Assembly: GCF_025506335.1 (NCBI RefSeq)
Contig: NZ_JANZYO010000009.1
Coordinates: forward strand, 1-64,000
Length of the DNA stretch: 64,000 bases
Origin: Mumia quercus
GTDB taxonomy: Bacteria > Actinomycetota > Actinomycetes > Propionibacteriales > Nocardioidaceae
Direction: 5' to 3'
Shown: positions 1 through 64,000 of the stretch, piece after piece
Layout: the number at the start of each line of letters is the position of its first letter
Numbering within the stretch: position 1 is the stretch's first letter
Translations under genes and position numbers: made by a program
The notes under the pieces: model-generated
What the model was told of the DNA's origin: nothing
Database searches by the model: none
The model's input: the letters and a program-made list of their open reading frames with translations, nothing else

Positions 1-2
1 GA

Positions 3-98
3 CCCTTCGAGTACTGCGACGACCTCACACCCGTCGAAGCCGAGGCCGCTCACTACGCTCACCACCAGACCCCGACAACGGTCGGAGTCTCAAACTAG
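3..98 (+). pseudogene. C-terminal end of an IS3-type transposase (cut by window edge)
   Basis: Only the last 31 codons lie in the window, ending with TAG at 96-98. The peptide reads PFEYCDDLTPVE followed by an Ala/His-rich stretch and ends GVSN. This resembles the end of IS3-family OrfB transposases. It is followed within 5 bp by an IS-like terminal repeat at 102-127, which supports the reading. The catalytic DDE core would lie to the left of the window, so completeness cannot be judged. Confidence 0.55.
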
Positions 99-101
99 AA
101 A

Positions 102-127
102 GTCTCCGGACACGCCGGGGTGGTTCA
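102..127. repeat. Right terminal inverted repeat of the IS3-type element
   Basis: The 26-bp end reads, in reverse complement, TGAACCACCCCGGCGTGTCC and then GGAGAC. It starts 4 bp after the transposase stop codon. Nearly the same end occurs at 8831-8853, and in opposite orientation at 8788-8810. The element therefore stops at 127, and the sequence from 128 belongs to the interrupted host gene. Confidence 0.6.
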
Positions 128-202
128 ATGCGTTACCAGCATCCCGCTGCCGATCGCGACGCCGAGATCGCGCGGCGGCTGTCGGACCTGGTAAACGGCT
201 AA
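128..202 (+). pseudogene. C-terminal tail of a tyrosine-type phage integrase, cut by the IS
   Basis: The frame starting exactly at the IS end gives MRYQHPAADRDAEIARRL and then SDLVNG before TAA at 200-202. This matches the end of actinobacterial tyrosine recombinases, where RY-QH carries the nucleophilic tyrosine and is followed by an RD-rich helix. Only 24 residues remain, so no recombinase function is possible from this piece. It indicates that the region was once an integrative element. The fit is a recognised motif, not an alignment. Confidence 0.55.
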
Positions 203-900
203 CTCGGCTGATCGTCGGCATCCTGGGTGACTTCAGCGTCTGGCGATTCGTTCTCGGCATTCATTTCGTCCCAGTACTCCGCGTCGCGCTTGTCGATCTC
301 CGCCTGGGTAACGGAACTCACCCCGAGGCGACCACGCTGTGTCCACTGCTTCATCGCCTGCTCAATGCCCTTCACGCGTTGGGCGATCTGGTGGAGATCG
401 TCGCGATCGACTGAGGTGTGCTTGAACGGTGCGAGGTCGAGGATGTTCGGCGGATCGTTGTACTTGCGGGTTCCAGCAAGATCCGAGTAGCTGACCGTTA
501 CCTCGTAGCGCAGTGGCACGCCGCCATCTGTCGGAAAGAAGTCGGGACCCATCCCGAAGTACACACTGATACGTCGGCCAGGGGCCATCATCGCGATCGG
601 CTCGGAGAACACTGCGAAGCGCTGCGGGTTCAGCCCCTTGGTTGGGCTCTCGAGCGGCCTGTCGAACGCGATGCGCACGTTCGCAGCTGGGGTAGCGCCG
701 ATGTTTCGGACACTTACGAGCACGAGCATGCCTCGGAACTCGAAGTCGACGATGACGTATGGCCGGGTCTGATCCTCGCGCACTTGGCGTCCCTGGTGGA
801 CCTGAAGCCAGACCAGAAGCCCCGCCACGATCGCGACGACAAGGGCGCCGACTTGGCCGAATGCGCCCCACTCTGCCGCATGCCAGTCCGTTGGGTTCAC
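199..900 (-). CDS. Membrane-anchored hypothetical protein
   Basis: A 233-residue protein with a GTG start at 900-898. Residues about 13-32 form one hydrophobic segment. A short basic stretch and a beta-rich domain follow (residues about 45-150, rich in V, R and G); residues 1-12 are probably outside and the rest cytoplasmic. The last 45 residues are charged, with acidic runs. I do not recognise a family. Similar N-terminal-anchor proteins are common in phage-like and accessory regions. Its stop overlaps the integrase tail by 4 bp, tail to tail. It looks intact, but no partner gene suggests a role. Confidence 0.6.
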   Translation of the reverse strand: MNPTDWHAAEWGAFGQVGALVVAIVAGLLVWLQVHQGRQVREDQTRPYVIVDFEFRGMLVLVSVRNIGATPAANVRIAFDRPLESPTKGLNPQRFAVFSEPIAMMAPGRRISVYFGMGPDFFPTDGGVPLRYEVTVSYSDLAGTRKYNDPPNILDLAPFKHTSVDRDDLHQIAQRVKGIEQAMKQWTQRGRLGVSSVTQAEIDKRDAEYWDEMNAENESPDAEVTQDADDQPS

Positions 901-972
901 GCTTTGAAGGTAGCGATCGCCTCCGACACGATGCGCCGTGAGAGGCGACGCCGTGGCGGTCTAGTGGTGTTC

Positions 973-1019
973 TGTACATTATTTCGGCCCTAATGCTATG
1001 TTAAGTACAAAGTAAGGAG
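973..1019 (+). promoter_or_regulatory. Putative promoter/operator of the HipBA-like operon
   Basis: This AT-rich stretch stands out from its GC-rich surroundings. TGTACATTA (973-981) faces TTAAGTACAA (1001-1010), whose complement reads TTGTACTTAA, so two similar half sites are inverted 19 bp apart. A possible -10 hexamer TATGTT lies at 997-1002, 18 bp after TGTACA. A strong ribosome site AAGGAG (1014-1019) is 5 nt before the ATG. HipB-type antitoxins bind inverted operators over their own promoter, and that fits here by inference. Confidence 0.45.
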
Positions 1020-1024
1020 CATCC

Positions 1025-1369
1025 ATGGCACGGATACGCGTATCACCTCGTCGCGGCGCAGCCGACGCTGCGGTCGTGCTCGGCCAGCAGATCAAGGCTG
1101 GACGAATTGCGCGCAAGTGGACGGCGGCTGAGCTGGCCGAGCGCATCGGTGTCGACCGCCGTACTGTCGCCGCGATCGAAGCGGGTGACCCGGGTGTGTC
1201 ACTCGGCAACGCGTTCAACGCTGCCGACATCCTGGGCGTCCCGCTGTTCGGCGCTGAGGACGGCGCGGAGCTTGCACGTCTACGTCGAGAAGGACGAGAC
1301 CGCCTGGCGCTGCTGCCCACTCGAGTGGGCAAGCCGAGGAAGAGGACAGAGCCCGACGATGACTTCTGA
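1025..1369 (+). CDS. HipB-like XRE-family antitoxin/regulator
   Basis: A 114-residue protein. Residues about 20-75 form a helix-turn-helix of the XRE type (LGQQIKAGRIARKW, then AAELAERIGVDRRTVAAIE). Length and position directly before a HipA-like gene match HipB antitoxins, which bind DNA as dimers and neutralise the HipA kinase. The start is the ATG with AAGGAG 5 nt upstream. The end overlaps the next gene by 11 bp, so the two are translationally coupled. The C-terminal tail is basic and then acidic. It probably represses the promoter at 973-1010. Confidence 0.8.
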   Translation: MARIRVSPRRGAADAAVVLGQQIKAGRIARKWTAAELAERIGVDRRTVAAIEAGDPGVSLGNAFNAADILGVPLFGAEDGAELARLRREGRDRLALLPTRVGKPRKRTEPDDDF

Positions 1370-2594
1370 CCCGTACCGGGCACGGCGAGTCTTCGTCTGG
1401 ACCTGGCTGCCCGATGAATCGGCCCCCGTGGTCGCCGGAGCAGTTGACCGTGTGGGCGCCGACCGTCTGGACTTCACCTACGCGCGGTCCTACCTCGAGA
1501 ACGAAAAGGCGATCAGCCTCTACGCGCCTGAACTCCCGCTGCACCGGGGTGCCCAGGAACCTTTGGACGGCCTGACGATCGCCGCCTGTCTGAAGGACTC
1601 AACGCCCGACTCCTGGGGCGAGCGAGTCATCGGCAACCGCCTAGGCTCGGGCGACACCGAGCTCAGCATCGAGACCTACATGCTGGAGTCTGGCTCCAAC
1701 CGGCTCGGCGCTATCGACTTCCAGGAAGGGCCTGAGGACTACAGCCCACGAGTGGACACGGCCAGCCTCGAGGAACTGTACGACGCGGCCGAAAAGGTCC
1801 TAGCGGGCGAGCCATTGAACCCGGCCATCGGCGACGCCCTGATGAACGGGACCGCGATCGGTGGCGCACACCCGAAGGTTCTGATCAGCGACGACGCAGG
1901 CATCGAGCACATCGCGAAACTGTCGGTCTCCACCGACGTGCACCCTTGGATCCGGGCTGAGGCCGTCGGGATCGAACTTGCGAGACTGTGCGGCATCGAG
2001 GTGCCCAACTCCCGCGTCATCAAGTCGATGGGCCGGGATGTGTTGCTCGTCGAGCGGTTCGACCGCGTCTCAGGTGGTCTGCGTCGACACGTCGTCTCGG
2101 GTCTGACGATGCTTGGTTTCGACGCGCTCCTCGGCGCGCGCTACGGGTCGTACCCCGAGATGCTCGATGTCCTGCGCGAGTTGGGGCGCTCCCCACAGGA
2201 CATCGGTCGCCGGCTCTTCGAGCGAATCGTTTTCAACATCGCGATCGGCAACAACGACGATCATGCACGCAACCACGCAGCGTTCTGGGATGGCACGGGT
2301 CTCGAGCTGACTCCGGCGTTCGACCTGACCCCGCAGCCTCGGTCCACCGACACATCGGCGCAGGCGATGGCGATCGGCCGTGACGGAAGTCGAGCCAGCC
2401 AGTTCTCGGTCTGCGTGGCCGCTGCAGCTGACTATGGGCTCTCCCGGCCCGAAGCCAGGCAGATTGTCGAGCGCATTGTCTCGACAATCAAGGACCGCTG
2501 GTCGGAAGCTGCCGATGCCGCAGGGCTGAGTGAAGTGGACCGCAACTTGCTGTGGGAGCGGTCGATCCTGAACCGTTCGACCTTCTACAACTGA
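1359..2594 (+). CDS. HipA-like serine/threonine kinase toxin
   Basis: A 411-residue protein. Family members phosphorylate translation factors such as aminoacyl-tRNA synthetases and cause dormancy; the target here is unknown. An N-terminal HipA domain (about 1-110) is followed by the kinase fold. The glycine-rich loop GGAHPK is at 168-173, the catalytic segment NNDDHARNHA at 298-307 and the metal-binding FDLTP at 321-325. All key motifs are present, so it should be active. I chose the ATG at 1359 because AGAGGA precedes it and it overlaps the HipB-like gene. An IS3 element begins 10 bp after the stop. Confidence 0.85.
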   Translation: MTSDPYRARRVFVWTWLPDESAPVVAGAVDRVGADRLDFTYARSYLENEKAISLYAPELPLHRGAQEPLDGLTIAACLKDSTPDSWGERVIGNRLGSGDTELSIETYMLESGSNRLGAIDFQEGPEDYSPRVDTASLEELYDAAEKVLAGEPLNPAIGDALMNGTAIGGAHPKVLISDDAGIEHIAKLSVSTDVHPWIRAEAVGIELARLCGIEVPNSRVIKSMGRDVLLVERFDRVSGGLRRHVVSGLTMLGFDALLGARYGSYPEMLDVLRELGRSPQDIGRRLFERIVFNIAIGNNDDHARNHAAFWDGTGLELTPAFDLTPQPRSTDTSAQAMAIGRDGSRASQFSVCVAAAADYGLSRPEARQIVERIVSTIKDRWSEAADAAGLSEVDRNLLWERSILNRSTFYN

Positions 2595-2604
2595 GCCAGC
2601 GACC

Positions 2605-2629
2605 GGGACTGCTGCACGATCGGGTGACA
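2605..2629. repeat. Terminal inverted repeat of the IS3 element, orfB side
   Basis: The 25 bp begin GGGACTGCTGCACG and end GGGTGACA. They match the complement of 3901-3925 at 21 positions. The repeat lies 10 bp after the hipA stop codon and 7 bp before the transposase stop. Confidence 0.8.
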
Positions 2630-2636
2630 GGTTGGG

Positions 2637-3566
2637 TCACGCAGCCTGAGTGGCTAGCGTGGTCATGATGGTCTCGTACTCGACCGGAGTCAGACGGCCC
2701 AGGGTGTCCTGTCTTCGGCGGCGGTGGTAGGTCCGCTCGGTCCAGGTCACGATCGCGATCCGGAGCTGTTCGCGTGTGGCCCAGGTTCGGCGGTCGAGGA
2801 CGTTCTTCTGCAGCAGCGCGAAGAAGGACTCCATGGCGGCGTTGTCGCCGGCCGCGCCGACCCGGCCCATCGAGCCGACCAGCTCGTGGCGGTTGAGGGC
2901 GTGGACGAACTTCCTCGACCGGAACTGGCTGCCACGGTCGCTGTGGACGACGCAGCCGGCCACCTGGGCTCCCTCGGCCTGACGTCGTGCGACCGCCGAG
3001 GCGAGCGCAGCGACAGCGAGTCGGGACTTCATCCGGTCACTGATCGAGTAGCCCACTATCCGGTTGGAGTAGGCATCCTTGATCGCGCACAGGTAGAGCT
3101 TGCCCTCACCGGTGCGGTGCTCGGTGATGTCGGTCAGCCACAGTTCGTTCGCGGCGTTGGCGGTGAACTCGTGCCGGACCCTGCCGTTGTCGTCGACCAC
3201 GGCACACAGGTCGTCGTGCACCGGCGGGCCGGGGCGTTTGCCGTTCTTGCCGCGCTTGGGTTTGCCGAACGCCGACCACCAGCCGTTGCTCGAGCAGATC
3301 CGCCACGCGGTCCGAGCGGCCATCGGCTGGCCGGCCTCGGCTGCTTCGTCGAGGAGGAACCGGTAGTCGAACTCCGGGTCGTCGCGGTGGGCGTCGAACA
3401 ACGCGTCGGCGCGGTAGGCCTCCTCGACGTCGACGTCGACGTCGGCGTCGGTGACCGGTTCCTTTAGCCAGCGGTAGTACGGCTGGCGAGCGATTTTGAG
3501 CACCCGGCACGTCACCGTGACGGGAACACCGTCGGCGGCCAGCTCGCGGACGATCGGGTACATCAT
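2637..3566 (-). CDS. IS3-family transposase OrfB (DDE integrase domain)
   Basis: A 309-residue transposase. A helical HTH_21-like region (about 45-100) precedes the RNase H-fold rve domain. The catalytic triad is complete: D146 in LWLTDITEH, D210 in VVHSDRGSQF and E246 in NAAMESFFALLQ, with the IS3 spacing of 35 residues between the second Asp and the Glu. The ATG at 3566 lies inside the orfA stop in AAAATGATG. OrfB may therefore be made by coupled restart, or by -1 slippage on the preceding A run to give OrfAB. No disruption is seen. Confidence 0.9.
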   Translation of the reverse strand: MMYPIVRELAADGVPVTVTCRVLKIARQPYYRWLKEPVTDADVDVDVEEAYRADALFDAHRDDPEFDYRFLLDEAAEAGQPMAARTAWRICSSNGWWSAFGKPKRGKNGKRPGPPVHDDLCAVVDDNGRVRHEFTANAANELWLTDITEHRTGEGKLYLCAIKDAYSNRIVGYSISDRMKSRLAVAALASAVARRQAEGAQVAGCVVHSDRGSQFRSRKFVHALNRHELVGSMGRVGAAGDNAAMESFFALLQKNVLDRRTWATREQLRIAIVTWTERTYHRRRRQDTLGRLTPVEYETIMTTLATQAA

Positions 3567-3865
3567 TTTCCCGGCAGGTTCGCCTGCGACAGGTAGGCCG
3601 CCGCTCGGCGCAGCACCTCGTTCTCCTGCTCCAGCAGCCGGATCCGCTTGCGCGCCTCCCGCAGCTCGGCGTTCTCGCTCGCGGTCGTCCCGGGCTTCAC
3701 ACCGTCCTCGACGTCGGCCGCCTTCAGCCAGTTCGTCAGGCACGACTCGCTGATCCCGAAGTCGGCCTCGATCTGTTTCATGTGGACACCCGGCTCACGG
3801 TTGCGGGCGACCCGGACGACGTCGTCGCGGAACTCCTTGGGATACGGCTTCGGCGCAGTGCACAT
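3563..3865 (-). CDS. IS3-family transposase OrfA (HTH protein)
   Basis: A 100-residue protein from MCTAPKPYPKEF. The N-terminal helix-turn-helix (residues about 8-60, with EFRDDVVRVARNRE and FGISESCLTNWLK) recognises the IS ends. A leucine-zipper-like coiled coil follows (about 65-92, RKRIRLLEQENEVLRRA), which in IS3 elements dimerises OrfA and OrfAB. An ATG 27 nt further upstream (3892) is in frame and possible. I prefer 3865 because similar OrfA proteins begin just before the PYPKEF motif and GGAAGG abuts it. Confidence 0.85.
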   Translation of the reverse strand: MCTAPKPYPKEFRDDVVRVARNREPGVHMKQIEADFGISESCLTNWLKAADVEDGVKPGTTASENAELREARKRIRLLEQENEVLRRAAAYLSQANLPGK

Positions 3866-3900
3866 CCTTCCAGCAGCACCTCTCGGCACCATCGATCAGA

Positions 3901-3925
3901 TGTCACCTACCCGTGCAGCAGTCCC
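3901..3925. repeat. Terminal inverted repeat of the IS3 element, orfA side
   Basis: The complement of these 25 bp begins GGGACTGCTGCACG and pairs with 2605-2629. The next base outward is already inside the truncated gene at 3926-3990. Confidence 0.8.
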
Positions 3926-3990
3926 TCTTCGTGCGTGGTCGCCGTGCGGAACGCCTTGCCCAGTTGCCCGAGCGCATAACCGTTCGTCAT
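3926..3990 (-). pseudogene. First 22 codons of a gene broken by the IS3 insertion
   Basis: Reading leftward from an ATG at 3990-3988, with AGGTGG a few bases upstream, the frame gives MTNGYALGQLGKAFRTATTH and then EEG before it meets the IS end. This resembles the start of small conserved proteins often coded near integrases in actinobacterial elements, but I cannot name the family with confidence. The remainder is not on the other side of the IS, where hipA ends. The insertion was therefore accompanied by loss of DNA. Confidence 0.45.
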
Positions 3991-4221
3991 CGTCCACCTG
4001 TCAGGTTGTGATTGCCGACGTGGCAGGTTCTGCCCCAGCGCCCTCCGGGGTCCAGAGCCCGGTGCTCTGCTGGTGAGCTACACGTCGATTGCCGTCACCC
4101 TAATGGCGAGCCGCCGGAACTCGCTCACGAATTGTGGCTACCGGCGACCACTCACCGGAGAAGTTCGGCCTTGAGGGACAGACGCGGACGAACGGCGTCC
4201 GCCGCGACCTCGGAGCCCGCC

Positions 4222-4419
4222 ATGCCTGCCACCCTCACCCGACGCCTCGTCTCGCTCAACGACGCTGCCGACACGCTCGCTGTCTCGACCCGCACGGTGC
4301 GGCGCTACATCGCAGACGGCCAGCTCGAAGCGGTCCGCCTCGGTAGCAAGACCTTGCGCATCAAGGCCGACTCGATCGAGCGCTTCATCGACGCGAAGCC
4401 GGTCGGCAATTGGCGCTGA
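4222..4419 (+). CDS. Excisionase-like helix-turn-helix protein
   Basis: A 65-residue protein of the MerR/excisionase (HTH_17) type. LVSLNDAADTLAVSTRTVRR followed by YIADGQLEAVRLGSKTLRIK is the classic winged-helix layout, with the recognition helix in VSTRTVRRYI and the wing in RLGSKTLRI. Such proteins act as Xis factors or small plasmid/phage regulators. The ATG has GGAG 7 nt upstream. In working elements an integrase usually follows directly; here the next gene is unrelated. This fits a decayed integrative element ending at tRNA-Val. Confidence 0.75.
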   Translation: MPATLTRRLVSLNDAADTLAVSTRTVRRYIADGQLEAVRLGSKTLRIKADSIERFIDAKPVGNWR

Positions 4420-4475
4420 GATGGCAATACCCGCTGTCGCCACTCCGCTCGATCGTTGTGCGTCAAGATGTCCGC

Positions 4476-5096
4476 ATGACCGGACGGGCTGGACCAGACG
4501 CGGCGGACCCGGTGCGCGCGCAACTACTCCGCGCCTTCCCGTCGACCGCGCGGTCCGATGCCCAGCCGGCCGTCGACCTCGTGCCGTCGGCTGACTACTC
4601 ACCTGTGGGCCGGATCCACGAGAGCAACAACGCCGAATGGCCCGCCGTCACTTTCAACGGCGAGATGCTCGAGATCCCGGACCGGATCTACAACGACTTT
4701 CCGGCGGACGCGATCACGACGCTTGCACCGGCGAGCAGGTCGGCCGCGGGGTGCATCTACACCCGTCACCACGACGGCCACACGCGTCAAGAGGCGCTCC
4801 GTCTGGCATTGAGCCACGACGTTGGATGGTGTGCGCCCTTCGTCGTTCAACTCCTCGGCGAGTATGTCGTTGAGATCTGCCTGGACATCGAGCGGTTCCT
4901 TACCGACAGTCCCTCGACGCATCCCAACGCGGCCCAGGGACTTCAGCACTTCGCCGAGGCCAACCCAGACTTCATGGCGCTCACCCGAGATCGAGCGGCC
5001 AGCTATTGGTCGGAGTACTACCGAGCTGACTTCGCATCCGCGGAGGACTACCCGGCCATCCGTGCACTCCAACGCCTCGAGGGCGGACCGCGATGA
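4476..5096 (+). CDS. Hypothetical protein coupled to an Imm33-like gene
   Basis: A 206-residue soluble protein that I do not recognise, with no signal peptide or membrane segment. Conserved-looking stretches are [11 protein letters not shown] and [17 protein letters not shown]. The C-terminal third is rich in aromatic residues (SYWSEYY). The ATG at 4476 is preferred over an upstream GTG/ATG series because it follows a purine-poor gap after the HTH gene. The stop overlaps the ATG of the next gene (ATGA). Coupled translation with a probable immunity gene suggests a shared function. Confidence 0.55.
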
Positions 5097-5380
5097 GCGC
5101 ACACGGGATCGTGGGGGTGTCCGAGTCGCTGCTGACCGACAGCTGGGACTGGCCGGTCCACGGACTCCGGCATCCACCTCGGAACGGCACGAGCGGGTGG
5201 TACCTGTGGACGGGTGACTACGCAGACGCCGACGACTTCTTCGAGCCGTTGCACGCTGCGCACCTCGGCGAGCGTTGTCCGGAGGTCCTGCAGTACCTCG
5301 ACCTGGCGCCCGGCTCGCGATTCCTCATCGCGCCGGACTACGAGGACATCTGGACTGACGATTCGCTCCTCGATATCTGA
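5093..5380 (+). CDS. Imm33/DUF2185-like putative immunity protein
   Basis: A 95-residue acidic protein. The segment [19 protein letters not shown], followed by [16 protein letters not shown], has the layout of the DUF2185/Imm33 family: a GW-x-G motif, then a helix, then L-PGS-F. Members neutralise polymorphic toxins in cis. No toxin gene is visible here, so it may be an orphan immunity gene. Its ATG lies in the stop of the preceding gene. The family call rests on motif layout alone. Confidence 0.45.
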
Positions 5381-5408
5381 CCAGGACATCCTCTCGACCG
5401 TCCATCCG

Positions 5409-6041
5409 TCACACCAGTTCCACGTCGACGATGCTCCAGTGCTTGGCGTTCGAGGCCACCAGGGCCTCGGCGAGCTCGCGCCGGAACAGCGAATTCCTCA
5501 TCGAGCTCCAGCCGGAGCCGAACCACTCGGGCGACGCGGCGACGTCAGACTCGACGTCATCGAGGGCCGCGGAGAAGATGTGCGCATCCCCCTCCGAAAC
5601 AGGCAACCACCGCCACGTGCTGCACGTGGGACACCGCGAGCCGACCGAATCGTCGAGCGGATGCTTCACCGGGATGATCGACTTGAGGACCGCCTCGTCG
5701 TACCAACGTTTCTGGCTCACTTCAGGCATCAGCTGCTTGAAGCCGGTCGGGCCGGACTTCGGCTTGCACACGTCGCGCATTTCGACCCGGAACTTGTCGG
5801 CGACCACCTCAGCGACCGCCGCGCTCACGCACACGACGTCGTACGACCAGTTGGGCATCCACACGTCCGACGTCGGGAACTTGCTGCCTTGGATCACGAG
5901 CGATCCGGTCTGCTCGTGGAGCGGCGTTCCGCATCCGCGGCACCAACCGTCTGCGCCGAAGCGTGGCTCGAGCCCCCACGAAGACTCGGGCCAGGGCCAC
6001 CCGGGCGTGAACTTGGTTGCCAGCGCGACCCACTCAGACAC
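5409..6041 (-). CDS. Double-CXXC protein, possibly an immunity protein
   Basis: A 210-residue soluble protein with two cysteine pairs, CRGCG at about 34-38 and CPTC at about 137-140, which could bind zinc. The end has the form SMRNSLFRRELAEALV, then a short beta strand. This layout recalls double-CXXCG immunity proteins (SitI6 type, first known from myxobacteria), but the match is tentative. It is convergent with the Imm33-like gene and lies just before the tRNA cluster. Arrays of orphan immunity genes at tRNA sites are known; that reading is inference. Confidence 0.4.
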   Translation of the reverse strand: MSEWVALATKFTPGWPWPESSWGLEPRFGADGWCRGCGTPLHEQTGSLVIQGSKFPTSDVWMPNWSYDVVCVSAAVAEVVADKFRVEMRDVCKPKSGPTGFKQLMPEVSQKRWYDEAVLKSIIPVKHPLDDSVGSRCPTCSTWRWLPVSEGDAHIFSAALDDVESDVAASPEWFGSGWSSMRNSLFRRELAEALVASNAKHWSIVDVELV

Positions 6042-6079
6042 AGGGGCAACCTACTGGAGCTCTCGGTACGACTACGGCC

Positions 6080-6118
6080 CGAAAACAAGGACAGGAGCGG
6101 CCAGATCTGGCCGCTCCT
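6080..6118 (-). terminator. Probable terminator of the Val-Cys-Gly tRNA operon
   Basis: A perfect 26-bp palindrome (6093-6118, arms AGGAGCGGCCAGA and its complement) lies 65 nt after the 3' end of tRNA-Val on the minus strand. It is followed in that direction by TTGTTTT. Stem stability and the T run support intrinsic termination of the tRNA transcript. Confidence 0.65.
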
Positions 6119-6182
6119 TGTTCCCCGTATGTTCCCGATTTCAGATCCGGATCCGAAAACCCTGCTCTGACCTGCGGAAACG

Positions 6183-6257
6183 TGGTGGGCGATACTGGGT
6201 TTGAACCAGTGACCTCTTCCGTGTCAGGGAAGCGCGCTACCGCTGCGCCAATCGCCC
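6183..6257 (-). tRNA. tRNA-Val (anticodon GAC)
   Basis: The 75-nt cloverleaf has acceptor GGGCGAT/ATCGCCC, anticodon stem CTTCC/GGAAG with loop CTGACAC (GAC) and T arm ACTGG-TTCAAAC-CCAGT. CCA is encoded at 6185-6183. Its 3' end faces the accessory region 1-6182, the usual side for integration of mobile elements. Confidence 0.95.
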
Positions 6258-6297
6258 GTGAGTCCGAGGGACTCGTCAGGAGCGTGAAGCCCCATCG

Positions 6298-6368
6298 AGG
6301 TGGAGACGGGATTTGAACCCGTGTAAACGGATTTGCAGTCCGTTGCCTCGCCTCTCGGCCACTCCACC
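6298..6368 (-). tRNA. tRNA-Cys (anticodon GCA)
   Basis: Acceptor GGTGGAG/CTCCACC, anticodon stem ACGGA/TCCGT with loop CTGCAAA (GCA), and a T arm with TTCAAAT. The discriminator base is U, as expected for tRNA-Cys. CCA is not encoded. It lies between tRNA-Gly and tRNA-Val in one transcript. Confidence 0.95.
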
Positions 6369-6411
6369 GGACATCTACGATGTCTGAGAAGGGGCCCTGG
6401 GACCCACTCCG

Positions 6412-6483
6412 AGCGGACGACGGGATTCGAACCCGCGACCCTCACCTTGGCAAGGTGATGCTCTACCACTGAGCCACGTCCGC
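6412..6483 (-). tRNA. tRNA-Gly (anticodon GCC)
   Basis: Acceptor GCGGACG/CGTCCGC, anticodon stem TCACC/GGTGA with loop TTGCCAA (GCC), and T arm GCGGG-TTCGAAT-CCCGT. The discriminator base is U. CCA is not encoded. It is the first tRNA of the minus-strand cluster. Confidence 0.95.
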
Positions 6484-6512
6484 GCTTTCCGGGCTTCCCC
6501 GGTGCGAGAGAA

Positions 6513-6542
6513 ACATTAGCGGATGGGGTGAGGGCGTCCAAA
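6513..6542 (-). promoter_or_regulatory. Probable promoter of the Gly-Cys-Val tRNA operon
   Basis: On the minus strand TTTGGA (6542-6537) is followed after 18 bp by TAATGT (6518-6513), about 30 bp before the 5' end of tRNA-Gly. The -10 matches the actinobacterial TANNNT pattern; the -35 is weak. Confidence 0.5.
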
Positions 6543-6564
6543 CGGGGGGTACCCCTCGGCGCGT

Positions 6565-6570
6565 TAACGT
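6565..6570 (+). promoter_or_regulatory. -10 hexamer, leaderless start of the pabC-like gene
   Basis: TAACGT lies 6 nt before the ATG at 6577 and no ribosome-binding site is present. Transcription would start at or next to the A of the ATG. Confidence 0.5.
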
Positions 6571-6576
6571 GGCCGC

Positions 6577-7410
6577 ATGCGCGCCTGGATCAACGGAAGA
6601 ACCCTGCAATCACCGGACGAACCCGCCCTCGGCGTCCTCGATCACGGACTCGTCGTCGGCGACGGGGTCTTCGAGACGGTGAAGGTGGTCGACGGCCAGC
6701 CGTTCGCCCTCACGCGGCACCTCGAGCGGCTCGCGCGCTCGGCCGCAGGCCTCGGGATCGGCGAGCCCGACCTCGACCTCGTACGTGAGGGGGTGGCCGC
6801 GACGGTCGAGGGCCAGGAGCTGCCCTTCGGGCGCATCCGCATCACGGTGACGTCGGGGCCGGGCCCGCTCGGGTCGCCGCGTGGCGACGAGGGTCAGACG
6901 CTCGTCGTCGTCACCGAGCCCGCCGTCCGCCCCGAGCCGACGACGGCGATCGCGACCGTGCCGTGGGTGCGCAACGAGCGCGGTGCGCTGAGCGGCCTCA
7001 AGACCACCTCGTACGCGGAGAACGCGCTCATGGTCGAGCACGCGCGACGGCAGGGCGCGTCGGAGGCCGTCATGGCGAACACCGCGGGGATGCTGTGCGA
7101 GGGGACCGGCTCGTGCGTGTTCTACGTCCTCGACGGTCAGCTCGTGACGCCGACGCTGGAGTCGGGCTGTCTCGCCGGGGTCACCCGTGCCCTCGTGCTC
7201 GAGTGGTGCCGCGATGAGATCGACGTCGTGGAGCGTGACGAGCCAATCGAGGTGCTGCAGCGTGCCGAGGAGGTCTTCCTCGCCGGCACCACCCGCGACG
7301 TCCAGGGTGTCCACCGGGTCGACGACCGCGAGCTGCCCGCACCCGGCCCGGTCACGGCGCTGGCAGCGGAGCTGTTCGCGAAGCGGGCGAAGGAGCAGGT
7401 CGACCCGTGA
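6577..7410 (+). CDS. pabC: Aminodeoxychorismate lyase-like class IV aminotransferase
   Basis: A 277-residue fold-type IV PLP enzyme. The family includes 4-amino-4-deoxychorismate lyase (p-aminobenzoate for folate), branched-chain aminotransferases and D-amino acid aminotransferases. The N-terminal DHGLVVGDGVFET (22-34) is typical. K142 in GLKTTSY is the probable PLP lysine and E175 in MLCEGTGSC is the conserved glutamate. Length and the short N terminus favour PabC over BCAT, but substrate choice cannot be proven from sequence. It appears leaderless. It overlaps the next gene tail to tail by 59 bp. Confidence 0.75.
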   Translation: MRAWINGRTLQSPDEPALGVLDHGLVVGDGVFETVKVVDGQPFALTRHLERLARSAAGLGIGEPDLDLVREGVAATVEGQELPFGRIRITVTSGPGPLGSPRGDEGQTLVVVTEPAVRPEPTTAIATVPWVRNERGALSGLKTTSYAENALMVEHARRQGASEAVMANTAGMLCEGTGSCVFYVLDGQLVTPTLESGCLAGVTRALVLEWCRDEIDVVERDEPIEVLQRAEEVFLAGTTRDVQGVHRVDDRELPAPGPVTALAAELFAKRAKEQVDP

Positions 7411-8023
7411 CGGGTTCCTCGCGCAGGCGGCCGCTCCGTGCGGCGGCGTGCACGAGGAGCGCACCGACGACGGCGCCGAGCGAGCCGAGTGCGAGGTCGC
7501 CCAGGGTGTCCGTGTAGGCGGTCTCGAGCTCGGGGGAGTGCCGCACGAACGCCACGTACTCGCCCAGCTCCCAGCCGATCGCCGTCACCGGCCCGAAGGC
7601 GAGGGCACGCTCGACGACCGCGCCGAGCGGCGCCTCGCGCCCGAGGGTGAGCACGGCGAAGCCGGCGGTCAGCAGCCCCCAATTCATGAAGTGCATCCAG
7701 TCGTCGAACCACCACACGGTGTCGAACAGGTCCAGCCGGTTGCCGAGCGTGTCCGTGAGCCAGGGCAGCGTCACGAGCAGGTCGCCGAGCCACGGGTACG
7801 CCCGTCCGCGCGGGCGCCACAGCCACCACCACAGGAGCGGGACGATCGCGGCACCGAGCGGGTACGCGACCGCCCGGAAGCCGACGGCCTTGCCGCGGAG
7901 GTTCCCCAGATCGGGGTAGACGACGGCGACCGCGAGGAGCACGACGAGGAGGATCTTCGCCGCGATGTCGAGCGCGGCGACGACACGACGCGACGGTGCG
8001 GACCCGGTTTGCGGAGCGGTCAT
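7352..8023 (-). CDS. Polytopic membrane protein, DUF2238/YjdF-like
   Basis: A 223-residue protein with about five or six hydrophobic segments (about 20-38, 50-68, 78-90, 114-127, 138-152 and 174-194). WWFDDWMHFMNW (104-115), GWELGEY (150-156) and the DTLGDLALGSLGA motif (172-184) match the conserved D-HF, E-E and DT-GD pattern of DUF2238 (YjdF) membrane proteins, whose role is unknown. The tail is Pro/Arg-rich. The ATG follows TAGCGT by 6 nt without a ribosome site, so the mRNA is probably leaderless. Confidence 0.65.
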   Translation of the reverse strand: MTAPQTGSAPSRRVVAALDIAAKILLVVLLAVAVVYPDLGNLRGKAVGFRAVAYPLGAAIVPLLWWWLWRPRGRAYPWLGDLLVTLPWLTDTLGNRLDLFDTVWWFDDWMHFMNWGLLTAGFAVLTLGREAPLGAVVERALAFGPVTAIGWELGEYVAFVRHSPELETAYTDTLGDLALGSLGAVVGALLVHAAARSGRLREEPVTGRPAPSPASRTAPLPAP

Positions 8024-8029
8024 GCGCGT

Positions 8030-8035
8030 ACGCTA
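8030..8035 (-). promoter_or_regulatory. -10 hexamer of the DUF2238-like gene
   Basis: TAGCGT on the minus strand ends 6 nt before the ATG at 8023. This is the leaderless pattern seen repeatedly in this window. Confidence 0.5.
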
Positions 8036-8069
8036 GTCTCTGTGACGTCCCGCTGAGACGGGATGCAGC

Positions 8070-8144
8070 GGGCGATTGGCGCAGTGGTAGCGCGCTTCGT
8101 TCACACCGAAGAGGTCACTGGTTCGAACCCAGTATCGCCCACCA
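8070..8144 (+). tRNA. tRNA-Val (anticodon CAC)
   Basis: The 75-nt cloverleaf has acceptor GGGCGAT/ATCGCCC, anticodon stem CTTCG/CGAAG with loop TTCACAC (CAC), T arm ACTGG-TTCGAAC-CCAGT and an encoded CCA. The last 27 bases before the terminal A recur at 8957-8983, marking an integration site. Confidence 0.95.
8117..8143. repeat. Attachment-site copy inside tRNA-Val (attL-like)
   Basis: These 27 bp cover the T arm, 3' acceptor strand and ACC of tRNA-Val(CAC). They are identical to 8957-8983, in direct orientation 840 bp apart. Duplication of a tRNA 3' end is the footprint of integrase-mediated insertion. Confidence 0.8.
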
Positions 8145-8161
8145 GCAAGCACCGCAGGTCA

Positions 8162-8193
8162 GAGGCCGGTTTCGCGAAAGCGCGACCGGCCTC
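8162..8193 (+). terminator. Hairpin terminator after tRNA-Val(CAC)
   Basis: GAGGCCGGT (8162-8170) pairs with ACCGGCCTC (8185-8193), with an inner CGCG/CGCG pairing around AAA. It lies 18 nt after the tRNA. No strong T run follows, so its efficiency is uncertain. Confidence 0.5.
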
Positions 8194-8221
8194 GTGCCAT
8201 TTCCGTGCCACCATCGTGCCA
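8193..8221. repeat. Three CGTGCCA repeats at exact 11-bp spacing
   Basis: CGTGCCA occurs at 8193-8199, 8204-8210 and 8215-8221. A spacing of one helical turn puts all three on the same DNA face. Short direct repeats of this kind beside an attachment site resemble the arm-type sites of tyrosine integrases, or Xis sites. Confidence 0.6.
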
Positions 8222-8304
8222 GGCCATCCGGAGCTGCCGCGGGCCCTCCTGTCTCTCGGTGAAATCTGGTGCGTTCTGCATCGGACACACCTAGCGTTCG
8301 ATGG

Positions 8305-8790
8305 ATGGGGTTCCTGCAGCGTCGCGCGTTCAAGGTCGGCCGTCGGTCGGCGTTGTTCACCTGGAGATGGATCGGATTGCCGCGCCCATTCGAGACCGGC
8401 CTTACTTTCGAGCACCTGCAGCGCTACGACCCGAGCGGACTTCATGTGGTCGGCGCGCTGCTTCTCACGGATCGGCGTGTCGCGTGGCGGGCAGGTCCGA
8501 ACGGACAGACCGGGTTTGACCTTGAGCACGGGGAGTACTCGATCGAGCGATTCGCGGGCGAACTTGCTGCCTTCGTGCTCACTTCTGATGCGGATGGCGC
8601 ATGCGCGATCTTCCAGCCAGCTCATCGCGTTCTTGCGGTCGGCCTCGAAGTCGAATACCTGGCTTCGCTCATCGCGAAGGCCACGGGTTCGCCGTGGGAG
8701 TTGCACGACACGTTCGTGGACGTCGGCGGCCAGTCACTTGTCGCCGATCCCTCCCCGCGGTGTGTGGGTGTCCTAATGGACGTGCTCTGA
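8305..8790 (+). CDS. Hypothetical island cargo protein, C terminus probably altered
   Basis: A 161-residue soluble protein, basic at the N terminus (MGFLQRRAFKVGRR), then mixed alpha/beta. I recognise no domain. It is the only intact gene of the tRNA-Val island. The stop codon TGA (8788-8790) is formed by the first three bases of an IS-type terminal repeat, so the original protein probably continued and is now truncated. An upstream in-frame ATG at 8269 is less likely. TAGCGT at 8292-8297 may be a -10 element for a leaderless mRNA. Confidence 0.5.
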   Translation: MGFLQRRAFKVGRRSALFTWRWIGLPRPFETGLTFEHLQRYDPSGLHVVGALLLTDRRVAWRAGPNGQTGFDLEHGEYSIERFAGELAAFVLTSDADGACAIFQPAHRVLAVGLEVEYLASLIAKATGSPWELHDTFVDVGGQSLVADPSPRCVGVLMDVL

Positions 8791-8853
8791 ACCGCCCCGG
8801 CGTGAGCGGAACTCGGGACACACCAAGCTCTCTGGACACGCCGGGGAGGTTCA
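8788..8853. mobile_element. 66-bp element of two facing IS3-type ends (MITE-like)
   Basis: The left end TGAACCGCCCCGGCGTG (8788-8804) faces the complement TGAACCTCCCCGGCGTG (8853-8837). The inner bases also partly match. The right end corresponds closely to the IS end at 102-127. Only about 20 bp lie between the repeats, so this is either an internally deleted IS or a miniature element. No target duplication is clear (CTC left, CTT right). Confidence 0.6.
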
Positions 8854-8942
8854 CTTCAACACTCACCACCGCGCCCACTACGCCACCGGCAGGCAAACCA
8901 CCGATCACCCGACTGACCAACCTCCCCGGACGTCACAACTAG
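8854..8942 (+). pseudogene. Frameshifted C-terminal remnant of an IS481-like transposase
   Basis: Starting within the repeat end, one frame reads VHFNTHHRAHYATG. After a one-base shift another frame continues GKPPITRLTNLPGRHN and stops at 8940-8942. Joined, this resembles the end of IS481-family transposases (HYN-HR-H-A-GG-PP-TRL-N pattern). Only about 30 codons survive, directly before the right attachment copy. Confidence 0.4.
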
Positions 8943-8956
8943 TCGCATGCGTTGAT

Positions 8957-8983
8957 ACTGGTTCGAACCCAGTATCGCCCACC
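8957..8983. repeat. Second attachment-site copy (attR-like)
   Basis: This is an exact 27-bp copy of 8117-8143. It lacks the 5' part of a tRNA, so it is not a functional tRNA gene. Confidence 0.8.
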
Positions 8984-9021
8984 GCAAGCAAGTGCCCCTG
9001 ACCTGCGAGTCCGCGAGGCTG

Positions 9022-9786
9022 TCAGCGGCCCACGCCTCGTACCGGCCGCAGCCGTCCACCGACGAGGCGCGCGGCCCACCAGAGGAGTGCGAGCAGCGCC
9101 GCCATCGCCACGACGCCCGCGACGCCACCCTTGGTCGCGTCGGTGAGGACGCCCTCGAGCACCTGGCCGGTGCCGAGCTCGTCGGACGCCGCGAGCCACG
9201 AGCGGCTGGCGAACCCAGCACCGGCGAGCGCGGCGACAACGCAGGCGACAGCGACTGCGAGCAGCCGTCGCCGTACGAGCGGCTCGCCCCAGGCGACAGC
9301 GCGACGCCGACGCCACGCGATCACGAGCAGCACCGCGAGACCCAGCGCCGTGCTCGCGTGCTGCAGCACCCGCGACGCCACCCCGCCGCCCTCGGTCAGC
9401 GCGTCCCACGCCAGGTGGGTGAGGATCCCGAGGACGAGCGAGACGGCCACCCAGGCCCCGCGGCGCACGAGCGCCCACGGTGCCCGCTCCACCGCCGTAC
9501 GCGACCCAGCGCCCGCAACCCAGCGCAGCGGCGGGATCACGAGCAGCCCGCCCACGTAGACGACAAGCGCCAGGGGCAGCGTCACCGAGACGAGCTCCGC
9601 GAAGGCGTGCGAGGCGGTCGCGTTGACGTACGGCTCGTACCAGGACTCGGCGGTGACGGGGACCGACGCCGCTCGGAGGAAGTACGGCAGGTCCGGTGCG
9701 AGCGACCCCGCGACGAGCGCCAACAGGCTCAGCGGACCCCGCGCCAAGGGAAGGACGGCAACCGGGTGGACGAGGGTGAACGGCAC
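9022..9786 (-). CDS. DUF4184 family membrane protein
   Basis: A 254-residue protein starting MPFTLVHPVAVLPLAR, the hallmark of DUF4184, with GSLAPDLPYFL at about 28-38. Further segments near 68-85, 108-126, 148-162, 178-195 and 218-238 are hydrophobic, giving about six membrane spans. The conserved His, Asp and HLAWD (about 121-125) could form a metal site like those in related membrane hydrolases, but no activity is established. The GTG start lies 6 nt after TAGGCT with no ribosome site. Confidence 0.8.
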   Translation of the reverse strand: MPFTLVHPVAVLPLARGPLSLLALVAGSLAPDLPYFLRAASVPVTAESWYEPYVNATASHAFAELVSVTLPLALVVYVGGLLVIPPLRWVAGAGSRTAVERAPWALVRRGAWVAVSLVLGILTHLAWDALTEGGGVASRVLQHASTALGLAVLLVIAWRRRRAVAWGEPLVRRRLLAVAVACVVAALAGAGFASRSWLAASDELGTGQVLEGVLTDATKGGVAGVVAMAALLALLWWAARLVGGRLRPVRGVGR

Positions 9787-9792
9787 CCGCGA

Positions 9793-9798
9793 AGCCTA
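9793..9798 (-). promoter_or_regulatory. -10 hexamer of the DUF4184 gene
   Basis: TAGGCT on the minus strand, 6 nt before the GTG at 9786-9784. The spacing predicts a leaderless mRNA. Confidence 0.5.
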
Positions 9799-9821
9799 AG
9801 GAGTCGATGCGAGAGCTCACG

Positions 9822-11681
9822 CTAGCGCCTCGCCGAGACGCGTGCGGCGAGCAGCGCGAGGGCAGCGCAGACCCCGGCAGTGGTGACGAGCGGCAACCAC
9901 GGGACGGTCATCGTCAGGAGTTGGTCGCCCACATCGCGCGTGATCGCCGTCCAGACCAGCCAGCCGACGAGCAGCGTGGTGGCACCGCCGAGGACGAGTC
10001 CGGTAGCCGTCGTCAGCCCGGCCTGCCACAGCGCGGTGCTGCGTACCTGCCTCGGAGTCGCCCCGAGCAGCGCGAGCAGGCGCCGCTGGCGGGACCGCTG
10101 CGCCGCTCCGATGAGGGTGGCGTTGACGATCGCGATGCCCGCGTAGATCCCGGCTGGGCCGAGGAGGACCAGCAGCGCCACGGTGTTCATCCGTCGCGTC
10201 GAGGAGGCGATGTCGTCCATCCACTGGTCCGCCGGAACGGCTGCGTCTGCGGCGACGGCACGCGTCGCCGTCAGTAGCTCGCGATCGCTGACACCAGGCG
10301 CCGGGCTCACGAAGAGCACGGACGGTTCGCTCGCGCGGCGGCCTGCGAGATCCGCAGGCACCATCAGGTCACCGTAGAGGTCTGCGGCGTCCGGGACGAC
10401 GGCGACGACCTTCAACCGGAGCGTCCGTCCTTCGTCGAGCCTGGCGTTCACGTGACCACCGAGGCGGACTCCGGAGTCGAACATCCACGACTCCGACGCC
10501 GCGAGCGTACGGCCGCGCAGGTCGTCGAGATCTCCCCGGACGGCACGCAGGCGACGCGACTGTGCGGCGCGCTCCACGTCCACCACGTCGACGTCCTGGG
10601 GTCCGGTCTCGTCGAACGAGACCGGGACGGTACGCCGCGCGTCGACCGCCCCGACGGCGGGATCGGCCGCGAGGCGTCGAGCCGCACCCGGATCCGTCAC
10701 GACCACGGGCGCCGCCAGCTGGGTCGCGTTCAGCGCGTGACTCCAGTCGACGGTGAAGCCCATCGTGACGACCAGCGAGCCGGCGATCGCGGCGATCGCC
10801 GTCACCGGGGCGGCCACCGCCGAGGTCGTACGGACAGAGGTGCGCAGCTCGTCCGCGGCCAGCCGGGCGGCCACCGAGCGGCGGGCGAACGGGCGGGCGA
10901 CCACCCCGGCCAGCCAAGGCACCACCACCGGGCCGAGCGCGGTGAGCGCGACCACCACCAGGAGCGGGAGCAGGATTCCGACGAGCATCGCGGCGACGGG
11001 CGGCATACGACCGGACAGAAGGACGACCGCCACTACGGCGGCAACAGCGACCGCTCCGGTGAGGACGGCACCCACACCCGGGCGTCGTCGCTCGAGCGCG
11101 GCTTCGCGCAGCGCCGCGACGGGCGCGACTTTCGAGGCACGCTTCGCCGCGCGGCGAGAGCCGAGCAGGGCGACGACGAGCCCCGTCGGAGCAGCGACCG
11201 CCCACGGCACCCACACGGGCGGCGCGTCGAGGTGCAGGCTCGTCGCGCCGACCATGCGTACGGCCGTGAGCGTGACCGGACCGAGCGCGGTCGCGAGGAG
11301 GCCGCCGACCACCGTCGCGCCGATCGCGACCACGACCGCCTCCCCGAGGAGCAGGCGACGGACCTGTTTCGGGGTGGCGCCGACCAGGCGCAGCAGGCCC
11401 AGCTCGCGCTGACGGGTGGCGACCACGAAGCCGAACGTGCTGGCGACGACGAACAGGGCCATGAACAGCGAGATCGCCGACATGAACCCGAACATCGCTG
11501 AGAGGTCCTCGAGCTGAGCGCGGGCGGCGTCGTCCGCGCCGGCGCGTCGCGCCGTGGTCTCGACCGAGCCGATCATCGTGACCGTGAGGGCGATCAGCAC
11601 GATGCCGAACGCCAGGGCGGTGAACGCTCCGGCGTACGCCCTCCACGAGCTGCGTACAGTCTTGCGGCTGAGGGTCAGCAT
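9822..11681 (-). CDS. ABC exporter permease with two FtsX domains
   Basis: A 619-residue integral membrane protein. The N-terminal TM (about 20-42) is followed by a three-TM FtsX domain (about 85-205), further TM segments near 240-310, a large extracellular region (about 330-490) and a second FtsX domain at the C terminus (about 500-615). MacB/FtsX-type permeases move lipids, peptides or antibiotics out of the membrane rather than importing solutes. The ATG overlaps the stop of the ATPase gene (TGATG), so the two form one operon. It is divergent from a two-component system that probably controls it. Confidence 0.85.
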   Translation of the reverse strand: MLTLSRKTVRSSWRAYAGAFTALAFGIVLIALTVTMIGSVETTARRAGADDAARAQLEDLSAMFGFMSAISLFMALFVVASTFGFVVATRQRELGLLRLVGATPKQVRRLLLGEAVVVAIGATVVGGLLATALGPVTLTAVRMVGATSLHLDAPPVWVPWAVAAPTGLVVALLGSRRAAKRASKVAPVAALREAALERRRPGVGAVLTGAVAVAAVVAVVLLSGRMPPVAAMLVGILLPLLVVVALTALGPVVVPWLAGVVARPFARRSVAARLAADELRTSVRTTSAVAAPVTAIAAIAGSLVVTMGFTVDWSHALNATQLAAPVVVTDPGAARRLAADPAVGAVDARRTVPVSFDETGPQDVDVVDVERAAQSRRLRAVRGDLDDLRGRTLAASESWMFDSGVRLGGHVNARLDEGRTLRLKVVAVVPDAADLYGDLMVPADLAGRRASEPSVLFVSPAPGVSDRELLTATRAVAADAAVPADQWMDDIASSTRRMNTVALLVLLGPAGIYAGIAIVNATLIGAAQRSRQRRLLALLGATPRQVRSTALWQAGLTTATGLVLGGATTLLVGWLVWTAITRDVGDQLLTMTVPWLPLVTTAGVCAALALLAARVSARR

Positions 11682-12430
11682 CACCGCTCCAGCTCGCTCA
11701 TCGTGGCGGCGATGACGCCGGCGTCGGCCTCGTACAGGCGTCCGACCACCAGCCCGTCGGCGAGGAACAGCACCTCGTCGGCGTACGAGGCGGCGAGCGG
11801 GTCGTGCGTCACCATCACGACGGTCTGGCCGCTGGCGGCGGCATCGCGCAGCAGGTCGAGCACCGTGCGTCCCGTCGCCCGGTCCAGGGCGCCGGTCGGC
11901 TCGTCGGCGAAGAGCACACGGGGCCGGCTGTGCAGGGCGCGCGCGACGGCGACCCGTTGCTGCTGTCCGCCGGAGAGCTCGGCGGGACGTCTGCCGGCGA
12001 GGTCGCGGAGACCGACGCGGTCGAGCGCGTCGAGGACCTTCGCACGCTCGATGCGCGCGCCGGCGAGCCGTGCGGGGAGAGCGACGTTGTCGTACGCGGT
12101 CAGCGCGTCGAGGAGGTTGTACGACTGGAAGACGAATCCCATCGTCGCGCGGCGCAGCTCGGTGAGGGCCGTCTGGTCGAGCCCGGTCAGTGCGACGCCA
12201 CCCACGCGGACGTGGCCGGAGCTCGGCGAGTCGAGGCCCGCGGCGAGCTGCAGGAGGGTCGACTTGCCGGACCCGCTCGGCCCCATGATCGCGGTGAAGG
12301 TGCCGGTGGGGAACGCGTGGGTGACGCCGCGCAGGGCGCGAACGTCCCCCGACGAGGACCGGTAGCTGCGGGTGACGCCGGCGAGCGCCACGGCAGGCCC
12401 GGTCGTCGTCTGGTCGTGGAGGGTGGTCAT
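11681..12430 (-). CDS. ABC transporter ATP-binding protein, MacB/LolD type
   Basis: A 249-residue ATPase. Walker A is GPSGSGKST (50-58), the Q loop is in FVFQSYN, the signature is LSGGQQQRVAVARAL and Walker B is VLFADEPTGALD, followed by the D loop and the switch histidine in VTHD. It energises the permease coded just downstream. AGGTGGAG is well placed before the ATG. The Val/Leu-rich C terminus is normal for LolD-type subunits. The transported compound is unknown; detoxification of a membrane-active agent is a fair guess given the adjacent sensor kinase. Confidence 0.9.
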   Translation of the reverse strand: MTTLHDQTTTGPAVALAGVTRSYRSSSGDVRALRGVTHAFPTGTFTAIMGPSGSGKSTLLQLAAGLDSPSSGHVRVGGVALTGLDQTALTELRRATMGFVFQSYNLLDALTAYDNVALPARLAGARIERAKVLDALDRVGLRDLAGRRPAELSGGQQQRVAVARALHSRPRVLFADEPTGALDRATGRTVLDLLRDAAASGQTVVMVTHDPLAASYADEVLFLADGLVVGRLYEADAGVIAATMSELER

Positions 12431-12476
12431 GGCTCCACCTCATCTGTTCAGGCGCGCGGGCACACGGGCCTGCGCG

Positions 12477-12512
12477 CCCGTACGAGGTAGCGCGTGCGCT
12501 ACCTCGTACGGG
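12477..12512. promoter_or_regulatory. 36-bp palindrome between exporter and two-component operons
   Basis: Arms CCCGTACGAGGTAGCGC (12477-12493) and its perfect complement (12496-12512) are separated by only GT. The site spans the region where the -35 of the histidine kinase promoter would lie and is 47 bp upstream of the exporter start. It is a strong operator candidate for the response regulator coded at 13809. A cruciform or terminator is less likely because no transcript ends here. Confidence 0.6.
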
Positions 12513-12524
12513 TCCGGGGCCCTC

Positions 12525-12530
12525 TAGGGT
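12525..12530 (+). promoter_or_regulatory. -10 hexamer of the sensor kinase gene
   Basis: TAGGGT lies 7 nt before the GTG at 12538, with no ribosome site between. This is the leaderless pattern. The palindrome ends 12 bp upstream of it. Confidence 0.5.
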
Positions 12531-12537
12531 CGAGTGC

Positions 12538-13812
12538 GTGAGCCGTCCCGACGCCTGGTCCGCCGTCCGAGGTCGGCCGTCGCGCTTCCTGCGCTCGGCC
12601 TGGCCCTGGCGTTCGGTGCTGTACGTGGCCACCACCGTCCCGGTCGGGATCGCCGTCCTCGTCGTGCTGTTCCTCGTCGTGGGGATCGGCCTGCTGACCG
12701 TGGTGCTCGTCGTCGGGGTCTTGATCCTCGCGAGGGTCCCCGTGATCGCCCGGGTGGTCGCGGGAGGCGAGCGGCGTCGGCTCGGACTGGTCCGGCGACC
12801 GACGCGCGGCGACCGTGTGCCCTGGACGGAGCAGCTCCGGGCGGCCCGCGACCTGCCGGTGGCGTGGAGCGAGGTCGGATACGCGGTGCTCCTGGCCACG
12901 GTGCTGCCGGTCGTCGACTTCGTCGCTCTCGTCCTCCTCGTCGTGCCGGCGGTCTTCCTGGTCACCCCGCTGCTCCGAGAGCTGACCGGATCCACGGTGG
13001 AGTCGGTCGGCTGGTCCATCGACACTGCGGCGGAGGCGTGGGCGGCGGTGCCGCTCGGTCTGGTCCTGCTCGTGGTCGCCCTCTACCTGCTCACCTGGCT
13101 GGCGTGCGGGCAGGCGGCGCTGACGCGGATGCTCCTCGACCCGCCTGAGGAGCGTCTCGCCGAGGCGGTCGCCAGGCTGCGCCGCTCGCGGTCGGGCCTC
13201 GTCGACGCCTTCGAGGCGGAGCGGCACCGCATCGAGCGCGACCTGCACGACGGGGTCCAGCAGCGGCTGGTGGCGCTGACCATGACCCTCGGCAGCGCAG
13301 AGATGGAGCTCGAAGACCGTGCCGCCAACGGTGGTGGTCCCACGCTCGAGCTGGTGCGGACCGCGCACCGTCAGGCCGAGGACGCGCTGGCCGACCTGCG
13401 GGCGACGGTCCGGGGGATCCACCCCCGCGTGCTGACCGAGCGCGGACTCCCCGCGGCGATCAACGAGATCGCGGACCGGTCGCCGGTCCCGGTGTCGGTG
13501 AACCTTCGGATCACCGAGCGGCTGCCGCCACCGATCGAGAACGCCGCGTACTTCGTGGTGAGCGAGGCGCTGACCAACATCGCCCGGCACGCCCACGCGA
13601 GCCGTGCTCAAGTCGCGGCCTGGGTGGAGGAGGGGGAGCGCAGGCACCTGGTGCTGTCGGTGACCGACGACGGGGTCGGTGGCGCCGACCCGGCCAGGGG
13701 GAGCGGCCTGGCAGGCTTGGCCGCGCGGATCGACGCGCTCGACGGCGTGCTCGACGTGACCAGCCCCGTGGGCGGGCCGACCGAGGTGAGGGTGAGGTGC
13801 GCGCTGCCATGA
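12538..13812 (+). CDS. NarL-type sensor histidine kinase
   Basis: A 424-residue membrane kinase. Hydrophobic segments near 28-50, 50-70, 116-146 and 170-192 form the sensor part (actinobacterial putative-sensor fold). The HisKA_3 box ERHRIERDLHDGVQQRL contains the phosphoacceptor H237. The HATPase domain follows, with SEALTNIARHA (N box) and DDGVGGADP plus GSGLAGLAARI (G boxes). The start is GTG, just after a -10 element. It overlaps its response regulator by 4 bp. It probably senses envelope stress or a drug exported by the divergent ABC system. Confidence 0.9.
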   Translation: MSRPDAWSAVRGRPSRFLRSAWPWRSVLYVATTVPVGIAVLVVLFLVVGIGLLTVVLVVGVLILARVPVIARVVAGGERRRLGLVRRPTRGDRVPWTEQLRAARDLPVAWSEVGYAVLLATVLPVVDFVALVLLVVPAVFLVTPLLRELTGSTVESVGWSIDTAAEAWAAVPLGLVLLVVALYLLTWLACGQAALTRMLLDPPEERLAEAVARLRRSRSGLVDAFEAERHRIERDLHDGVQQRLVALTMTLGSAEMELEDRAANGGGPTLELVRTAHRQAEDALADLRATVRGIHPRVLTERGLPAAINEIADRSPVPVSVNLRITERLPPPIENAAYFVVSEALTNIARHAHASRAQVAAWVEEGERRHLVLSVTDDGVGGADPARGSGLAGLAARIDALDGVLDVTSPVGGPTEVRVRCALP

Positions 13813-14456
13813 CGCCGTTGCGGGTGGTGCTCGCCGAGGACGCGGTCCTGCTGCGCGAAGGGCTCGTCGGCATCCTCGAGCGAGCAGGCCACGAGATCGT
13901 CGCCGCGGTCGGCGATGCCGACGCCCTCCAGGCCTATGTACGGCGCGAACGCCCCGACGTCGTGATCACCGACGTCCGGATGCCGCCGACCTTCACCGAC
14001 GAGGGCCTGCGTGCCGCGGTCGCGATCCGCGACGAGCAGCCGGGGGTCGCCGTCATGGTCCTCTCCGCCTACGTCGCCGAGGCGTACGTCGCCGAGCTCC
14101 TCGACGGCGACGGCGCCGGCGTGGGGTATCTGCTCAAGGACAGGGTCAGCCACGTCCGCGAGTTCCTCGACAGCCTCTCGCGGGTCGCCGACGGCGGCAC
14201 GGTCGTCGACCCGGAGGTTGTGCGCCTGCTGCTGCGCCGCCGCCGCGAGGACGGCCCGCTGGCGGCCCTGACCGACCGCGAGCGCGAGGTGCTCGCCCTG
14301 ATGGCCGAGGGCCGCACGAACGGGTCGATCGCGGAGCGGCTCTTCGTCAGCGAGGCGGCGGTGCGCAAGCACGTCGGTGCGATCTTCGCCAAGCTCCCGC
14401 TCGACCCCGCGAGCGACCGGCGGGTCAGCGCCGTCCTCGCCTACCTGCGCGGCTGA
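13809..14456 (+). CDS. NarL/FixJ-type response regulator
   Basis: A 215-residue protein. The receiver domain (about 3-120) has acidic residues E10 and D11, phosphoacceptor D55 in VVITDVRMP and the conserved lysine in GYLLKDR. The LuxR-type HTH (about 148-205) contains LTDREREVLALMAEGRTN and the recognition helix VSEAAVRKHVGAIF. The ATG lies in the kinase stop codon. It is the obvious candidate to bind the 36-bp palindrome and control both the exporter and itself; this is inference from position and symmetry. Confidence 0.9.
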   Translation: MTPLRVVLAEDAVLLREGLVGILERAGHEIVAAVGDADALQAYVRRERPDVVITDVRMPPTFTDEGLRAAVAIRDEQPGVAVMVLSAYVAEAYVAELLDGDGAGVGYLLKDRVSHVREFLDSLSRVADGGTVVDPEVVRLLLRRRREDGPLAALTDREREVLALMAEGRTNGSIAERLFVSEAAVRKHVGAIFAKLPLDPASDRRVSAVLAYLRG

Positions 14457-14466
14457 GCCGCCGGCG

Positions 14467-15207
14467 TCACACCGTCCGCGGGTCGAACCCGTACGGCAGC
14501 TCGAGCCGGTGCGCCCGCATGAAGTCCTCGTCGGAGAGCAGCTTGCGGGTGTCGCTGTCCGCGGCGACGACGCCGTCGCTGAGCACGACCGCGCGCGGGC
14601 ACAGCTCGAGGGCGTACGGGAGGTCGTGGGTCACCATCAGGACGGTGACATCGAGCGCCCTCACGATGTCGGCGAGCTCACGGCGTGCCATCGGGTCGAG
14701 GTTGGACGAGGGCTCGTCCAGGACCAGGATCTGGGGTTCCATCGCCAGCACGGTCGCGACGGCGACCCGGCGTCGCTGGCCGAACGACAGGTGGTGCGGA
14801 GGGCGGTCGGCGTACTCGGCCATGCCGACCTGGTCGAGCGCGTGCAGGACGCGGCGCTCGAGGGCGTCGCCGCGCAGCCCGAGGTTCGCCGGGCCGAACG
14901 CCACGTCGTCGCGGACGGTCGCGGAGAAGAGCTGGTCGTCGGGGTCCTGGAAGACGATGCCGACCCGTCGGCGGATCTCGGGGAAGTTCTTCTTCACGAC
15001 CGGCATCCCGGACACCTCCACCGTCCCGGCGCCGGGGAGCAGGATCCCGTTGAGGTGGAGCACGAGCGTCGTCTTGCCCGCGCCGTTCGGGCCGAGGAGG
15101 GCGACCCGTTCGCCGGGGTGGATGTGGAGGTCGACCCCGTACAGGACCTGCCGGCCGTCGGGATAGGCGTAGGCGAGGCCTCGGACGTCGATGACGGGGA
15201 CGCTCAC
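14467..15207 (-). CDS. cbiO: Cobalt/nickel ECF transporter ATPase
   Basis: A 246-residue energising ATPase. Walker A is GPNGAGKTT (39-47), the Q loop is FQDPDDQLF (typical of ECF ATPases), the signature is LSFGQRRRVAVA and Walker B is ILVLDEPSSNLD. It is the last gene of a cbiM-cbiN-cbiQ-cbiO operon and overlaps cbiQ by 4 bp. It is convergent with the response regulator gene, only 10 bp away. The metal may be Co2+ (for B12) or Ni2+; the sequence does not decide. Confidence 0.9.
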   Translation of the reverse strand: MSVPVIDVRGLAYAYPDGRQVLYGVDLHIHPGERVALLGPNGAGKTTLVLHLNGILLPGAGTVEVSGMPVVKKNFPEIRRRVGIVFQDPDDQLFSATVRDDVAFGPANLGLRGDALERRVLHALDQVGMAEYADRPPHHLSFGQRRRVAVATVLAMEPQILVLDEPSSNLDPMARRELADIVRALDVTVLMVTHDLPYALELCPRAVVLSDGVVAADSDTRKLLSDEDFMRAHRLELPYGFDPRTV

Positions 15208-15878
15208 GACCGCCCCCCGCGTGGGTCGTGGCCCCGCGACAGCATCGCGAGGTGCACGCGTTCACCACGCTCGTACGAGCGGATGAAGAGCGCAGACCCG
15301 GTACGGGCGAGCGCGCCCCACTGGCGGAACGAGGTGGCGCGGAACCCTCGCGACTCCCGCGCGACCCGCATCCGGTGCATCTCGTCGGTCACGACGTCGA
15401 GGTAGCGGATCATGAACGCCATGATCTGGACCATTTCGTACGGCAGGCGCAGGCGGCGCAGGCCGTCGATGAGGGCGTGGGGCTCGGTGGTCGCCGCGAG
15501 GGTCAGGCTCGCGGCGACACCAATCGTGGCCTTGATCAGCAGCGACCCCGCCGCTTCCAGCCCGTGCTGGCTGACCGTCATGCCGAGGAACGTGGTCTGC
15601 GGCCCGGTCGCGAGGAACGGCAGGAGCAGGGCGAACACCACGAAGGGGATCTCCACCAGCATCCGCGGCAGCAGGTAGCCGAACGGGACCCGTGACACGA
15701 CCACCACCCCGAGGAGAATCACCGCGTACACCGCGAACACGGGGTACGCCGTCCCGGGCGTGGCGACGACGACGAGCATGAAGCCCAGCAGCGCGAGCAG
15801 CTTGAGGTGGGCAGGTGCGCGGTGGACGGGGGAGTCGGCCGCGAAGTACAGCTTGTGCCCGTGAGGCCGTTGCTCCAT
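15204..15878 (-). CDS. cbiQ: Cobalt/nickel ECF transporter T component
   Basis: A 224-residue membrane protein with about five or six TM segments (about 28-45, 48-65, 72-92, 105-122 and others). It has the conserved Ala-Arg-Glu coupling region, RVARESRGFR at about 178-187, plus a second similar helix, through which T components contact the CbiO ATPases. The ATG at 15878 lies 9 bp after the cbiN stop. The order M-N-Q-O is standard for group I ECF transporters. Confidence 0.88.
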   Translation of the reverse strand: MEQRPHGHKLYFAADSPVHRAPAHLKLLALLGFMLVVVATPGTAYPVFAVYAVILLGVVVVSRVPFGYLLPRMLVEIPFVVFALLLPFLATGPQTTFLGMTVSQHGLEAAGSLLIKATIGVAASLTLAATTEPHALIDGLRRLRLPYEMVQIMAFMIRYLDVVTDEMHRMRVARESRGFRATSFRQWGALARTGSALFIRSYERGERVHLAMLSRGHDPRGGRS

Positions 15879-15887
15879 CCGAGGGTC

Positions 15888-16214
15888 TCAGTCGGGCGCG
15901 TGGGTGCGGCGTCGTACGACGAGCGCGACGCCTCCGGCGATCACGAGGACCAGGACGGTGCCGGTGATCCCGGCGAGCGCGCCGGAGAGGCGTGGGTTGT
16001 CGACACCCTTCGTCGTGTAGTCGGCCATCGGGCTGTCGGCCGACGACTTGTGGTCGTCGGCGGTGTCCAGGAACCCCTTGTCACCGGCGACGTACTCCAG
16101 GCCGTCGGGGTGGCTCGAGGCGTAGAAGCTGACGAACCCCGCCAGCACGAGTGCGACCACCAGGCCGACGAGCAGCACCGCGCGCCTCGACGGCGACTTC
16201 CGGCGCGCGCTCAT
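15888..16214 (-). CDS. cbiN: PDGLE/CbiN-type small subunit of the ECF transporter
   Basis: A 108-residue protein with two TM segments (about 13-33 and 80-102). The extracytoplasmic loop begins with the signature HPDGLEYVAG at about 36-45, which gives the PDGLE domain its name. In NikMNQO/CbiMNQO systems this subunit helps the S component CbiM load the metal. The ATG overlaps the cbiM stop. In some actinobacteria it is fused to CbiM; here it is separate. Confidence 0.85.
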   Translation of the reverse strand: MSARRKSPSRRAVLLVGLVVALVLAGFVSFYASSHPDGLEYVAGDKGFLDTADDHKSSADSPMADYTTKGVDNPRLSGALAGITGTVLVLVIAGGVALVVRRRTHAPD

Positions 16215-16906
16215 GCTGGCTCCTCCTGGGTGGTGTGCAGCTCCAGGGTGCGCGCCCGCATCACCGGTCGCGCCCCGTACACGAGGTCCGGACGCACCGC
16301 CAGGACCGCGCTCACGACCAGGCCGGTGATGATCGCCTCGCCGATCCCGATGACGGTGTGCCAGCCGACCATCGCCGTTGCGAGCGAGCCCAGCGGGATC
16401 GGCGCCTCGCCGCCCAGCGCGTACAGGCCGGTGAAGGCGAGGGCCGCCGCGGGGACGGACACGAGTGCCGCGACCGCCGCTGCGGGAGCGACGGAGCTCA
16501 GCCGTGGAGGAAGCACGGCGCGGACCAGACGGAAGACGAGCCAGCCGACGGCGACCGCGACGATGCCCATGAGCGTGATGTTGGTGCCGAGGGCGGTGAT
16601 GCCGCCGTCGGCGAACAGTAGGCACTGGACCAGCAGCACGGTGCTGAGGCACAGCACCGCCGTCCACGGACCGACCAGCACCGCCGCGAGGACCCCGCCG
16701 AGGAGATGGCCGCTGGTGCCCGCTCCGACGGGGAAGTTGATCATCTGCGTGGCGAAGACGAACGCTGCCACGAGCCCCGCCATCGGGGCGGTCCGCTCGT
16801 CCAGCTCGCGGCGCGCGCCGCGCAACGCGATCCCGACGCCTGCGACGGCCACGACGCCGGTCGCGACCGAGGTCGGCGCGTCGAGGAAACCGTCAGGAAC
16901 GTGCAT
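16211..16906 (-). CDS. cbiM: Cobalt/nickel ECF transporter substrate-binding subunit
   Basis: A 231-residue membrane protein. It starts MHVPDGFLD, where the N-terminal Met-His-Val forms the metal-binding hook of CbiM/NikM, so the start at 16906 is certain. About seven TM segments follow, with MINFPVGAGTSGHLLGG near 55-71 and GWHTVIGIGEAIITG near 177-191, both family hallmarks. TACTGT lies 6 nt before the ATG, so the mRNA is probably leaderless. That leaves no room for a cobalamin riboswitch, and nickel uptake is therefore as likely as cobalt. Confidence 0.9.
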   Translation of the reverse strand: MHVPDGFLDAPTSVATGVVAVAGVGIALRGARRELDERTAPMAGLVAAFVFATQMINFPVGAGTSGHLLGGVLAAVLVGPWTAVLCLSTVLLVQCLLFADGGITALGTNITLMGIVAVAVGWLVFRLVRAVLPPRLSSVAPAAAVAALVSVPAAALAFTGLYALGGEAPIPLGSLATAMVGWHTVIGIGEAIITGLVVSAVLAVRPDLVYGARPVMRARTLELHTTQEEPA

Positions 16907-16912
16907 CTGCCG

Positions 16913-16918
16913 ACAGTA
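16913..16918 (-). promoter_or_regulatory. -10 hexamer of the cbiMNQO operon
   Basis: TACTGT on the minus strand, 6 nt before the cbiM ATG. No metal-regulator palindrome is obvious in the next 100 bp. Confidence 0.45.
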
Positions 16919-17054
16919 AGTCGGGGGTTGCAGGCCCGCCATTCGGCGCCGCGTCGCAGCGCCCAGCACGTACCCGGCGGTCGGGAGCGTTTTGTGCCAC
17001 GCTCGTACCGATCCGGCGCCGCGGCGGCGCCGACCGTCTCGGGGGAGTACCCAC

Positions 17055-17591
17055 ATGGCACGAATCGAAGACCTCTTTGCACAGATCCCGGTCGATCAGA
17101 TCGCGGGCATGCTCGGGGTCGACGCGGAGCAGGTTCAGCAGGCAGCAGGAAAGGCCGTGCCGGCCCTCGTCGAGGGGATGCAGGCCAACGCGCAGGACCC
17201 GGCGGGCGCCGCCTCGCTCGAGAAGGCCCTGAGCCAGCACGGCGGGGAGCTCGACGGCGACCTCGACGCTGCGAAGATCGACACCGACGACGGCGCCAAG
17301 ATCGTCAAGAACGTCTTCGGCGACAACGTCGACGGGGTTGCTCAGGCGCTGTCCGGGGGAGCGGGGGCAGGTCTGATCCAGAAGATCCTGCCGATGGTTG
17401 CCCCCCTCGTCATGGGCTTCCTGAGCAAGCAGGCGTCCGGCAGCGTCGCCAACAGCGCCGCCCCTCAGGCCGGCGGCCAGGTCGACCTGGGCGGTCTGCT
17501 CGGTGGCCTGCTCGGCGGCGGAGGTTCGAGCAACGCCGGCGGCGGTCTCGGAGACCTCCTCGGTGGCCTGCTCGGCGCGGGCAAGCGCTAG
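17055..17591 (+). CDS. DUF937 family protein
   Basis: A 178-residue soluble protein. The N-terminal two thirds match DUF937 (YidB-like), with alternating helices such as QIAGMLGVDAEQVQQAAGK and KIVKNVFGDNVDGVAQAL. The last 45 residues are a low-complexity Gly/Leu repeat (LGGLLGG units at about 131-139 and 165-173). Members often act as small cytoplasmic proteins of unknown role. The ATG at 17055 was chosen as the first start within the domain; upstream in-frame codons are poor. Confidence 0.75.
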   Translation: MARIEDLFAQIPVDQIAGMLGVDAEQVQQAAGKAVPALVEGMQANAQDPAGAASLEKALSQHGGELDGDLDAAKIDTDDGAKIVKNVFGDNVDGVAQALSGGAGAGLIQKILPMVAPLVMGFLSKQASGSVANSAAPQAGGQVDLGGLLGGLLGGGGSSNAGGGLGDLLGGLLGAGKR

Positions 17592-17636
17592 CCCACGACG
17601 CCGGCGACGGGACCGGCGACGGGCCGTGTCGCACCC

Positions 17637-18119
17637 TCAGGTGAGGTCGACGCGCTCGTTGTCGGCCCCGTCGTAGGGCTTCCCGGTGATCTTCGCCTTC
17701 GCGAAGCTCAGCAGCGAGGCGACCCGACCGCCGGGCGTGTCCCAGTACTCGCCGCCCTCGAGATCCACACGGATCAGGACGACGTTCGGGTCCTCGGGGC
17801 CCTCGGGCATCCAGGCCTCCGCGAAGGTGTTCCACAGCTCCTCCAGCTTCGCGCGGTCGTCCACGACCGTGGCGGTGCCCTGGAGCGACACCCAGGTGCT
17901 GGGCGAGGAGAACGTGATGCCGACGTGCGGCTGGGCGGTGATGTGGGCGACCTGACGCGAGTCGCGGGCCGTGATGAACCACATCTCGGCGGTCGGCTCT
18001 ACCTCCTGCCGCGCCATCGGCCGGCTCGTGAGCGTCCCGTCGGCGTCCACGGTCGTGAACATCGCGATCGTGAGGTCGTCCAGCAGGTCGAGGAGCTGCT
18101 TCTCGTGACCGTCCGTCAT
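17637..18119 (-). CDS. Pyridoxamine 5'-phosphate oxidase-fold protein (general stress type)
   Basis: A 160-residue split-barrel flavin-binding protein. LLDDLTIAMFTTVDADGTL, SRPMA and MWFITARDSRQVAHI follow the pattern of general stress protein 26-like PNPOx-fold proteins, which bind FMN or F420. The final segment WDTPGGRVASLLSFAKAKITG is typical. It probably does not make pyridoxal phosphate itself, because the genes pdxS and pdxT serve that role nearby. GGAAGG precedes the ATG. It is divergent from thrS and convergent with DUF937. Confidence 0.8.
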   Translation of the reverse strand: MTDGHEKQLLDLLDDLTIAMFTTVDADGTLTSRPMARQEVEPTAEMWFITARDSRQVAHITAQPHVGITFSSPSTWVSLQGTATVVDDRAKLEELWNTFAEAWMPEGPEDPNVVLIRVDLEGGEYWDTPGGRVASLLSFAKAKITGKPYDGADNERVDLT

Positions 18120-18218
18120 GGCTGTCCTTCCGTCGGTGTCACCTCGCGGTACCCCGGGACCCGGACGGTATGCCGCCGCTGAGGCGAATACGGTGCGCGG
18201 CGTGACGGCCGGGGCGGA

Positions 18219-18224
18219 TAGCAT
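18219..18224 (+). promoter_or_regulatory. -10 hexamer upstream of thrS
   Basis: TAGCAT lies 36 bp before the GTG start. The leader carries AAGGAG and is too short for a T-box. Confidence 0.4.
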
Positions 18225-18260
18225 CGAGCCGACCTGTCTGGAACGTCCTGAAGGAGCACC

Positions 18261-20258
18261 GTGTCCGAGCTCAACGTCACCGTCGTCGGTCCCGCACATC
18301 GACAGGACCGCACCGTGACGCCCGGCACGAAGGCGTGGGAGCTCTTCGCCGAGGACCCCGACGTCATCGCGGTCAAGGTCGACGGCGCCCTGAAGGATCT
18401 CGCGTACGAGCTCGCGCCCGGCGACACCGTCGAGCCGGTCGCGATCTCCTCCAAGGACGGTCGCGACATCCTGCGCCACTCGACGGCGCACGTGATGGCG
18501 CAGGCCGTCCAGGAGCTGTTCCCCGAGGCCAAGCTGGGCATCGGCCCGCCGGTCCAGGACGGCTTCTACTACGACTTCGACGTCGCCAAGCCGTTCACCC
18601 CCGAGGACCTCGACAAGATCGAGTCCCGCATGCGCAAGATCATCAAGGAGAACCAGCGCTTCTCGCGCCGGCCGATCGACGACGACGAGGCGCGTGTCGA
18701 GCTCGCCGACGAGCCGTACAAGCTCGAGCTGATCGGGCTCAAGAGCTCGGCGGGAGCGGGCGACCTCGAGGGCGCAGCGGAGGGTGCGAGCGTCGAGGTC
18801 GGCGCGGGCGGCCTCACGATGTACGACAACCTCAACCGCAAGGGCGAGGTCGCCTGGACCGACCTGTGCCGCGGCCCCCACCTGCCGACGACCAAGCGCA
18901 TCCCGGCGTTCAAGCTGATGCGCAGCGCGGCGGCGTACTGGCGGGGCAGCGAGAAGAACAAGCAGCTCCAGCGCATCTACGGCACCGCCTGGGAGAGCAA
19001 GGAGGCGCTCGCCGACTACCTCCACCGTCTGGAGGAGGCGCAGCGTCGCGACCACCGCAAGCTCGGCAACGAGCTGGACCTGTTCTCGTTCCCCGACCTC
19101 ATCGGCCCGGGCCTGCCCGTGTTCCACCCCAAGGGCGGGGTGATCAAGCGGGAGATGGAGGACTACGTCCGCCAGCGGCACATCGAGGAGGGCTTCTCCT
19201 ACGTCGGCACCCCGCACATCGCCAAGGAGGACCTGTACTTCACCTCCGGGCACCTGCCGTACTACGGCGAGGGCATGTTCCCCCCGATGGACGTCGACGG
19301 CCAGAACTACCGCCTCAAGGCGATGAACTGCCCGATGCACAACCTGATCTACTCCTCGCGCGGGCGCTCGTACCGTGAGCTCCCGCTGCGGCTGTTCGAG
19401 TTCGGCACGGTCTATCGCGACGAGAAGTCCGGCGTGCTGCAGGGCCTGACCCGCGTACGGATGATCAGCCAGGACGACTCGCACTCCTACGTCACCGAGG
19501 AGGGCGCTGCCGACGAGGTCCGGCATCTGCTCGACTTCATCCTGGGGCTGCTGCGCGACTTCGGGCTCGACGACTACTACATCGAGCTCTCGACGCGCGA
19601 CGACCAGAACCTCGACAAGTTCATCGGGTCCGACGAGGAGTGGGAGGCCGCGACCAAGGTCCTCCACGACGTCGCGGTCGCCAGCGGTCTCGAGCTCGTG
19701 CCCGACCCGGGCGGCGCGGCCTTCTACGGCCCGAAGATCTCGGTCCAGACCCGCGACGCCATCGGCCGTACGTGGCAGATGTCGACCATCCAGTACGACT
19801 TCAACCAGCCGAAGCGCTTCGGCCTCGAGTACACCGCCGCCGACGGCTCCCGCAAGCAGCCGGTGATGATCCACTCCGCGAAGTTCGGGTCGATCGAGCG
19901 CTTCCTCGGCGTGCTGGTCGAGCACTACGCGGGCGCCTTCCCTCCGTGGCTCGCACCTGTGCAGGTCGTCGCGATCCCGGTCGCCGAGCGGCACGTCGAC
20001 TACCTGCACGAGGTCGCGGCCAAGCTGCGCTCCCACGGGATCCGCGTCGAGGTCGACGAGGCCGACGAGCGCATGCAGAAGAAGATCCGCACCGCGCAGA
20101 CGCAGAAGGTGCCCTTCATGCTGATCGCAGGCGACGACGACGTCGAGGCGGGCGCCGTGTCCTTCCGCTACCGCAGCGGCAGCCAGGACAACGGCGTGGA
20201 CGTGGACGAGGCGATCGCGCGGATCGTCAAGGCCGTCGCCGACCGGGTCCAGGTATGA
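18261..20258 (+). CDS. thrS: Threonyl-tRNA synthetase
   Basis: A 665-residue class II synthetase that charges tRNA-Thr. In order: TGS domain (about 1-65), editing domain with [10 protein letters not shown] (about 74-83), the catalytic core with [10 protein letters not shown] (zinc cysteine and motif region), motif 2 around FRYRDE-like [11 protein letters not shown], motif 3 and the C-terminal anticodon domain. The GTG start has AAGGAG 6 nt upstream. It begins a tight operon: its stop overlaps the HIT gene. The layout thrS-HIT-PIP synthase-acyltransferase-pimA is typical of PIM-making actinobacteria. Confidence 0.97.
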
Positions 20259-20812
20259 CGGAGGACGGCGGCGCGTCCGGTCCCGATCCCCGAGAGGCGT
20301 GGGGTCGCACCGGTGACGGGTTCGAAGGGTTCGACCGCCTCTGGACCCCGCACCGGATGGCCTACATCACCGACGAGAGCCCGCGCGAGGACGGCTGCCC
20401 GTTCTGCCGCATGCTCGAGCGGCCGGACGAGGAGACGTTGATCGTCGCCCGCGGCGCGCTCGTCTACGCCGTCCTCAACCTGCACCCGTACAACCCCGGC
20501 CACCTCATGGTCGTCACCAACCGGCACGTCGGCGAGCTCGAGGACCTCACCGACGACGAGGCCCACGAGCTGACGGCGATGACGCAAGAGGCGGTGCGGG
20601 TCCTCAAACGGGTCAGCGGGCCGGCAGCGTTCAACGTCGGGCTCAACCTCGGTTCGGTCGCCGGCGGCTCGCTGTCGGCGCACCTCCATCAGCACGTCGT
20701 CCCACGGTGGAGGGGCGACTCCAACTACATCACCGTCACCGGAGGCACCAAGGTGCTGCCACAGCTGCTGGCCGACACCCGCGACCTCCTCTCGAAGGCA
20801 TGGGGCGGCTGA
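20255..20812 (+). CDS. HIT-family nucleotide phosphorylase/hydrolase
   Basis: A 185-residue protein with the histidine triad H143-x-H145-x-H147 in [12 protein letters not shown] and the N-terminal HIT fold ([23 protein letters not shown]). The pair C48/C51 in CPFC probably binds zinc together with a histidine. The closest functional model is the mycobacterial diadenosine tetraphosphate phosphorylase, encoded at the same place after thrS; it would clear Ap4A made by synthetases. It overlaps thrS by 4 bp and the next gene by 1 bp. Confidence 0.85.
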
Positions 20813-21420
20813 TGCTCGAACGCTTCCGCGCGACGTGGGCCAAGATCATGAGCCCGATCGCCGACCTGTTCCTCAAGCTCGGGATCAGCCCCGACGTCAT
20901 CACGTTCGTCGGCACGCTGGGAGTCACCGCCGGTGCGCTCTGGTTCTATCCCCGGGGGGAGTTCTTCCTCGGCACCGTCGTGATCACCCTCTTCGTTTTC
21001 TCGGACATGGTCGACGGCCTCATGGCGCGCAAGTCCGGTCGCTCGAGCGCGTGGGGCGCGTTCCTCGACTCCACGCTCGACCGCATCGGCGACGCGGCGG
21101 TCTTCGGCGGGCTGGTCCTCTGGTACGCGGGCACCGGGGACGATCTCCTGATGACCGGCGTCGCGCTGTGGTGCCTCGTCGGCGGACAGCTCACCTCGTA
21201 CGCACGGGCGCGCGCCGAGTCGCTCGGCATGGAGGCCAAGGGCGGGATCGCCGAGCGCTCCGACCGGCTCGTCGCCGTCCTGGCGATGACCGGGCTCTCG
21301 GGCATCTTCGACCTGCCGGTGCTGCGGACGATCGTGCTGTGGACGCTCGCGGTGGCCAGCACGATCACCGTCGTGCAGCGGATCCTCATGGTCCGCCGCC
21401 AGGCCCTGGCGCAGGCATGA
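20812..21420 (+). CDS. pgsA: Phosphatidylinositol phosphate synthase
   Basis: A 202-residue membrane enzyme of the CDP-alcohol phosphotransferase family. The motif D65-MV-D68-G69-LMA-R73, followed by G-AFLD86-STLD90, is complete. Members of this context join CDP-diacylglycerol and inositol 3-phosphate to give PI phosphate, the precursor of PI and PIMs. About six TM helices are visible. The assignment relies on the neighbouring acyltransferase and pimA genes, since phosphatidylglycerophosphate synthases share the motif. The ATG overlaps the HIT stop codon (TGATG). Confidence 0.85.
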   Translation: MLERFRATWAKIMSPIADLFLKLGISPDVITFVGTLGVTAGALWFYPRGEFFLGTVVITLFVFSDMVDGLMARKSGRSSAWGAFLDSTLDRIGDAAVFGGLVLWYAGTGDDLLMTGVALWCLVGGQLTSYARARAESLGMEAKGGIAERSDRLVAVLAMTGLSGIFDLPVLRTIVLWTLAVASTITVVQRILMVRRQALAQA

Positions 21421-22364
21421 CCCGACCGGCCCGTGCTGCACGCTCGGCGCTCGGGACCGCCCGTACGTACGTGGAGGCCGCGGCCTACCGCGCGGGCTGG
21501 AACCTCGCCGTCCACGTCCCGCAGCCGGTGGTCGACCGCGCGCTGCGGATGACCGCCGACCAGCTGTACGGCCGTGGCGGCAGCGGCATCGCGCGCCTGC
21601 GTTCGAACCTCTCGCGCGCGGTCCCGGACGCCGACGACGCGGCGCTCGATGCCCTGACGCGCGACGCGATGCGCTCGTACCTGCGCTACTGGGGCGAGGT
21701 GTTCCGCCTGCCGCGGTTCACGACCGACGCCGCCGCCGTGGACGAGGCGATCGTCGTCGACCACGCCGAGCGCGCGTACGCGATGCGCGACGCCGGGCGC
21801 GGGATGATCGCGGCGCTGCCGCACATGGGCAACTGGGACCTCATGGGGGCGTGGGCGTGCGCCCACGGTCTTCCTCTGATGACGGTGATGGAGCGGCTGA
21901 AGCCCGAGCGCCTGTACGACGAGTTCGTCGCGTTCCGTGAGCGCATCGGGATGACCGTGCTCCCGCTGACCGGCGGCCCGCCGACCCTGCCGCTGCTCGC
22001 GGAGCACCTGCGAGGCGGCGGCTTCGTCTGCCTGCTCGCCGACCGGGACATGTCCCGCAGCGGGATCGCGGTGGACCTCCTCGGCGAGAAGGCGCGGATG
22101 CCGGTCGGACCGGCGCTGCTGGCCCAGCAGACGGGGGCCACGCTGTTCGTGGCAACCTCGCGCTACGACGACGAGGTGGGCAAGCTCAGGATGACGGTGC
22201 ACGAGCCGGTCGCGACGCGTCCGGGCGAGGACGGTCTCGTGGCGATGATGCAGGACGTCGCCGACCTGTTCACCGCCGACATCCGCCGCAGCCCTGCCGA
22301 CTGGCACATGCTGCAACGCGTCTTCGAGGTGGACCGTCGCCCAGGAGAAGGGGGAGCGCGATGA
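21417..22364 (+). CDS. patA: Phosphatidylinositol mannoside acyltransferase
   Basis: A 315-residue member of the LpxL/HtrB-like lysophospholipid acyltransferase family. H136-MGNW-D141 is the catalytic HX4D motif, and a second conserved block is CLLADRDMSRSGI. In mycobacteria the enzyme at this locus adds a palmitoyl chain to the mannose of PIM1/PIM2 at the inner membrane face. It overlaps its neighbours on both sides by 4 bp. The product here is inferred from the locus. Confidence 0.85.
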   Translation: MTRPARAARSALGTARTYVEAAAYRAGWNLAVHVPQPVVDRALRMTADQLYGRGGSGIARLRSNLSRAVPDADDAALDALTRDAMRSYLRYWGEVFRLPRFTTDAAAVDEAIVVDHAERAYAMRDAGRGMIAALPHMGNWDLMGAWACAHGLPLMTVMERLKPERLYDEFVAFRERIGMTVLPLTGGPPTLPLLAEHLRGGGFVCLLADRDMSRSGIAVDLLGEKARMPVGPALLAQQTGATLFVATSRYDDEVGKLRMTVHEPVATRPGEDGLVAMMQDVADLFTADIRRSPADWHMLQRVFEVDRRPGEGGAR

Positions 22365-23473
22365 GGATCGGGATGGTGTGCCCGTACTCGTTCGACGTCC
22401 CCGGCGGTGTCCAGAACCACGTCCTGGACCTCACGCGCACGATGAGCGAGCTGGGAGTCGAGGTCTCCGTCCTCGCCCCGGCCGCCGACGACGACGACCT
22501 TCCCTCGTACGTGACGCCGGCCGGCCGCGCCGTGCCGGTGCGCTACAACGGCGCCGTCGCGCGCGTCTCCTTCGGGCCGATCGCGATGGCGCGGACACGT
22601 CGGTGGCTGCGCGACGGCAACTTCGACGTCCTCCACGTGCACGACCCCGCGACACCGAGCGTGTCGCTGATCGCGCTGAGCCTGGCCAGCGGTGTCTCGA
22701 TCGCCACGATCCACACGTCGATCGGCCGCTCGCGCGCCCTGGCCGCCACCGAGCCGCTGCTGCGTCCGGCGATGGAGAAGCTGAGCGCCCGCATCACCGT
22801 CTCCCGCGAGGCGCAGCGGGTCGTCGCGCAGTACCAGGGCGGTGACTCGGTGATCATCCCCAACGGACTGTTCGTCGACGACTTCGCCAGCACCGAGCGC
22901 CGGGCCGCGCAGGACCCGAGCACGGCTCCCTCGCTCCTGTTCCTCGGACGTTTCGAGGAGACCCGCAAGGGCCTTCCCGTCCTGCTGGACGCGCTCCCTA
23001 CGGTCATCGAGCGGTTCCCCGACCTGCGGCTCGTGGTCGCCGGAGCGGGCGATCCGCGCGCCGGCACCGCGATGGTGCCCGAGCGGCTGCGTCGCAACGT
23101 CGAGGTGGTCGGCCGGGTCTCCGACGACGAGCGTGCGCGGCTGCTGTCCGAGGCCGACCTCTACGTCGCCCCCAACACCGGCGGCGAGAGCTTCGGGATC
23201 GTCCTGATCGAGGCGATGGCAGCGGGAGCCCCGGTGGTCGCCAGCGACATCAGGGCCTTCGCCGACGTGCTCGAGGACGGGCGTCTCGGCGCGCTGTTCG
23301 CCAACGAGGACCCGGTCTCGCTCGCCAAGACCCTCGTCGACGCGCTCGACGACCCCGGTCGCGAGGAGCGCGCGGGGGTGGCACGCGAGGCGGTGCGGCG
23401 GTACGACTGGAGTGTGGTGGCCCCGCAGGTCATCAGCGTCTACGAGACGGTGCTCGGAGGAGGCGGCGCATGA
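22361..23473 (+). CDS. pimA: Phosphatidylinositol alpha-mannosyltransferase
   Basis: A 370-residue GT4-family GT-B enzyme. It transfers the first mannose from GDP-mannose to PI. The acceptor-side glycine motif GGVQNH is at 15-20. R197 and K203 in LGRFEETRKG bind the donor phosphates. The EX7E motif is E276 to E284 in GGESFGIVLIEA. All match PimA of mycobacteria closely. It is translationally coupled to the acyltransferase gene and to the next small gene. Confidence 0.93.
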   Translation: MRIGMVCPYSFDVPGGVQNHVLDLTRTMSELGVEVSVLAPAADDDDLPSYVTPAGRAVPVRYNGAVARVSFGPIAMARTRRWLRDGNFDVLHVHDPATPSVSLIALSLASGVSIATIHTSIGRSRALAATEPLLRPAMEKLSARITVSREAQRVVAQYQGGDSVIIPNGLFVDDFASTERRAAQDPSTAPSLLFLGRFEETRKGLPVLLDALPTVIERFPDLRLVVAGAGDPRAGTAMVPERLRRNVEVVGRVSDDERARLLSEADLYVAPNTGGESFGIVLIEAMAAGAPVVASDIRAFADVLEDGRLGALFANEDPVSLAKTLVDALDDPGREERAGVAREAVRRYDWSVVAPQVISVYETVLGGGGA

Positions 23474-24072
23474 GCACGCTGGAGTGGGTCCTCGTCATCG
23501 GTGCGGTCGTCGCGGCGATCACCGTCGCCCTGTCGACGACGGCAGGCCGGCTCGACCGGCTGCACATCCGCCTGGCCACCGCTCAGGCGTCGCTCGACCG
23601 GCAGCTCCTCGACCGCTCGACGTGCCTGCGCAACGTCGCCACGAGCGGCGTGCTGGACCCCGCGAGCGCCCTGGTCGCGGTCGAGGCCGCCGACGCCGCG
23701 CGCGCCGCGATCGGCAAGGTCGACCAAGAGGACCGAGAGACCGCGCTGAGCGAGGTCATGCGGACCGTCTTCGGCGACGCCGATGACGTCGACGCCCTGT
23801 GGGCGGCAGCCGACGAGCCGCAGCGGGAGATGCTCGCCGACCTCGGTGACGCCTGCGAGCGGGTCCAGCTCGCCCACCGGTTCCACGACGACCTCGTGGC
23901 CCGCACCGAACGGATGCGGCGCAAGCGGATCGTCCGCTGGGCGCGCCTCGCAGGACGCGCCCCCTGGCCGTACCGGATGGACTTCGACGACACCCCGCCC
24001 CCGCACCTGGTGGTCAAGGAGCGACCGATCGCCGGATCGGGGTCGGACGCGGCCGCGGCGGACGTACGATGA
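23470..24072 (+). CDS. Membrane-anchored helical protein of the pim locus
   Basis: A 200-residue protein with one N-terminal TM segment (about 5-24) followed by a helical domain rich in Ala and charged residues, similar in layout to LemA-type proteins but without a clear LemA motif. It overlaps pimA by 4 bp, so it is part of the PIM operon. Other actinobacteria also carry a membrane protein at this position. The C-terminal end is a short acidic/alanine tail. Its function is unknown. Confidence 0.65.
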
Positions 24073-24106
24073 GGCCCGACCGAGCCGTACGACCGAGGTG
24101 AGAACG

Positions 24107-25024
24107 ATGAGCGACAGCCCGCAGACCGTAGGCGAGACCGCCGCGGCGACCGGCACCGCGCGCGTCAAGCGCGGGATGGCCGAGATGCTGAAGGGCGGCG
24201 TCATCATGGACGTCGTCGACGCCGCGCAGGCCAAGATCGCCGAGGACGCCGGGGCGGTCGCCGTCATGGCGCTCGAACGGGTCCCGGCCGACATCCGGGC
24301 GCAGGGCGGTGTGGCGCGGATGAGCGACCCCGACCTCATCGACGGGATCATCGAGGCCGTCTCGATCCCGGTGATGGCCAAGGCGCGGATCGGGCACTTC
24401 GTCGAGGCGCAGGTGCTGCAGTCGCTCGGGGTGGACTACATCGACGAGTCGGAGGTGCTGACGCCCGCCGACTACGCCCACCACATCGACAAGTGGGCGT
24501 TCACCGTCCCGTTCGTCTGTGGTGCGACGAACCTCGGTGAGGCCCTGCGCCGCATCACCGAGGGGGCGGCGATGATCCGCTCGAAGGGTGAGGCAGGCAC
24601 GGGGGACGTCTCGAACGCGACGACCCACATGCGGGCGATGCGCGACGAGATCCGCCGCCTCCAGAACCTTCCGCCCGACGAGCTGTACGTGGCGGCCAAG
24701 GAGCTCCAGGCCCCGTACGAGCTGGTGCGCGAGGTCGCCGAGAACGGCAGGCTGCCCGTGGTGCTGTTCACCGCCGGCGGCATCGCGACACCCGCGGACG
24801 CGGCGATGATGAGGCAGCTCGGCGCCGAGGGCGTGTTCGTGGGTTCGGGCATCTTCAAATCCGGCAACCCAGCCGAGCGCGCCTCGGCGATCGTGAAGGC
24901 GACGACCTTCTACGACGACCCCGACGTCATCGCGAAGGTCTCGCGCGGGCTGGGGGAGGCGATGGTCGGCATCAACGTCGCCGACGTCCCGGAGCCGCAC
25001 CGCCTCGCTGAGCGCGGTTGGTGA
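24107..25024 (+). CDS. pdxS: Pyridoxal 5'-phosphate synthase subunit PdxS
   Basis: A 305-residue (beta/alpha)8 synthase. It makes PLP from ribose 5-phosphate, glyceraldehyde 3-phosphate and the ammonia delivered by Pdx[31 protein letters not shown] (active lysine), [12 protein letters not shown] and [21 protein letters not shown]-like [14 protein letters not shown] are all family motifs. The ATG at 24107 follows GAGGTGAG. PdxT is two genes downstream and one small gene interrupts the pair. Confidence 0.96.
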
Positions 25025-25028
25025 GCAC

Positions 25029-25613
25029 GTGCCCTTCTTCTCCGCTCCGAAGCTGACCGACGCCGAGGCGCTGCGCGGCTACGCCCGCGTCCTCGTACGC
25101 GCGGGACTGTCCGGACCGGACGCGTGGGTCCGTGAGGTCGCCGTCGCGGCGCGCGACGACGCCGGGCTCGACGACCCCGAGGGCGAGGCGCGCCGGCTGG
25201 TCACCGAGGCTCGCGCGGCACTGCTCGCCGAGGAGTCGACGTGGCCGGAGCGCACGGACTACGACGCTCTCCAGGACGCGCTCGCCGGGCTCGAGGCCGA
25301 AGGCGTCGTCGTGCTCCAGGGCGTCGACGACCACTGGGCTGCTGCGGCTGCCCTGCGGGAGGCTGCCGCGCGCGGTGAGGCCGTACGCGGGGTGGTGTGG
25401 TTCACGCCCTCCGACGTCTGGCACGCCGTCGACCACGGGATGCTGGAGCTGAACGCGTGGCACCCGGACTCGGCGAACATCGCCGACGGCGACGCGCTCT
25501 GCACGCTGGTGCTCGAGGCGCTCGACGCGCAGGGTCTGGCCGCGCACTTCGACGAGGGTCGTGTCGAGGTGCGGGCGTTCTGGCACCGGCGTTCCGGCGG
25601 CGTCGAGGCGTGA
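25029..25613 (+). CDS. DUF6891-like hypothetical protein
   Basis: A 194-residue soluble protein coded between pdxS and pdxT. The central part [20 protein letters not shown] and the end LELNAWHPD, followed by [11 protein letters not shown], match what I recall of DUF6891, a family without known function. The GTG start at 25029 follows the pdxS stop by 4 bp. The stop overlaps the GTG of pdxT, so all three are probably cotranslated. A direct part in PLP synthesis is not implied by its sequence. Other actinobacteria have an acyl-CoA thioesterase here. Confidence 0.6.
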
Positions 25614-26215
25614 GCGCCGTGCGTGTCGGCGTCCTCGCCCTGCAGGGGGACGTCCGGGAGCACCTGCGCATGCTGGCCGACAGCGGCGCCGAGCCCTCGA
25701 CCGTACGACGCGCCGACGAGCTGGAGACGGTCGAGGCGCTCGTCGTCCCCGGCGGCGAGTCGACGACGATCGACAAGCTGTCGCGGGCGTTCGACCTGCG
25801 CGAGCCGATCCGCGGACGGATCGCGGCCGGGATGCCGGTGCTCGGTACGTGCGCCGGGATGATCATGCTCGCCGACCGCATCGAGGGCGGCATCGCCGGC
25901 CAGCAGACGTTCGGTGGCCTCGACGTGACGGTGCGCCGCAACGCGTTCGGGCGGCAGGTGGACTCGTTCGAGGCCGACCTGCGCGTGGAGGGCCTCGACG
26001 CACCGATGCGGGCGGCCTTCATCCGCGCTCCCTGGGTCGAGCGGTACGGGCCGGACGTCGAGGTGCTCGCGAGCGTCGACAGGGGAGAGGCCGGTGTGCA
26101 CCCGGTGGTCGTACGCCAGGGGCCGCTGCTCGCCGCGTCGTTCCACCCCGAGGTCGGACGGGACGACCGGCTGCACCGCCGGTTCGTCGGGATGTGCCGC
26201 GAAGCCTTGCGCTGA
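25610..26215 (+). CDS. pdxT: Pyridoxal 5'-phosphate synthase glutaminase subunit PdxT
   Basis: A 201-residue class I glutamine amidotransferase that supplies ammonia to Pdx[15 protein letters not shown] is the start motif. PGGESTT (48-54) forms the oxyanion strand, and the triad is C81 in GTCAGM, H179 and E181 in ASFHPEV. The GTG at 25610 overlaps the previous stop (GTGA); a second GTG 9 nt later is possible. The length is normal. Confidence 0.95.
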
Positions 26216-26223
26216 GGCAACGA

Positions 26224-26229
26224 TAGGAT
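26224..26229 (+). promoter_or_regulatory. -10 hexamer upstream of yebC
   Basis: TAGGAT lies 60 bp before the yebC GTG. The intervening leader carries GAGAGCAGG, a usable ribosome site. No clear -35 is seen. Confidence 0.35.
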
Positions 26230-26288
26230 CGAGGGCGGTCGTCTCCGCGGCCGATTCGCAGTCGTAGACCCGAGAGCAGGTGGATGCC

Positions 26289-27050
26289 GTGTCAGGCCAC
26301 TCCAAGTGGGCGACCACCAAGCACAAGAAGGCTGTCATCGACGCCAAGCGCGGCAAGATGTTCGCCAAGCTGATCAAGAACATCGAGGTCGCCGCGCGCA
26401 CCGGCGGCCCCGACCCCGCCGGCAACCCGACGCTCTACGACGCCATCCAGAAGGCCAAGAAGTCGTCGGTCCCCAACGACAACATCGACCGTGCCGTCAA
26501 GCGCGGCGGCGGGCTCGACGGAGCGGGCGTCGACTACACGACGATCATGTACGAGGGCTACGCCCCCGGCGGCGTCGCGCTGCTCATCGAGTGCCTCACG
26601 GACAACAAGAACCGCGCGGCCATGGAGGTCCGCACGGCGATGACCCGCAACGGCGGCAACATGGCCGACCCGGGGTCGGTGTCGTACATGTTCTCCCGCA
26701 AGGGCGTCGTCATCGTCCCCGCCGAGCAGGAGGGCAAGACGCTCACCGAGGACGACGTCCTCGAGGTGGTCCTCGATGCCGGTGCGGAGGACGTCAACGA
26801 CCTCGACGGCTCGTTCGAGGTCATCAGCGAGGCCGGCGACGTGGTCGCCGTCCGTACGGCGCTGCAGGACGGCGGGATCGACTACGACTCGGCAGAGTCC
26901 TCGTTCGTGCCGTCGATGACCGTCGAGGTCGACGCGGACGTCGCCGGCAAGGTGCTGCGTCTCATCGACGCCCTCGAGGACTGCGACGACGTCCAGAACG
27001 TCTTCGCCAACTTCGACGCGTCCGACGAGGTCATGGCGCAGGTCGGCTGA
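26289..27050 (+). CDS. yebC: YebC/PmpR family protein
   Basis: A 253-residue protein of the YebC/TACO1 family, described as a transcriptional regulator and more recently as a factor acting on translation. It begins [13 protein letters not shown] after a GTG at 26289, the family hallmark. An upstream in-frame GTG at 26280 would add three residues and is less likely. [30 protein letters not shown] and the acidic C-terminal domain are typical. It sits, as in other actinobacteria, just before the ruvCAB genes, here separated by five small genes. Confidence 0.93.
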
Positions 27051-27075
27051 CCCGGCTGCGTACGGAGACCCCCGG

Positions 27076-27510
27076 ATGAAGCTCCGCGACGCCGACGGCG
27101 TCCGCTGGACCGTCCGCCGGCGTTGGCTGCCGTGGCGCGTCCGCTCGAATGGCCTGCTCGACTACCTCCCGACCGGCGGCGGCTCGTCGTACGCCCCGGA
27201 CGACCCGATCCTGCTGGTGCTCTGGTTGATCCTGGTCGTCCCGGTCGTGGTGGTGGGGACGATCGTCCTCCTGGTGCTCGGTCTCGAGCTGGCGCTCGTG
27301 CTGGTGGTTCTGCCCGCCGTGGTGCTCGCCCGGGCGCTGTTCGTCGGCTGGACCGTCGTGGTGCGGCGCAACGGCACGGTGGTCGGCACGGAGCGGGTGA
27401 AGGGCTGGCGGGCCTCGCGCGCCCGGATCCGTGCCGTCGCTGAGGAGCTCCGTCGCCGGCCGCCCACGCGGCTCGTCGACACGACGGGAGATCCGTACCA
27501 GCTCGGTTGA
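27076..27510 (+). CDS. Small membrane protein of unknown function
   Basis: A 144-residue protein. A basic N terminus (about 1-25) precedes a glycine/serine linker, two hydrophobic segments (about 45-65 and 67-95) and a charged C-terminal part of about 45 residues. No family is recognised. Position between yebC and ruvC and 25-bp spacing from yebC suggest readthrough from yebC. ACGGAGACC before the ATG gives a fair ribosome site. Confidence 0.6.
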   Translation: MKLRDADGVRWTVRRRWLPWRVRSNGLLDYLPTGGGSSYAPDDPILLVLWLILVVPVVVVGTIVLLVLGLELALVLVVLPAVVLARALFVGWTVVVRRNGTVVGTERVKGWRASRARIRAVAEELRRRPPTRLVDTTGDPYQLG

Positions 27511-27549
27511 GCTCTTCCCGGTTCCTCGTCGCGGTGTCACGATGAGTCG

Positions 27550-27900
27550 ATGGACATCCTGCGCGCAGGAGGCACGTTCTGGCGGATCGCCCGCCGACGG
27601 CAGCGCGCGGACCCCGGCGAGCCGTTGCCGTGGATGCCGGAGTTCGCCGGTGGTGCCGCCGGGCCGCCGTCGCCGTCGGAGCTGGGCTGGCGCCCGATCG
27701 TCGTGACGTGCGACGGGGTCGTGATGCACGTGGAGCCCGCTCCGGGTCGTCGTGACACGCCCCGGCGGATCCAGGAGATCGCCACGGCGCTGTACGGCCT
27801 GCCGTGGGCGGCCAGCACCGCCGACGACCCGCCGCACGCGCCGTACCGGCCCCGGCCGGAGGCGCCCGGGCACACGTTCAACGGCTTCGGCCCGCCCTGA
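27550..27900 (+). CDS. Small unknown protein, first of a tandem paralogue pair
   Basis: A 116-residue protein beginning MDILRAGGTFWRIARRR. Shared features with the next gene include LPWMPEF, ELGWRPIVV, MHVEPAP, PRRIQEIATALY and STADDPPHAPY. I know no family for it. There is no signal peptide or TM segment. The N-terminal part is basic and amphipathic, which could bind membrane or nucleic acid. The C-terminal ten residues differ from the paralogue. The gene carries its own ATG after a short gap. Confidence 0.6.
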   Translation: MDILRAGGTFWRIARRRQRADPGEPLPWMPEFAGGAAGPPSPSELGWRPIVVTCDGVVMHVEPAPGRRDTPRRIQEIATALYGLPWAASTADDPPHAPYRPRPEAPGHTFNGFGPP

Positions 27901-27954
27901 CACCCTCAGGTGCAACTCCGTTCTCGGTGGCGGTCGTCTGTGCCAGGATCGGCC

Positions 27955-28350
27955 ATGGACATCCTGCGGCCTGGGGGCACGTTCTGGCGGATCGCTCGTC
28001 GGCGTCTTCGTGTGGATCGCGGTGAGCCGGTGCCGTGGATGCCGGAGCTCGGCGGTGGTGTCGCTGCGCCGGCGGCGGCGGGGTCGGAGCTGGGGTGGCG
28101 GCCGATCGTGGTGTCGCGGAACGGTGCGGTCGTGCACGTGGAGCGTGCCCCGGCCCGTCGGGAGGTGCCTCGTCGGATCAAGGAGATCGCCACGGCGGTG
28201 TACGCGCTGCCGTCGACGGCGAGCACCGCGGACGATCCGTCGCACGCGCCGTACAAGCCTGCTCCCGGCCCCGCGACGACGGGCGGGTGGGGCGTCCCGG
28301 GGCAGGCGAACAGCGGAGACCTGCCCGGTGGCGGCGGCGGCAGCGCGTGA
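27955..28350 (+). CDS. Small unknown protein, second of a tandem paralogue pair
   Basis: A 131-residue protein starting MDILRPGGTFWRIARRR, alignable with the preceding protein over about 100 residues (WMPEL, ELGWRPIVV, VHVERAP, PRRIKEIATAVY and STADDPSHAPY). It has an extra proline/glycine-rich C terminus ending GGGGGSA. The pair arose by tandem duplication and has since diverged. Conservation of both copies argues that they are real genes. The start at 27955 is fixed by the paralogue. Confidence 0.6.
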   Translation: MDILRPGGTFWRIARRRLRVDRGEPVPWMPELGGGVAAPAAAGSELGWRPIVVSRNGAVVHVERAPARREVPRRIKEIATAVYALPSTASTADDPSHAPYKPAPGPATTGGWGVPGQANSGDLPGGGGGSA

Positions 28351-28433
28351 TCTGCGTCGCGCTCGGTGTAGAACGCCCGGCGGCGGGTACCCGTGGGGTC
28401 AAGACGAACCCGAATCTCGAGGAGATGACTGCG

Positions 28434-28607
28434 ATGGGTCTCGACGACAAGCTCAGCAACACGGGCGAAGACCTCAAGGGCAAGGCCAAGGAGGCCACCG
28501 GCAAGGCTCGCGGCGATGAGTCGCAGGAGGCCGAGGGCAAGACCGACCAGTCGAAGTCGGATCTGAAGCAGGCCGGCGAGAAGGTCAAGGACGCCTTCAA
28601 GAAGTAG
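28434..28607 (+). CDS. CsbD-like stress response protein
   Basis: A 57-residue hydrophilic protein. MGLDDKLSNTGEDLKGKAKE begins it and KQAGEKVKDAFKK ends it, typical of CsbD, a small stress-induced protein of unknown action controlled by sigma-B in Bacillus. The ATG at 28434 is preferred, with GAGGAG 9 nt upstream; an ATG 9 nt earlier overlaps that site. GGGTAC at 28385-28390 could be a stress-sigma -10, but no matching -35 at proper spacing is clear. A hairpin terminator follows. Confidence 0.85.
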   Translation: MGLDDKLSNTGEDLKGKAKEATGKARGDESQEAEGKTDQSKSDLKQAGEKVKDAFKK

Positions 28608-28626
28608 TCGTCCGCCCACACCGGCT

Positions 28627-28656
28627 CGGCCCCTCCGCACGTGTGCGGAGGGGCCG
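28627..28656 (+). terminator. Intrinsic terminator after the CsbD gene
   Basis: CGGCCCCTCCGCAC (28627-28640) pairs perfectly with GTGCGGAGGGGCCG (28643-28656). The stem is followed by TTCC. It lies 19 nt after the stop codon and separates this gene from ruvC. Confidence 0.75.
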
Positions 28657-28701
28657 TTCCACGTCTCGGCGCGTCGCCGCCGGAGCCGCTCCGGTCACCG
28701 T

Positions 28702-28707
28702 TAGGGT
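28702..28707 (+). promoter_or_regulatory. -10 hexamer upstream of ruvC
   Basis: TAGGGT lies 7 nt before an ATG (28715) that opens a 12-codon frame ending at 28753, and 9 nt before a GTG (28717) in the ruvC frame. The mRNA may begin at either codon. Confidence 0.45.
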
Positions 28708-28761
28708 GTCGAACATGTGTTCGCTGGAGTCTGCCCTGCGGGGTCGCCCGTGACAGCGGCG

Positions 28762-29364
28762 ATGAGAGTGCTCGGCGTCGACCCCGGCCTGACCCGCTGT
28801 GGCGTCGGTGTCGTCGAGGGCCGCGTGGGCCGTACGCTGCGGGCGGTCGCGGTCGACGTGATCCGCACCCCGGCCGACGACGACGTGGCGCACCGCCTCC
28901 TCGCCATCGAGCGGGGTCTCTCTGCCGCGATCGAGGCCTATCAGCCGGACGTCGTCGCCGTCGAGCGGGTCTTCAGCCAGAACAACGTCTCCACCGTCAT
29001 GGGCACCGCCCAGGCCAGCGGCATCGCCATGGTCGCCGCCGCCCGCCGGGGCCTGCCGGTGGCGCTCCACACGCCGAGCGAGGTCAAGGCCGCCGTGACC
29101 GGCAACGGCCGCGCCGACAAGGCCCAGGTGACCGCAATGGTCACGCGGCTGCTCGGCCTCGAGATCGCGCCGAGGCCCGCCGACGCCGCCGACGCCCTCG
29201 CGCTCGCGATCTGCCACGTCTGGCGCGGCACCTCGGTCAACCGGCTCGACGCCGCGCTGGCCGCGGCCCGCAAGTCCCAGGCACCTCAGCGCACCGCCGC
29301 AGAGCCGATCCGCTCGCGGATCCCCGGCAGCGTCCCGTCCCCCGACAGAAGGAAGGCCCGATGA
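28762..29364 (+). CDS. ruvC: Holliday junction resolvase RuvC
   Basis: A 200-residue endonuclease that cuts four-way junctions. Catalytic acids are D7 in [10 protein letters not shown]68 in VERVF, D141 and D144 in DAADALALA, matching the known RuvC quartet. The C terminus is about 25 residues longer than in E. coli and basic. The ATG at 28762 gives the family-typical start MRVLGVDPG. In-frame GTGs at 28750 and 28717 are alternatives; the last would be leaderless from the -10 at 28702. The stop overlaps ruvA. Confidence 0.95.
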
Positions 29365-29987
29365 TCGCCTTCGTCCGTGGCACCGTCGCCTCCACCGCGC
29401 TGGACTCCGCTGTCCTCGACGTCGGCGGCGTCGGCATGCTCGTCCAGTGCACGCCGGGCACGCTCGCCGGTCTCCGGCACGGGGAGCAGGCGCAGGTCGC
29501 CACGAGCCTGGTCGTCCGCGAGGACTCGATGACGCTGTACGGGTTCAGCGATGACGACGAGCGCGACACCTTCGAGCTCGCCCAGACCGCCAGCGGCGTC
29601 GGCCCGAAGGTCGCCCAGGCGATCATCGCCGTCCTCGGCCCGGAGGGGCTGCGTCGCGCCGTCGCCGAGGAAGACCTCAAGTCTCTGACCAAGGTCCCCG
29701 GGATCGGCACGAAGGGCGCGCAGCGGATCGTCCTCGAGCTGAAGGACCGCATCGGCGCCGTCCGTACCGTGGCCGCTCCGGCGTCTGCCTCGAGCGCGAG
29801 TCCGGCCGAGTCCGACTGGCGGCCCCAGGTGCATGCCGCGCTCGTCGGCCTGGGATGGAGCGCCCGCGAGGCCGAGAACGCCGTCGTCGCCGTCGTCCCG
29901 GTCGCCGCCGAACAGCTCGAGAGCGCCGGCGCCGTCGACGTGTCGGCGCTGCTGCGCGCGGCCCTCCGTACGCTCTCGAAGGCATGA
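29361..29987 (+). CDS. ruvA: Holliday junction DNA helicase subunit RuvA
   Basis: A 208-residue protein. RuvA tetramers bind the junction and recruit RuvB. Domain I (about 1-62) is an OB fold. Domain II has two helix-hairpin-helix motifs ([13 protein letters not shown] and [13 protein letters not shown]). Domain III (about 155-205) contacts RuvB. A linker rich in Ala/Ser separates II and III. AGAAGGAAGG precedes the ATG, which overlaps the ruvC stop. Confidence 0.95.
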
Positions 29988-30004
29988 GGGAGGAGCACGG
30001 GTCC

Positions 30005-31087
30005 ATGGACGACCACGATCTCGACACACGTCACCTGGCGGCCGCCGAGGAGGCCGAGCTCGAGTCACGTCTCGTACGCCCCGACGCCGTGTCCGACGAG
30101 CAGGCGTACGAGGCGGCGCTGCGCCCTCGTACCCTCGACGAGCTGATCGGGCAGGAGCGCGTCCGCGAGCAGCTCTCGCTCGTGCTGACCGCGGCCCGCG
30201 GACGCGGCCGTACGCCCGACCACGTCCTGCTGTCGGGGCCGCCCGGCCTCGGCAAGACGACCCTCGCGATGATCATCGCCGCCGAGCTCGGGACGTCGCT
30301 GCGCCTGACCAGCGGGCCCGCGATCCAGCACGCGGGCGACCTCGCTGCGATCCTCTCCGGCATCAACGAGGGCGACGTCCTGTTCGTCGACGAGATCCAC
30401 CGCATGTCGCGGCCCGCCGAGGAGCTGCTCTACATGGCGATGGAGGACTTCCGCGTCGACGTCGTGATCGGTAAGGGGCCGGGGGCCACGGCCATCCCGC
30501 TCCAGATCCCGCAGTTCACGCTCGTGGGCGCGACCACCCGTGCCGGCCTGCTGCCGGGGCCGTTGCGCGACCGGTTCGGGTTCACCGCCCAGCTGGAGTA
30601 CTACGAGGCGCACGAGCTCCACCGCATCGTCGAGCGGTCCGCGGCGCTCCTCGGGGTGCAGACCACGCCCAACGGCGGGCTCGAGATCGCGTCACGCTCC
30701 CGCGGCACCCCACGGATCGCGAACCGGCTCCTGCGCCGCGTCCGTGACTACGCCGAGGTCCGGGGGAGCGGCGTGGTCGACCTCGAGATCGCCCACCGGG
30801 CGCTCGACCTGTACGAGGTGGACCGCATCGGCCTCGACCGGCTCGACCGGGCCGTCCTCGACGCGCTCTGCCGCAGCTTCGCCGGGGGACCGGTCGGTGT
30901 CTCGACGCTCGCCGTCGCCGTGGGGGAGGAGCGCGAGACGGTCGAGGAGGTCGCCGAGCCCTTCCTCGTGCGCCAGGGATTCTTGGCTCGTACGCCGCGT
31001 GGCCGCGTCGCGACCCCTGCGGCGTGGGAGCACCTCGGGCTCAAGGCGCCGAGCCCGTCGTCAGATCCCACGCTGCCGCTGGACTGA
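30005..31087 (+). CDS. ruvB: Holliday junction branch-migration ATPase RuvB
   Basis: A 360-residue AAA+ motor. Walker A is GPPGLGKTT (78-86), Walker B LFVDEIH (126-132), sensor 1 in VGATTRAG and the arginine finger in PLRDRFG. A winged-helix domain ends the protein. The ATG at 30005 is chosen because GGGAGGAG lies 7-13 nt upstream; an ATG at 29984 overlapping the ruvA stop is in frame but has no such site. The N terminus is about 20 residues longer than in E. coli, as in other actinobacteria. Confidence 0.95.
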
Positions 31088-31148
31088 GGACTGCCCGCTA
31101 GACTCGCCTCGCACGACGTAGCCCCCATCCACCACGCCTGGAGCCACC

Positions 31149-31472
31149 GTGAACGACGTTGCAGCCCTGCTGCCGATCATCCTGCTCGTCCTCGTCTTCT
31201 ACTTCTTCATCATGCGTCCGCAGAGCAAGCGGCGCCGCGAGTTCCTCGACATGCAGCAGAAGGTGCAGGTCGGCTCGCGCGTGATGATCACGAGCGGCAT
31301 CTTCGGCACCGTCGTGGGGCTCGGTGACGACTCGATGACGCTGTCGATCGCACCCGGCGTCGAGATCGAGGTCCACCGCAACGTCGTCGCCAAGATCATC
31401 GACGACTCCTCCACGCCCGCCGTCGAGGAGAGCATCGAGCGCCCCCGCGACGACGAGAACGGCACCGCCTGA
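31149..31472 (+). CDS. yajC: Preprotein translocase accessory subunit YajC
   Basis: A 107-residue protein with one N-terminal TM segment (about 5-22) and the conserved FYFFIMRPQSKRRRE, then a beta-rich domain with VGSRVMITSGIFGTVV. YajC binds SecD-SecF in the translocon. Normally secD and secF follow at once; here the stop codon overlaps the ATG of apt. The GTG start has only a modest ribosome site (GGAGCC). The C-terminal tail is acidic. Confidence 0.92.
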   Translation: MNDVAALLPIILLVLVFYFFIMRPQSKRRREFLDMQQKVQVGSRVMITSGIFGTVVGLGDDSMTLSIAPGVEIEVHRNVVAKIIDDSSTPAVEESIERPRDDENGTA

Positions 31473-32011
31473 TGCCTTCGAGCCTCACTGAGGCGCTCGA
31501 CACCCTGGTCCGTGACATCGCGGACTGGCCCGAGCCGGGCGTCGTGTTCCGCGACGTGACTCCGCTGCTGGCGGATCCGGACGGGCTTCGGCTCACGGTC
31601 GAGGGCCTGGCCGGCCTCGGCCATGAGATCGCCGGCGGCCCGATCGACAAGGTCGTCGGCATCGAGGCGCGTGGGTTCATCTTCGGGACCCCCGTCGCCG
31701 TCGCCCTCGGGGCGGGTTTCGTCCCCGCACGCAAGGCGGGCAAGCTCCCCTCGGCCACTCACGGCGTCGAGTACGACCTCGAGTACGGCGCCGCGACGGT
31801 CGAGATCCACCAGGACGGCCTCGCGCCAGGCGACCGGGTCCTCGTCGTCGACGACGTCCTCGCCACGGGCGGGACGATGGCAGCCGTCGACGAGCTGATC
31901 GCCCGTACGGGCGCGAACCCGGTCGCCAACGTGGTCGTCCTCGAGATCGGCGCACTCGGTGGCCGCGCCCGGATGGCCGCCGACCGCTTCGGCGCCCTGC
32001 GTACGTACTGA
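31472..32011 (+). CDS. apt: Adenine phosphoribosyltransferase
   Basis: A 179-residue type I phosphoribosyltransferase that makes AMP from adenine and PRPP. The PRPP loop is VLVVDDVLATGGTMAAV (about 126-142). IEARGFIFGTPVA and PARKAGKLPS are APRT-specific. The ATG overlaps the yajC stop (TGATG). In many actinobacteria apt lies between secF and relA; here it keeps the relA side but has lost the secDF side. Confidence 0.94.
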   Translation: MPSSLTEALDTLVRDIADWPEPGVVFRDVTPLLADPDGLRLTVEGLAGLGHEIAGGPIDKVVGIEARGFIFGTPVAVALGAGFVPARKAGKLPSATHGVEYDLEYGAATVEIHQDGLAPGDRVLVVDDVLATGGTMAAVDELIARTGANPVANVVVLEIGALGGRARMAADRFGALRTY

Positions 32012-32047
32012 CCGTCCTGACCGGTCCGTCTCGGGCCTCCCGGTACC

Positions 32048-32152
32048 ATGCATCGCGTGAGCCCTGAGAGCACGAAGCTGGTCGCGATCGTCGTCGTCAT
32101 CGCCATGGTCCTCGCCGGCGGGGCGACCGTCTTCTCGATGCTGGTCGGCTAG
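32048..32152 (+). CDS. Possible small single-span membrane peptide
   Basis: A 34-codon frame between apt and relA codes a short polar start (MHRVSPESTK) and then a hydrophobic helix of about 20 residues rich in Val, Ile, Ala and Met. It ends with TAG. A GTG nine bases later is an alternative start. There is no ribosome site, so translation would be leaderless or coupled. Peptides of this kind are easily missed. Evidence is the TM-like composition and the clean stop only. Confidence 0.4.
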   Translation: MHRVSPESTKLVAIVVVIAMVLAGGATVFSMLVG

Positions 32153-32198
32153 TCCACCGCTCCTGCGGGACCGCTCCCCGATCCTGGCGGTCGCCCCC

Positions 32199-32204
32199 TA
32201 GGAT
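32199..32204 (+). promoter_or_regulatory. -10 hexamer upstream of relA
   Basis: TAGGAT, about 14 bp before the first GGAGG and 30 bp before the preferred GTG start. No clear -35 is present. Confidence 0.45.
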
Positions 32205-32233
32205 GGCGGCCTACGATGGAGGCGGAGGTGCCT

Positions 32234-34558
32234 GTGGCCGAGCGTGCGCGGACCGAGTCAGAGCCTCGCAAGGAGTCCGTCCCGACTCCGGCGAGGGTGC
32301 GATCGCGCCTGGCCAGGCTCGGGAGCGGGCGGTCGTCGTCCGACGGCCCCGTGGTGCTGGACCCGCTCTTGCGGATCGTCCGCACCAACCACCCGAAGGC
32401 TGACACCGCGGTCATCGTCCGCGCGTACAAGATCGCGGCCAAGATGCACCGCGGCCAGAAGCGCAAGAGCGGCGACCCGTACATCACGCACCCGTTGGCG
32501 GTCGCGACCATCCTCGCCGAGCTCGGCATGACGCCGCCCACGATCGTCGCCGCCCTCCTCCACGACACCGTCGAGGACACGCCCTACACGCTCGAGCAGC
32601 TCACCAAGGACTTCGGCGCCGAGGTCGCACGCCTGGTCGACGGCGTCACCAAGCTCGACAAGGTCCGCTACGGCGAGAACGCCGAGGCCGAGACGATCCG
32701 CAAGATGATCGTCGCGATGAGCCGTGACATCCGGGTCCTCATCATCAAGCTGGCCGACCGGCTCCACAACATGCGCACGCTGCGCTACCTGCGCCAGGAC
32801 AAGCAGCAGCGCAAGGCCCGCGAGACGATCGAGATCTATGCGCCGCTGGCGCACCGCCTCGGCATGAACACCATCAAGTGGGAGCTCGAGGACCTGTCGT
32901 TCGCGACGCTCCACCCGAAGGTCTACGACGAGATCGTGCGCCTGGTCGCCGATCGTGCGCCGTCGCGCGAGGACTTCATGTCCCAGGTGATCACCCAGGT
33001 CACCGACGACCTCAAGAACGCCAAGATCAAGGCCAAGGTGACCGGCCGGCCCAAGCACTACTACTCGATCTACCAGAAGATGATCGTCCGCGGCCGCGAC
33101 TTCGCCGACATCTACGACCTGGTCGGCATCCGTGTGCTCGTCGAGACGGTGTCGGAGTGCTACGGCGTCCTCGGTGTCGTCCACGCCCGCTGGAACCCTG
33201 TGCCCGGGCGGTTCAAGGACTACATCGCCATGCCGAAGTTCAACATGTACCAGTCGCTTCACACGACGGTCGTGGGCCCGCAAGGCAAGGCGGTAGAGCT
33301 GCAGATCCGCACGCAGCAGATGCACCGTCGCGCCGAGTACGGCGTCGCCGCCCACTGGAAGTACAAGGAGGACGGCGGCAAGGACGGCGGGAAGGGTGCC
33401 GCCAAGGGTGGAGCGTCGTTGGGTGCCTCCGGCACGGACGACCTCGCCTGGATCCGCCAGCTCCTGGAGTGGCAGCAGGAGAACGAGGAGTCGCAGGACT
33501 TCCTCGAGAGCCTGCGGTTCGACCTGTCCGACCAGGTGTACGTCTACACGCCGCGCGGCGACGTCATCGGGCTCCCGGCCGGGTCGACGCCGATCGACTT
33601 CGCGTACGCGGTCCACACCGAGGTCGGGCACACGACGATCGGCGCGCGGGTCAACGGCCGCCTCGTGTCGCTGGAGTCCAAGCTCGAGAACGGCGACTCG
33701 GTCGAGGTCTTCACCTCGAAGGCGCCCGGCGCCGGGCCGAGCCGCGACTGGCTCGACTTCGTCAAGAGCCCGCGCGCCCGCAACAAGATCAAGCAGTGGT
33801 TCACCAAGGAGCGGCGCGACGAGGCGATCGAGCGCGGCAAGGACGCGCTCACCCGCCAGATGCGCAAGGAGGGGCTGCCGCTGCAGCGCCTCCTCAAGCA
33901 CGAGACGCTGGCGACGGTCGCGAAGGACCTCCACCTCGCCGACGTGTCCTCGCTGTACGCGGCCGTCGGCGAGGGGCGGGTCAGCCCGCAGAACGTCGTC
34001 GAGCGCGTGCTCGCCCTCATGGGCGGCGAGGAGGGTGCGAGCGAAGACCTCGCTGAGGCCGTCGTCGTGCCGGACGAGACGTCGCGCCGCCGCCGGGTCC
34101 GCCGCGGCGACGCCGGCGTCCTCGTGAAGGGCATGGACGGGTCCGTGGCGATCAAGCTGGCGCGCTGCTGCACCCCGGTGCCCGGCGACGAGATCATCGG
34201 ATTCGTCACGCGGGCGCAGGGCGTCTCGGTGCACCGGCGCTCGTGCACCAACGCTGCGAGCCTCCTCAAGGAGGAGGAGCGCCTCGTCGACGTCGAGTGG
34301 GCGCCGAGCTCGTCGAGCATGTTCCTGGTCGCGATCCAGGTGGAGGCGCTCGACCGGGCGCGGCTGCTGTCGGATCTCACGCGCGTCCTCTCGGACCAGC
34401 ACGTCAACATCCTGTCGGCGTCGCTGTCGACCGGCCGCGACCGCGTCGCGAAGTCGACCTTCACCTTCGAGATGGGCGACCCGGCGCACCTCGGCCATGT
34501 GCTCAAGGCCGTCCGGACCGTCGAGGGCGTCTTCGACGTCTACCGCGTCAACCAGTAA
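32234..34558 (+). CDS. relA: Bifunctional (p)ppGpp synthetase/hydrolase
   Basis: A 774-residue Rel protein. The hydrolase HD domain carries [10 protein letters not shown] and [10 protein letters not shown]. The synthetase has [13 protein letters not shown] and [13 protein letters not shown]. The TGS domain (about 440-500), helical and zinc-finger ([13 protein letters not shown]) and ACT domains follow. Both active sites look intact, so it should both make and destroy the alarmone. I place the start at GTG 32234 because GGAGG at 32224-32228 is ideally spaced. An ATG at 32216 is in frame but would bury the ribosome sites in codons 2-5. Confidence 0.95.
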
Positions 34559-34560
34559 CG

Positions 34561-34642
34561 CTCGCGAGAGACTTCCGGGACCCTCGCGAGAGACCTCCCG
34601 CACCCTCGCGAGAGACTTCCGGGACCCTCGCGAGCGATCACC
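34561..34642. repeat. Tandem array of a 22-bp CTCGCGAG-containing unit (left array)
   Basis: Three full 22-bp copies start at 34561, 34583 and 34605, and a partial copy at 34627. Each begins CTCGCGAG followed by AGAC and a CCGGGACC-like end. Copies 1 and 3 are identical. The array fills the gap between the stops of relA and of the opposing gene and overlaps the latter's stop. The palindromic core recurs in inverted orientation at 35620-35649. Confidence 0.8.
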
Positions 34643-35552
34643 AGAAGCGCGGCTCGGGCTCGATCCCGATGAGCTCGCCTATGCGCAGCTCGAACGCGGG
34701 ATCGGTACCGAAGATGGTCTCGCGGTCGCCGTTCGCCCACCTCCATCCCCACAGCCGGGAGAGGAGTGCGCGACGCAGCTCGTCGTGCTCGGCATCGGCC
34801 GCCATCGTGTGGAACTCTCGCCCGTCGTACTCCGACGCGACCAGCAGGTGGGGGTACGCGAGGTCGAGGTAGCGGAACGACCCATCAGGCATCCGTACGG
34901 GGTGCTGCGCCGTCGGGCGTGGGAAGCCCGCGTCGAGGAGCCGAAGCCGCTGCCAGCTCTCGCCCGCCGACTGTGCCAAGGGTTCGATCAGGTGCGCCAG
35001 CGACCGTGCCTGGACGATCCCGGGAAAGCCCTTGAGCCTGCCGACTGCCTCGACGACCTCGGGAACCTCGACGAGGCCGGCATGCGCCATCCCGTCGGCG
35101 GCTGCCAGAGCGTACGGACGCCACAGCTTGCGGAGCAGGTCGGTGGTCGTACGCAGAGGAGTCGTGACGGCGATGCCGTCGACCTCCATGACGTCGCCGG
35201 GCGGGAGGATCGCCTGTCGGCAGTCGACTCCCTCGATCTCGGATCGGGTGGTGCCGTGCGGGACGACGAAGGTGGGCGAGAGGCGGTGTCGTTCGCTCGG
35301 CTTGAAGGTGTCGACGTGGAACAGCCATGCGGCGAGGCTGTCGCACACGACCGCCTCGCGTGGTGCGACGAGCTGTGCTGCTTCCAGGCGGAAGGCACGC
35401 GTGTCGGCGACGTTGACGTCGGCGTACACATACGTGAGGACCTCGCGCACTCGCTTCTCGTCGAGCGCGCGAGCCAGCTCTCGAGGCGTCAGACCTACGT
35501 CGTGGGCGTCGCGGCGGAGGAAAGGGCGTCCGTCGTTGATGAGCTCGGCCAT
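34638..35552 (-). CDS. AbiEi-like HTH plus DUF559/PD-(D/E)XK-like protein
   Basis: A 304-residue protein. The N-terminal part (about 1-60, with PFLRRDAHDVGLTPRELARAL) resembles the AbiEi antitoxin-type winged helix. The C-terminal part has LDLAYPHLLVASEYDG and then REFH, the D-x-E-Y-D-G pattern of DUF559/Vsr-like nuclease folds. Such proteins are abundant and often duplicated in Nocardioidaceae, with no known function. The start MAELINDGRPF at 35552 is the first good one. The gene lies alone between inverted repeat arrays and is likely a movable cassette. Confidence 0.65.
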   Translation of the reverse strand: MAELINDGRPFLRRDAHDVGLTPRELARALDEKRVREVLTYVYADVNVADTRAFRLEAAQLVAPREAVVCDSLAAWLFHVDTFKPSERHRLSPTFVVPHGTTRSEIEGVDCRQAILPPGDVMEVDGIAVTTPLRTTTDLLRKLWRPYALAAADGMAHAGLVEVPEVVEAVGRLKGFPGIVQARSLAHLIEPLAQSAGESWQRLRLLDAGFPRPTAQHPVRMPDGSFRYLDLAYPHLLVASEYDGREFHTMAADAEHDELRRALLSRLWGWRWANGDRETIFGTDPAFELRIGELIGIEPEPRFW

Positions 35553-35610
35553 GCGTCCATGGAAGCGACATCGACGGGTCGCGCGCTGATGTTGTCCACA
35601 GGCCCGGGGG

Positions 35611-35649
35611 CCCAAACCTCTCGCGAGGGGGCCCGGGGTCTCTCGCGAG
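35611..35649. repeat. Inverted partner array of the 22-bp unit (right array)
   Basis: Read on the minus strand, two units start at 35649 and 35627: CTCGCGAGAGACCCCGGGCC and then CC, followed by CTCGCGAGAGG and TTTGGGCCC. They correspond to the units at 34561-34642 but point the opposite way. The array lies between the starts of the AbiEi-like gene and the stop of the DUF349 gene. Confidence 0.75.
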
Positions 35650-35652
35650 CGG

Positions 35653-36897
35653 TCAGGTGAGGTCTTGGGCGGACTTGCGGGCCTGGTCGAGCCAGGCCTG
35701 TCGCGCCTCCAACGACTCCTGCAGCTCCTTGACCTTGCGGTCGTTGCCGACGTCGCGGGCCGCGGCGACCTGCGCCTCGAGGTCGGCGACCGCCTTCTCG
35801 AGCTTGCTCACCGTGTCGTCGACCCGGGCGCGGGTCTCCGGGTTGGAGCGTCGCCACTCGTCGTCGGCGGCCGCGGAGATCGCCTTCTCGACGGCGCGCA
35901 GCCTCCCCTCGAGCTCCTTGATCTGGTTGCGCGGGACCTTGCCGGCCGCCTCCCAGCGGTCGGTGATGTCGCGCCACGCCGCGCGCGCGGCGTCGAGATC
36001 CTTGATCGGGACCAGCGCCTCGGCCTCCGCGAGGATCTGCAGCTTGACCTCGGCGTTGGCGGCGTACTCGGCGTCGAGCGCGGCGTTCGCCTCGTCACGG
36101 GCACCGAAGAACCTGTCCTGCGCTCCCCGGAACTTCTTCCAGAGGCGGTCGTCGATGCCGCGCGGTGCAGGCCCGGCTGCCTTCCACTGCGCCATCAGGT
36201 CGCGGAACCTGCCCGCGGTCGGCCCCCAGTCGGTCGAGTCGGCGAGCGCCTCGGCCTCGACGACCAGCCTCTCCTTGACCTTCTGGGCCTGGCCGCGCTT
36301 CTCGTTCTGCTCGGCGAAGTGCGCCTTGCGTCGGCGCGTGTACGCGGTGCGGGCGGTGGAGAAGCGGTGCCAGAGCTCGTCGTCGACCGTCTTGTCGAGC
36401 CGCGGGAGCGACTTCCACTGCTCGAGCATCTCGCGCAGCCGGTCGGCACCGTTGCGCCAGTCGTCCGACGCGGCGATCTGCTCGGCGGTACGAGCGATCT
36501 CCTCCTTGCGGACGGCGGCCTCGGCGGCGCGCTCGGCGCGCTGTGCCTTGCGGCGCTCGCGCTGGGTCTCGATGATCGGCCCGAGCGCATCGAGCCGGTC
36601 GATCAGCGCGTCGAGGTCGCCGACAGCGGCGGCGTTCTCGACGGCGTCGCGGACCTGCGTCACCGCTCGGCGGGCGTCGTCGGGGGAGAGGCTGTCGGAG
36701 GCGATGCGCTTCTCGAGGAGCTCGACCTCGACCGCCAGACCGTCGTAGCGGCGGGTGAAGAGTGCCATGGCCTCAGCCGGGTCACCGTCAGGCCACTGAC
36801 CGACGACGCGCTCGCCTTCGCGCGTGCGGACGTAGACCGTCCCCTGGTCGTCGATGCGGCCCCAGGCCTCAGCAGGGTTCGAGGGAATCTCGCTCAC
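35653..36897 (-). CDS. DUF349 domain protein
   Basis: A 414-residue, very hydrophilic and mostly helical protein with several DUF349 repeats (DWRNGADRLREMLEQWKSL, DWGPTAGRFRDLMAQWKAAG, and others), each followed by a W-[RK]F-x-A-R segment. Long coiled coils are likely at the end. The function is unknown; it is widespread in actinobacteria near relA and hisS. The start is GTG at 36897, with GGTGGAG 3 nt upstream, giving MSEIPSNPAEAWGR. Its stop adjoins the right repeat array. Confidence 0.85.
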   Translation of the reverse strand: MSEIPSNPAEAWGRIDDQGTVYVRTREGERVVGQWPDGDPAEAMALFTRRYDGLAVEVELLEKRIASDSLSPDDARRAVTQVRDAVENAAAVGDLDALIDRLDALGPIIETQRERRKAQRAERAAEAAVRKEEIARTAEQIAASDDWRNGADRLREMLEQWKSLPRLDKTVDDELWHRFSTARTAYTRRRKAHFAEQNEKRGQAQKVKERLVVEAEALADSTDWGPTAGRFRDLMAQWKAAGPAPRGIDDRLWKKFRGAQDRFFGARDEANAALDAEYAANAEVKLQILAEAEALVPIKDLDAARAAWRDITDRWEAAGKVPRNQIKELEGRLRAVEKAISAAADDEWRRSNPETRARVDDTVSKLEKAVADLEAQVAAARDVGNDRKVKELQESLEARQAWLDQARKSAQDLT

Positions 36898-37039
36898 GTC
36901 TCCACCTTGTCGGTTGTGTCGGGCACAGTCTAGAAGCACATCGGGCCGAGGGCGTCGAAGTCCGGACGATGGTCGCGTACGGGTACGGGGTCGGGCGGCC
37001 GCAGGCCTGAGCGATTCGCAGCCGCTTCGGCCGCTCGCG

Positions 37040-37045
37040 TACGCT
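37040..37045 (+). promoter_or_regulatory. -10 hexamer, leaderless start of the MBL gene
   Basis: TACGCT lies 7 nt before the GTG at 37053. No ribosome-binding site is present. Confidence 0.45.
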
Positions 37046-37052
37046 GTCCCGT

Positions 37053-37763
37053 GTGCTGATCGCCGCTTTTCCCGCTGGCCCGCTGGCGGCCAACTGCTAC
37101 TTCGTGGGGCGCGGACCCGGTGCCGAGTGCGTGATCGTCGATCCCGGCATGGACTCGCTCACGGGCATCCGCAACGTCGTCACCGAGCAGAACCTCACCC
37201 CGGTCGCTGTGCTGGTCACCCACGGCCACTTCGACCACATGTGGCAGGCGGCCGACGTCGCCGCGGAGTACGACGTGCCCGTGTGGATCCACCCTGCCGA
37301 CCGGCATCTCCTCGCCGACCCGATGGCCGCGATCTCGAACGAGTCGGCGTCGATGCTGCGCGCCCAGTTCGGGCTGCAGGACGTGCCCGAGTTCCGTGAG
37401 CCGGCCGACGTCCGCGACGCCACCGACGGCACCGTGATCGAGGCCGCCGGACTGCGCTTCACCGTCGACCACGTCCCGGGACACACACCGGGGACGGTGG
37501 TGTACCGCGTCGACTACACCGGAGAGGAGCCGATCTCGCAGGTGGCGTTCACCGGTGACTTCCTGTTCGCCGGCTCCATCGGTCGTACGGACCTGGTCGG
37601 GGGAGACATGGACGAGATGGCCGCGAGCCTGCGGGCGTTCATGCAGCTGCCGGACGACGTCGCGGTGCTCCCCGGGCACGGCGGCCAGTCGTCGGTCGGA
37701 CGCGAGCGTGCGACCAACCCCTTCGTCGCGCAGTACGCGGCCGCCGGCGGAGAGGACGCCTGA
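37053..37763 (+). CDS. MBL-fold metallo-hydrolase, glyoxalase II-like
   Basis: A 236-residue metallo-beta-lactamase-fold enzyme. THGHFDH (H57, H59, D61, H62) binds the metal pair; the third ligand is in DHVPGHTPGTV and another in FTGDFLFAGSIGRTD. The end LPGHG supplies the last histidine. Closest models are hydroxyacylglutathione hydrolase-like proteins, but actinobacteria lack glutathione, so the true thioester is probably of mycothiol or another thiol. It directly precedes hisS, as in other actinobacteria. The GTG start appears leaderless. Confidence 0.85.
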   Translation: MLIAAFPAGPLAANCYFVGRGPGAECVIVDPGMDSLTGIRNVVTEQNLTPVAVLVTHGHFDHMWQAADVAAEYDVPVWIHPADRHLLADPMAAISNESASMLRAQFGLQDVPEFREPADVRDATDGTVIEAAGLRFTVDHVPGHTPGTVVYRVDYTGEEPISQVAFTGDFLFAGSIGRTDLVGGDMDEMAASLRAFMQLPDDVAVLPGHGGQSSVGRERATNPFVAQYAAAGGEDA

Positions 37764-37764
37764 C

Positions 37765-39132
37765 GTGGCACGTCCGACTCCGCTGTCCGGGTTCCCGGAG
37801 TTCCTGCCCGCCGACCGCTTCGCCGAGCAGCACGTGCTCGACCACCTGCGGCGCATCTTCGAGCTGCACGGCTTCGCTCCGGTCGAGACCCGCGCGGTCG
37901 AGACGATGGACCAGCTCCTGCGCAAGGGCGAGATCGACAAGGAGGTCTACGTCCTGCGGCGCCTCCAGGCCGCCGAGGGCGAGGGCGACGCCGGGATGGG
38001 TCTGCACTACGACCTCACGGTGCCGTTCGCCCGCTACGTCCTGGAGAACGCCGGCAAGCTCGACTTCCCGTTCCGGCGCTACCAGATCCAGAAGGTCTGG
38101 CGCGGCGAGCGCCCCCAGGAGGGTCGGTTCCGCGAGTTCACGCAGGCCGACATCGACGTCGTCGCCAAGGACGCGCTGCCGTTCCACTTCGACGTCGAGA
38201 TCGCGACGGTGATGGCCGAGGCGCTCTCGGGCCTGCCGGTGCCGCCGCTGCGGATCCAGGTCAACAACCGCAAGCTGCTCGAGGGGTTCTACCGCGGACT
38301 CGGGGTCGCCGACACCGCGGCGGTCATGCGGGCCATGGACAAGATCGACAAGCTGTCCGAGGAGGCGCTGCGCGAGCTGCTGGCCAAGGAAGGCCTCGAC
38401 GCCGACCAGGCCTCGAAGTGCCTCGCGCTCGCAGCGATCCGTACGAGCGACTCGTCGTTCGCCGGCGAGGTCCGCGCGATCGGGGTGAGCGACCCGCTGC
38501 TCGATGAGGGAATCGAGGAGCTCGCGGCGCTCGTCGACGCGCTCGGGGAGGTCAGGCTGGACGGCGTGAGCGTCACCGCCGACCTGCGGATCGCGCGCGG
38601 GCTCGACTACTACACCGGCACGGTCTTCGAGACCGAGCTCGAGGGCTTCGAGCACCTCGGGTCGATCTGCTCCGGCGGCCGGTACGAGAAGCTCGCCGAC
38701 GACGGCCGCAACGTCTATCCCGGCGTGGGCATCTCGCTCGGCGTGACCCGCCTGCTGGTCCCGCTGGTCTCGCGCGGACACCTCACGACGTCGCGCTCGG
38801 TGCCGTCGGCCGTCCTCGTGGCACTCGTCGACGAGGAGTCGCGCCCGCAGAGCAACGCGATCGCCGGGCGCCTGCGTGCGCGTGGCATCCCCGCCGAGGT
38901 CGCCGCGGCGCCGCAGAAGTTCGGTAAGCAGATCCGCTACGCCGAGCGGCGCGGCATCCCGTACGTCTGGTTCCCCGCCGTCGGCGACACCGGTGAGCAG
39001 GTCAAGGACATCCGCAGCGGCGAGCAGGCCGACGCCGACGCCGACACCTGGACCCCGCCGGCCGAGGACCTCCGTCCCGCCGTCGTCACCACCTTCGACA
39101 CCCCATTCGAGACCCGAGGAGCAACATCGTGA
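37765..39132 (+). CDS. hisS: Histidyl-tRNA synthetase
   Basis: A 455-residue class II synthetase. Motif 1 region [11 protein letters not shown], motif 2 with [28 protein letters not shown], the histidine-A signature [12 protein letters not shown] and motif 3 near [12 protein letters not shown] are all present. The C-terminal anticodon domain ends with [14 protein letters not shown]. The start is GTG at 37765, one base after the preceding stop. The GTG of aspS overlaps its own stop, so the two synthetases are cotranslated. Confidence 0.96.
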
Positions 39133-40895
39133 TCCGCACCCACGACGCAGGCAGCCTGCGCGCCACCGACGCCGGGACCCGCGTCACGCTGGCCGGCTGG
39201 GTGGCGCGACGCCGCGACCACGGCGGGGTGGCGTTCCTCGACCTGCGCGACGCCTCGGGTGTCGCCCAGGTGGTCATCCGCGACGAGGAGGTCGCCCGCC
39301 CGCTGCGCAGCGAGTTCTGCCTCAAGGTCGTCGGCACCGTCGAGCGCCGACCCGAGGGCAACGAGAACCCGAACCTGCCGTCGGGCGAGATCGAGGTGAT
39401 CGCCGACACCGTGGAGGTGCTCAGCGAGTCGGCCCCGCTGCCGTTCCCGGTCGAGGAGTTCCACGCCAGCCCGGTCAGCGAGGAGGTGCGTCTGAAGTAC
39501 CGCTACCTCGATCTGCGCCGCGCCGAGATGGCCAAGAACCTGCGTACGCGTGCCGCGGTCACCCGGATCATCCGCGAGGTGATGGCCGAGCGCGGCTTCC
39601 TGGAGTTCGAGACGCCGAACCTGACGGCGTCGACGCCGGAGGGCGCACGTGACTTCCTCGTGCCCGCGCGCACGCGCCCCGGCACCTGGTACGCGCTCCC
39701 GCAGTCGCCGCAGCTGTTCAAGCAGCTGCTGATGGTCGCCGGGATGGAGCGCTACTACCAGATCGCGCGCTGCTTCCGCGACGAGGACAGCCGCGCCGAC
39801 CGCCAGCCGGAGTTCACCCAGCTCGACATCGAGATGAGCTTCCTGGACGAGGAGGACGTCTACGCCCTCACCGAGGAGATCCTCGTCCGGATCTGGCGCG
39901 AGATCCTCGGGTACGAGATCCCCGTCCCGATCCCGCGGATGTCGTTCCGCGAGGCCGTAGAGCGCTTCGGCATCGACCGCCCGGACATGCGCTTCGGGTG
40001 CGAGCTGGTGGACTTCACCGACTACTTCAAGGACACGCCCTTCCGCGTCTTCGCGCCGAAGGGCCGCCACTGGCACGTCGGTGCGGTCGTGATGCCCGGT
40101 GGCGCCGACCAGCCCCGTCGCACGCTCGACGCCTGGCAGGAGTTCGCGAGGGCGCGCGGTGCGAAGGGGCTCGCGTACGTGCTGGTGCAGGAGGACGGGA
40201 CGCTCGGCGGCCCGGTCGCGAAGAACCTGTCCGACGCCGAGCGCGAGGGCCTCGTCGCCCACGCCGGCGCGAAGCCGGGCGACTGCATCTTCTTCGCCGC
40301 CGACCAGTACAACGACGCGAAGGCGCTGCTCGCGGCGGTCCGCGTGGAGATCGGGGAGCGCTGCGGCCTGATCGACCACGACCGGTGGGAGTTCCTCTGG
40401 GTCAACGACGCGCCGATGTTCGAGTTCGTCGGTGACGACACGCACGACGCGTGGACGTCGATCCACCACCCGTTCACCGCGCCGGCGCCCGAGTACGCCG
40501 ACACGTTCGACTCCGACCCCGGCGCCGCGCTCAGCCAGGCGTACGACATCACGCTCAACGGCAACGAGCTGGGCGGCGGGTCGATCCGTATCCACCGCTC
40601 GGAGATGCAGGAGCGCGTCTTCGAGGTCCTCGGGCTGACCGAGGAGCAGGCGCAGGGCCAGTTCGGGTGGCTGCTCGAGGCGTTCCAGTACGGCCCGCCG
40701 CCGCACGGCGGCATCGCCCTCGGCATCGACCGGGTGGTGGCGCTGCTGACCGGCGCGGACACGATCCGCGACGTGATCGCCTTCCCGAAGACGGCGTCGG
40801 GCGCCGACCCGCTGACCGGTGCGCCGACGCCGATCACGGCGGCCCAGCGCAAGGAGGCGGGGATCGACGCCCCGCCGCCGGGGAGCGCCGAGTAG
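39129..40895 (+). CDS. aspS: Aspartyl-tRNA synthetase, bacterial type
   Basis: A 588-residue enzyme. It has an OB-fold anticodon domain (about 1-110), motif 1 at [15 protein letters not shown], motif 2 at [24 protein letters not shown], the bacteria-specific GAD insert (about 290-410) and motif 3 in [14 protein letters not shown]. The N-terminal residues of the anticodon site do not reveal whether it also charges tRNA-Asn. Overlap with hisS (GTGA) gives coupling. Confidence 0.96.
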
Positions 40896-41028
40896 CGGCA
40901 ACCCTCTTGGTGGCGACCATGCGGCGGATCGTTATCGTCGCGTGGTCGCGACCTGTCAGCCCCCTCGCCTAGGCTCCTGTGAGCGCCCCGCGGTCCTCGT
41001 CCGGGGGGTGAGCGACGAGGAGGTCAGG

Positions 41029-42849
41029 GTGGGACGCCGGCTCGGGCGCGTGCTCGCGCTGTGCGGTGTGGCGGCGCTCGTCGTCAGCTGCACCGTCGGT
41101 GACGACGCTGGGTCGTCACCGACGACGGCGACCAGGCTTGACCACGTCGCGGCCGGGCGCGAGGGCAGCGCACGCAACCCCGACGCGCAGGCCCCGGCAC
41201 CGGAGGTCGACGGAGCCACACGCGGCGGCACGCTCACGGTCCTCAGCGCGCAGGTCCCGGAGACGTTGGACCCGGCGCGCTCGTCGTTCACCGACACCCG
41301 GGCGATCCTGTCGGGCCTCGTCACACGCTCGCTGACGCAGTTCGCCCGCGACCCCGACACGGGGCGGATGGTGCTCGTCCCCGACCTCGCCACGGACCTC
41401 GGCACACCCAACGACGACAACACCGCGTGGACCTTCACCCTGAGGGCCGGCGTGACGTTCGAGGACGGGGTGCCGGTGACCGCGGGCGACGTGGCGTACG
41501 GCGTCAAGCGCGCCTTCGCCACCACCGAGCTGCCGGGGGCGCCCGCGTACCTCCGGACGTTCTTCCTCGACGGAGACCGCTACCGCGGCCCGTACGCGAC
41601 GAAGGCCGAGCTGCGCGGTCGCGAGGGCTACGAGCCGCAGTGGTACGCCGGCGACGACTTCCGCGCGATCGAGGTGCGGGGCCGCACGATCACGTTCCGC
41701 ATGCGCCGCCCGTTCGCCGACATGCCCTACCTCGCGTCGTTCCCGCAGTTCGCCCCGGTGCCGCGCCGCGCCGACACGGACCCGGGAGCGTACGGCTCCC
41801 GCCCGGTCGCCACCGGCCCCTACAAGGTGTCGAGGCTGCGCGACCGTACGACGCTCACGCTGGTCCGCAACCCCCGCTGGGACCCGGCGACCGATCCGGC
41901 GCGCCACCAGTACGCCGACGGGTGGACGTTCCTGTGGGGCCAGGACCCCGACCGCATCGACGGTCTGCTGGTCGACGACGCCGGCGACGCGCAGCACGCC
42001 CTCTCGTACGACTCCGTCTCGGCGCAGACGCTGCAGCGGATGCGCGACGACGCGCCGGAGCGGCTCGTCGCGTCCGGGACCCCGTGCACCTACCTCTGGT
42101 ACCTCGACACGCGCAGGATCTCCGACCGGCGGGTCCGTCAGGCGATCGGCTGGGCCTATCCGTACGACGCCGCCTGGAAGGCGGGGCGCGAGGCGGTGGG
42201 GACGACACGGCTCCCCGGCACCACGCTGCTGCCACCGGGGACCGCCGGGCGCCGTGCGTACGACGCGCTCGGCAACCGAGGCCGGCGCACCGACCCGCAA
42301 CGCGCCCGTGCGCTGCTCAGAGAAGCGGGTGAGGTGGGGTTCGCGGTGCGCTGGTACTACGCGAGCGACCTCCCGGAGAAGGTGGCGATCAAGGACGCCG
42401 TCGTGACGGCGCTGCGGCGGGCGGGATTCGAGCCGCAGCCGATCGCGACCACCGCGAAGCAGATCCGGGCGATGCAGCTCGACCCCGACGGCCCGCACAA
42501 CGTCGTCGACTCGGGGTGGTGCTCCGACTGGCCCACCGGGTCGTCGTGGTTCCCTGCCCAGTGGTCGGGCGACATCGTCGACGACCCAGCCCGGCCCAAC
42601 CCCGCGATGCTGGTCGCGCGCGACGTCGACGTCGCCATCGACAAGATCCTCGACACGCTCAGCGGCGCCGAGGCGGCGCGTGCGTGGGGCGCTCTCGACG
42701 AGCGGATCGGACGCAAGCACTACCCGGCGGTCGTTCTTGGCCATGGGGGAGTCGTGCTCGCGCACGGCAGCCGCGTCGGAGGCATGGCGGTCAACCAGCT
42801 GCTCGGCATGCCCGTCTTCGCCGACATGTACGTCGACCAGAGCGGGTGA
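41029..42849 (+). CDS. Solute-binding lipoprotein, SBP_bac_5 family
   Basis: A 606-residue extracellular lipoprotein. The signal peptide MGRRLGRVLALCGVAALVVS ends with lipid-carrying C21. GGTLTVLSAQVPETLDPARS and DPDTGRMVLVPDLATD mark the family 5 (oligopeptide/DppA-like) fold, and FEDGVPVTAGDVAYGVKRAF is the classic internal motif. The GTG at 41029 follows GAGGAGGTCAGG. No permease or ATPase gene is near, so it is an orphan that must work with a transporter elsewhere, or in signalling. Confidence 0.88.
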   Translation: MGRRLGRVLALCGVAALVVSCTVGDDAGSSPTTATRLDHVAAGREGSARNPDAQAPAPEVDGATRGGTLTVLSAQVPETLDPARSSFTDTRAILSGLVTRSLTQFARDPDTGRMVLVPDLATDLGTPNDDNTAWTFTLRAGVTFEDGVPVTAGDVAYGVKRAFATTELPGAPAYLRTFFLDGDRYRGPYATKAELRGREGYEPQWYAGDDFRAIEVRGRTITFRMRRPFADMPYLASFPQFAPVPRRADTDPGAYGSRPVATGPYKVSRLRDRTTLTLVRNPRWDPATDPARHQYADGWTFLWGQDPDRIDGLLVDDAGDAQHALSYDSVSAQTLQRMRDDAPERLVASGTPCTYLWYLDTRRISDRRVRQAIGWAYPYDAAWKAGREAVGTTRLPGTTLLPPGTAGRRAYDALGNRGRRTDPQRARALLREAGEVGFAVRWYYASDLPEKVAIKDAVVTALRRAGFEPQPIATTAKQIRAMQLDPDGPHNVVDSGWCSDWPTGSSWFPAQWSGDIVDDPARPNPAMLVARDVDVAIDKILDTLSGAEAARAWGALDERIGRKHYPAVVLGHGGVVLAHGSRVGGMAVNQLLGMPVFADMYVDQSG

Positions 42850-42859
42850 CCCGGCCGCG

Positions 42860-42865
42860 TAGGCT
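42860..42865 (+). promoter_or_regulatory. -10 hexamer of rarA
   Basis: TAGGCT lies 6 nt before the GTG at 42872. The gap GGGCAG is too close to serve as a ribosome site, so a leaderless mRNA is likely. Confidence 0.45.
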
Positions 42866-42871
42866 GGGCAG

Positions 42872-44251
42872 GTGGATTCCGACGGGCTCTTCGACGTCCC
42901 CGACGTCGCCCCTGCGCCTTCGGGAGGCGGCAGCCTGACCGATGCGGCACACCGGGCGGCACCCCTGGCCGTCCGGATGCGCCCGCGTACCCTCGACGAG
43001 CTGGTGGGTCAGGAGGCGCTGCTGCGCGCCGGCTCGCCCCTGCGGCGGATGGTCCACGGCGACCAGTCGATGTCGCTGATCCTCTGGGGGCCGCCCGGGA
43101 CCGGCAAGACGACCCTCGCCTCGCTGGTCAGCCAGCAGACCAACCGGCGGTTCGTCGAGGTGTCGGCGGTCTCGGCCGGTGTGAAGGAGGTGCGCGAGAC
43201 GCTGGCCTCCGCGCGCCGGATGCTCGCGCAGGGCGGTCGGGAGACGGTCCTGTTCGTCGACGAGGTGCACCGCTTCTCCAAGGCGCAGCAGGACGCCCTG
43301 CTGCCGGGCGTGGAGAACCGCTGGGTCTCGCTGATCGCCGCCACCACCGAGAACCCCCACTTCTCCGTGATCTCGCCGCTGCTGTCACGGTCGCTGCTGC
43401 TCACGCTGGAGCCCCTCAGCGACGACGACGTCGCCACCCTCGTCGAGCGCGCGGTGACCGACGAGCGCGGTCTGGCGGGTGCGGTCGTCCTCGAGGACGA
43501 GGCCCGCGACCACCTCGTACGCCTGGCCGGTGGCGACGCGCGGCGTGCCCTGACCTACCTGGAGGCCGCGGCGGGCGCCGCGCAGGCGCAGGACCGCGAG
43601 CGCATCACCGTGGACGACGCGGCCAACGCCGTCGACAGGGCGGCGGTCCGTTACGACCGCCAGGGCGACCAGCACTACGACGTCACCAGCGCGCTCATCA
43701 AGTCGATCCGAGGCTCTGACGTGGACGCCGCGCTCCACTACCTGGCGCGGATGGTCGAGGCAGGGGAGGACCCCAAGTTCCTCGCGCGTCGCCTGATGAT
43801 CTCCGCGAGCGAGGACATCGGCCTCGCCGACCCGACGGCCCTGCAGACGGCGGTCGCCGGAGCGCAGGCCGTCCAGATGATCGGGTTCCCCGAGGCGGCG
43901 CTCACGCTCTCTCAGGTCGTGATCACGCTCGCGCTGGCGCCGAAGTCGAACGCCGCGTACAAGGCGATCGCGGCGGCCACCGCCGACGTCCGCGCGGGGA
44001 AGGCCGGCGCGGTGCCGCCCGCGCTGCGCGACGCCCACTACGCCGGTGCCAAGAAGCTCGGGCACGGCCACGACTACAAGTACGCCCACGACGACCCGCG
44101 CGGTGTCGTCGGACAGCAGTACGCGCCGGACGAGATCGACGGCGCGGAGTACTACCGGCCGACGGGCCGCGGCGCCGAGGCGGCGTACGCCGAGCGGGTC
44201 GCGCGGCTGCGCGAGATCCTCCGCGACCACGGGGAGCGCTCGGGTGACTGA
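42872..44251 (+). CDS. rarA: Replication-associated recombination ATPase RarA
   Basis: A 459-residue AAA+ ATPase of the RarA/MgsA/WRNIP1 family, which acts at stalled forks. Walker A is [11 protein letters not shown] (about 71-81) and Walker [12 protein letters not shown], followed by sensor 1 in [12 protein letters not shown]. The C-terminal MgsA domain contains [22 protein letters not shown] and the typical ending with YPHDDPRG-like [16 protein letters not shown]. All motifs are intact. Confidence 0.94.
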
Positions 44252-44266
44252 CCCGGACCCGGTCGG

Positions 44267-44272
44267 TAGGGT
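44267..44272 (+). promoter_or_regulatory. -10 hexamer before the 44280 gene
   Basis: TAGGGT lies 7 nt before the ATG at 44280. The leaderless spacing is the same as before the kinase gene at 12538. Confidence 0.45.
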
Positions 44273-44279
44273 CGGCCCC

Positions 44280-44864
44280 ATGCCGATCGAGACCTGGGTG
44301 ACCGTCGTGGCCTGCGTCGCGGCTGCCGTCGCCACGGTGACCGCGCTGATCGCCTTACGGACGCTGCGCCAGCTGCGCGCCGAGGTGCGGGGGGCGAGGG
44401 GTCTCGATACGCCCCCGCCCAGCGGCTCGGGCTACTCGACCAGCGGAGAGGGCGGCTCGGGCTCCTCGACCAGCGATGAGCGGGCGGAGGAGCCGGAGGT
44501 GGTCTCGGCGGAGGTCGTCTACGCCCCGACGCCGCTCCCGCAGGCCCGCCAGGTCCTGCCGCACGAGCGTGCGGTGGTCACGCAGGAGGGCACGGTGATC
44601 GTCCTTCCTTCGGAGCAGCAGGTGGTGGCGGCTACCATGGGACGTCCGCTGGTCCGTGGCGCAGTGCTGAGTCACGGGCTGATGCACGCGCTACGACCAG
44701 AGAGCCGGGACCGGATTCGAGGGATCGTCCGCCGCGAGTTCCGCCGTCGTCGCAAGATCCGCCGGCGTGCTGCGCGTCAGGCGGCCCGTGCGGCGTCGAT
44801 GTCTCCGGAGGTCACGTCGTGGCCCGGCACCCCGACGACACCCGAGCAGGAGGGCACACGATGA
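44280..44864 (+). CDS. Membrane-anchored protein with an in-frame dispersed repeat
   Basis: A 194-residue protein with one TM segment (about 7-27), a short charged region, a low-complexity Gly/Ser insert (about 40-67) coded by a dispersed DNA repeat, then a conserved part with GRPLVRGAVLSHGLMHALRP followed by a strongly basic stretch (EFRRRRKIRRRAARQ). It is in the slot where other actinobacteria have rpsD and DUF948. The stop overlaps the next gene's ATG. Its function is unknown. Confidence 0.6.
   Translation: MPIETWVTVVACVAAAVATVTALIALRTLRQLRAEVRGARGLDTPPPSGSGYSTSGEGGSGSSTSDERAEEPEVVSAEVVYAPTPLPQARQVLPHERAVVTQEGTVIVLPSEQQVVAATMGRPLVRGAVLSHGLMHALRPESRDRIRGIVRREFRRRRKIRRRAARQAARAASMSPEVTSWPGTPTTPEQEGTR
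44396..44480. repeat. Dispersed Nocardioidaceae-type repeat inside a coding sequence
   Basis: GAGGGGTCTCGATACGCC (44396-44413) followed by CTCGGGCTACTCGACCAGCG (44426-44445), and a second partial unit at 44451-44475, recall the GGTCTCGATACG ... CTACTCGACCAGCG repeat that I know from intergenic regions of many actinobacteria. Here it adds about 28 in-frame codons (Gly/Ser/Thr-rich). Confidence 0.55.
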
Positions 44865-45148
44865 AGGGCCGCGTTCTGTGGTTCGTCGCGGGCACCACCG
44901 CCGGGGTGTACGGGACCTTCAAGGCGAAGCGCCTGGCCGACCGGTTCACGCCCACGGGGATCGTCGACCAGGTCGCCGCCTGGCAGGTCGGCCTCCAGGC
45001 CTTCACCGAAGAGGTTCGCGCCGGCATGAGCGTGCGCGAGGCCGAGGTCGCCGAGCATCTCGGCCTGCCACCCGAGGCGCTCGCCCGCGCTCTTCCCGCA
45101 TCGCGTCATCCTGACGCCTCGCGTCAGCTTCCCCCGCACCACGAGTAA
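44861..45148 (+). CDS. DUF6167 family protein
   Basis: A 95-residue protein starting MKGRVLWFVAGTTAGVYGTFKAKRLADRF, a family hallmark, with a weakly hydrophobic N-terminal helix and a conserved AWQVGLQAFTEEVRAGM. It is always found just before alaS in actinobacteria and has no known function. The ATG overlaps the stop of the preceding gene. The C-terminal 20 residues are His/Pro-rich and variable. Confidence 0.8.
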   Translation: MKGRVLWFVAGTTAGVYGTFKAKRLADRFTPTGIVDQVAAWQVGLQAFTEEVRAGMSVREAEVAEHLGLPPEALARALPASRHPDASRQLPPHHE

Positions 45149-45163
45149 GGACTGCTTCTCTCC

Positions 45164-47830
45164 ATGGACACAGCGGAGATCCGCCGCCGGTTTCTCGAGC
45201 ACTTCGAGTCGAACGGCCACACGGTGGTGCCGTCGGCATCGCTGCTCCTGGACGACCCCAACCTGCTCTTCGTGAACGCGGGCATGGTGCCGTTCAAGCC
45301 CTACTTCCTCGGGCAGGAGACGCCGCCGTACAAGCGGGCCACCAGCGTCCAGAAGTGTGTGCGCACCCAGGACATCGAAGAGGTCGGCAAGACGACCCGC
45401 CACGGCACGTTCTTCCAGATGAACGGCAACTTCTCGTTCGGCGACTACTTCAAGGAAGGCGCCATCGAGCTGGCATGGAAGCTGGTGACGGGCTCCGTCG
45501 CCGACGGTGGACTGGGCTTCGACCCCGACAAGGTGTGGGTCACGGTGCTGCCGACCGACATCGAGGCGCGCAACGCGTGGAAGTCGATCGCGGGGCTGCC
45601 CGACGAGCGGATCCAGGACCGCGGGCTCGAGGACAACTACTGGCACATGGGTGTCCCGGGCCCCGGCGGCCCGTGCTCGGAGATCTACATCGACCGCGGC
45701 CCGCAGTACGGGCCCGACGGTGGCCCGGTGGTCGACGAGGACCGCTTCCTCGAGATCTGGAACCTCGTGTTCATGCAGGAGGAGCTCAGCCAGGTCCGCA
45801 GCAAGGCCGACTTCGACGTTCTCGCGCCGCTGCCGAGCAAGAACATCGACACCGGCATGGGCCTCGAGCGCGTCGCGTACCTGCTGCAGGGCAAGCAGAA
45901 CATGTACGAGATCGACCAGGTCTTCCCGGTCATCGAGAAGGCGTCCGCCCTCTCGGGCAAGCGCTACGGCGCCGTGCACGAGGACGACGTCCGCTTCCGC
46001 GTCATCGCCGACCACGTGCGCAGCGGCCTGATGCTCATCGGCGACGGCGTCACGCCCGGCAACGAGGGCCGCGGGTACGTGCTGCGTCGGCTCCTGCGCC
46101 GCGCCGTGCGGTCGATGCGTCTGCTGGGCTACGAGGACCCGGCCCTGCCGGAGCTGCTGCCGGTGAGCCGTGACGAGATGTCGCGCTCGTACCCGGAGAT
46201 CGCCTCGGACTTCGCCCGCATCTCGCAGGTCGCGTACGCCGAGGAGGAGACGTTCCGCCAGACCCTCGCCAAGGGCACCCAGATCTTCGACCTGGCGGCC
46301 GACTCCGCCAAGTCGCAGGGCGCCACGGTCCTCACGGGCGACAAAGCCTTCCAGCTCCACGACACGTACGGCTTCCCGATCGACCTCACGCTCGAGATGG
46401 CCGCTGAGCAGGGCCTGGCCGTCGACGAGCAGGGCTTCCGTGCGCTGATGGCCGAGCAGCGTGCCCGCGCGAAGGCGGACGCGAAGTCCAAGAAGGGACG
46501 CCACGCCGACACCTCGATCTACCGCGACGCGCTCGACACGTACGGGCCGACCGAGTGGCTGGCCTACGAGCGGCTCAGCACGGAGTCGCAGGTGCGGTCG
46601 CTGATCCAGGAGTCCGGGCGGACGCCGGCGGTGGGGGAGTCCCAGATCGCCGAGGTCGTCCTCGACCGCACCCCGTTCTACGCCGAGTCCGGCGGGCAGA
46701 ACGCCGATGCCGGTGTCCTCGTGTGGGACGGCGGCCGGGCCGAGGTGCTCGACGTCCAGCGTCCGGTGCGTGGCCTCGTCGTGCACCAGGTCCGCGTCCT
46801 CGAGGGCGAGCTGACCGAGGGGGCGGCGCTGCAGGCCGACGTCGACCCGCAGTGGCGTGTCGGTGCGTGCCAGGCGCACTCGGGCACCCACGTCGTGCAC
46901 GCGGCGCTGCGCGAGGTGCTCGGCCCGACTGCGCTGCAGAGCGGCTCGTACAACCGTCCCGGCTACCTGCGTCTGGACTTCGGCTGGTCGAGCGCGTTGA
47001 CGCCTGAGCAGCTGCGCGACGTCGAGCACGCCGCGAACGTCGCCCTGCGGGAGGACCTCCAGGTCACCGCCGCGGTGATGCCGCTGGAGCGGGCCAAAGA
47101 GCTCGGCGCTCTCGCGCTGTTCGGGGAGACCTACGGCGAGGACGTCCGCGTGGTGGAGATCGGCGGTCCCTGGTCGCGCGAGCTCTGCGGCGGCACGCAC
47201 GTGTCGCGCTCCTCGCAGATCGGGACGGTCGTGCTCACGTCCGACAGCTCGGTCGGCGCCGGCAACCGGCGTGTCGAGGCCGTGGTCGGCCTCGAGGGCT
47301 TCGCCTACCTCGCCCGCGAGCGCGACCTCGTCGCTCAGGTCTCCGACCTGCTCAAGGTGACGCGCGACGACGTGCCGGGTCGGGTCGCCGACCTGGTCGG
47401 CCGTCTGCGCACCGCCGAGAAGGAGATGGAGAAGCTGCGCGCCGAGGCGCTGCTGTCATCGGCGGGCGACCTCGCTGCAGGAGCGGACGACGTGGACGGT
47501 GTCGCCTACGTCGGGCACGTCGCGGAGGGGCTCGGCGCCAAGGAGGTCCGTACGCTCGCCCTCGACGTGCGCGGACGGCTCGACGGGTCGCGCCCGGCCG
47601 TCGTGACGGTCGTCGGCACCGCCGACGGCAAGGCGGCCTGCGTGGTCGCCGTCAACGAGGCAGGCCGGTCCGCAGGCCTGGCGGCAGGCGAGCTGATCAG
47701 GCCGGCGATGGAGTCGCTGGGTGGTCGCGGCGGCGGCAAGGCCGACGTCGCGCAGGGCGGTGGCTCGGAGGTCGCGGCCGCTCCGCAGGCGGTCGAGGCG
47801 GTCCGTCGCGCGCTCCACGGTGCGGCCTGA
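45164..47830 (+). CDS. alaS: Alanyl-tRNA synthetase
   Basis: An 888-residue enzyme. It has the class II core with HTVVPSASLLLDDPNLLFVN and RCVRTQ-like KCVRTQDIEEVG; a middle tRNA-recognition domain; the editing domain with zinc ligands HSGTHVVHA and CGGTHV; and the C-Ala domain (about 760-888), Gly-rich near the end (GGRGGGKADVAQGGG). It is full length and clears mischarged Ser/Gly-tRNA-Ala. The ATG is preceded by AAGGA at rather long spacing. Confidence 0.96.
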   Translation: MDTAEIRRRFLEHFESNGHTVVPSASLLLDDPNLLFVNAGMVPFKPYFLGQETPPYKRATSVQKCVRTQDIEEVGKTTRHGTFFQMNGNFSFGDYFKEGAIELAWKLVTGSVADGGLGFDPDKVWVTVLPTDIEARNAWKSIAGLPDERIQDRGLEDNYWHMGVPGPGGPCSEIYIDRGPQYGPDGGPVVDEDRFLEIWNLVFMQEELSQVRSKADFDVLAPLPSKNIDTGMGLERVAYLLQGKQNMYEIDQVFPVIEKASALSGKRYGAVHEDDVRFRVIADHVRSGLMLIGDGVTPGNEGRGYVLRRLLRRAVRSMRLLGYEDPALPELLPVSRDEMSRSYPEIASDFARISQVAYAEEETFRQTLAKGTQIFDLAADSAKSQGATVLTGDKAFQLHDTYGFPIDLTLEMAAEQGLAVDEQGFRALMAEQRARAKADAKSKKGRHADTSIYRDALDTYGPTEWLAYERLSTESQVRSLIQESGRTPAVGESQIAEVVLDRTPFYAESGGQNADAGVLVWDGGRAEVLDVQRPVRGLVVHQVRVLEGELTEGAALQADVDPQWRVGACQAHSGTHVVHAALREVLGPTALQSGSYNRPGYLRLDFGWSSALTPEQLRDVEHAANVALREDLQVTAAVMPLERAKELGALALFGETYGEDVRVVEIGGPWSRELCGGTHVSRSSQIGTVVLTSDSSVGAGNRRVEAVVGLEGFAYLARERDLVAQVSDLLKVTRDDVPGRVADLVGRLRTAEKEMEKLRAEALLSSAGDLAAGADDVDGVAYVGHVAEGLGAKEVRTLALDVRGRLDGSRPAVVTVVGTADGKAACVVAVNEAGRSAGLAAGELIRPAMESLGGRGGGKADVAQGGGSEVAAAPQAVEAVRRALHGAA

Positions 47831-47831
47831 C

Positions 47832-48290
47832 ATGCGGCACGGGGTCCGCATCGGCGTCGATGTCGGCGACGTGCGGATCGGCGTCAGCGCCAGCGACCCC
47901 TCGGGGATCCTGGCGACGCCGGTGGAGACCGTGACGGCGGGCCCGGACTCGATCCGCGACATTCTGGTCATCGCGAATGATCGTCAAGCCGTCGAAATTG
48001 TGGTTGGCTTGCCACGGTCGCTCTCGGGGGGCATGGGGCCGGCCGCTCGCAAGGTGCGGGCGTACGCCGAGCAGCTGGCTGCAGCCTCCGCTCCGACGCC
48101 CGTCAGGCTCGTGGACGAGAGGATGTCGACCGTGACCGCACAGCAGAGCCTGCGTCAGGCCGGGCGCAAGGCCAAGCAGCAGCGCGCCGTCGTCGACCAG
48201 GCGGCCGCCGTCGTGATCCTCCAGTCGGCCCTCGACGTGGAGCGGACCAGCGGACGCGTCCCTGGCGAGCTCGTCGAGGCGGCTCGATGA
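47832..48290 (+). CDS. ruvX: Putative pre-16S rRNA nuclease (RuvX/YqgF)
   Basis: A 152-residue RNase H-fold protein. GVDVGDVRIGVSASDP is motif 1, IVVGLPRSLSGGMGP motif 2, RLVDERMSTVTAQQSL motif 3, and DQAAAVVILQS the acidic helix. YqgF matures the 5' end of 16S rRNA in E. coli. The ATG at 47832 is chosen; a GTG at 47820 overlapping alaS would add four residues. The stop overlaps mltG. The order alaS-ruvX-mltG-aroE is standard. Confidence 0.92.
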   Translation: MRHGVRIGVDVGDVRIGVSASDPSGILATPVETVTAGPDSIRDILVIANDRQAVEIVVGLPRSLSGGMGPAARKVRAYAEQLAAASAPTPVRLVDERMSTVTAQQSLRQAGRKAKQQRAVVDQAAAVVILQSALDVERTSGRVPGELVEAAR

Positions 48291-49420
48291 GCGACATCGG
48301 ACTCATGCCGGAGCGTGATCGTCGACCCGCGGGCCACCGGGCGGCGCGACGCGCGAAGAAGGAGCGTCGCGGTCCCGGCTGCTTCTTCCTCTTGCTGATC
48401 GTCGCGGCCGTCTGCGTCGCGGGCTACCTCGGCGCGTCGAAGCTTGTCGGACTCGCGGGGGACTTCTTCGGCGGTCCCGAGGACTACCCGGGGCCCGGCA
48501 CCGGCAGCGTCGTCATCGAGGTGCGCCAGGGCGACACGGTGGCGGCGATGGGCCGCGAGCTCAAGGCGAAGGACGTGGTCGCGAGCGTCGACGCGTTCCT
48601 CGACGCGGCCGCCGGCGCGCCGGAGATGAACCAGGTGCAGCCCGGCTTCTACCAGCTCCGCAAGCAGATGCAGGCCTCGCAGGCGGTCCAGGCGCTGGTC
48701 GACCCCGCCAGCCGCGTGGACGCCTCGATCGGCGTCCCCGAAGGCGCGCGCGTAGACCAGGTCGTGGGCCAGATCGCGAAGAAGACCGAGTTCACCAAGA
48801 AGGAGATCAACGCCGCGCTGAAGGACCCCGAGCTGGGGCTCCCCGCCGCGGCCGAAGGGAACCCGGAAGGCTACCTGTACCCGGCGACGTACATGGTCGG
48901 TCCTGACGCCACGCCGCTGTCGCTCCTCCAGGAGATGGTCAGCAAGGCGGTCGCCCTCGAGAACGATCTGAACCTCGAGGCCCGCGCGAAGGCCCTCGGC
49001 ATCTCCGCGCACGACGCGATCGTGGTCGCGAGCATCGTGCAGGCGGAGGCGGGCACGGCCGACTACGACAAGGTCGCGCGGGTGATCTACAACCGGCTCG
49101 ACGACGGCATGGCGCTCCAGATGGACTCCACCATCCACTACGTGAGCGGCAAGGACGGCAGCGTCTGGACGAGTGCGGAGTCGCGCGAGATCGACTCGCC
49201 GTACAACACGTACAAGTACCCCGGACTGCCGCCGAGCCCGATCGGCAACCCTGGTGAGGAGGCGCTCGAGGCTGCGCTCAATCCTGCGGACGGCGCGTGG
49301 CTGTACTTCACGCTCGTCGACGCAGAGTCGGGCGAGACGAAGTTCGCCGAGAGCTACAGCGAGCACCAGCAGAACGTGGAGGAGCTGCGTCAGAACTGCC
49401 GTGAGCAAGGGGGGTGCTGA
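48287..49420 (+). CDS. mltG: Endolytic murein transglycosylase MltG
   Basis: A 377-residue protein. A basic cytoplasmic N terminus (1-30) is followed by one TM segment (32-54), a LysM-like subdomain (about 73-135) and the YceG catalytic domain with EGYLYPATY (194-202). The catalytic glutamate is E254 in SIVQAEAG. TYKYPGLPPSPIGNPG is a family motif. It cuts nascent glycan strands at the membrane. It is coupled to ruvX and aroE by overlaps. Confidence 0.93.
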   Translation: MSDIGLMPERDRRPAGHRAARRAKKERRGPGCFFLLLIVAAVCVAGYLGASKLVGLAGDFFGGPEDYPGPGTGSVVIEVRQGDTVAAMGRELKAKDVVASVDAFLDAAAGAPEMNQVQPGFYQLRKQMQASQAVQALVDPASRVDASIGVPEGARVDQVVGQIAKKTEFTKKEINAALKDPELGLPAAAEGNPEGYLYPATYMVGPDATPLSLLQEMVSKAVALENDLNLEARAKALGISAHDAIVVASIVQAEAGTADYDKVARVIYNRLDDGMALQMDSTIHYVSGKDGSVWTSAESREIDSPYNTYKYPGLPPSPIGNPGEEALEAALNPADGAWLYFTLVDAESGETKFAESYSEHQQNVEELRQNCREQGGC

Positions 49421-50244
49421 TGCCGCGCTGCGCGGTCCTCGGCAGTCCCATCGCTCACTCGCTGTCACCGGTCATGCACCGGACGGCGTACGAGGTGCTC
49501 GGGCTGCACGACTGGACCTACGACGCGTTCGACGTGGACGAGGACGGGATCGGCACCTTCCTCGCCGGGCTGGACGAGCAGTGGCGTGGCCTCTCGCTCA
49601 CGATGCCGCTCAAGCGTGCGGTCCTCCCGTACCTCGACACGGTCGAGCCCGCCGCGCGTGAGGTCGGCGGCGTCAACACGGTGATCGTCGACGTCGAGGG
49701 CCGGCACGGCTTCAACACCGACGTGCCGGGCGGCATCGCCGCGCTGCGCGAACGCGGGGTCGACGAGGTCGAGGACGCGGTGGTGATCGGCGCCGGGGCG
49801 ACCGCCGAGGCGATGATCGCCGCGTTGCGTCACCTGGGCCTCCGCCGGGTGACCCTGGCGGTACGCGCGCTGGACCGTGCCGCCGAGCTTGCCTCACGCC
49901 TGGAGGCCCCCGGCGGTGACGTCGCCCCGCTCGCCGTGGAGGTCACCGGGATCGGGCCCGACCTGCCGCGGTCGACCGAGGTCGTCGTCTCGACCGTGCC
50001 GGCCGCCGCGGTCGCGCCGTACGCACAAGGCCTCGCAACTCGGTGCGACGCGGTGTTCGACGTGATCTACGACCCGTGGCCGACGCCGCTGGCGCGCGCT
50101 GCGCAGGCCGAGGCCGTGCCCGTCGCGTCCGGTCTCGACCTGCTCGCGCACCAGGCCGCCGCGCAGGTCCGGCTGATGACCGGACGCGAGGTCGCCGCCT
50201 CGGTGCTGCGCGACGCGGCACTCGGCGCACTCACGAGACACTGA
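49420..50244 (+). CDS. aroE: Shikimate dehydrogenase
   Basis: A 274-residue enzyme that reduces 3-dehydroshikimate. SLSPVMHR (14-21) binds substrate, K65 in TMPLK and D101 in GFNTD are the catalytic pair, and N86 is in GGVNT. The nucleotide-binding motif is GAGATAEAM. The usual NVTxPxK is here LSLTMPLK, a variant seen in other actinobacteria. The ATG overlaps the mltG stop (TGATG). The remaining shikimate genes aroC, aroK and aroB follow after two unrelated genes. Confidence 0.92.
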   Translation: MPRCAVLGSPIAHSLSPVMHRTAYEVLGLHDWTYDAFDVDEDGIGTFLAGLDEQWRGLSLTMPLKRAVLPYLDTVEPAAREVGGVNTVIVDVEGRHGFNTDVPGGIAALRERGVDEVEDAVVIGAGATAEAMIAALRHLGLRRVTLAVRALDRAAELASRLEAPGGDVAPLAVEVTGIGPDLPRSTEVVVSTVPAAAVAPYAQGLATRCDAVFDVIYDPWPTPLARAAQAEAVPVASGLDLLAHQAAAQVRLMTGREVAASVLRDAALGALTRH

Positions 50245-50297
50245 CGCACGCCACAGATCGGGCGCATGCCGAGGGCGCCGAGCAAGGTCGTCGGTCG

Positions 50298-51719
50298 TCA
50301 GGCAGCGCGGAGCAGCTCGGCAAGGCTCCGCTCGATGGCCGACCCCGTGTCCTCCTGCGGTGCCTCCACCCTGCGTGACGAGGTCGGTGGTCGCTGCTCT
50401 TGGTCACGAGTCGGAACGCCGAGCGGCTCGCGGCGGCGCGTCGCGTACGTGTGACCCGTCGGCGTCCGCCACCGCACAGCTCGTGCGAGCGCCTCGTCCG
50501 CGGGTCCCTCGCCGTCGACCGGAGTGACGCGCCACCCGGGCCCTTCTTTGGCGAGGTTGTCCGCCTGGCACACGCCTTGCGCGTTCTGCGGGGTGCTCGG
50601 GCCGCCGCGCGCGTAGGGCACCGCGTGGTCGACGTCGCGGATGCGGCAGTCGCACCAGGGTCGTTGGCACTGCCCGTCGACAGTGCGGACGAGCCGCCGT
50701 ACGGCAGCGTTGAAACGGCGCGCTCGCGGGTCCGAGCCGGTGAGGCGCTCGCCGTCCGGTGCGGTGAAGAAGCGACGGACCCAGGCAGCGTCGGAGGCGG
50801 CGAGCCGGCGGGCCAGCTCGGCGGGGATCGGCCCGTAACCGGCCAACGTCGCGGGCGCGGTATCGGCAGACAAGAGCGACTCGGGCCGCATCACGACGCC
50901 GATCTCTGCCCGCACCGCGCTCGTCCCGTCCGCGCTGACGCGTTCACCGGTCAGTGCCTCGATCGCGAGATCGGCTACGAGCTGACGGATCGTACGAGGG
51001 TCGCCGTCGGCGCGACGTGCGCTCGCCTGGTCGTCGAGGCGCCGGAACGCCGAGGCGACCTGCTCGGCCGGACCGTAGACCGTCAGCGACGCCATCGCGT
51101 CGAGCTCGGGGGAGAAGGTGACCGAGCGGTCCTCGCGTGCTCGTACCGTGCGCTCGTACGCGGCGTGCGGGTCGGCCGCCATGACGAGCCGACGTGCTTC
51201 TTTGGCCGCTTGACGCGGGGACAGCTCGGTGAGCGAGGCGGCGATCTCGGCGTCGACGCGCCCGCGGTCGTCGACGGACGCGTAGGTCGTCTCCCGACAG
51301 ACGGCGCCGGCAACCGCCTGCGAGATCGTGCCGGCACGGAGCAGGGCGTGCGTCTGCGGGTGCAGCTCGAGTGCCTGGGCGAGCGCGTACGTCCGCTCCC
51401 CGGCAGGTGTGGACACCTGACGAGCGAGGGCGATCTCGGTGAACAACGAGCGGGTGATTGTCGTCTCGTCGGCGGTCGCCATCGCGCGGCGACGACGGGA
51501 GTCGAGCGCGAGCACCGCGTCGGCCTGAATCCCCTGGGCGATGCGCACCGTCTCCTCACACACCGCGACGACGTCGATCTCGGCAGCGCCCAGCGCGGCG
51601 TCGTACGCGTGGTGTCGTGCGTTACGAGAGCGTGCAGACTCGACCGCACCGAGCACTCTCTCCACGAGCGCGTCGAGCAGGCGTCCGGAGGCTTCTCCAG
51701 CGGGGGTGGCGTCGAACAT
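50298..51719 (-). CDS. DUF222/13E12-type HNH endonuclease-like protein
   Basis: A 473-residue protein with an N-terminal DUF222 domain (about 20-290) and a C-terminal HNH domain. The zinc/HNH region has CQRPWCDCRIRDVDHAVPYA and GPSTPQNAQGVCQADNLAK. This is the 13E12 repeat family, present in many copies in Nocardioidaceae and mycobacteria; its role is unknown but it resembles mobile nuclease genes. It interrupts the aroE-prepilin peptidase-aroC block. The ATG at 51719 follows TAGCGT by 7 nt (leaderless). Confidence 0.85.
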   Translation of the reverse strand: MFDATPAGEASGRLLDALVERVLGAVESARSRNARHHAYDAALGAAEIDVVAVCEETVRIAQGIQADAVLALDSRRRRAMATADETTITRSLFTEIALARQVSTPAGERTYALAQALELHPQTHALLRAGTISQAVAGAVCRETTYASVDDRGRVDAEIAASLTELSPRQAAKEARRLVMAADPHAAYERTVRAREDRSVTFSPELDAMASLTVYGPAEQVASAFRRLDDQASARRADGDPRTIRQLVADLAIEALTGERVSADGTSAVRAEIGVVMRPESLLSADTAPATLAGYGPIPAELARRLAASDAAWVRRFFTAPDGERLTGSDPRARRFNAAVRRLVRTVDGQCQRPWCDCRIRDVDHAVPYARGGPSTPQNAQGVCQADNLAKEGPGWRVTPVDGEGPADEALARAVRWRTPTGHTYATRRREPLGVPTRDQEQRPPTSSRRVEAPQEDTGSAIERSLAELLRAA

Positions 51720-51726
51720 GTGTACG

Positions 51727-51732
51727 ACGCTA
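51727..51732 (-). promoter_or_regulatory. -10 hexamer of the 13E12 gene
   Basis: TAGCGT on the minus strand, 7 nt before the ATG at 51719. Confidence 0.45.
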
Positions 51733-51834
51733 TCGCCTCGTGCCGACACCCTGCGGCGATCAGGACGCGCCCTCCACAGGCGCGCCGACCGCGTCCGCCT
51801 GGGGACAACTCCTCCTGCCTGGAGCCCGCCCGGC

Positions 51835-51840
51835 TATCGT
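51835..51840 (+). promoter_or_regulatory. -10 hexamer of the prepilin peptidase gene
   Basis: TATCGT lies 6 nt before the GTG at 51847, consistent with a leaderless mRNA. Confidence 0.45.
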
Positions 51841-51846
51841 TCCAGC

Positions 51847-52605
51847 GTGCCCGAGCCCGCCGTCGCCGCTCTCCTGGCCGCTGCCGTCGCAGCGCTCGGA
51901 GCGCTGCTCGCGCCCCGGGTCGTCGCGCGTCTCCCCGAGCCTGAGCCGGTGGCGCCGGACGAGACGGCCGCGGACGAGAAAGGCGAGAGCGCAGTGCCGG
52001 AGCATCCGGTCACCACGCGTCCGGTCAAGATCCCGTACGCCGAGCTCGCGGACCGCCCGCACTTGGCTCTCTGGCTCGCGGGGGCGTCGGCCGTCCTGGC
52101 AGGTGCCCTCGGCTGGCAGCTCGGCCTCGACCCGGCCCTCCCGCTCTGGGTCGCGTTCGTCGTGCTCGGCGTGACCCTCTCGTACGTCGACTGGCACACG
52201 CGGCTGCTGCCGAAGCGCCTCGTGCTCCCCGCCTATCCCGCTGCGGTCGTCCTCGCGCTCCTTGCCGCGGCCCTGGCCGCGGACACGGCGGTCCTCGCAC
52301 GCGCAGGGGTCGGCTGGGTGGCCGTCGGGGGCCTGTACCTCCTGCTGTGGCTGATCGCCCCCCGGGGGATCGGGTACGGCGACGTCCGCCTCTCCGGCCT
52401 GCTCGGCCTCTGCCTCGGTGCGCTCGGCTGGGCCGAGCTGGTCGTCGGCGGGTACGCAGGCTTCGTCCTGGGTGCTGTCGGGGGGCTCGCGCTCGGCGCG
52501 CTCGGGGTGGTCGACCGCAAGGCGTTCCCGTTCGGTCCGTTCATGATGCTCGGCGCCTGGGCGGGTGCGGTGTGGGGCAGCACACTCCTGCGTGCGTGGG
52601 GCTGA
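51847..52605 (+). CDS. A24-type prepilin peptidase without methylase domain
   Basis: A 252-residue membrane aspartyl protease. The catalytic aspartates are D115 in [13 protein letters not shown] and D179 in [11 protein letters not shown]. About seven TM segments are seen. The N-terminal methyltransferase domain with its cysteine pairs is absent; residues 30-65 are instead an acidic linker after a first TM. It probably cleaves type IV or Flp pilin precursors coded elsewhere. The position before aroC is shared with other actinobacteria. Confidence 0.85.
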
Positions 52606-52660
52606 TCCGCGCTGCGAGACCGTGACGGGACGCCGAGGCACGCATGACAGACTTGGCCCC

Positions 52661-53835
52661 ATGCTTCGTTGGTTGACGGCCGGTGAGTCCCACGGTCCTG
52701 CACTGGTCGCTGTGGTCGAGGGGATGCCTGCGGGTGTCGCCGTGACGAGCGCGACGATCTCCGACGCGCTGGCGCGACGCCGGCTCGGGTACGGACGTGG
52801 GGCCCGGATGAACTTCGAGGCCGACGAGCTCGAGATCGTCGGCGGCATCCGCCACGGCCTCACCCTCGGGAGCCCGATCGCCCTGCGGATCGCCAACAGC
52901 GAGTGGCCGAAGTGGGACAAGGTCATGTCGGCCGACCCCGTCGACCCCGACGAGCTCCAGGGGATCGCCCGCAACGCGCCGCTGACCCGGCCGCGGCCCG
53001 GGCACGCCGACTTGGTCGGCATGCAGAAGTACGGCTTCGACGAGGCGCGGCCGATCCTCGAGCGTGCGAGCGCCCGCGAGACCGCCGCGCGGGTGGCGCT
53101 CGGCGCGGTCGCCGCCGCGTTCCTCGAGCAGGCCTGCGGGGCGAGCATCGTCAGTCACGTCGTGGAGTTCGGCTCCGTGAAGGCACCGGCGGGTCTCGTC
53201 CCGACCGCCGCCGACGTCGAGCGGCTGGACGCCGACCCGGTCCGCACGCTCGACCCCGCGACCTCGGCGGCGATGGTCGCCGAGGTCGACGCCGCCCGCA
53301 AGGACGGGGACACCCTCGGCGGCGTCGTCGAGGTCGTCGTCCACGGGCTCCCGCCGGGTCTGGGCAGCCACGTCCACTGGGACCGTCGGCTCGACGCCCG
53401 CCTCGCGGCCGCGCTCATGGGCATCCAGGCGATCAAGGGAGTCGAGCTCGGTGACGGGTTCGAGCTCGCCCGTACGCGTGGCTCGCTCGCCCACGACGAG
53501 ATCGTCGGCACCGACGACGGCATCCGCCGTGCCACCGGTCGCTCGGGAGGCACCGAGGGCGGCATGTCGACCGGCGAGGTGCTGCGGGTGCGCGCCGCGA
53601 TGAAGCCGATCGCGACCGTCCCCCGCGCCTTGCGCACCGTCGACGTCCGGACCGGAGCGCCGGCGCAGGCGCACCACCAGCGCTCCGACGTGGCCGCGGT
53701 CCCGGCCGCCGGCATCGTCGCCGAGGCGATGGTCGCCCTCACCCTCGCCGACGTGCTGCTCGAGAAGTTCGGCGGCGACTCGGTCACCGAGACCGCCCGC
53801 AACGTGGCCTCGTACCTCGCGGCCCTGGCGCCCGC

Positions 53836-53839
<4 letters not shown>
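52661..53839 (+). CDS. aroC: Chorismate synthase
   Basis: A 392-residue FMN-dependent enzyme that forms chorismate from EPSP. Family signatures are [18 protein letters not shown] (8-25), [14 protein letters not shown] and [24 protein letters not shown] fixes the start at ATG 52661. The stop overlaps aroK. It heads the aroC-aroK-aroB group. Confidence 0.96.
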
Positions 53840-55480
<1,641 letters not shown>

Positions 55481-55492
55481 TCCGCTCCCACG

Positions 55493-55498
55493 TAGGGT
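55493..55498 (+). promoter_or_regulatory. -10 hexamer of pepQ
   Basis: TAGGGT lies 6 nt before the ATG at 55505. This predicts a leaderless mRNA despite the upstream aro operon. Confidence 0.5.
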
Positions 55499-55504
55499 GG
55501 CCGC

Positions 55505-56581
55505 ATGCCTACCGAGCACGTCGCACGCCGTGGACGGCTGGCCGCGATCCTGCGCGAGCGTGGTCTCGCGGCGGCCGTCGTCACCGATCTGGTCAACGTC
55601 CGCTACCTGACCGGCTTCACCGGCTCGAACGGGGCGGTGCGGGTGAGCGAGGACGGCTCGGCGGTCCTGGCGACCGACGGGCGCTACCGCGACCAGGCTG
55701 CCGAGGAGGCGCCGGACGTGGAGGTGGTCGTCGACCGCGACCTGCTCGGCGCGCTCAGCAAGGAGACCGGGGGAGCGCAGCGTGTCGGGGTGGAGACCCA
55801 CGCGCTCACCGTCGACGACTACGACGAGGCGCGTGAGCGCTTCGGCGAGGTCGAGCTCGTCTCGTTGGGGCGCGCCGTCGAGCAGCTGCGCGTGGTGAAG
55901 GACGAGGAGGAGCTCGACGCGCTGCGGCGCGCCTGCGACATCTCGGTCCAGGCGCTCGACGAGGTTCTCGCCGGGCCGCTCCTCGGGCGTACCGAGCGCG
56001 AGATCGCCCGCGACCTCGAGTGGACGATGTATGCGAAGGGGGCGGAGGCGATCGGGTTCGAGACGATCGTCGCCTCCGGCCCGAACACCGCGATCCCGCA
56101 CCACGACCCGACGAACCGCCCGGTGGGCCGCGACGAGCTGTTGAAGATCGACTTCGGCGCCCGTGTCGACGGCTACCACGCCGACTGCACGCGCACCGTC
56201 GTCGTCGGCCGGGCCGACGCCTGGCAGCGCGAGATCTACGAGGCGGTGCGGGTGGCCCAGCAGGCCGGTGTCGACGCGTGCCGCGAGGGAGCGCCCGTCG
56301 CTGACGTGGACGCCCTCGTCCGTCAGGTCCTCGCCGACGCGGGGTGGCTGGAGGCGTTCACGACCGGTCTCGGTCACGGGGTCGGTCTGCGCATCCACGA
56401 GGACCCGTTCCTGAGCGCGAAGGCGCCCGCTAGACTGGAACGTCGCACAGCCCTGACGATGGAGCCTGGCATCTACGTGGCCGGTCGCGGTGGCGTGCGC
56501 ATCGAAGACACCCTCGTCGTGACCGACGGCGCTCCCGAGCTGCTCACGGTCGCGACCAAAGACCTCCTGGAGCTCGCCTGA
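55505..56581 (+). CDS. pepQ: M24 family Xaa-Pro aminopeptidase
   Basis: A 358-residue pita-bread-fold dimetal peptidase. The N-terminal creatinase domain (about 8-125) precedes the catalytic domain with the metal ligands D in [20 protein letters not shown] (two aspartates), H in [13 protein letters not shown] in TMEPGIY and E in GVRIEDT. It removes residues before proline. It directly precedes efp, whose product relieves polyproline stalling, as in many actinobacteria and firmicutes. Confidence 0.92.
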
Positions 56582-57144
56582 TGGCAACGACGAACGACCT
56601 GAAGAACGGCATGGTGCTCAACCTCGACGGGCAGCTGTGGTCCGTCGTGTGGTTCCAGCACCACAAGCCCGGCAAGGGCGGGGCCGTCGTCCGCACCAAG
56701 CTCAAGAGCGTGCTCTCGGGCAAGGTCGTCGACCGGACCTTCAACGCCGACGTCAAGGTCGACGTGGCCTCGGTCGACAAGCGCACGATGCAGTTCCTCT
56801 ACCACGACGGCACCTCGTACGTGTTCATGGACACCGCGACGTACGACCAGTACGAGCTCCCGGAGAGCGTCGTCGGTGACGCGTCGGGCTTCCTCCTCGA
56901 CAACCAGGAGGCCGTCGTCGCGATGCACGAGGGCAACCCGCTCTACATCGAGCTCCCGGCGTCGGTCGAGCTGACCATCGAGTACACCGAGCCCGGCCTG
57001 CAGGGTGACCGTTCCTCGGGCGGCACCAAGCCCGCCAAGCTCGAGACCGGTCGCGAGATCCAGGTCCCGCTGTTCATCACGACCGGCGAGAAGGTCAAGG
57101 TCGACACCCGCGACGGCTCCTACCTGGGCCGCGTCAGCTCCTGA
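56581..57144 (+). CDS. efp: Translation elongation factor P
   Basis: A 187-residue three-domain protein that rescues ribosomes stalled at polyproline. The conserved tip residue is K32 in HHKPGKGGA. Domains II and III end with [18 protein letters not shown]. The loop sequence KPGKG is the lysine type; no gene for a modification enzyme is nearby. The ATG overlaps the pepQ stop and the stop overlaps nusB. Confidence 0.96.
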
Positions 57145-57557
57145 TGGCCGGTTCACGCACGAAGGCCCGCAAGCGCGCGCTCGACGTCCTGTTCGAGAGC
57201 GAGCTGCAGAGCCGTGCGGTCGGGGCGACCCTCGACCGGAGGGTCGCTGCCGCCGACCCCCCGGTCAACCCGTACACGATCGAGCTCGTCGAGGGCGTGC
57301 GCGAGCACGGGGCCCGCATCGACGCACTGATCGCGGAGTACGCCGAGGGCTGGACCCTCGAGCGGATGCCCGCGGTGGACCGCAACCTGCTGCGGATCGG
57401 CGCGTACGAGGTGCTCTACCGCGACGACGTCCCCGACCCGGTCGCGGTCTCGGAGGCCGCGAACCTCGCCGCCGAGCTGTCGACCGACGACTCGCCGACG
57501 TTCGTCCGCGGGCTCCTCACCCGCCTGGTCGAGGTCAAGCCGACGCTGTCGGTCTGA
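57144..57557 (+). CDS. nusB: Transcription antitermination factor NusB
   Basis: A 137-residue all-helical RNA-binding protein that, with NusE, binds boxA of rRNA transcripts. RKRALDVLFESELQ starts the fold. YAEGWTLERMPAVDRNLLRIGAYE and DVPDPVAVSEAANLAAELST are conserved. It is translationally coupled to efp. It is convergent with the next gene, 15 bp away. Confidence 0.95.
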   Translation: MAGSRTKARKRALDVLFESELQSRAVGATLDRRVAAADPPVNPYTIELVEGVREHGARIDALIAEYAEGWTLERMPAVDRNLLRIGAYEVLYRDDVPDPVAVSEAANLAAELSTDDSPTFVRGLLTRLVEVKPTLSV

Positions 57558-57572
57558 GCCCGGCGACGACGG

Positions 57573-58211
57573 TCAGCCGAGCGGCGGCACGTAGAACGCG
57601 GTCGTCGCCGTGACCTTGGCGGTGACGTCCTCGGGCGTCGCGCCGGTCGCGGCGAGGGCCTCGCCCCACGCGTCGCTGCTCGCGGTCATGCACGCGCGGA
57701 CGTCGGGGTCCTTGTCCATCTGCTCGGGCGAGCCGATCGGGATGCCGTTGAGGTTCGCCCAGAGGCCCAGCAGGGCGAGGTCCCAGCCGACCCCGGTGGC
57801 GCCAGGCCCGAACTGGTCCCACATCTCGGGCGGGACCACGGCCGTGTGCTCGAGGTCGAGGCGGGTGGTCTTCTCGTCGACGGGCTCGAGCCGTACCTCG
57901 ACCAGCGAGGTGTCCTCGGGTGTCGGCTCGCCCATCACCCAGGTGACGACCAGACGGCGAGGGGAGTCGCACACGCGGATCTCGCCGCCGGCGTTGCCCT
58001 CGAGCTGGTACGTGCCGCCGAGGCGGAGGTCTCCGCTGATCGGCAGGAACCACCGCGGGATGCGCTCGGGGTTCGTCACCGCATCCCATACGTCCTCGAC
58101 GGGGGCGTCGTACGTCCGCGACAGCGCGACCACCTTCGCCTCGCCCGCAGGCAGGGTGCCGTCGGCGACCTTGCGGCGCACCGCGGTGATCTCGTCGAGC
58201 ATGTCCTTCAT
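57573..58211 (-). CDS. SRPBCC/AHSA1-type protein
   Basis: A 212-residue START-like protein. LSRTYDAPVEDVWDAVTNPERIPRWF is the canonical beginning of AHSA1 domains, and TRLDLEHTAV plus GVGWDLALLGL follow. The C-terminal 60 residues are an extra helical extension. Such proteins are usually cotranscribed with an ArsR-type regulator, as here (4-bp overlap). The ligand is unknown. Confidence 0.85.
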   Translation of the reverse strand: MKDMLDEITAVRRKVADGTLPAGEAKVVALSRTYDAPVEDVWDAVTNPERIPRWFLPISGDLRLGGTYQLEGNAGGEIRVCDSPRRLVVTWVMGEPTPEDTSLVEVRLEPVDEKTTRLDLEHTAVVPPEMWDQFGPGATGVGWDLALLGLWANLNGIPIGSPEQMDKDPDVRACMTASSDAWGEALAATGATPEDVTAKVTATTAFYVPPLG

Positions 58212-58582
58212 GAGCTTCTCCTCGTGTCGTCGGTGCTGCCGTTGTTGTGCGTACGGTCGCGGGCGGCGCGGGCGCCCCTGGCGAGCTCGGTGCCGAGCGC
58301 GTCGAGGCGGTTCTCCCAGAACCGCCGCAGCTGTGCGGACCAGTCGTCGATCTCGTCGAGCGGGCCGGGGTCGAGCGCGTACAGGCGACGCGTGCCGTCT
58401 GGACGTACCGTCGCGAACCCGCTCTCGCGGAGCACGCGCAGGTGCTGCGAGACAGCCGGCTGGCTGATCGCGAACTCCTCGCCGACCAGCGCCGCGATCT
58501 CGCCCGAGGACTTCTCACCGCGCGCGAGATGCTCCAGGATGCGTCGCCGGACGGGGTCTCCCAGGATGTCGAAAGCGCCCAC
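58208..58582 (-). CDS. ArsR-type winged-helix regulator
   Basis: A 124-residue repressor-like protein. ILGDPVRRRILEHLARGEKS, then EEFAISQPAVSQHLRVLRESGF is the ArsR-type winged helix, with a wing around PDGTRRLYALD. No metal cysteines are seen, so it is of the type paired with SRPBCC proteins. The GTG start is 5 nt from the -10 AATACT, so the mRNA is likely leaderless. It probably represses its own operon via the AT-rich palindrome at 58604-58613. Confidence 0.88.
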   Translation of the reverse strand: MGAFDILGDPVRRRILEHLARGEKSSGEIAALVGEEFAISQPAVSQHLRVLRESGFATVRPDGTRRLYALDPGPLDEIDDWSAQLRRFWENRLDALGTELARGARAARDRTHNNGSTDDTRRSS

Positions 58583-58587
58583 ACCTC

Positions 58588-58617
58588 AGTATTGAAGCGC
58601 TCGCTTATATAAGTCAA
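58588..58617 (-). promoter_or_regulatory. Promoter and palindromic operator of the arsR-SRPBCC pair
   Basis: On the minus strand TTGACT (58617-58612) is followed after 18 bp by AATACT (58593-58588), 5 nt before the GTG. The perfect palindrome CTTATATAAG (58604-58613) overlaps the -35 and spacer and is unusually AT-rich for this DNA. This is a well-placed repressor site. Confidence 0.6.
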
Positions 58618-58671
58618 GGCTGAAGGTCGAGCGGTCGCGCGGCGCGCCGAGGAGGCCGGTGCGACGTACGT

Positions 58672-58677
58672 TAGTGT
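58672..58677 (+). promoter_or_regulatory. -10 hexamer upstream of the osmoprotectant operon
   Basis: TAGTGT lies about 75 bp before the GTG of the first permease gene. No -35 is obvious. The leader contains GAGGAG before the start. Confidence 0.4.
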
Positions 58678-58752
58678 CACGGGCGGCGCCACCGTCGAAG
58701 CGGCGCTACCGGGTGAATTCTTCTGTGTGGGTGAGTGCGCGAGGAGTGCGGT

Positions 58753-59400
58753 GTGAGTCTGTGGGAGTACGTCCAGGACCGCTGGTCCCTCCTCTCCTTC
58801 CAGAGCTACCAGCACCTCAGCCTGGTCGTGCAGTCGCTCCTGATCGCGACTGTCGTCGCCCTCGCGCTGGCGTGCCTGGCGTACCGCTCGCAGCGTGTGA
58901 GCGAGCTCGCGCTGTCGGTCAGCTCCGTGGGGCTGACGCTGCCGTCGTTCGCCCTCTTCGGGATCCTCATCGCCTTCATCCCCAACGGCATCGTGATCTC
59001 GGTGGCCGCGCTCGCGTTCTACGGGACGCTGCCGATCCTGCGCAACGCGGTGGTCGGGCTCTCGCGCGTCGACCCCGGCCTCGTCGAGTCGGCGCGCGGC
59101 ATGGGCATGAGCCGGACGGCCACGCTGGTGCGGCTGGAGATCCCGCTCGCGTGGCCGGTGATCGTCACCGGTGTACGCATCTCGGCCCAGATGCTCATGG
59201 GCATCGCCGCCATCGCCGCGTACGCCTCCGGACCGGGCCTCGGCTCCTTCATCTTCTCCGGGCTGTCGCGCATCGGAGGCGCGAACGCCACCAACTCCGC
59301 CTGGGCCGGGACGCTCGCCATCGTCGTCCTGGCGATCGGGCTCGACCTCGTCCTGAACCTGCTGGGGCGCCTGACCACCTCGAGGGGTATCCGTGTCTGA
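58753..59400 (+). CDS. Glycine betaine/choline ABC importer permease (OpuCB-like)
   Basis: A 215-residue permease with about five or six TM segments (about 20-42, 52-78, 78-95, 132-148, 180-200). The EAA loop EsARGMGMSRTATLVRLEIPLAWP-like segment (ARGMGMSRTATLVRLEIPL) contacts the ATPase. LTLPSFALFGILIAF and the family LP motif are typical of OpuC/ProW proteins. The GTG at 58753 is chosen because GAGGAG lies 8 nt upstream; an in-frame GTG at 58735 precedes that site. It overlaps the ATPase gene. Confidence 0.85.
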   Translation: MSLWEYVQDRWSLLSFQSYQHLSLVVQSLLIATVVALALACLAYRSQRVSELALSVSSVGLTLPSFALFGILIAFIPNGIVISVAALAFYGTLPILRNAVVGLSRVDPGLVESARGMGMSRTATLVRLEIPLAWPVIVTGVRISAQMLMGIAAIAAYASGPGLGSFIFSGLSRIGGANATNSAWAGTLAIVVLAIGLDLVLNLLGRLTTSRGIRV

Positions 59401-60601
59401 CACCCGACCGACCACGTCCGACGTGACCGCGGCGCCCGACGCCCACGAGGTGCGCGGTCAGCGCATCGTGCTCGAAGGCGTCACCAAGCGCTACCCGGGT
59501 CAGGAGACGCCCGCCGTCGACGACGTGTCGCTGGAGATCCCGGCCGGCGAGATCGTCATGTTCGTCGGCCCGTCCGGCTGCGGCAAGACGACCATGCTCA
59601 AGATGATCAACCGTCTCATCGAGCCCACCTCGGGGCGCATCCTGATCGGCGACGACGAGGTCACCCACCGCGACCCCGACGAGCTGCGCCGCCACGTCGG
59701 GTACGTCATCCAGGGCGCGGGTCTGTTCCCGCACCTCACGGTCGCCAAGAACATCGCCCTCGTGCCGGGCCTGCTCGGCTGGGACAAGGAGCGCACCGCC
59801 GAACGGGTGCGCGAGATGCTCGACATCGTCAACCTCGACCCCGACGAGTACGCCGACCGCTATCCCCGCGAGCTCTCGGGCGGCCAGCAGCAGCGGGTCG
59901 GGGTCGCGCGCGCCCTCGCCGCGGACCCGCCGGTCCTCCTCATGGACGAGCCGTTCGGTGCGGTCGACCCGCTCACCCGCCAGCGTCTCCAGGACGAGCT
60001 GCTCCGGCTCCAGGAAGAGCTGCGCAAGACCATCGTCTTCGTCACCCACGACTTCGACGAGGCGGTCAAGCTCGGCGACCGGATCGCGATCCTCGAGGTC
60101 GGGTCACGGGTCGCCCAGTACGACACGCCGGAGGCGATCCTGGCCGAGCCGGCGAACGACTTCGTCGCAGGCTTCATCGGTCACGGCGCCGCCCTCAAGC
60201 AGCTCACCCTCACGCGCGTGCGCGACGTCGACCTGCACGAGGCGGCCGTGGCCCACGTCGGCGACGACCCGGCGACGGCGATCGCGGCGGCCGAGGCGCT
60301 GGGCCGCGAGCACGTGATCGTCCTCGACCGCGCCGACCGCCCGCTGCGCTGGCTGTCGCTGCGTGAGCTGAACCGTCCAGGGGCGCTGTCGACGGTGTCG
60401 CGCGACGACGACCTGGAGGCGGTCACGCTCGGCTCGACCCTCAACGACGCGCTCGACTCGATGCTCACCTCCTCGCACGGCGTGGTCGTCGTGACCGGGC
60501 GTCGTGGCCGGTACGAGGGCGTGGTGCGGATCGAGACCGTGATGGGCGCGATGCAGGCGCTGCACACCGGCGCCCATGCCAGCGGGAGGGCCGTCCGATG
60601 A
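59393..60601 (+). CDS. Glycine betaine/choline ABC importer ATPase (OpuCA-like)
   Basis: A 402-residue ATPase. Walker A is GPSGCGKTT, the Q loop VIQGAGLFPHLTV (the QG-IGLFPH motif is special to betaine transporters), the signature LSGGQQQRVGVARAL, and Walker B VLLMDEPFGAVDP. A C-terminal regulatory CBS pair is present (about 265-385, with RWLSLRELNRPG and VVVTGRRGRYEGVV), as in OpuA/OpuCA, which sense ionic strength. The start is ATG/GTG type overlapping the previous stop by 8 bp. Confidence 0.9.
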   Translation: MSDTRPTTSDVTAAPDAHEVRGQRIVLEGVTKRYPGQETPAVDDVSLEIPAGEIVMFVGPSGCGKTTMLKMINRLIEPTSGRILIGDDEVTHRDPDELRRHVGYVIQGAGLFPHLTVAKNIALVPGLLGWDKERTAERVREMLDIVNLDPDEYADRYPRELSGGQQQRVGVARALAADPPVLLMDEPFGAVDPLTRQRLQDELLRLQEELRKTIVFVTHDFDEAVKLGDRIAILEVGSRVAQYDTPEAILAEPANDFVAGFIGHGAALKQLTLTRVRDVDLHEAAVAHVGDDPATAIAAAEALGREHVIVLDRADRPLRWLSLRELNRPGALSTVSRDDDLEAVTLGSTLNDALDSMLTSSHGVVVVTGRRGRYEGVVRIETVMGAMQALHTGAHASGRAVR

Positions 60602-61407
60602 GCGCGAGCACCGCCGCGACCCCGACCGTCCGCGAGGGCCTCGAGGAGGTCGCCGAGGAACGCGCTCTCCTCGACGCCGACGACCAGCGCGGCCGGGCAC
60701 GGCTCATCACCCAGTTCGCCGCCTGCCTCGGTGCGTTCCTCGTCCTCATCGTCTACATCTTGGTCGCCGACCTCACCTCGGTCGAGTCTCGTCTGCTCAG
60801 CGTCGAGACGCTGCTGCGGCTGTCGTGGGAGCACCTTCTGCTGTCGGTCGCGGCGGCGGTCGTCGTCGTGCTCGTCGCGGTCCCGCTGGGCGTCCTCCTC
60901 ACCCGTGGTCCGCTGCGGCGGTTCGCGACCCCGATCATCGCCGTCGCCGGTTTCGGCCAGGCGGCGCCGGCGATCGGCCTGATCGTGCTGGCGGCCCTCT
61001 ACCTCGGCACCGGCAAGGGCCCGTTCCTCCTCGCGCTCGCGATCTACGGCATCCTGCCCGTCCTGGCCAACGTCGTGACCGGCATCCACGGCGTGGACCC
61101 GAAGGTCGTCGAGGCCGCGCGCGGGATGGGCATGTCGGCCTTCGGCACCCTCGTGCGCGTCGAGATGCCTCTCGCGACGCCGGTGATCATGACCGGGGTC
61201 CGGACCGCGCTCGTCCTCATGACCGGCACCGCGGCGCTCGGCGGGTTCGTCGATGCCGGGGGACTGGGGCCGCTGATCAACACCGGCATCAAGCTCGGCC
61301 TCGACTCCGTGCTCGTCGTCGGTGCGGTCGCGATCGCCGCGCTGGCGCTGTTCATCGACGGGGGAGCGCGTCTGATCGAGCGGGCCGCCACTCCGAAGGG
61401 ACTCTGA
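60598..61407 (+). CDS. Glycine betaine/choline ABC importer permease (OpuCD-like)
   Basis: A 269-residue permease. A long N-terminal helix (1-38) precedes about six TM segments. GFGQAAPAIGLIVLAALYLG and the EAA loop ARGMGMSAFGTLVRVEMPLATP match the other permease, giving the heterodimeric channel expected for OpuC systems. The ATG overlaps the ATPase stop. The final segment LFIDGGARLIERA is typical of the family. Confidence 0.88.
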   Translation: MSASTAATPTVREGLEEVAEERALLDADDQRGRARLITQFAACLGAFLVLIVYILVADLTSVESRLLSVETLLRLSWEHLLLSVAAAVVVVLVAVPLGVLLTRGPLRRFATPIIAVAGFGQAAPAIGLIVLAALYLGTGKGPFLLALAIYGILPVLANVVTGIHGVDPKVVEAARGMGMSAFGTLVRVEMPLATPVIMTGVRTALVLMTGTAALGGFVDAGGLGPLINTGIKLGLDSVLVVGAVAIAALALFIDGGARLIERAATPKGL

Positions 61408-62390
61408 TGCCACGCCTCGGCCGCCGTACCCGCGCCCTCGTCGTCCTCGCCGCGTCCGCGCTCTGTGCCGGGCTGGCTGGCTGCGGGCTGCAGAGCAGCA
61501 ACGCCTACATCGCCCCGGCCGAGCCGGGAGCGGTCGAGAAGTACGACTCGCTCGAGGGCGTGGAGATCACCGTCGGGTCGAAGGACTTCACCGAGCAGCT
61601 CGTCCTGGGCAACATGTACGCCACGCTGCTGCAGACGGCCGGCGCCACCGTCACCAACCGCTCCAACATCGCCGGCAGCGTGGGCGTCCGCAACGCCCTG
61701 CTCAACCGCACGGTCGACGTCTCGCCGGAGTACACCGGCACCGGGTGGATCAGCTACCTCGGCAACACCACGCCGATCGAGGGCGAGGAGGAGCAGTGGC
61801 AGGCCGTCCACGACGCCGACCTCGCCAACGGGCTGACGTGGCTGCCGCCGACGGCGGTCAACAACACCTACGGCTTCGCGATGGGCCCGAAGGCGACGGC
61901 CCGGCTCGGCATCACCAAGCTGTCGCAGATCAAGGACCTCCCGGTGAAGGACCGGACCTTCTGCGTCGAGGACGAGTTCTTCAGCCGCGACGACGGCTTC
62001 CAGCCGATGCTCGAGACGTACGGGCTGAAGTACGGCACGAGCGTCCCGGCCGGCAACGTCAAGAAGATGGACACCGGCGTCATCTACGACGCGACCGCCC
62101 GCGGGACCTGCAACTTCGGCGAGGTCTTCACGACCGACGGGCGCATCCTCGCCCTCGACCTCACGGTGCTCGAGGACAACAAGCACTTCTTCCCGCTCTA
62201 CAACCTCGCGCCGGTGGTCCAGACCGAGCTGCTCGAGGCGCACCCCGAGGTCGGCGAGGTCCTCGACCAGCTGCGCCCGCTGCTCACCAACGAGGTGATG
62301 CTCGAGCTGAACGCGCAGGTGGACGTCGAGGGCGGCGAGCCCGCCCTGGTCGCCCGCGACTGGCTGCGCGAGGTCGGTCTCGTCAGCTAG
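61407..62390 (+). CDS. Osmoprotectant-binding lipoprotein (OpuCC-like)
   Basis: A 327-residue lipoprotein. The signal peptide ends LAGC with lipid cysteine C26. ITVGSKDFTEQLVLGNMYATLL and VSPEYTGTGWISYL are hallmarks of the OpuAC/OpuCC (QAT) family that binds glycine betaine, carnitine or choline with aromatic boxes. ATARGTCNFGEVFTTDGRI follows. The ATG overlaps the permease stop (TGATG). It completes a four-gene importer. Confidence 0.9.
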   Translation: MPRLGRRTRALVVLAASALCAGLAGCGLQSSNAYIAPAEPGAVEKYDSLEGVEITVGSKDFTEQLVLGNMYATLLQTAGATVTNRSNIAGSVGVRNALLNRTVDVSPEYTGTGWISYLGNTTPIEGEEEQWQAVHDADLANGLTWLPPTAVNNTYGFAMGPKATARLGITKLSQIKDLPVKDRTFCVEDEFFSRDDGFQPMLETYGLKYGTSVPAGNVKKMDTGVIYDATARGTCNFGEVFTTDGRILALDLTVLEDNKHFFPLYNLAPVVQTELLEAHPEVGEVLDQLRPLLTNEVMLELNAQVDVEGGEPALVARDWLREVGLVS

Positions 62391-62420
62391 GTCGACCCAG
62401 GGAGACCACCGTCACACGTG

Positions 62421-62426
62421 TAGGCT
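62421..62426 (+). promoter_or_regulatory. -10 hexamer of the pyr operon
   Basis: TAGGCT lies about 60 bp before the pyrR start. The resulting leader of about 50 nt contains the PyrR loop. Confidence 0.5.
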
Positions 62427-62451
62427 GATCCGGACAAAGACATCCTTTAAC

Positions 62452-62470
62452 CACCGTCCCGTGAGGCGGA
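62452..62470 (+). promoter_or_regulatory. PyrR-binding RNA loop in the pyr leader
   Basis: GTCCCGTGAGGC (62456-62467) fits the PyrR-binding consensus (A)RUCCNGNGAGGY(U) at every core position. The flanking CCG and CGG can pair to close the loop. It ends 4 nt before AAGGAGGT (62472-62479). With no terminator visible, PyrR probably blocks translation directly, as described for mycobacteria. Confidence 0.7.
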
Positions 62471-62485
62471 GAAGGAGGTCAGCCG

Positions 62486-63049
62486 GTGTCTGCGCACACC
62501 TCTGATTCGACCGTCGTCCTCGATTCTGGCGACATCTCCCGCGCGTTGACGCGCATCACCCACGAGATCATCGAGAAGAACCGCGGCGCCGCCCAGGTCG
62601 TCGTGCTCGGGATCCCGACCCGCGGTGTCGAGCTCGGCCGCAGGGTCGCCGAACGGATGGGCGAGGTCGCCGGCCACCCTGTCCCGTACGGGTCGCTCGA
62701 CATCACGATGTACCGCGACGACCTGCGGATGAAGCCCGCCCGCGCCCTGGAGAAGACCGACATCCCGGTCGACCTCGACGACCGCGTCGTCGTCCTCGTG
62801 GACGACGTGCTGTTCTCCGGCCGGACCATCCGGGCCGCCCTCGACGCGCTCAACGACCTCGGCCGCCCGCGCGCCGTGCAGCTGGCCGTCCTCGTCGACC
62901 GCGGCCACCGCGAGCTCCCGATCCGGGCGGATTTCGTCGGCAAGAACCTCCCCACCTCGCTCGCCGAGCAGGTCAAGGTCGCCGTCACCGGGCTCGACGA
63001 CCGCGACGAGGTGCGGATCGTCTCCGCACCGAAGGGGGCCGGCGCGTGA
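62486..63049 (+). CDS. pyrR: PyrR regulator/uracil phosphoribosyltransferase
   Basis: A 187-residue phosphoribosyltransferase-fold protein that binds pyr mRNA when UMP is high. The PRPP loop is [30 protein letters not shown] and [12 protein letters not shown] are conserved, and YRDDLR lies in the substrate hood. The GTG start has a perfect AAGGAGGT 6 nt upstream, next to the PyrR loop. The stop overlaps pyrB. Confidence 0.95.
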
Positions 63050-64000
63050 GGCACCTTCTCTCCACCGGCGACCTGACCCGCGACGAGGCCGTCCTGCTCC
63101 TCGACACCGCCGAGGAGATGCGCTCGGTCGCCGAGCGCCCGATCAAGAAGCTCCCCACGCTGCGGGGCCGCACGGTCGTCAACCTCTTCTTCGAGGACTC
63201 GACCCGCACCCGCATCTCGTTCGAGGCCGCGGCCAAGCGGCTGTCGGCCGACGTCATCAACTTCGCCGCCAAGGGGTCGAGCGTCTCCAAGGGCGAGAGC
63301 CTCAAGGACACCGCGCTGACGCTGCAGGCGATGGGCGCCGACGCGGTCGTCATCCGGCACGGCGCCTCCGGTGCCCCCGCGCGCCTGGCCGCCGCGGGCT
63401 GGATCGACTCCGCGATCCTCAACGCGGGCGACGGCTCCCACGAGCACCCGACGCAGGCGCTGCTGGACGCGTTCACGATGCGCCGGCACCTCGCGCCCGG
63501 CCAGCACGGGCTGGACGGTCGCCGCGTCGCGATCGTCGGTGACGTCCTCCACAGCCGGGTCGCCCGTTCCAACGCCCTGCTGCTCAGCACGCTCGGCGCC
63601 GAGGTCACGCTGGTCGCACCACCGACGCTCATGCCGTACGGCGTCGACTCGTGGCCGGTCGAGACCTCCTACGACCTCGACCCGGTGCTGCCCAAGGCCG
63701 ACGCCGTGATGATGCTGCGGGTGCAGCGCGAGCGGATGAACGCCGCGTACTTCCCGAGCGCCCGCGAGTACAGCCGCCGCTACGGCCTCGACGGCAAGCG
63801 CATGGCCAAGCTGCCCGAGCACGCGATCGTCATGCACCCCGGCCCGATGAACCGCGGCATGGAGATCACCGCCGACGTCGCCGACTCGACCCGCTCGGTG
63901 ATCGTCGAGCAGGTCACCAACGGCGTGGCGGTCCGGATGGCCGCGCTCTACCTCCTGCTGAGCGGCGCACGCGACGCCGCATCCGAGAACACCTCCGACA
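63046..64000 (+). CDS. pyrB: Aspartate carbamoyltransferase catalytic subunit (runs off window)
   Basis: The first 318 codons are present; the stop lies beyond 64000, so nearly the whole chain is seen. The carbamoyl-phosphate site is S52-T53-R54-T55-R56 in [25 protein letters not shown] and [12 protein letters not shown] are further signatures. It joins carbamoyl phosphate and aspartate in pyrimidine synthesis. The GTG start overlaps the pyrR stop. pyrC and carAB would be expected next. Confidence 0.95.

Follow-up and report, generated by a model that had tools for sequence, protein, structure and literature searches.

In the window, i.e., the whole stretch of 64,000 nucleotides of DNA that was analysed, a single gene with a predicted AbiEi fold and a Vsr/MTES_1575-type nuclease domain lies between a relA/spoT-type gene and a DUF349 gene, and is framed by two arrays of one 22-bp unit in opposite orientations. 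The left neighbour (positions 32216 to 34558, plus strand) is an open reading frame matching HD_4, RelA_SpoT, TGS, and ACT_4 above the cut-offs. Its stop codon is followed after 2 bp by the left array (34561 to 34634, plus strand), which comprises three 22-bp units CTCGCGAGAGACYTCCSGSACC (34561–34582, 34583–34604, and 34605–34626, with exact 12-mers at 34561, 34583, and 34605) and a partial unit, CTCGCGAG, at 34627–34634. A further 3 bp separate this array from the stop codon (34638–34640) of the nuclease gene, which occupies 34638 to 35552 on the minus strand and was assigned by PADLOC, alignment, and AlphaFold. The right array (35606 to 35649) reads on the minus strand and consists of CTCGCGAGAGACCCCGGGCCCC (35628–35649, with a 20-mer match at 35630–35649) and CTCGCGAGAGGTTTGGGCCCCC (35606–35627), and the 3′ end of the DUF349 gene (35653 to 36939, minus strand) is 3 bp away from it. 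The nuclease gene has 3 1/3 units on its 3′ side and 2 units, in inverse orientation, on its 5′ side, in agreement with an earlier note on this DNA that counted the unit 3.5 times on the left and about twice, inverted, on the right of one gene; the contact of both arrays with the stop codons of the neighbours, also claimed there, is borne out by the measured gaps of 2–3 bp. The unit was described in the same note as palindrome-bearing; the palindrome CTCGCGAG is present in the unit of this species and in some other dialects, i.e., per-gene unit sequences, but is not a trait of the family, which shares the tandem period of 21, 22, or 32 bp and the inverted arrangement.

The nuclease gene probably starts at the ATG at 35552 (304 amino acids) and not at the TTG at 35615 of the longer open reading frame, since a methionine precedes an LINDG or similar motif at the corresponding position of several homologues, in an alignment whose start coordinates were picked by hand. 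A DnaA-box-like 9-mer, TTGTCCACA on the plus strand (TGTGGACAA in gene sense), lies at 35592 to 35600, 48 bp upstream of this start codon.

Predicted Structure of the Protein

The protein is predicted to combine an AbiEi-antitoxin-like fold with a Vsr-like nuclease. The window protein matched no Pfam or NCBIfam model at E ≤ 1 and was matched by the AbiEi profiles of PADLOC (1e-10); among 18 relatives, 13 matched Pfam MTES_1575 and 6 matched AbiEi_4, with additional matches to AbiEi_1 and DUF559. When the AlphaFold model (pLDDT 87.9) was compared with known structures by Foldseek, the AbiEi antitoxin 6y8q_A was found (E 1.4e-5, prob 1.00), together with the catalytic domain of the homing endonuclease I-Bth0305I (3r3p; TM to target 0.72, but E only 0.85) and the putative endonuclease-like protein 3hrl (TM to target 0.67, E 0.80); a search for solved relatives by sequence yielded nothing meaningful. 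Within the nuclease domain, all of the 105 homologues compared have E198, E241, H248, D257, and R260, while 104 have D243 and 101 have D230, the other four having E at that position. The EDxHD homing endonucleases (PMC3943268) may be similar in the fold of the catalytic domain, a restriction-enzyme-like active site, long DNA targets, and a self-spreading logic, whereas the present gene is not in an intron or intein, its recognition part is AbiEi-like, and its putative targets are repeated gene-end arrays. Furthermore, the MTES_1575 restriction endonuclease domain (PF18741), which the 13 relatives match, is described in PMC3710099 as a Vsr REase fold, whereas the MTES_1575 protein itself is giant and multidomain and is presented with no mention of repeats in the portion of PMC3710099 that deals with it.

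The AbiEi antitoxins of type IV toxin–antitoxin systems resemble the predicted model in their AbiEi-like fold with an N-terminal DNA-binding domain, and in PMC7319586 these proteins are described as binding inverted repeats within the promoter of their own genes. An AbiE-type toxin–antitoxin or anti-phage regulator, for which the arrays would be autoregulatory operators, would fit these points and the PADLOC matches. We nevertheless regard such a regulator as very improbable: a nuclease domain follows the AbiEi part at the C-terminus, no AbiEii-type nucleotidyltransferase toxin adjoins the gene in the window, where the neighbours are relA and DUF349 (neighbours at 22 other loci were printed in part and read by eye), and arrays are also found downstream of the gene and, genome-wide, at the ends of many genes unrelated to it.

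Inverted Arrays Around the Gene Family

Homologues were gathered by protein similarity alone, and tandem repeats were then sought in 350 bases on each side. The collection comprised 110 loci with a profile score of 200 or more, including a relic copy (L055) in G000, which is the window's genome (4.10 Mb), and the truncated L072; the duplicate loci L137, L138, L140, L141, L142, and L148 were dropped from the counts, and two loci with a flank under 150 bases (L071 and L077) were left out, leaving 108. Both flanks were arrayed at one shared period in 72 of these 108 homologues, which are related, some of them closely, and are not independent counts (z ≥ 4.4, scan 15–40); the shared period was 22 bp in 45, 21 bp in 18, 32 bp in 7, and 33 bp and 15 bp in 1 each, and the corresponding controls were 1 of 108 for shuffled flanks and 2 of 60 for other genes of the same loci. 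A strict test, in which the right unit had to be the inverted left unit, was passed by 73 of 108 loci, as against 2 of 108 without inversion (z ≥ 4, periods 9–65), and the periods obtained were 21 (12), 22 (29), 32 (4), 33 (1), 42 (3), 44 (19), 52 (1), 63 (3), and 64 (1), of which 42, 44, 63, and 64 are multiples. One helical turn of DNA is 10.5 bp, and the basic unit lengths of 21/22 and 32/33 bp are about two or three turns. The homologues are found in different contexts, including relA–DUF349, crp–MBL, and a junction that, on our reading of the neighbour genes, we take to be mannosyltransferase–permease.

The strict test failed in 35 of 108 homologues, some of which the fixed test simply missed, since L065, L072, L158, and L226 do show arrays. 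Serinibacter L072, outside the order, has inverted 21-bp arrays on both sides and failed the 350-base test because the left one is some 600 bases upstream of the apparently truncated gene. The 32-bp arrays form a subset consisting of L158, L181, L190, L203, L212, L224, and L226. Among the loci examined with a profile score below 200, L313 alone had arrays on both flanks; it belongs to another family outside the order, scores 158, and has inverted 21-bp arrays. A gene without arrays is present at relA in L144, and all seven sampled members of family f3 of the order, which has large genomes, are without detectable arrays (L122, L159, L163, L166, L182, L205, and L223); these f3 members provide a natural outgroup for asking what the arrays do. 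At the relA junction, the best period was 21 or 22 on at least one side in 12 of 13 loci flagged with the gene, L122 being the exception, as against 3 of 24 loci without the gene, one of them weak (L129); L144, which was fetched later, is left out of this comparison.

Ordinary terminator-type repeats with the gene between them by chance would fit the scatter of the unit at gene ends throughout the genome. However, framing of so many homologues at many loci and in different dialects, set against the low controls, makes chance placement extremely unlikely and rules out a terminator-only reading as the sole explanation. The earlier note had set against a linkage the prospect of genome-wide scatter at gene ends without association with this gene family: the scatter is real, and the absence of association is not. 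Its suggestion of a nuclease-type gene linked to its repeats, as in REP-associated transposases, is upheld as regards the linkage by the framed homologues and by dispersed copies that, in the cases tested, track the dialect, and the link between gene and repeat is strongly supported at the level of sequence despite the scatter.

Dialects of the Repeat Unit

The unit sequence is specific to each gene. Dialects were compared at 64 loci with clear 21/22-bp arrays (z 4.4 on both sides; the left-flank array of the window locus has z = 4.8) with the best two units per flank, and the left and right units of one locus had a similarity of 0.89, units of different loci one of 0.56, and units of paralogues in the same genome one of 0.57 (12 pairs); paralogues in one genome share unit sequence no more than strangers do. 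Both the 22-bp and the 32-bp class of array occur in the single genomes G134 and G126. Dialect similarity correlates with protein identity only modestly (Mantel r 0.39, 300 permutations), the correlation is not localised to one domain, and a sliding-window partial correlation for a specificity domain was weak, the best partial r being 0.15 at residues 61–80 and 101–120. Within a dialect, the unit consists of a conserved core of roughly 11–13 bp and a linker of variable sequence and fixed length, as expected of phased protein binding; this pattern was drawn from 75 units in G000, 106 in G021, 39 in G079, and 50 in G145, counts in which units of adjoining sites may be included twice.

Dispersed Copies at Gene Ends

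The 12-mer CTCGCGAGAGAC has 37 copies in G000, many of them just past stop codons, as against 1 for the reversed-pattern control. The tandem pair GCGAGAGAC-13-GCGAGAGAC (period 22) was found in three of 294 family genomes, namely G000 (32, as against 0 in the control), G079 (13), and the partial genome G150 (1); the gene of G079 sits at relA and bears the GCGAGAGAC dialect, and G096 has a near-copy of the G079 dialect beside its gene, yet no exact tandem GCGAGAGAC pair. Similarly, CTCGCGGGTCAC, the dialect of the G021 gene, has 63 copies in G021 as against 5 to 14 in five genus mates, and GAGCAGTCACTT, the dialect of two genes of genus g7, has 35 and 14 copies in their genomes as against 1, 0, 0, 0, 0, and 0 in six others. 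The repeat of the resident gene is dispersed outside genes in G000, G021, G079, G145, and G188, and in the cases tested the dispersed copies appear, from their sequence, to follow the dialect of the genome's own gene. A DNA-uptake-type signal was ruled out as a separate candidate, since 60 copies of GCGAGAGACC in 4.1 Mb are far too sparse.

Exact-core searches gave 44 multi-unit non-coding sites, i.e., 17 in G000, 14 in G021, and 13 in G079, of which 28 have convergent neighbour genes, 15 have neighbours on the same strand, and 1 has divergent neighbours, according to gene calls by a codon-usage script that was trained on the window and applied to the other genomes as well. Clusters within predicted coding sequence number 12 in G000 and 6 in G021 and are single units except L263 and L287, which are left out of the 44. 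Among the GAGCAGTCACTT loci of G188 and G174, where 30 of 50 matches were examined and several loci are one cluster, 0 of 30 are inside predicted coding sequence and four were called divergent. Wherever a site has units in both orientations, these point inwards (20 of 20), between same-strand genes too. Some sites are common to different genomes, each with its own dialect: relA–DUF349 (G000, G021, and G079), the 3′ end of ubiE (G000 and G079), and TetR–acpS (G000 and G021).

Two sites deserve separate description. At L272:2768-3222 in G021, two facing arrays of the G021 dialect frame a short predicted gene of roughly 100 codons, which is possibly cargo, the other possibility being two neighbouring solo arrays. 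At the solo site L342 of G188, units of two dialects were seen by eye side by side, one of them resembling the array (GACCCGGCGC) beside L199, a paralogue in G145, which would suggest sharing of gene-end sites between different nuclease/array pairs.

The main rival to a partnership of repeat and nuclease is a domesticated system serving the host at gene ends, in which the protein would bind the arrays as a roadblock terminator or insulator, the nuclease would process DNA at collisions, and site and protein would co-evolve with no copying of units. The position of the arrays against stop codons, the preponderance of convergent sites, the sites shared across genomes in different dialects, and the strong RNA hairpins that most two-sided solo arrays can form (see below) are all in its favour. 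However, 13 to 17 multi-unit sites per genome in the exact-core searches are too few for a general terminator, a separate hairpin was seen by eye beside some array sites (L039 and L048), the two-sided solo arrays face inwards even between same-strand genes, and four loci in G188 and G174 were called divergent. Such a system, which would leave the inverted arrays around the gene and the conserved nuclease residues unexplained, is in our judgement unlikely, although it is the rival to be taken most seriously.

History of the Locus

Within the genus of the window's genome, relA–DUF349 carries the gene in G000 and G049, and crp–MBL carries the gene with arrays in G021, G038, and G064. A frameshifted second copy of the nuclease gene lies at crp–MBL in G000 (G000:C1:148802-149658) with decayed CGCGAGTCACC units, relA of G021 has arrays only, in the dialect of its crp–MBL gene, and the crp–MBL junctions of G057 and G049 gave no match. 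In the protein tree, the three crp–MBL genes group together (96/89), with the relA copy of G049 as their sister (100/98), which implies, within the genus, either a change of locus or copying of the gene followed by loss. The location of the gene follows the protein tree with few changes and was mostly inherited in place. As a separate observation, the crp–MBL spacer of G049 (L302) contains a different tandem repeat with a unit of about 60 bp by eye, including GGGGAGACCCCCACC, where genus mates have the nuclease gene.

The 11-mer CGCGAGTCACC has 28 copies in G000, 25 in G064, 17 in G049, 14 in G057, 6 in G021, and 4 in G038; members of the genus carry background copies of one another's dialects, and the contrast of G000 and G064 is clear only against G021 and G038. 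The live gene of G064 has a dialect similar to CGCGAGTCACC, and G057, with its 14 copies, lacks a high-scoring gene copy, its only relatives lying at about 100 bits. Units of the old and the new dialect occur in one element at 3 of 25 G000 sites, in L044 exactly 22 bp apart; on these three sites only, the mixture is more readily explained by the rewriting of existing sites than by new insertions, and so low a share of mixed sites counts against the partnership reading.

The mobile cassette with its own end repeats that the earlier note proposed is not supported in the sense of simple recent mobility, given the largely tree-like location of the gene. Terminal repeats with repeated protein-binding sites are known at the ends of Tn7. 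A true transposable unit would similarly have the inverted arrays as terminal repeats and the protein as transposase, and the solo arrays near stop codons would be MITE-like deletion derivatives. Gene-bearing and solo elements do share the same inward-facing layout, and the gene occurs at several loci, which differ even between close relatives in one genus. However, when relA was compared by eye among six genus members, the spacer differed throughout and no clean empty site, boundary, or target-site duplication was read; furthermore, paralogues of the same genome differ in dialect and are not near-identical copies, and no relative was found in plasmid (72,556 records, E limit 1e-15), phage (50,697 records, 1e-10), or viral collections at the limits applied. 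We consider a transposable unit quite unlikely, less so than the AbiE-type regulator but more so than the gene-end system.

DnaA-Box-Like Site and RNA Structure

The DnaA-box consensus is YYVTCCACA. A DnaA-box-like 9-mer was found within 160 bp upstream of 90 of 110 family genes, as against 6 of 330 other genes and 0 of 110 for the reversed motif; it occurs in either orientation, at a preferred distance of about 48 or 60–62 bp depending on the orientation, and is also present upstream of 14 of 40 lower-scoring relatives. Of the 75 genes with clear arrays, 31 have TGTGGA upstream, as do 20 of the 35 genes that lack them, and the DnaA-box-like site belongs to the gene family, not to the arrays. 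The site and its preferred distances suggest replication-linked control of the gene.

At the level of RNA, the two-sided solo arrays can form strong hairpins in 16 of the 17, out of 20, that are short enough to fold, and the one-sided arrays have no excess structure (median z −0.45, with 2 of 63 below z −2; 63 of 64 loci were scored). An RNA element was rejected on the latter result and because Rfam, at gathering thresholds, found only four tRNAs in the window; these tRNA genes lie at 6186–8141, three on the minus and one on the plus strand. What the arrays beside the gene and the solo arrays have in common is a property of the DNA, namely the unit and its phase on the helix, and not an RNA fold, which favours a model in which the AbiEi part would bind the core and the nuclease would act at the arrays.

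Proposed Mechanism

Our preferred explanation is a partnership of repeat and nuclease that would work like a REPtron from unrelated parts and be maintained by array-directed cutting and gene conversion, and we give it an even chance of being correct. The sequence comparisons establish the association of the gene with the arrays and the helical phasing of the units. In the mechanism that we infer, of which binding, cutting, gene conversion, and replication timing are the postulated steps, the gene is encoded between two inverted arrays of its cognate unit, and the AbiEi-type fold would be the DNA-binding part, which binds the core of the unit in the arrays. Units at every two or about three helical turns would set copies of the protein side by side on one face of the DNA, and the nuclease would nick or cut the DNA at or beside the arrays. 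Repair from another array-bearing locus would then copy units across by gene conversion, which would keep one dialect per genome, allow pairs of arrays to be retained and to multiply immediately behind stop codons, and occasionally carry the gene from one array site to another. The DnaA-box-like site may couple expression to replication, a stage at which repair templates abound. Maintenance of this kind is probable. Drifting dialects, combined with selection on binding by a protein of use to the host, could produce a very similar pattern.

In its broader form, the proposal is that of an independent actinobacterial counterpart of REP–RAYT, i.e., a large family of AbiEi–Vsr nucleases with private helix-phased dialects, which would use array-directed gene conversion, timed to replication, to rewrite their own target arrays and spread them over gene ends; one genome would house several nuclease/array pairs, each blind to the others. 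This wider claim is more tentative, and we place it somewhat below an even chance.

Comparison with REPtrons

REPtrons, i.e., RAYT (TnpA-REP) with REP, BIME, or REPIN, are the nearest analogue. As characterised in PMC2817692 and PMC3733652, the RAYT enzyme is a tyrosine transposase of the IS200/605 type and each REP is a single palindrome headed by GT(A/G)G; according to PMC2817692, a RAYT gene invariably has an inverted pair of REPs at its flanks. So far as these sources go, the likeness consists of a nuclease-type gene framed by inverted short repeats, inverted pairs dispersed outside genes, and lineage-specific repeats. By contrast, the present proteins have an AbiEi part and a Vsr-like nuclease, with no match to an HUH tyrosine transposase or Transposase_17 by Pfam or fold, and their repeats are tandem helix-phased arrays (21, 22, or 32 bp) of mostly non-palindromic units with no common head and no GTAG-headed palindrome. 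The nearest analogue has another class of enzyme, another repeat architecture, and other phasing, and for this reason we rate the system as new and not as a REPtron, although weighing layout above descent would make it a kind of REPtron. A search confined to open-access literature (subscription papers and preprints were outside its scope) turned up no paper with an apparent description of these arrays together with this gene family.

Implications

The proteins belong in the AbiEi/DUF559/MTES_1575 relationship, where no assigned role was found for them, and the family is predicted to consist of DNA-cutting proteins of soil actinobacteria. The arrays and the nuclease family have the appearance of a nuclease in partnership with the repeats on which it acts, a relationship that has gone unrecognised. 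The arrays suggest a concrete target for each protein, so that dozens of candidate protein–DNA specificity pairs, including those of paralogues in one cell, may be read from the genome, and recognition-code work, programmable DNA binding, and the uniformity of dispersed repeats within a genome become directly testable. If the partnership is true, it would represent a second, unrelated origin of the way of life of a repeat with its resident enzyme that is known from REP elements.
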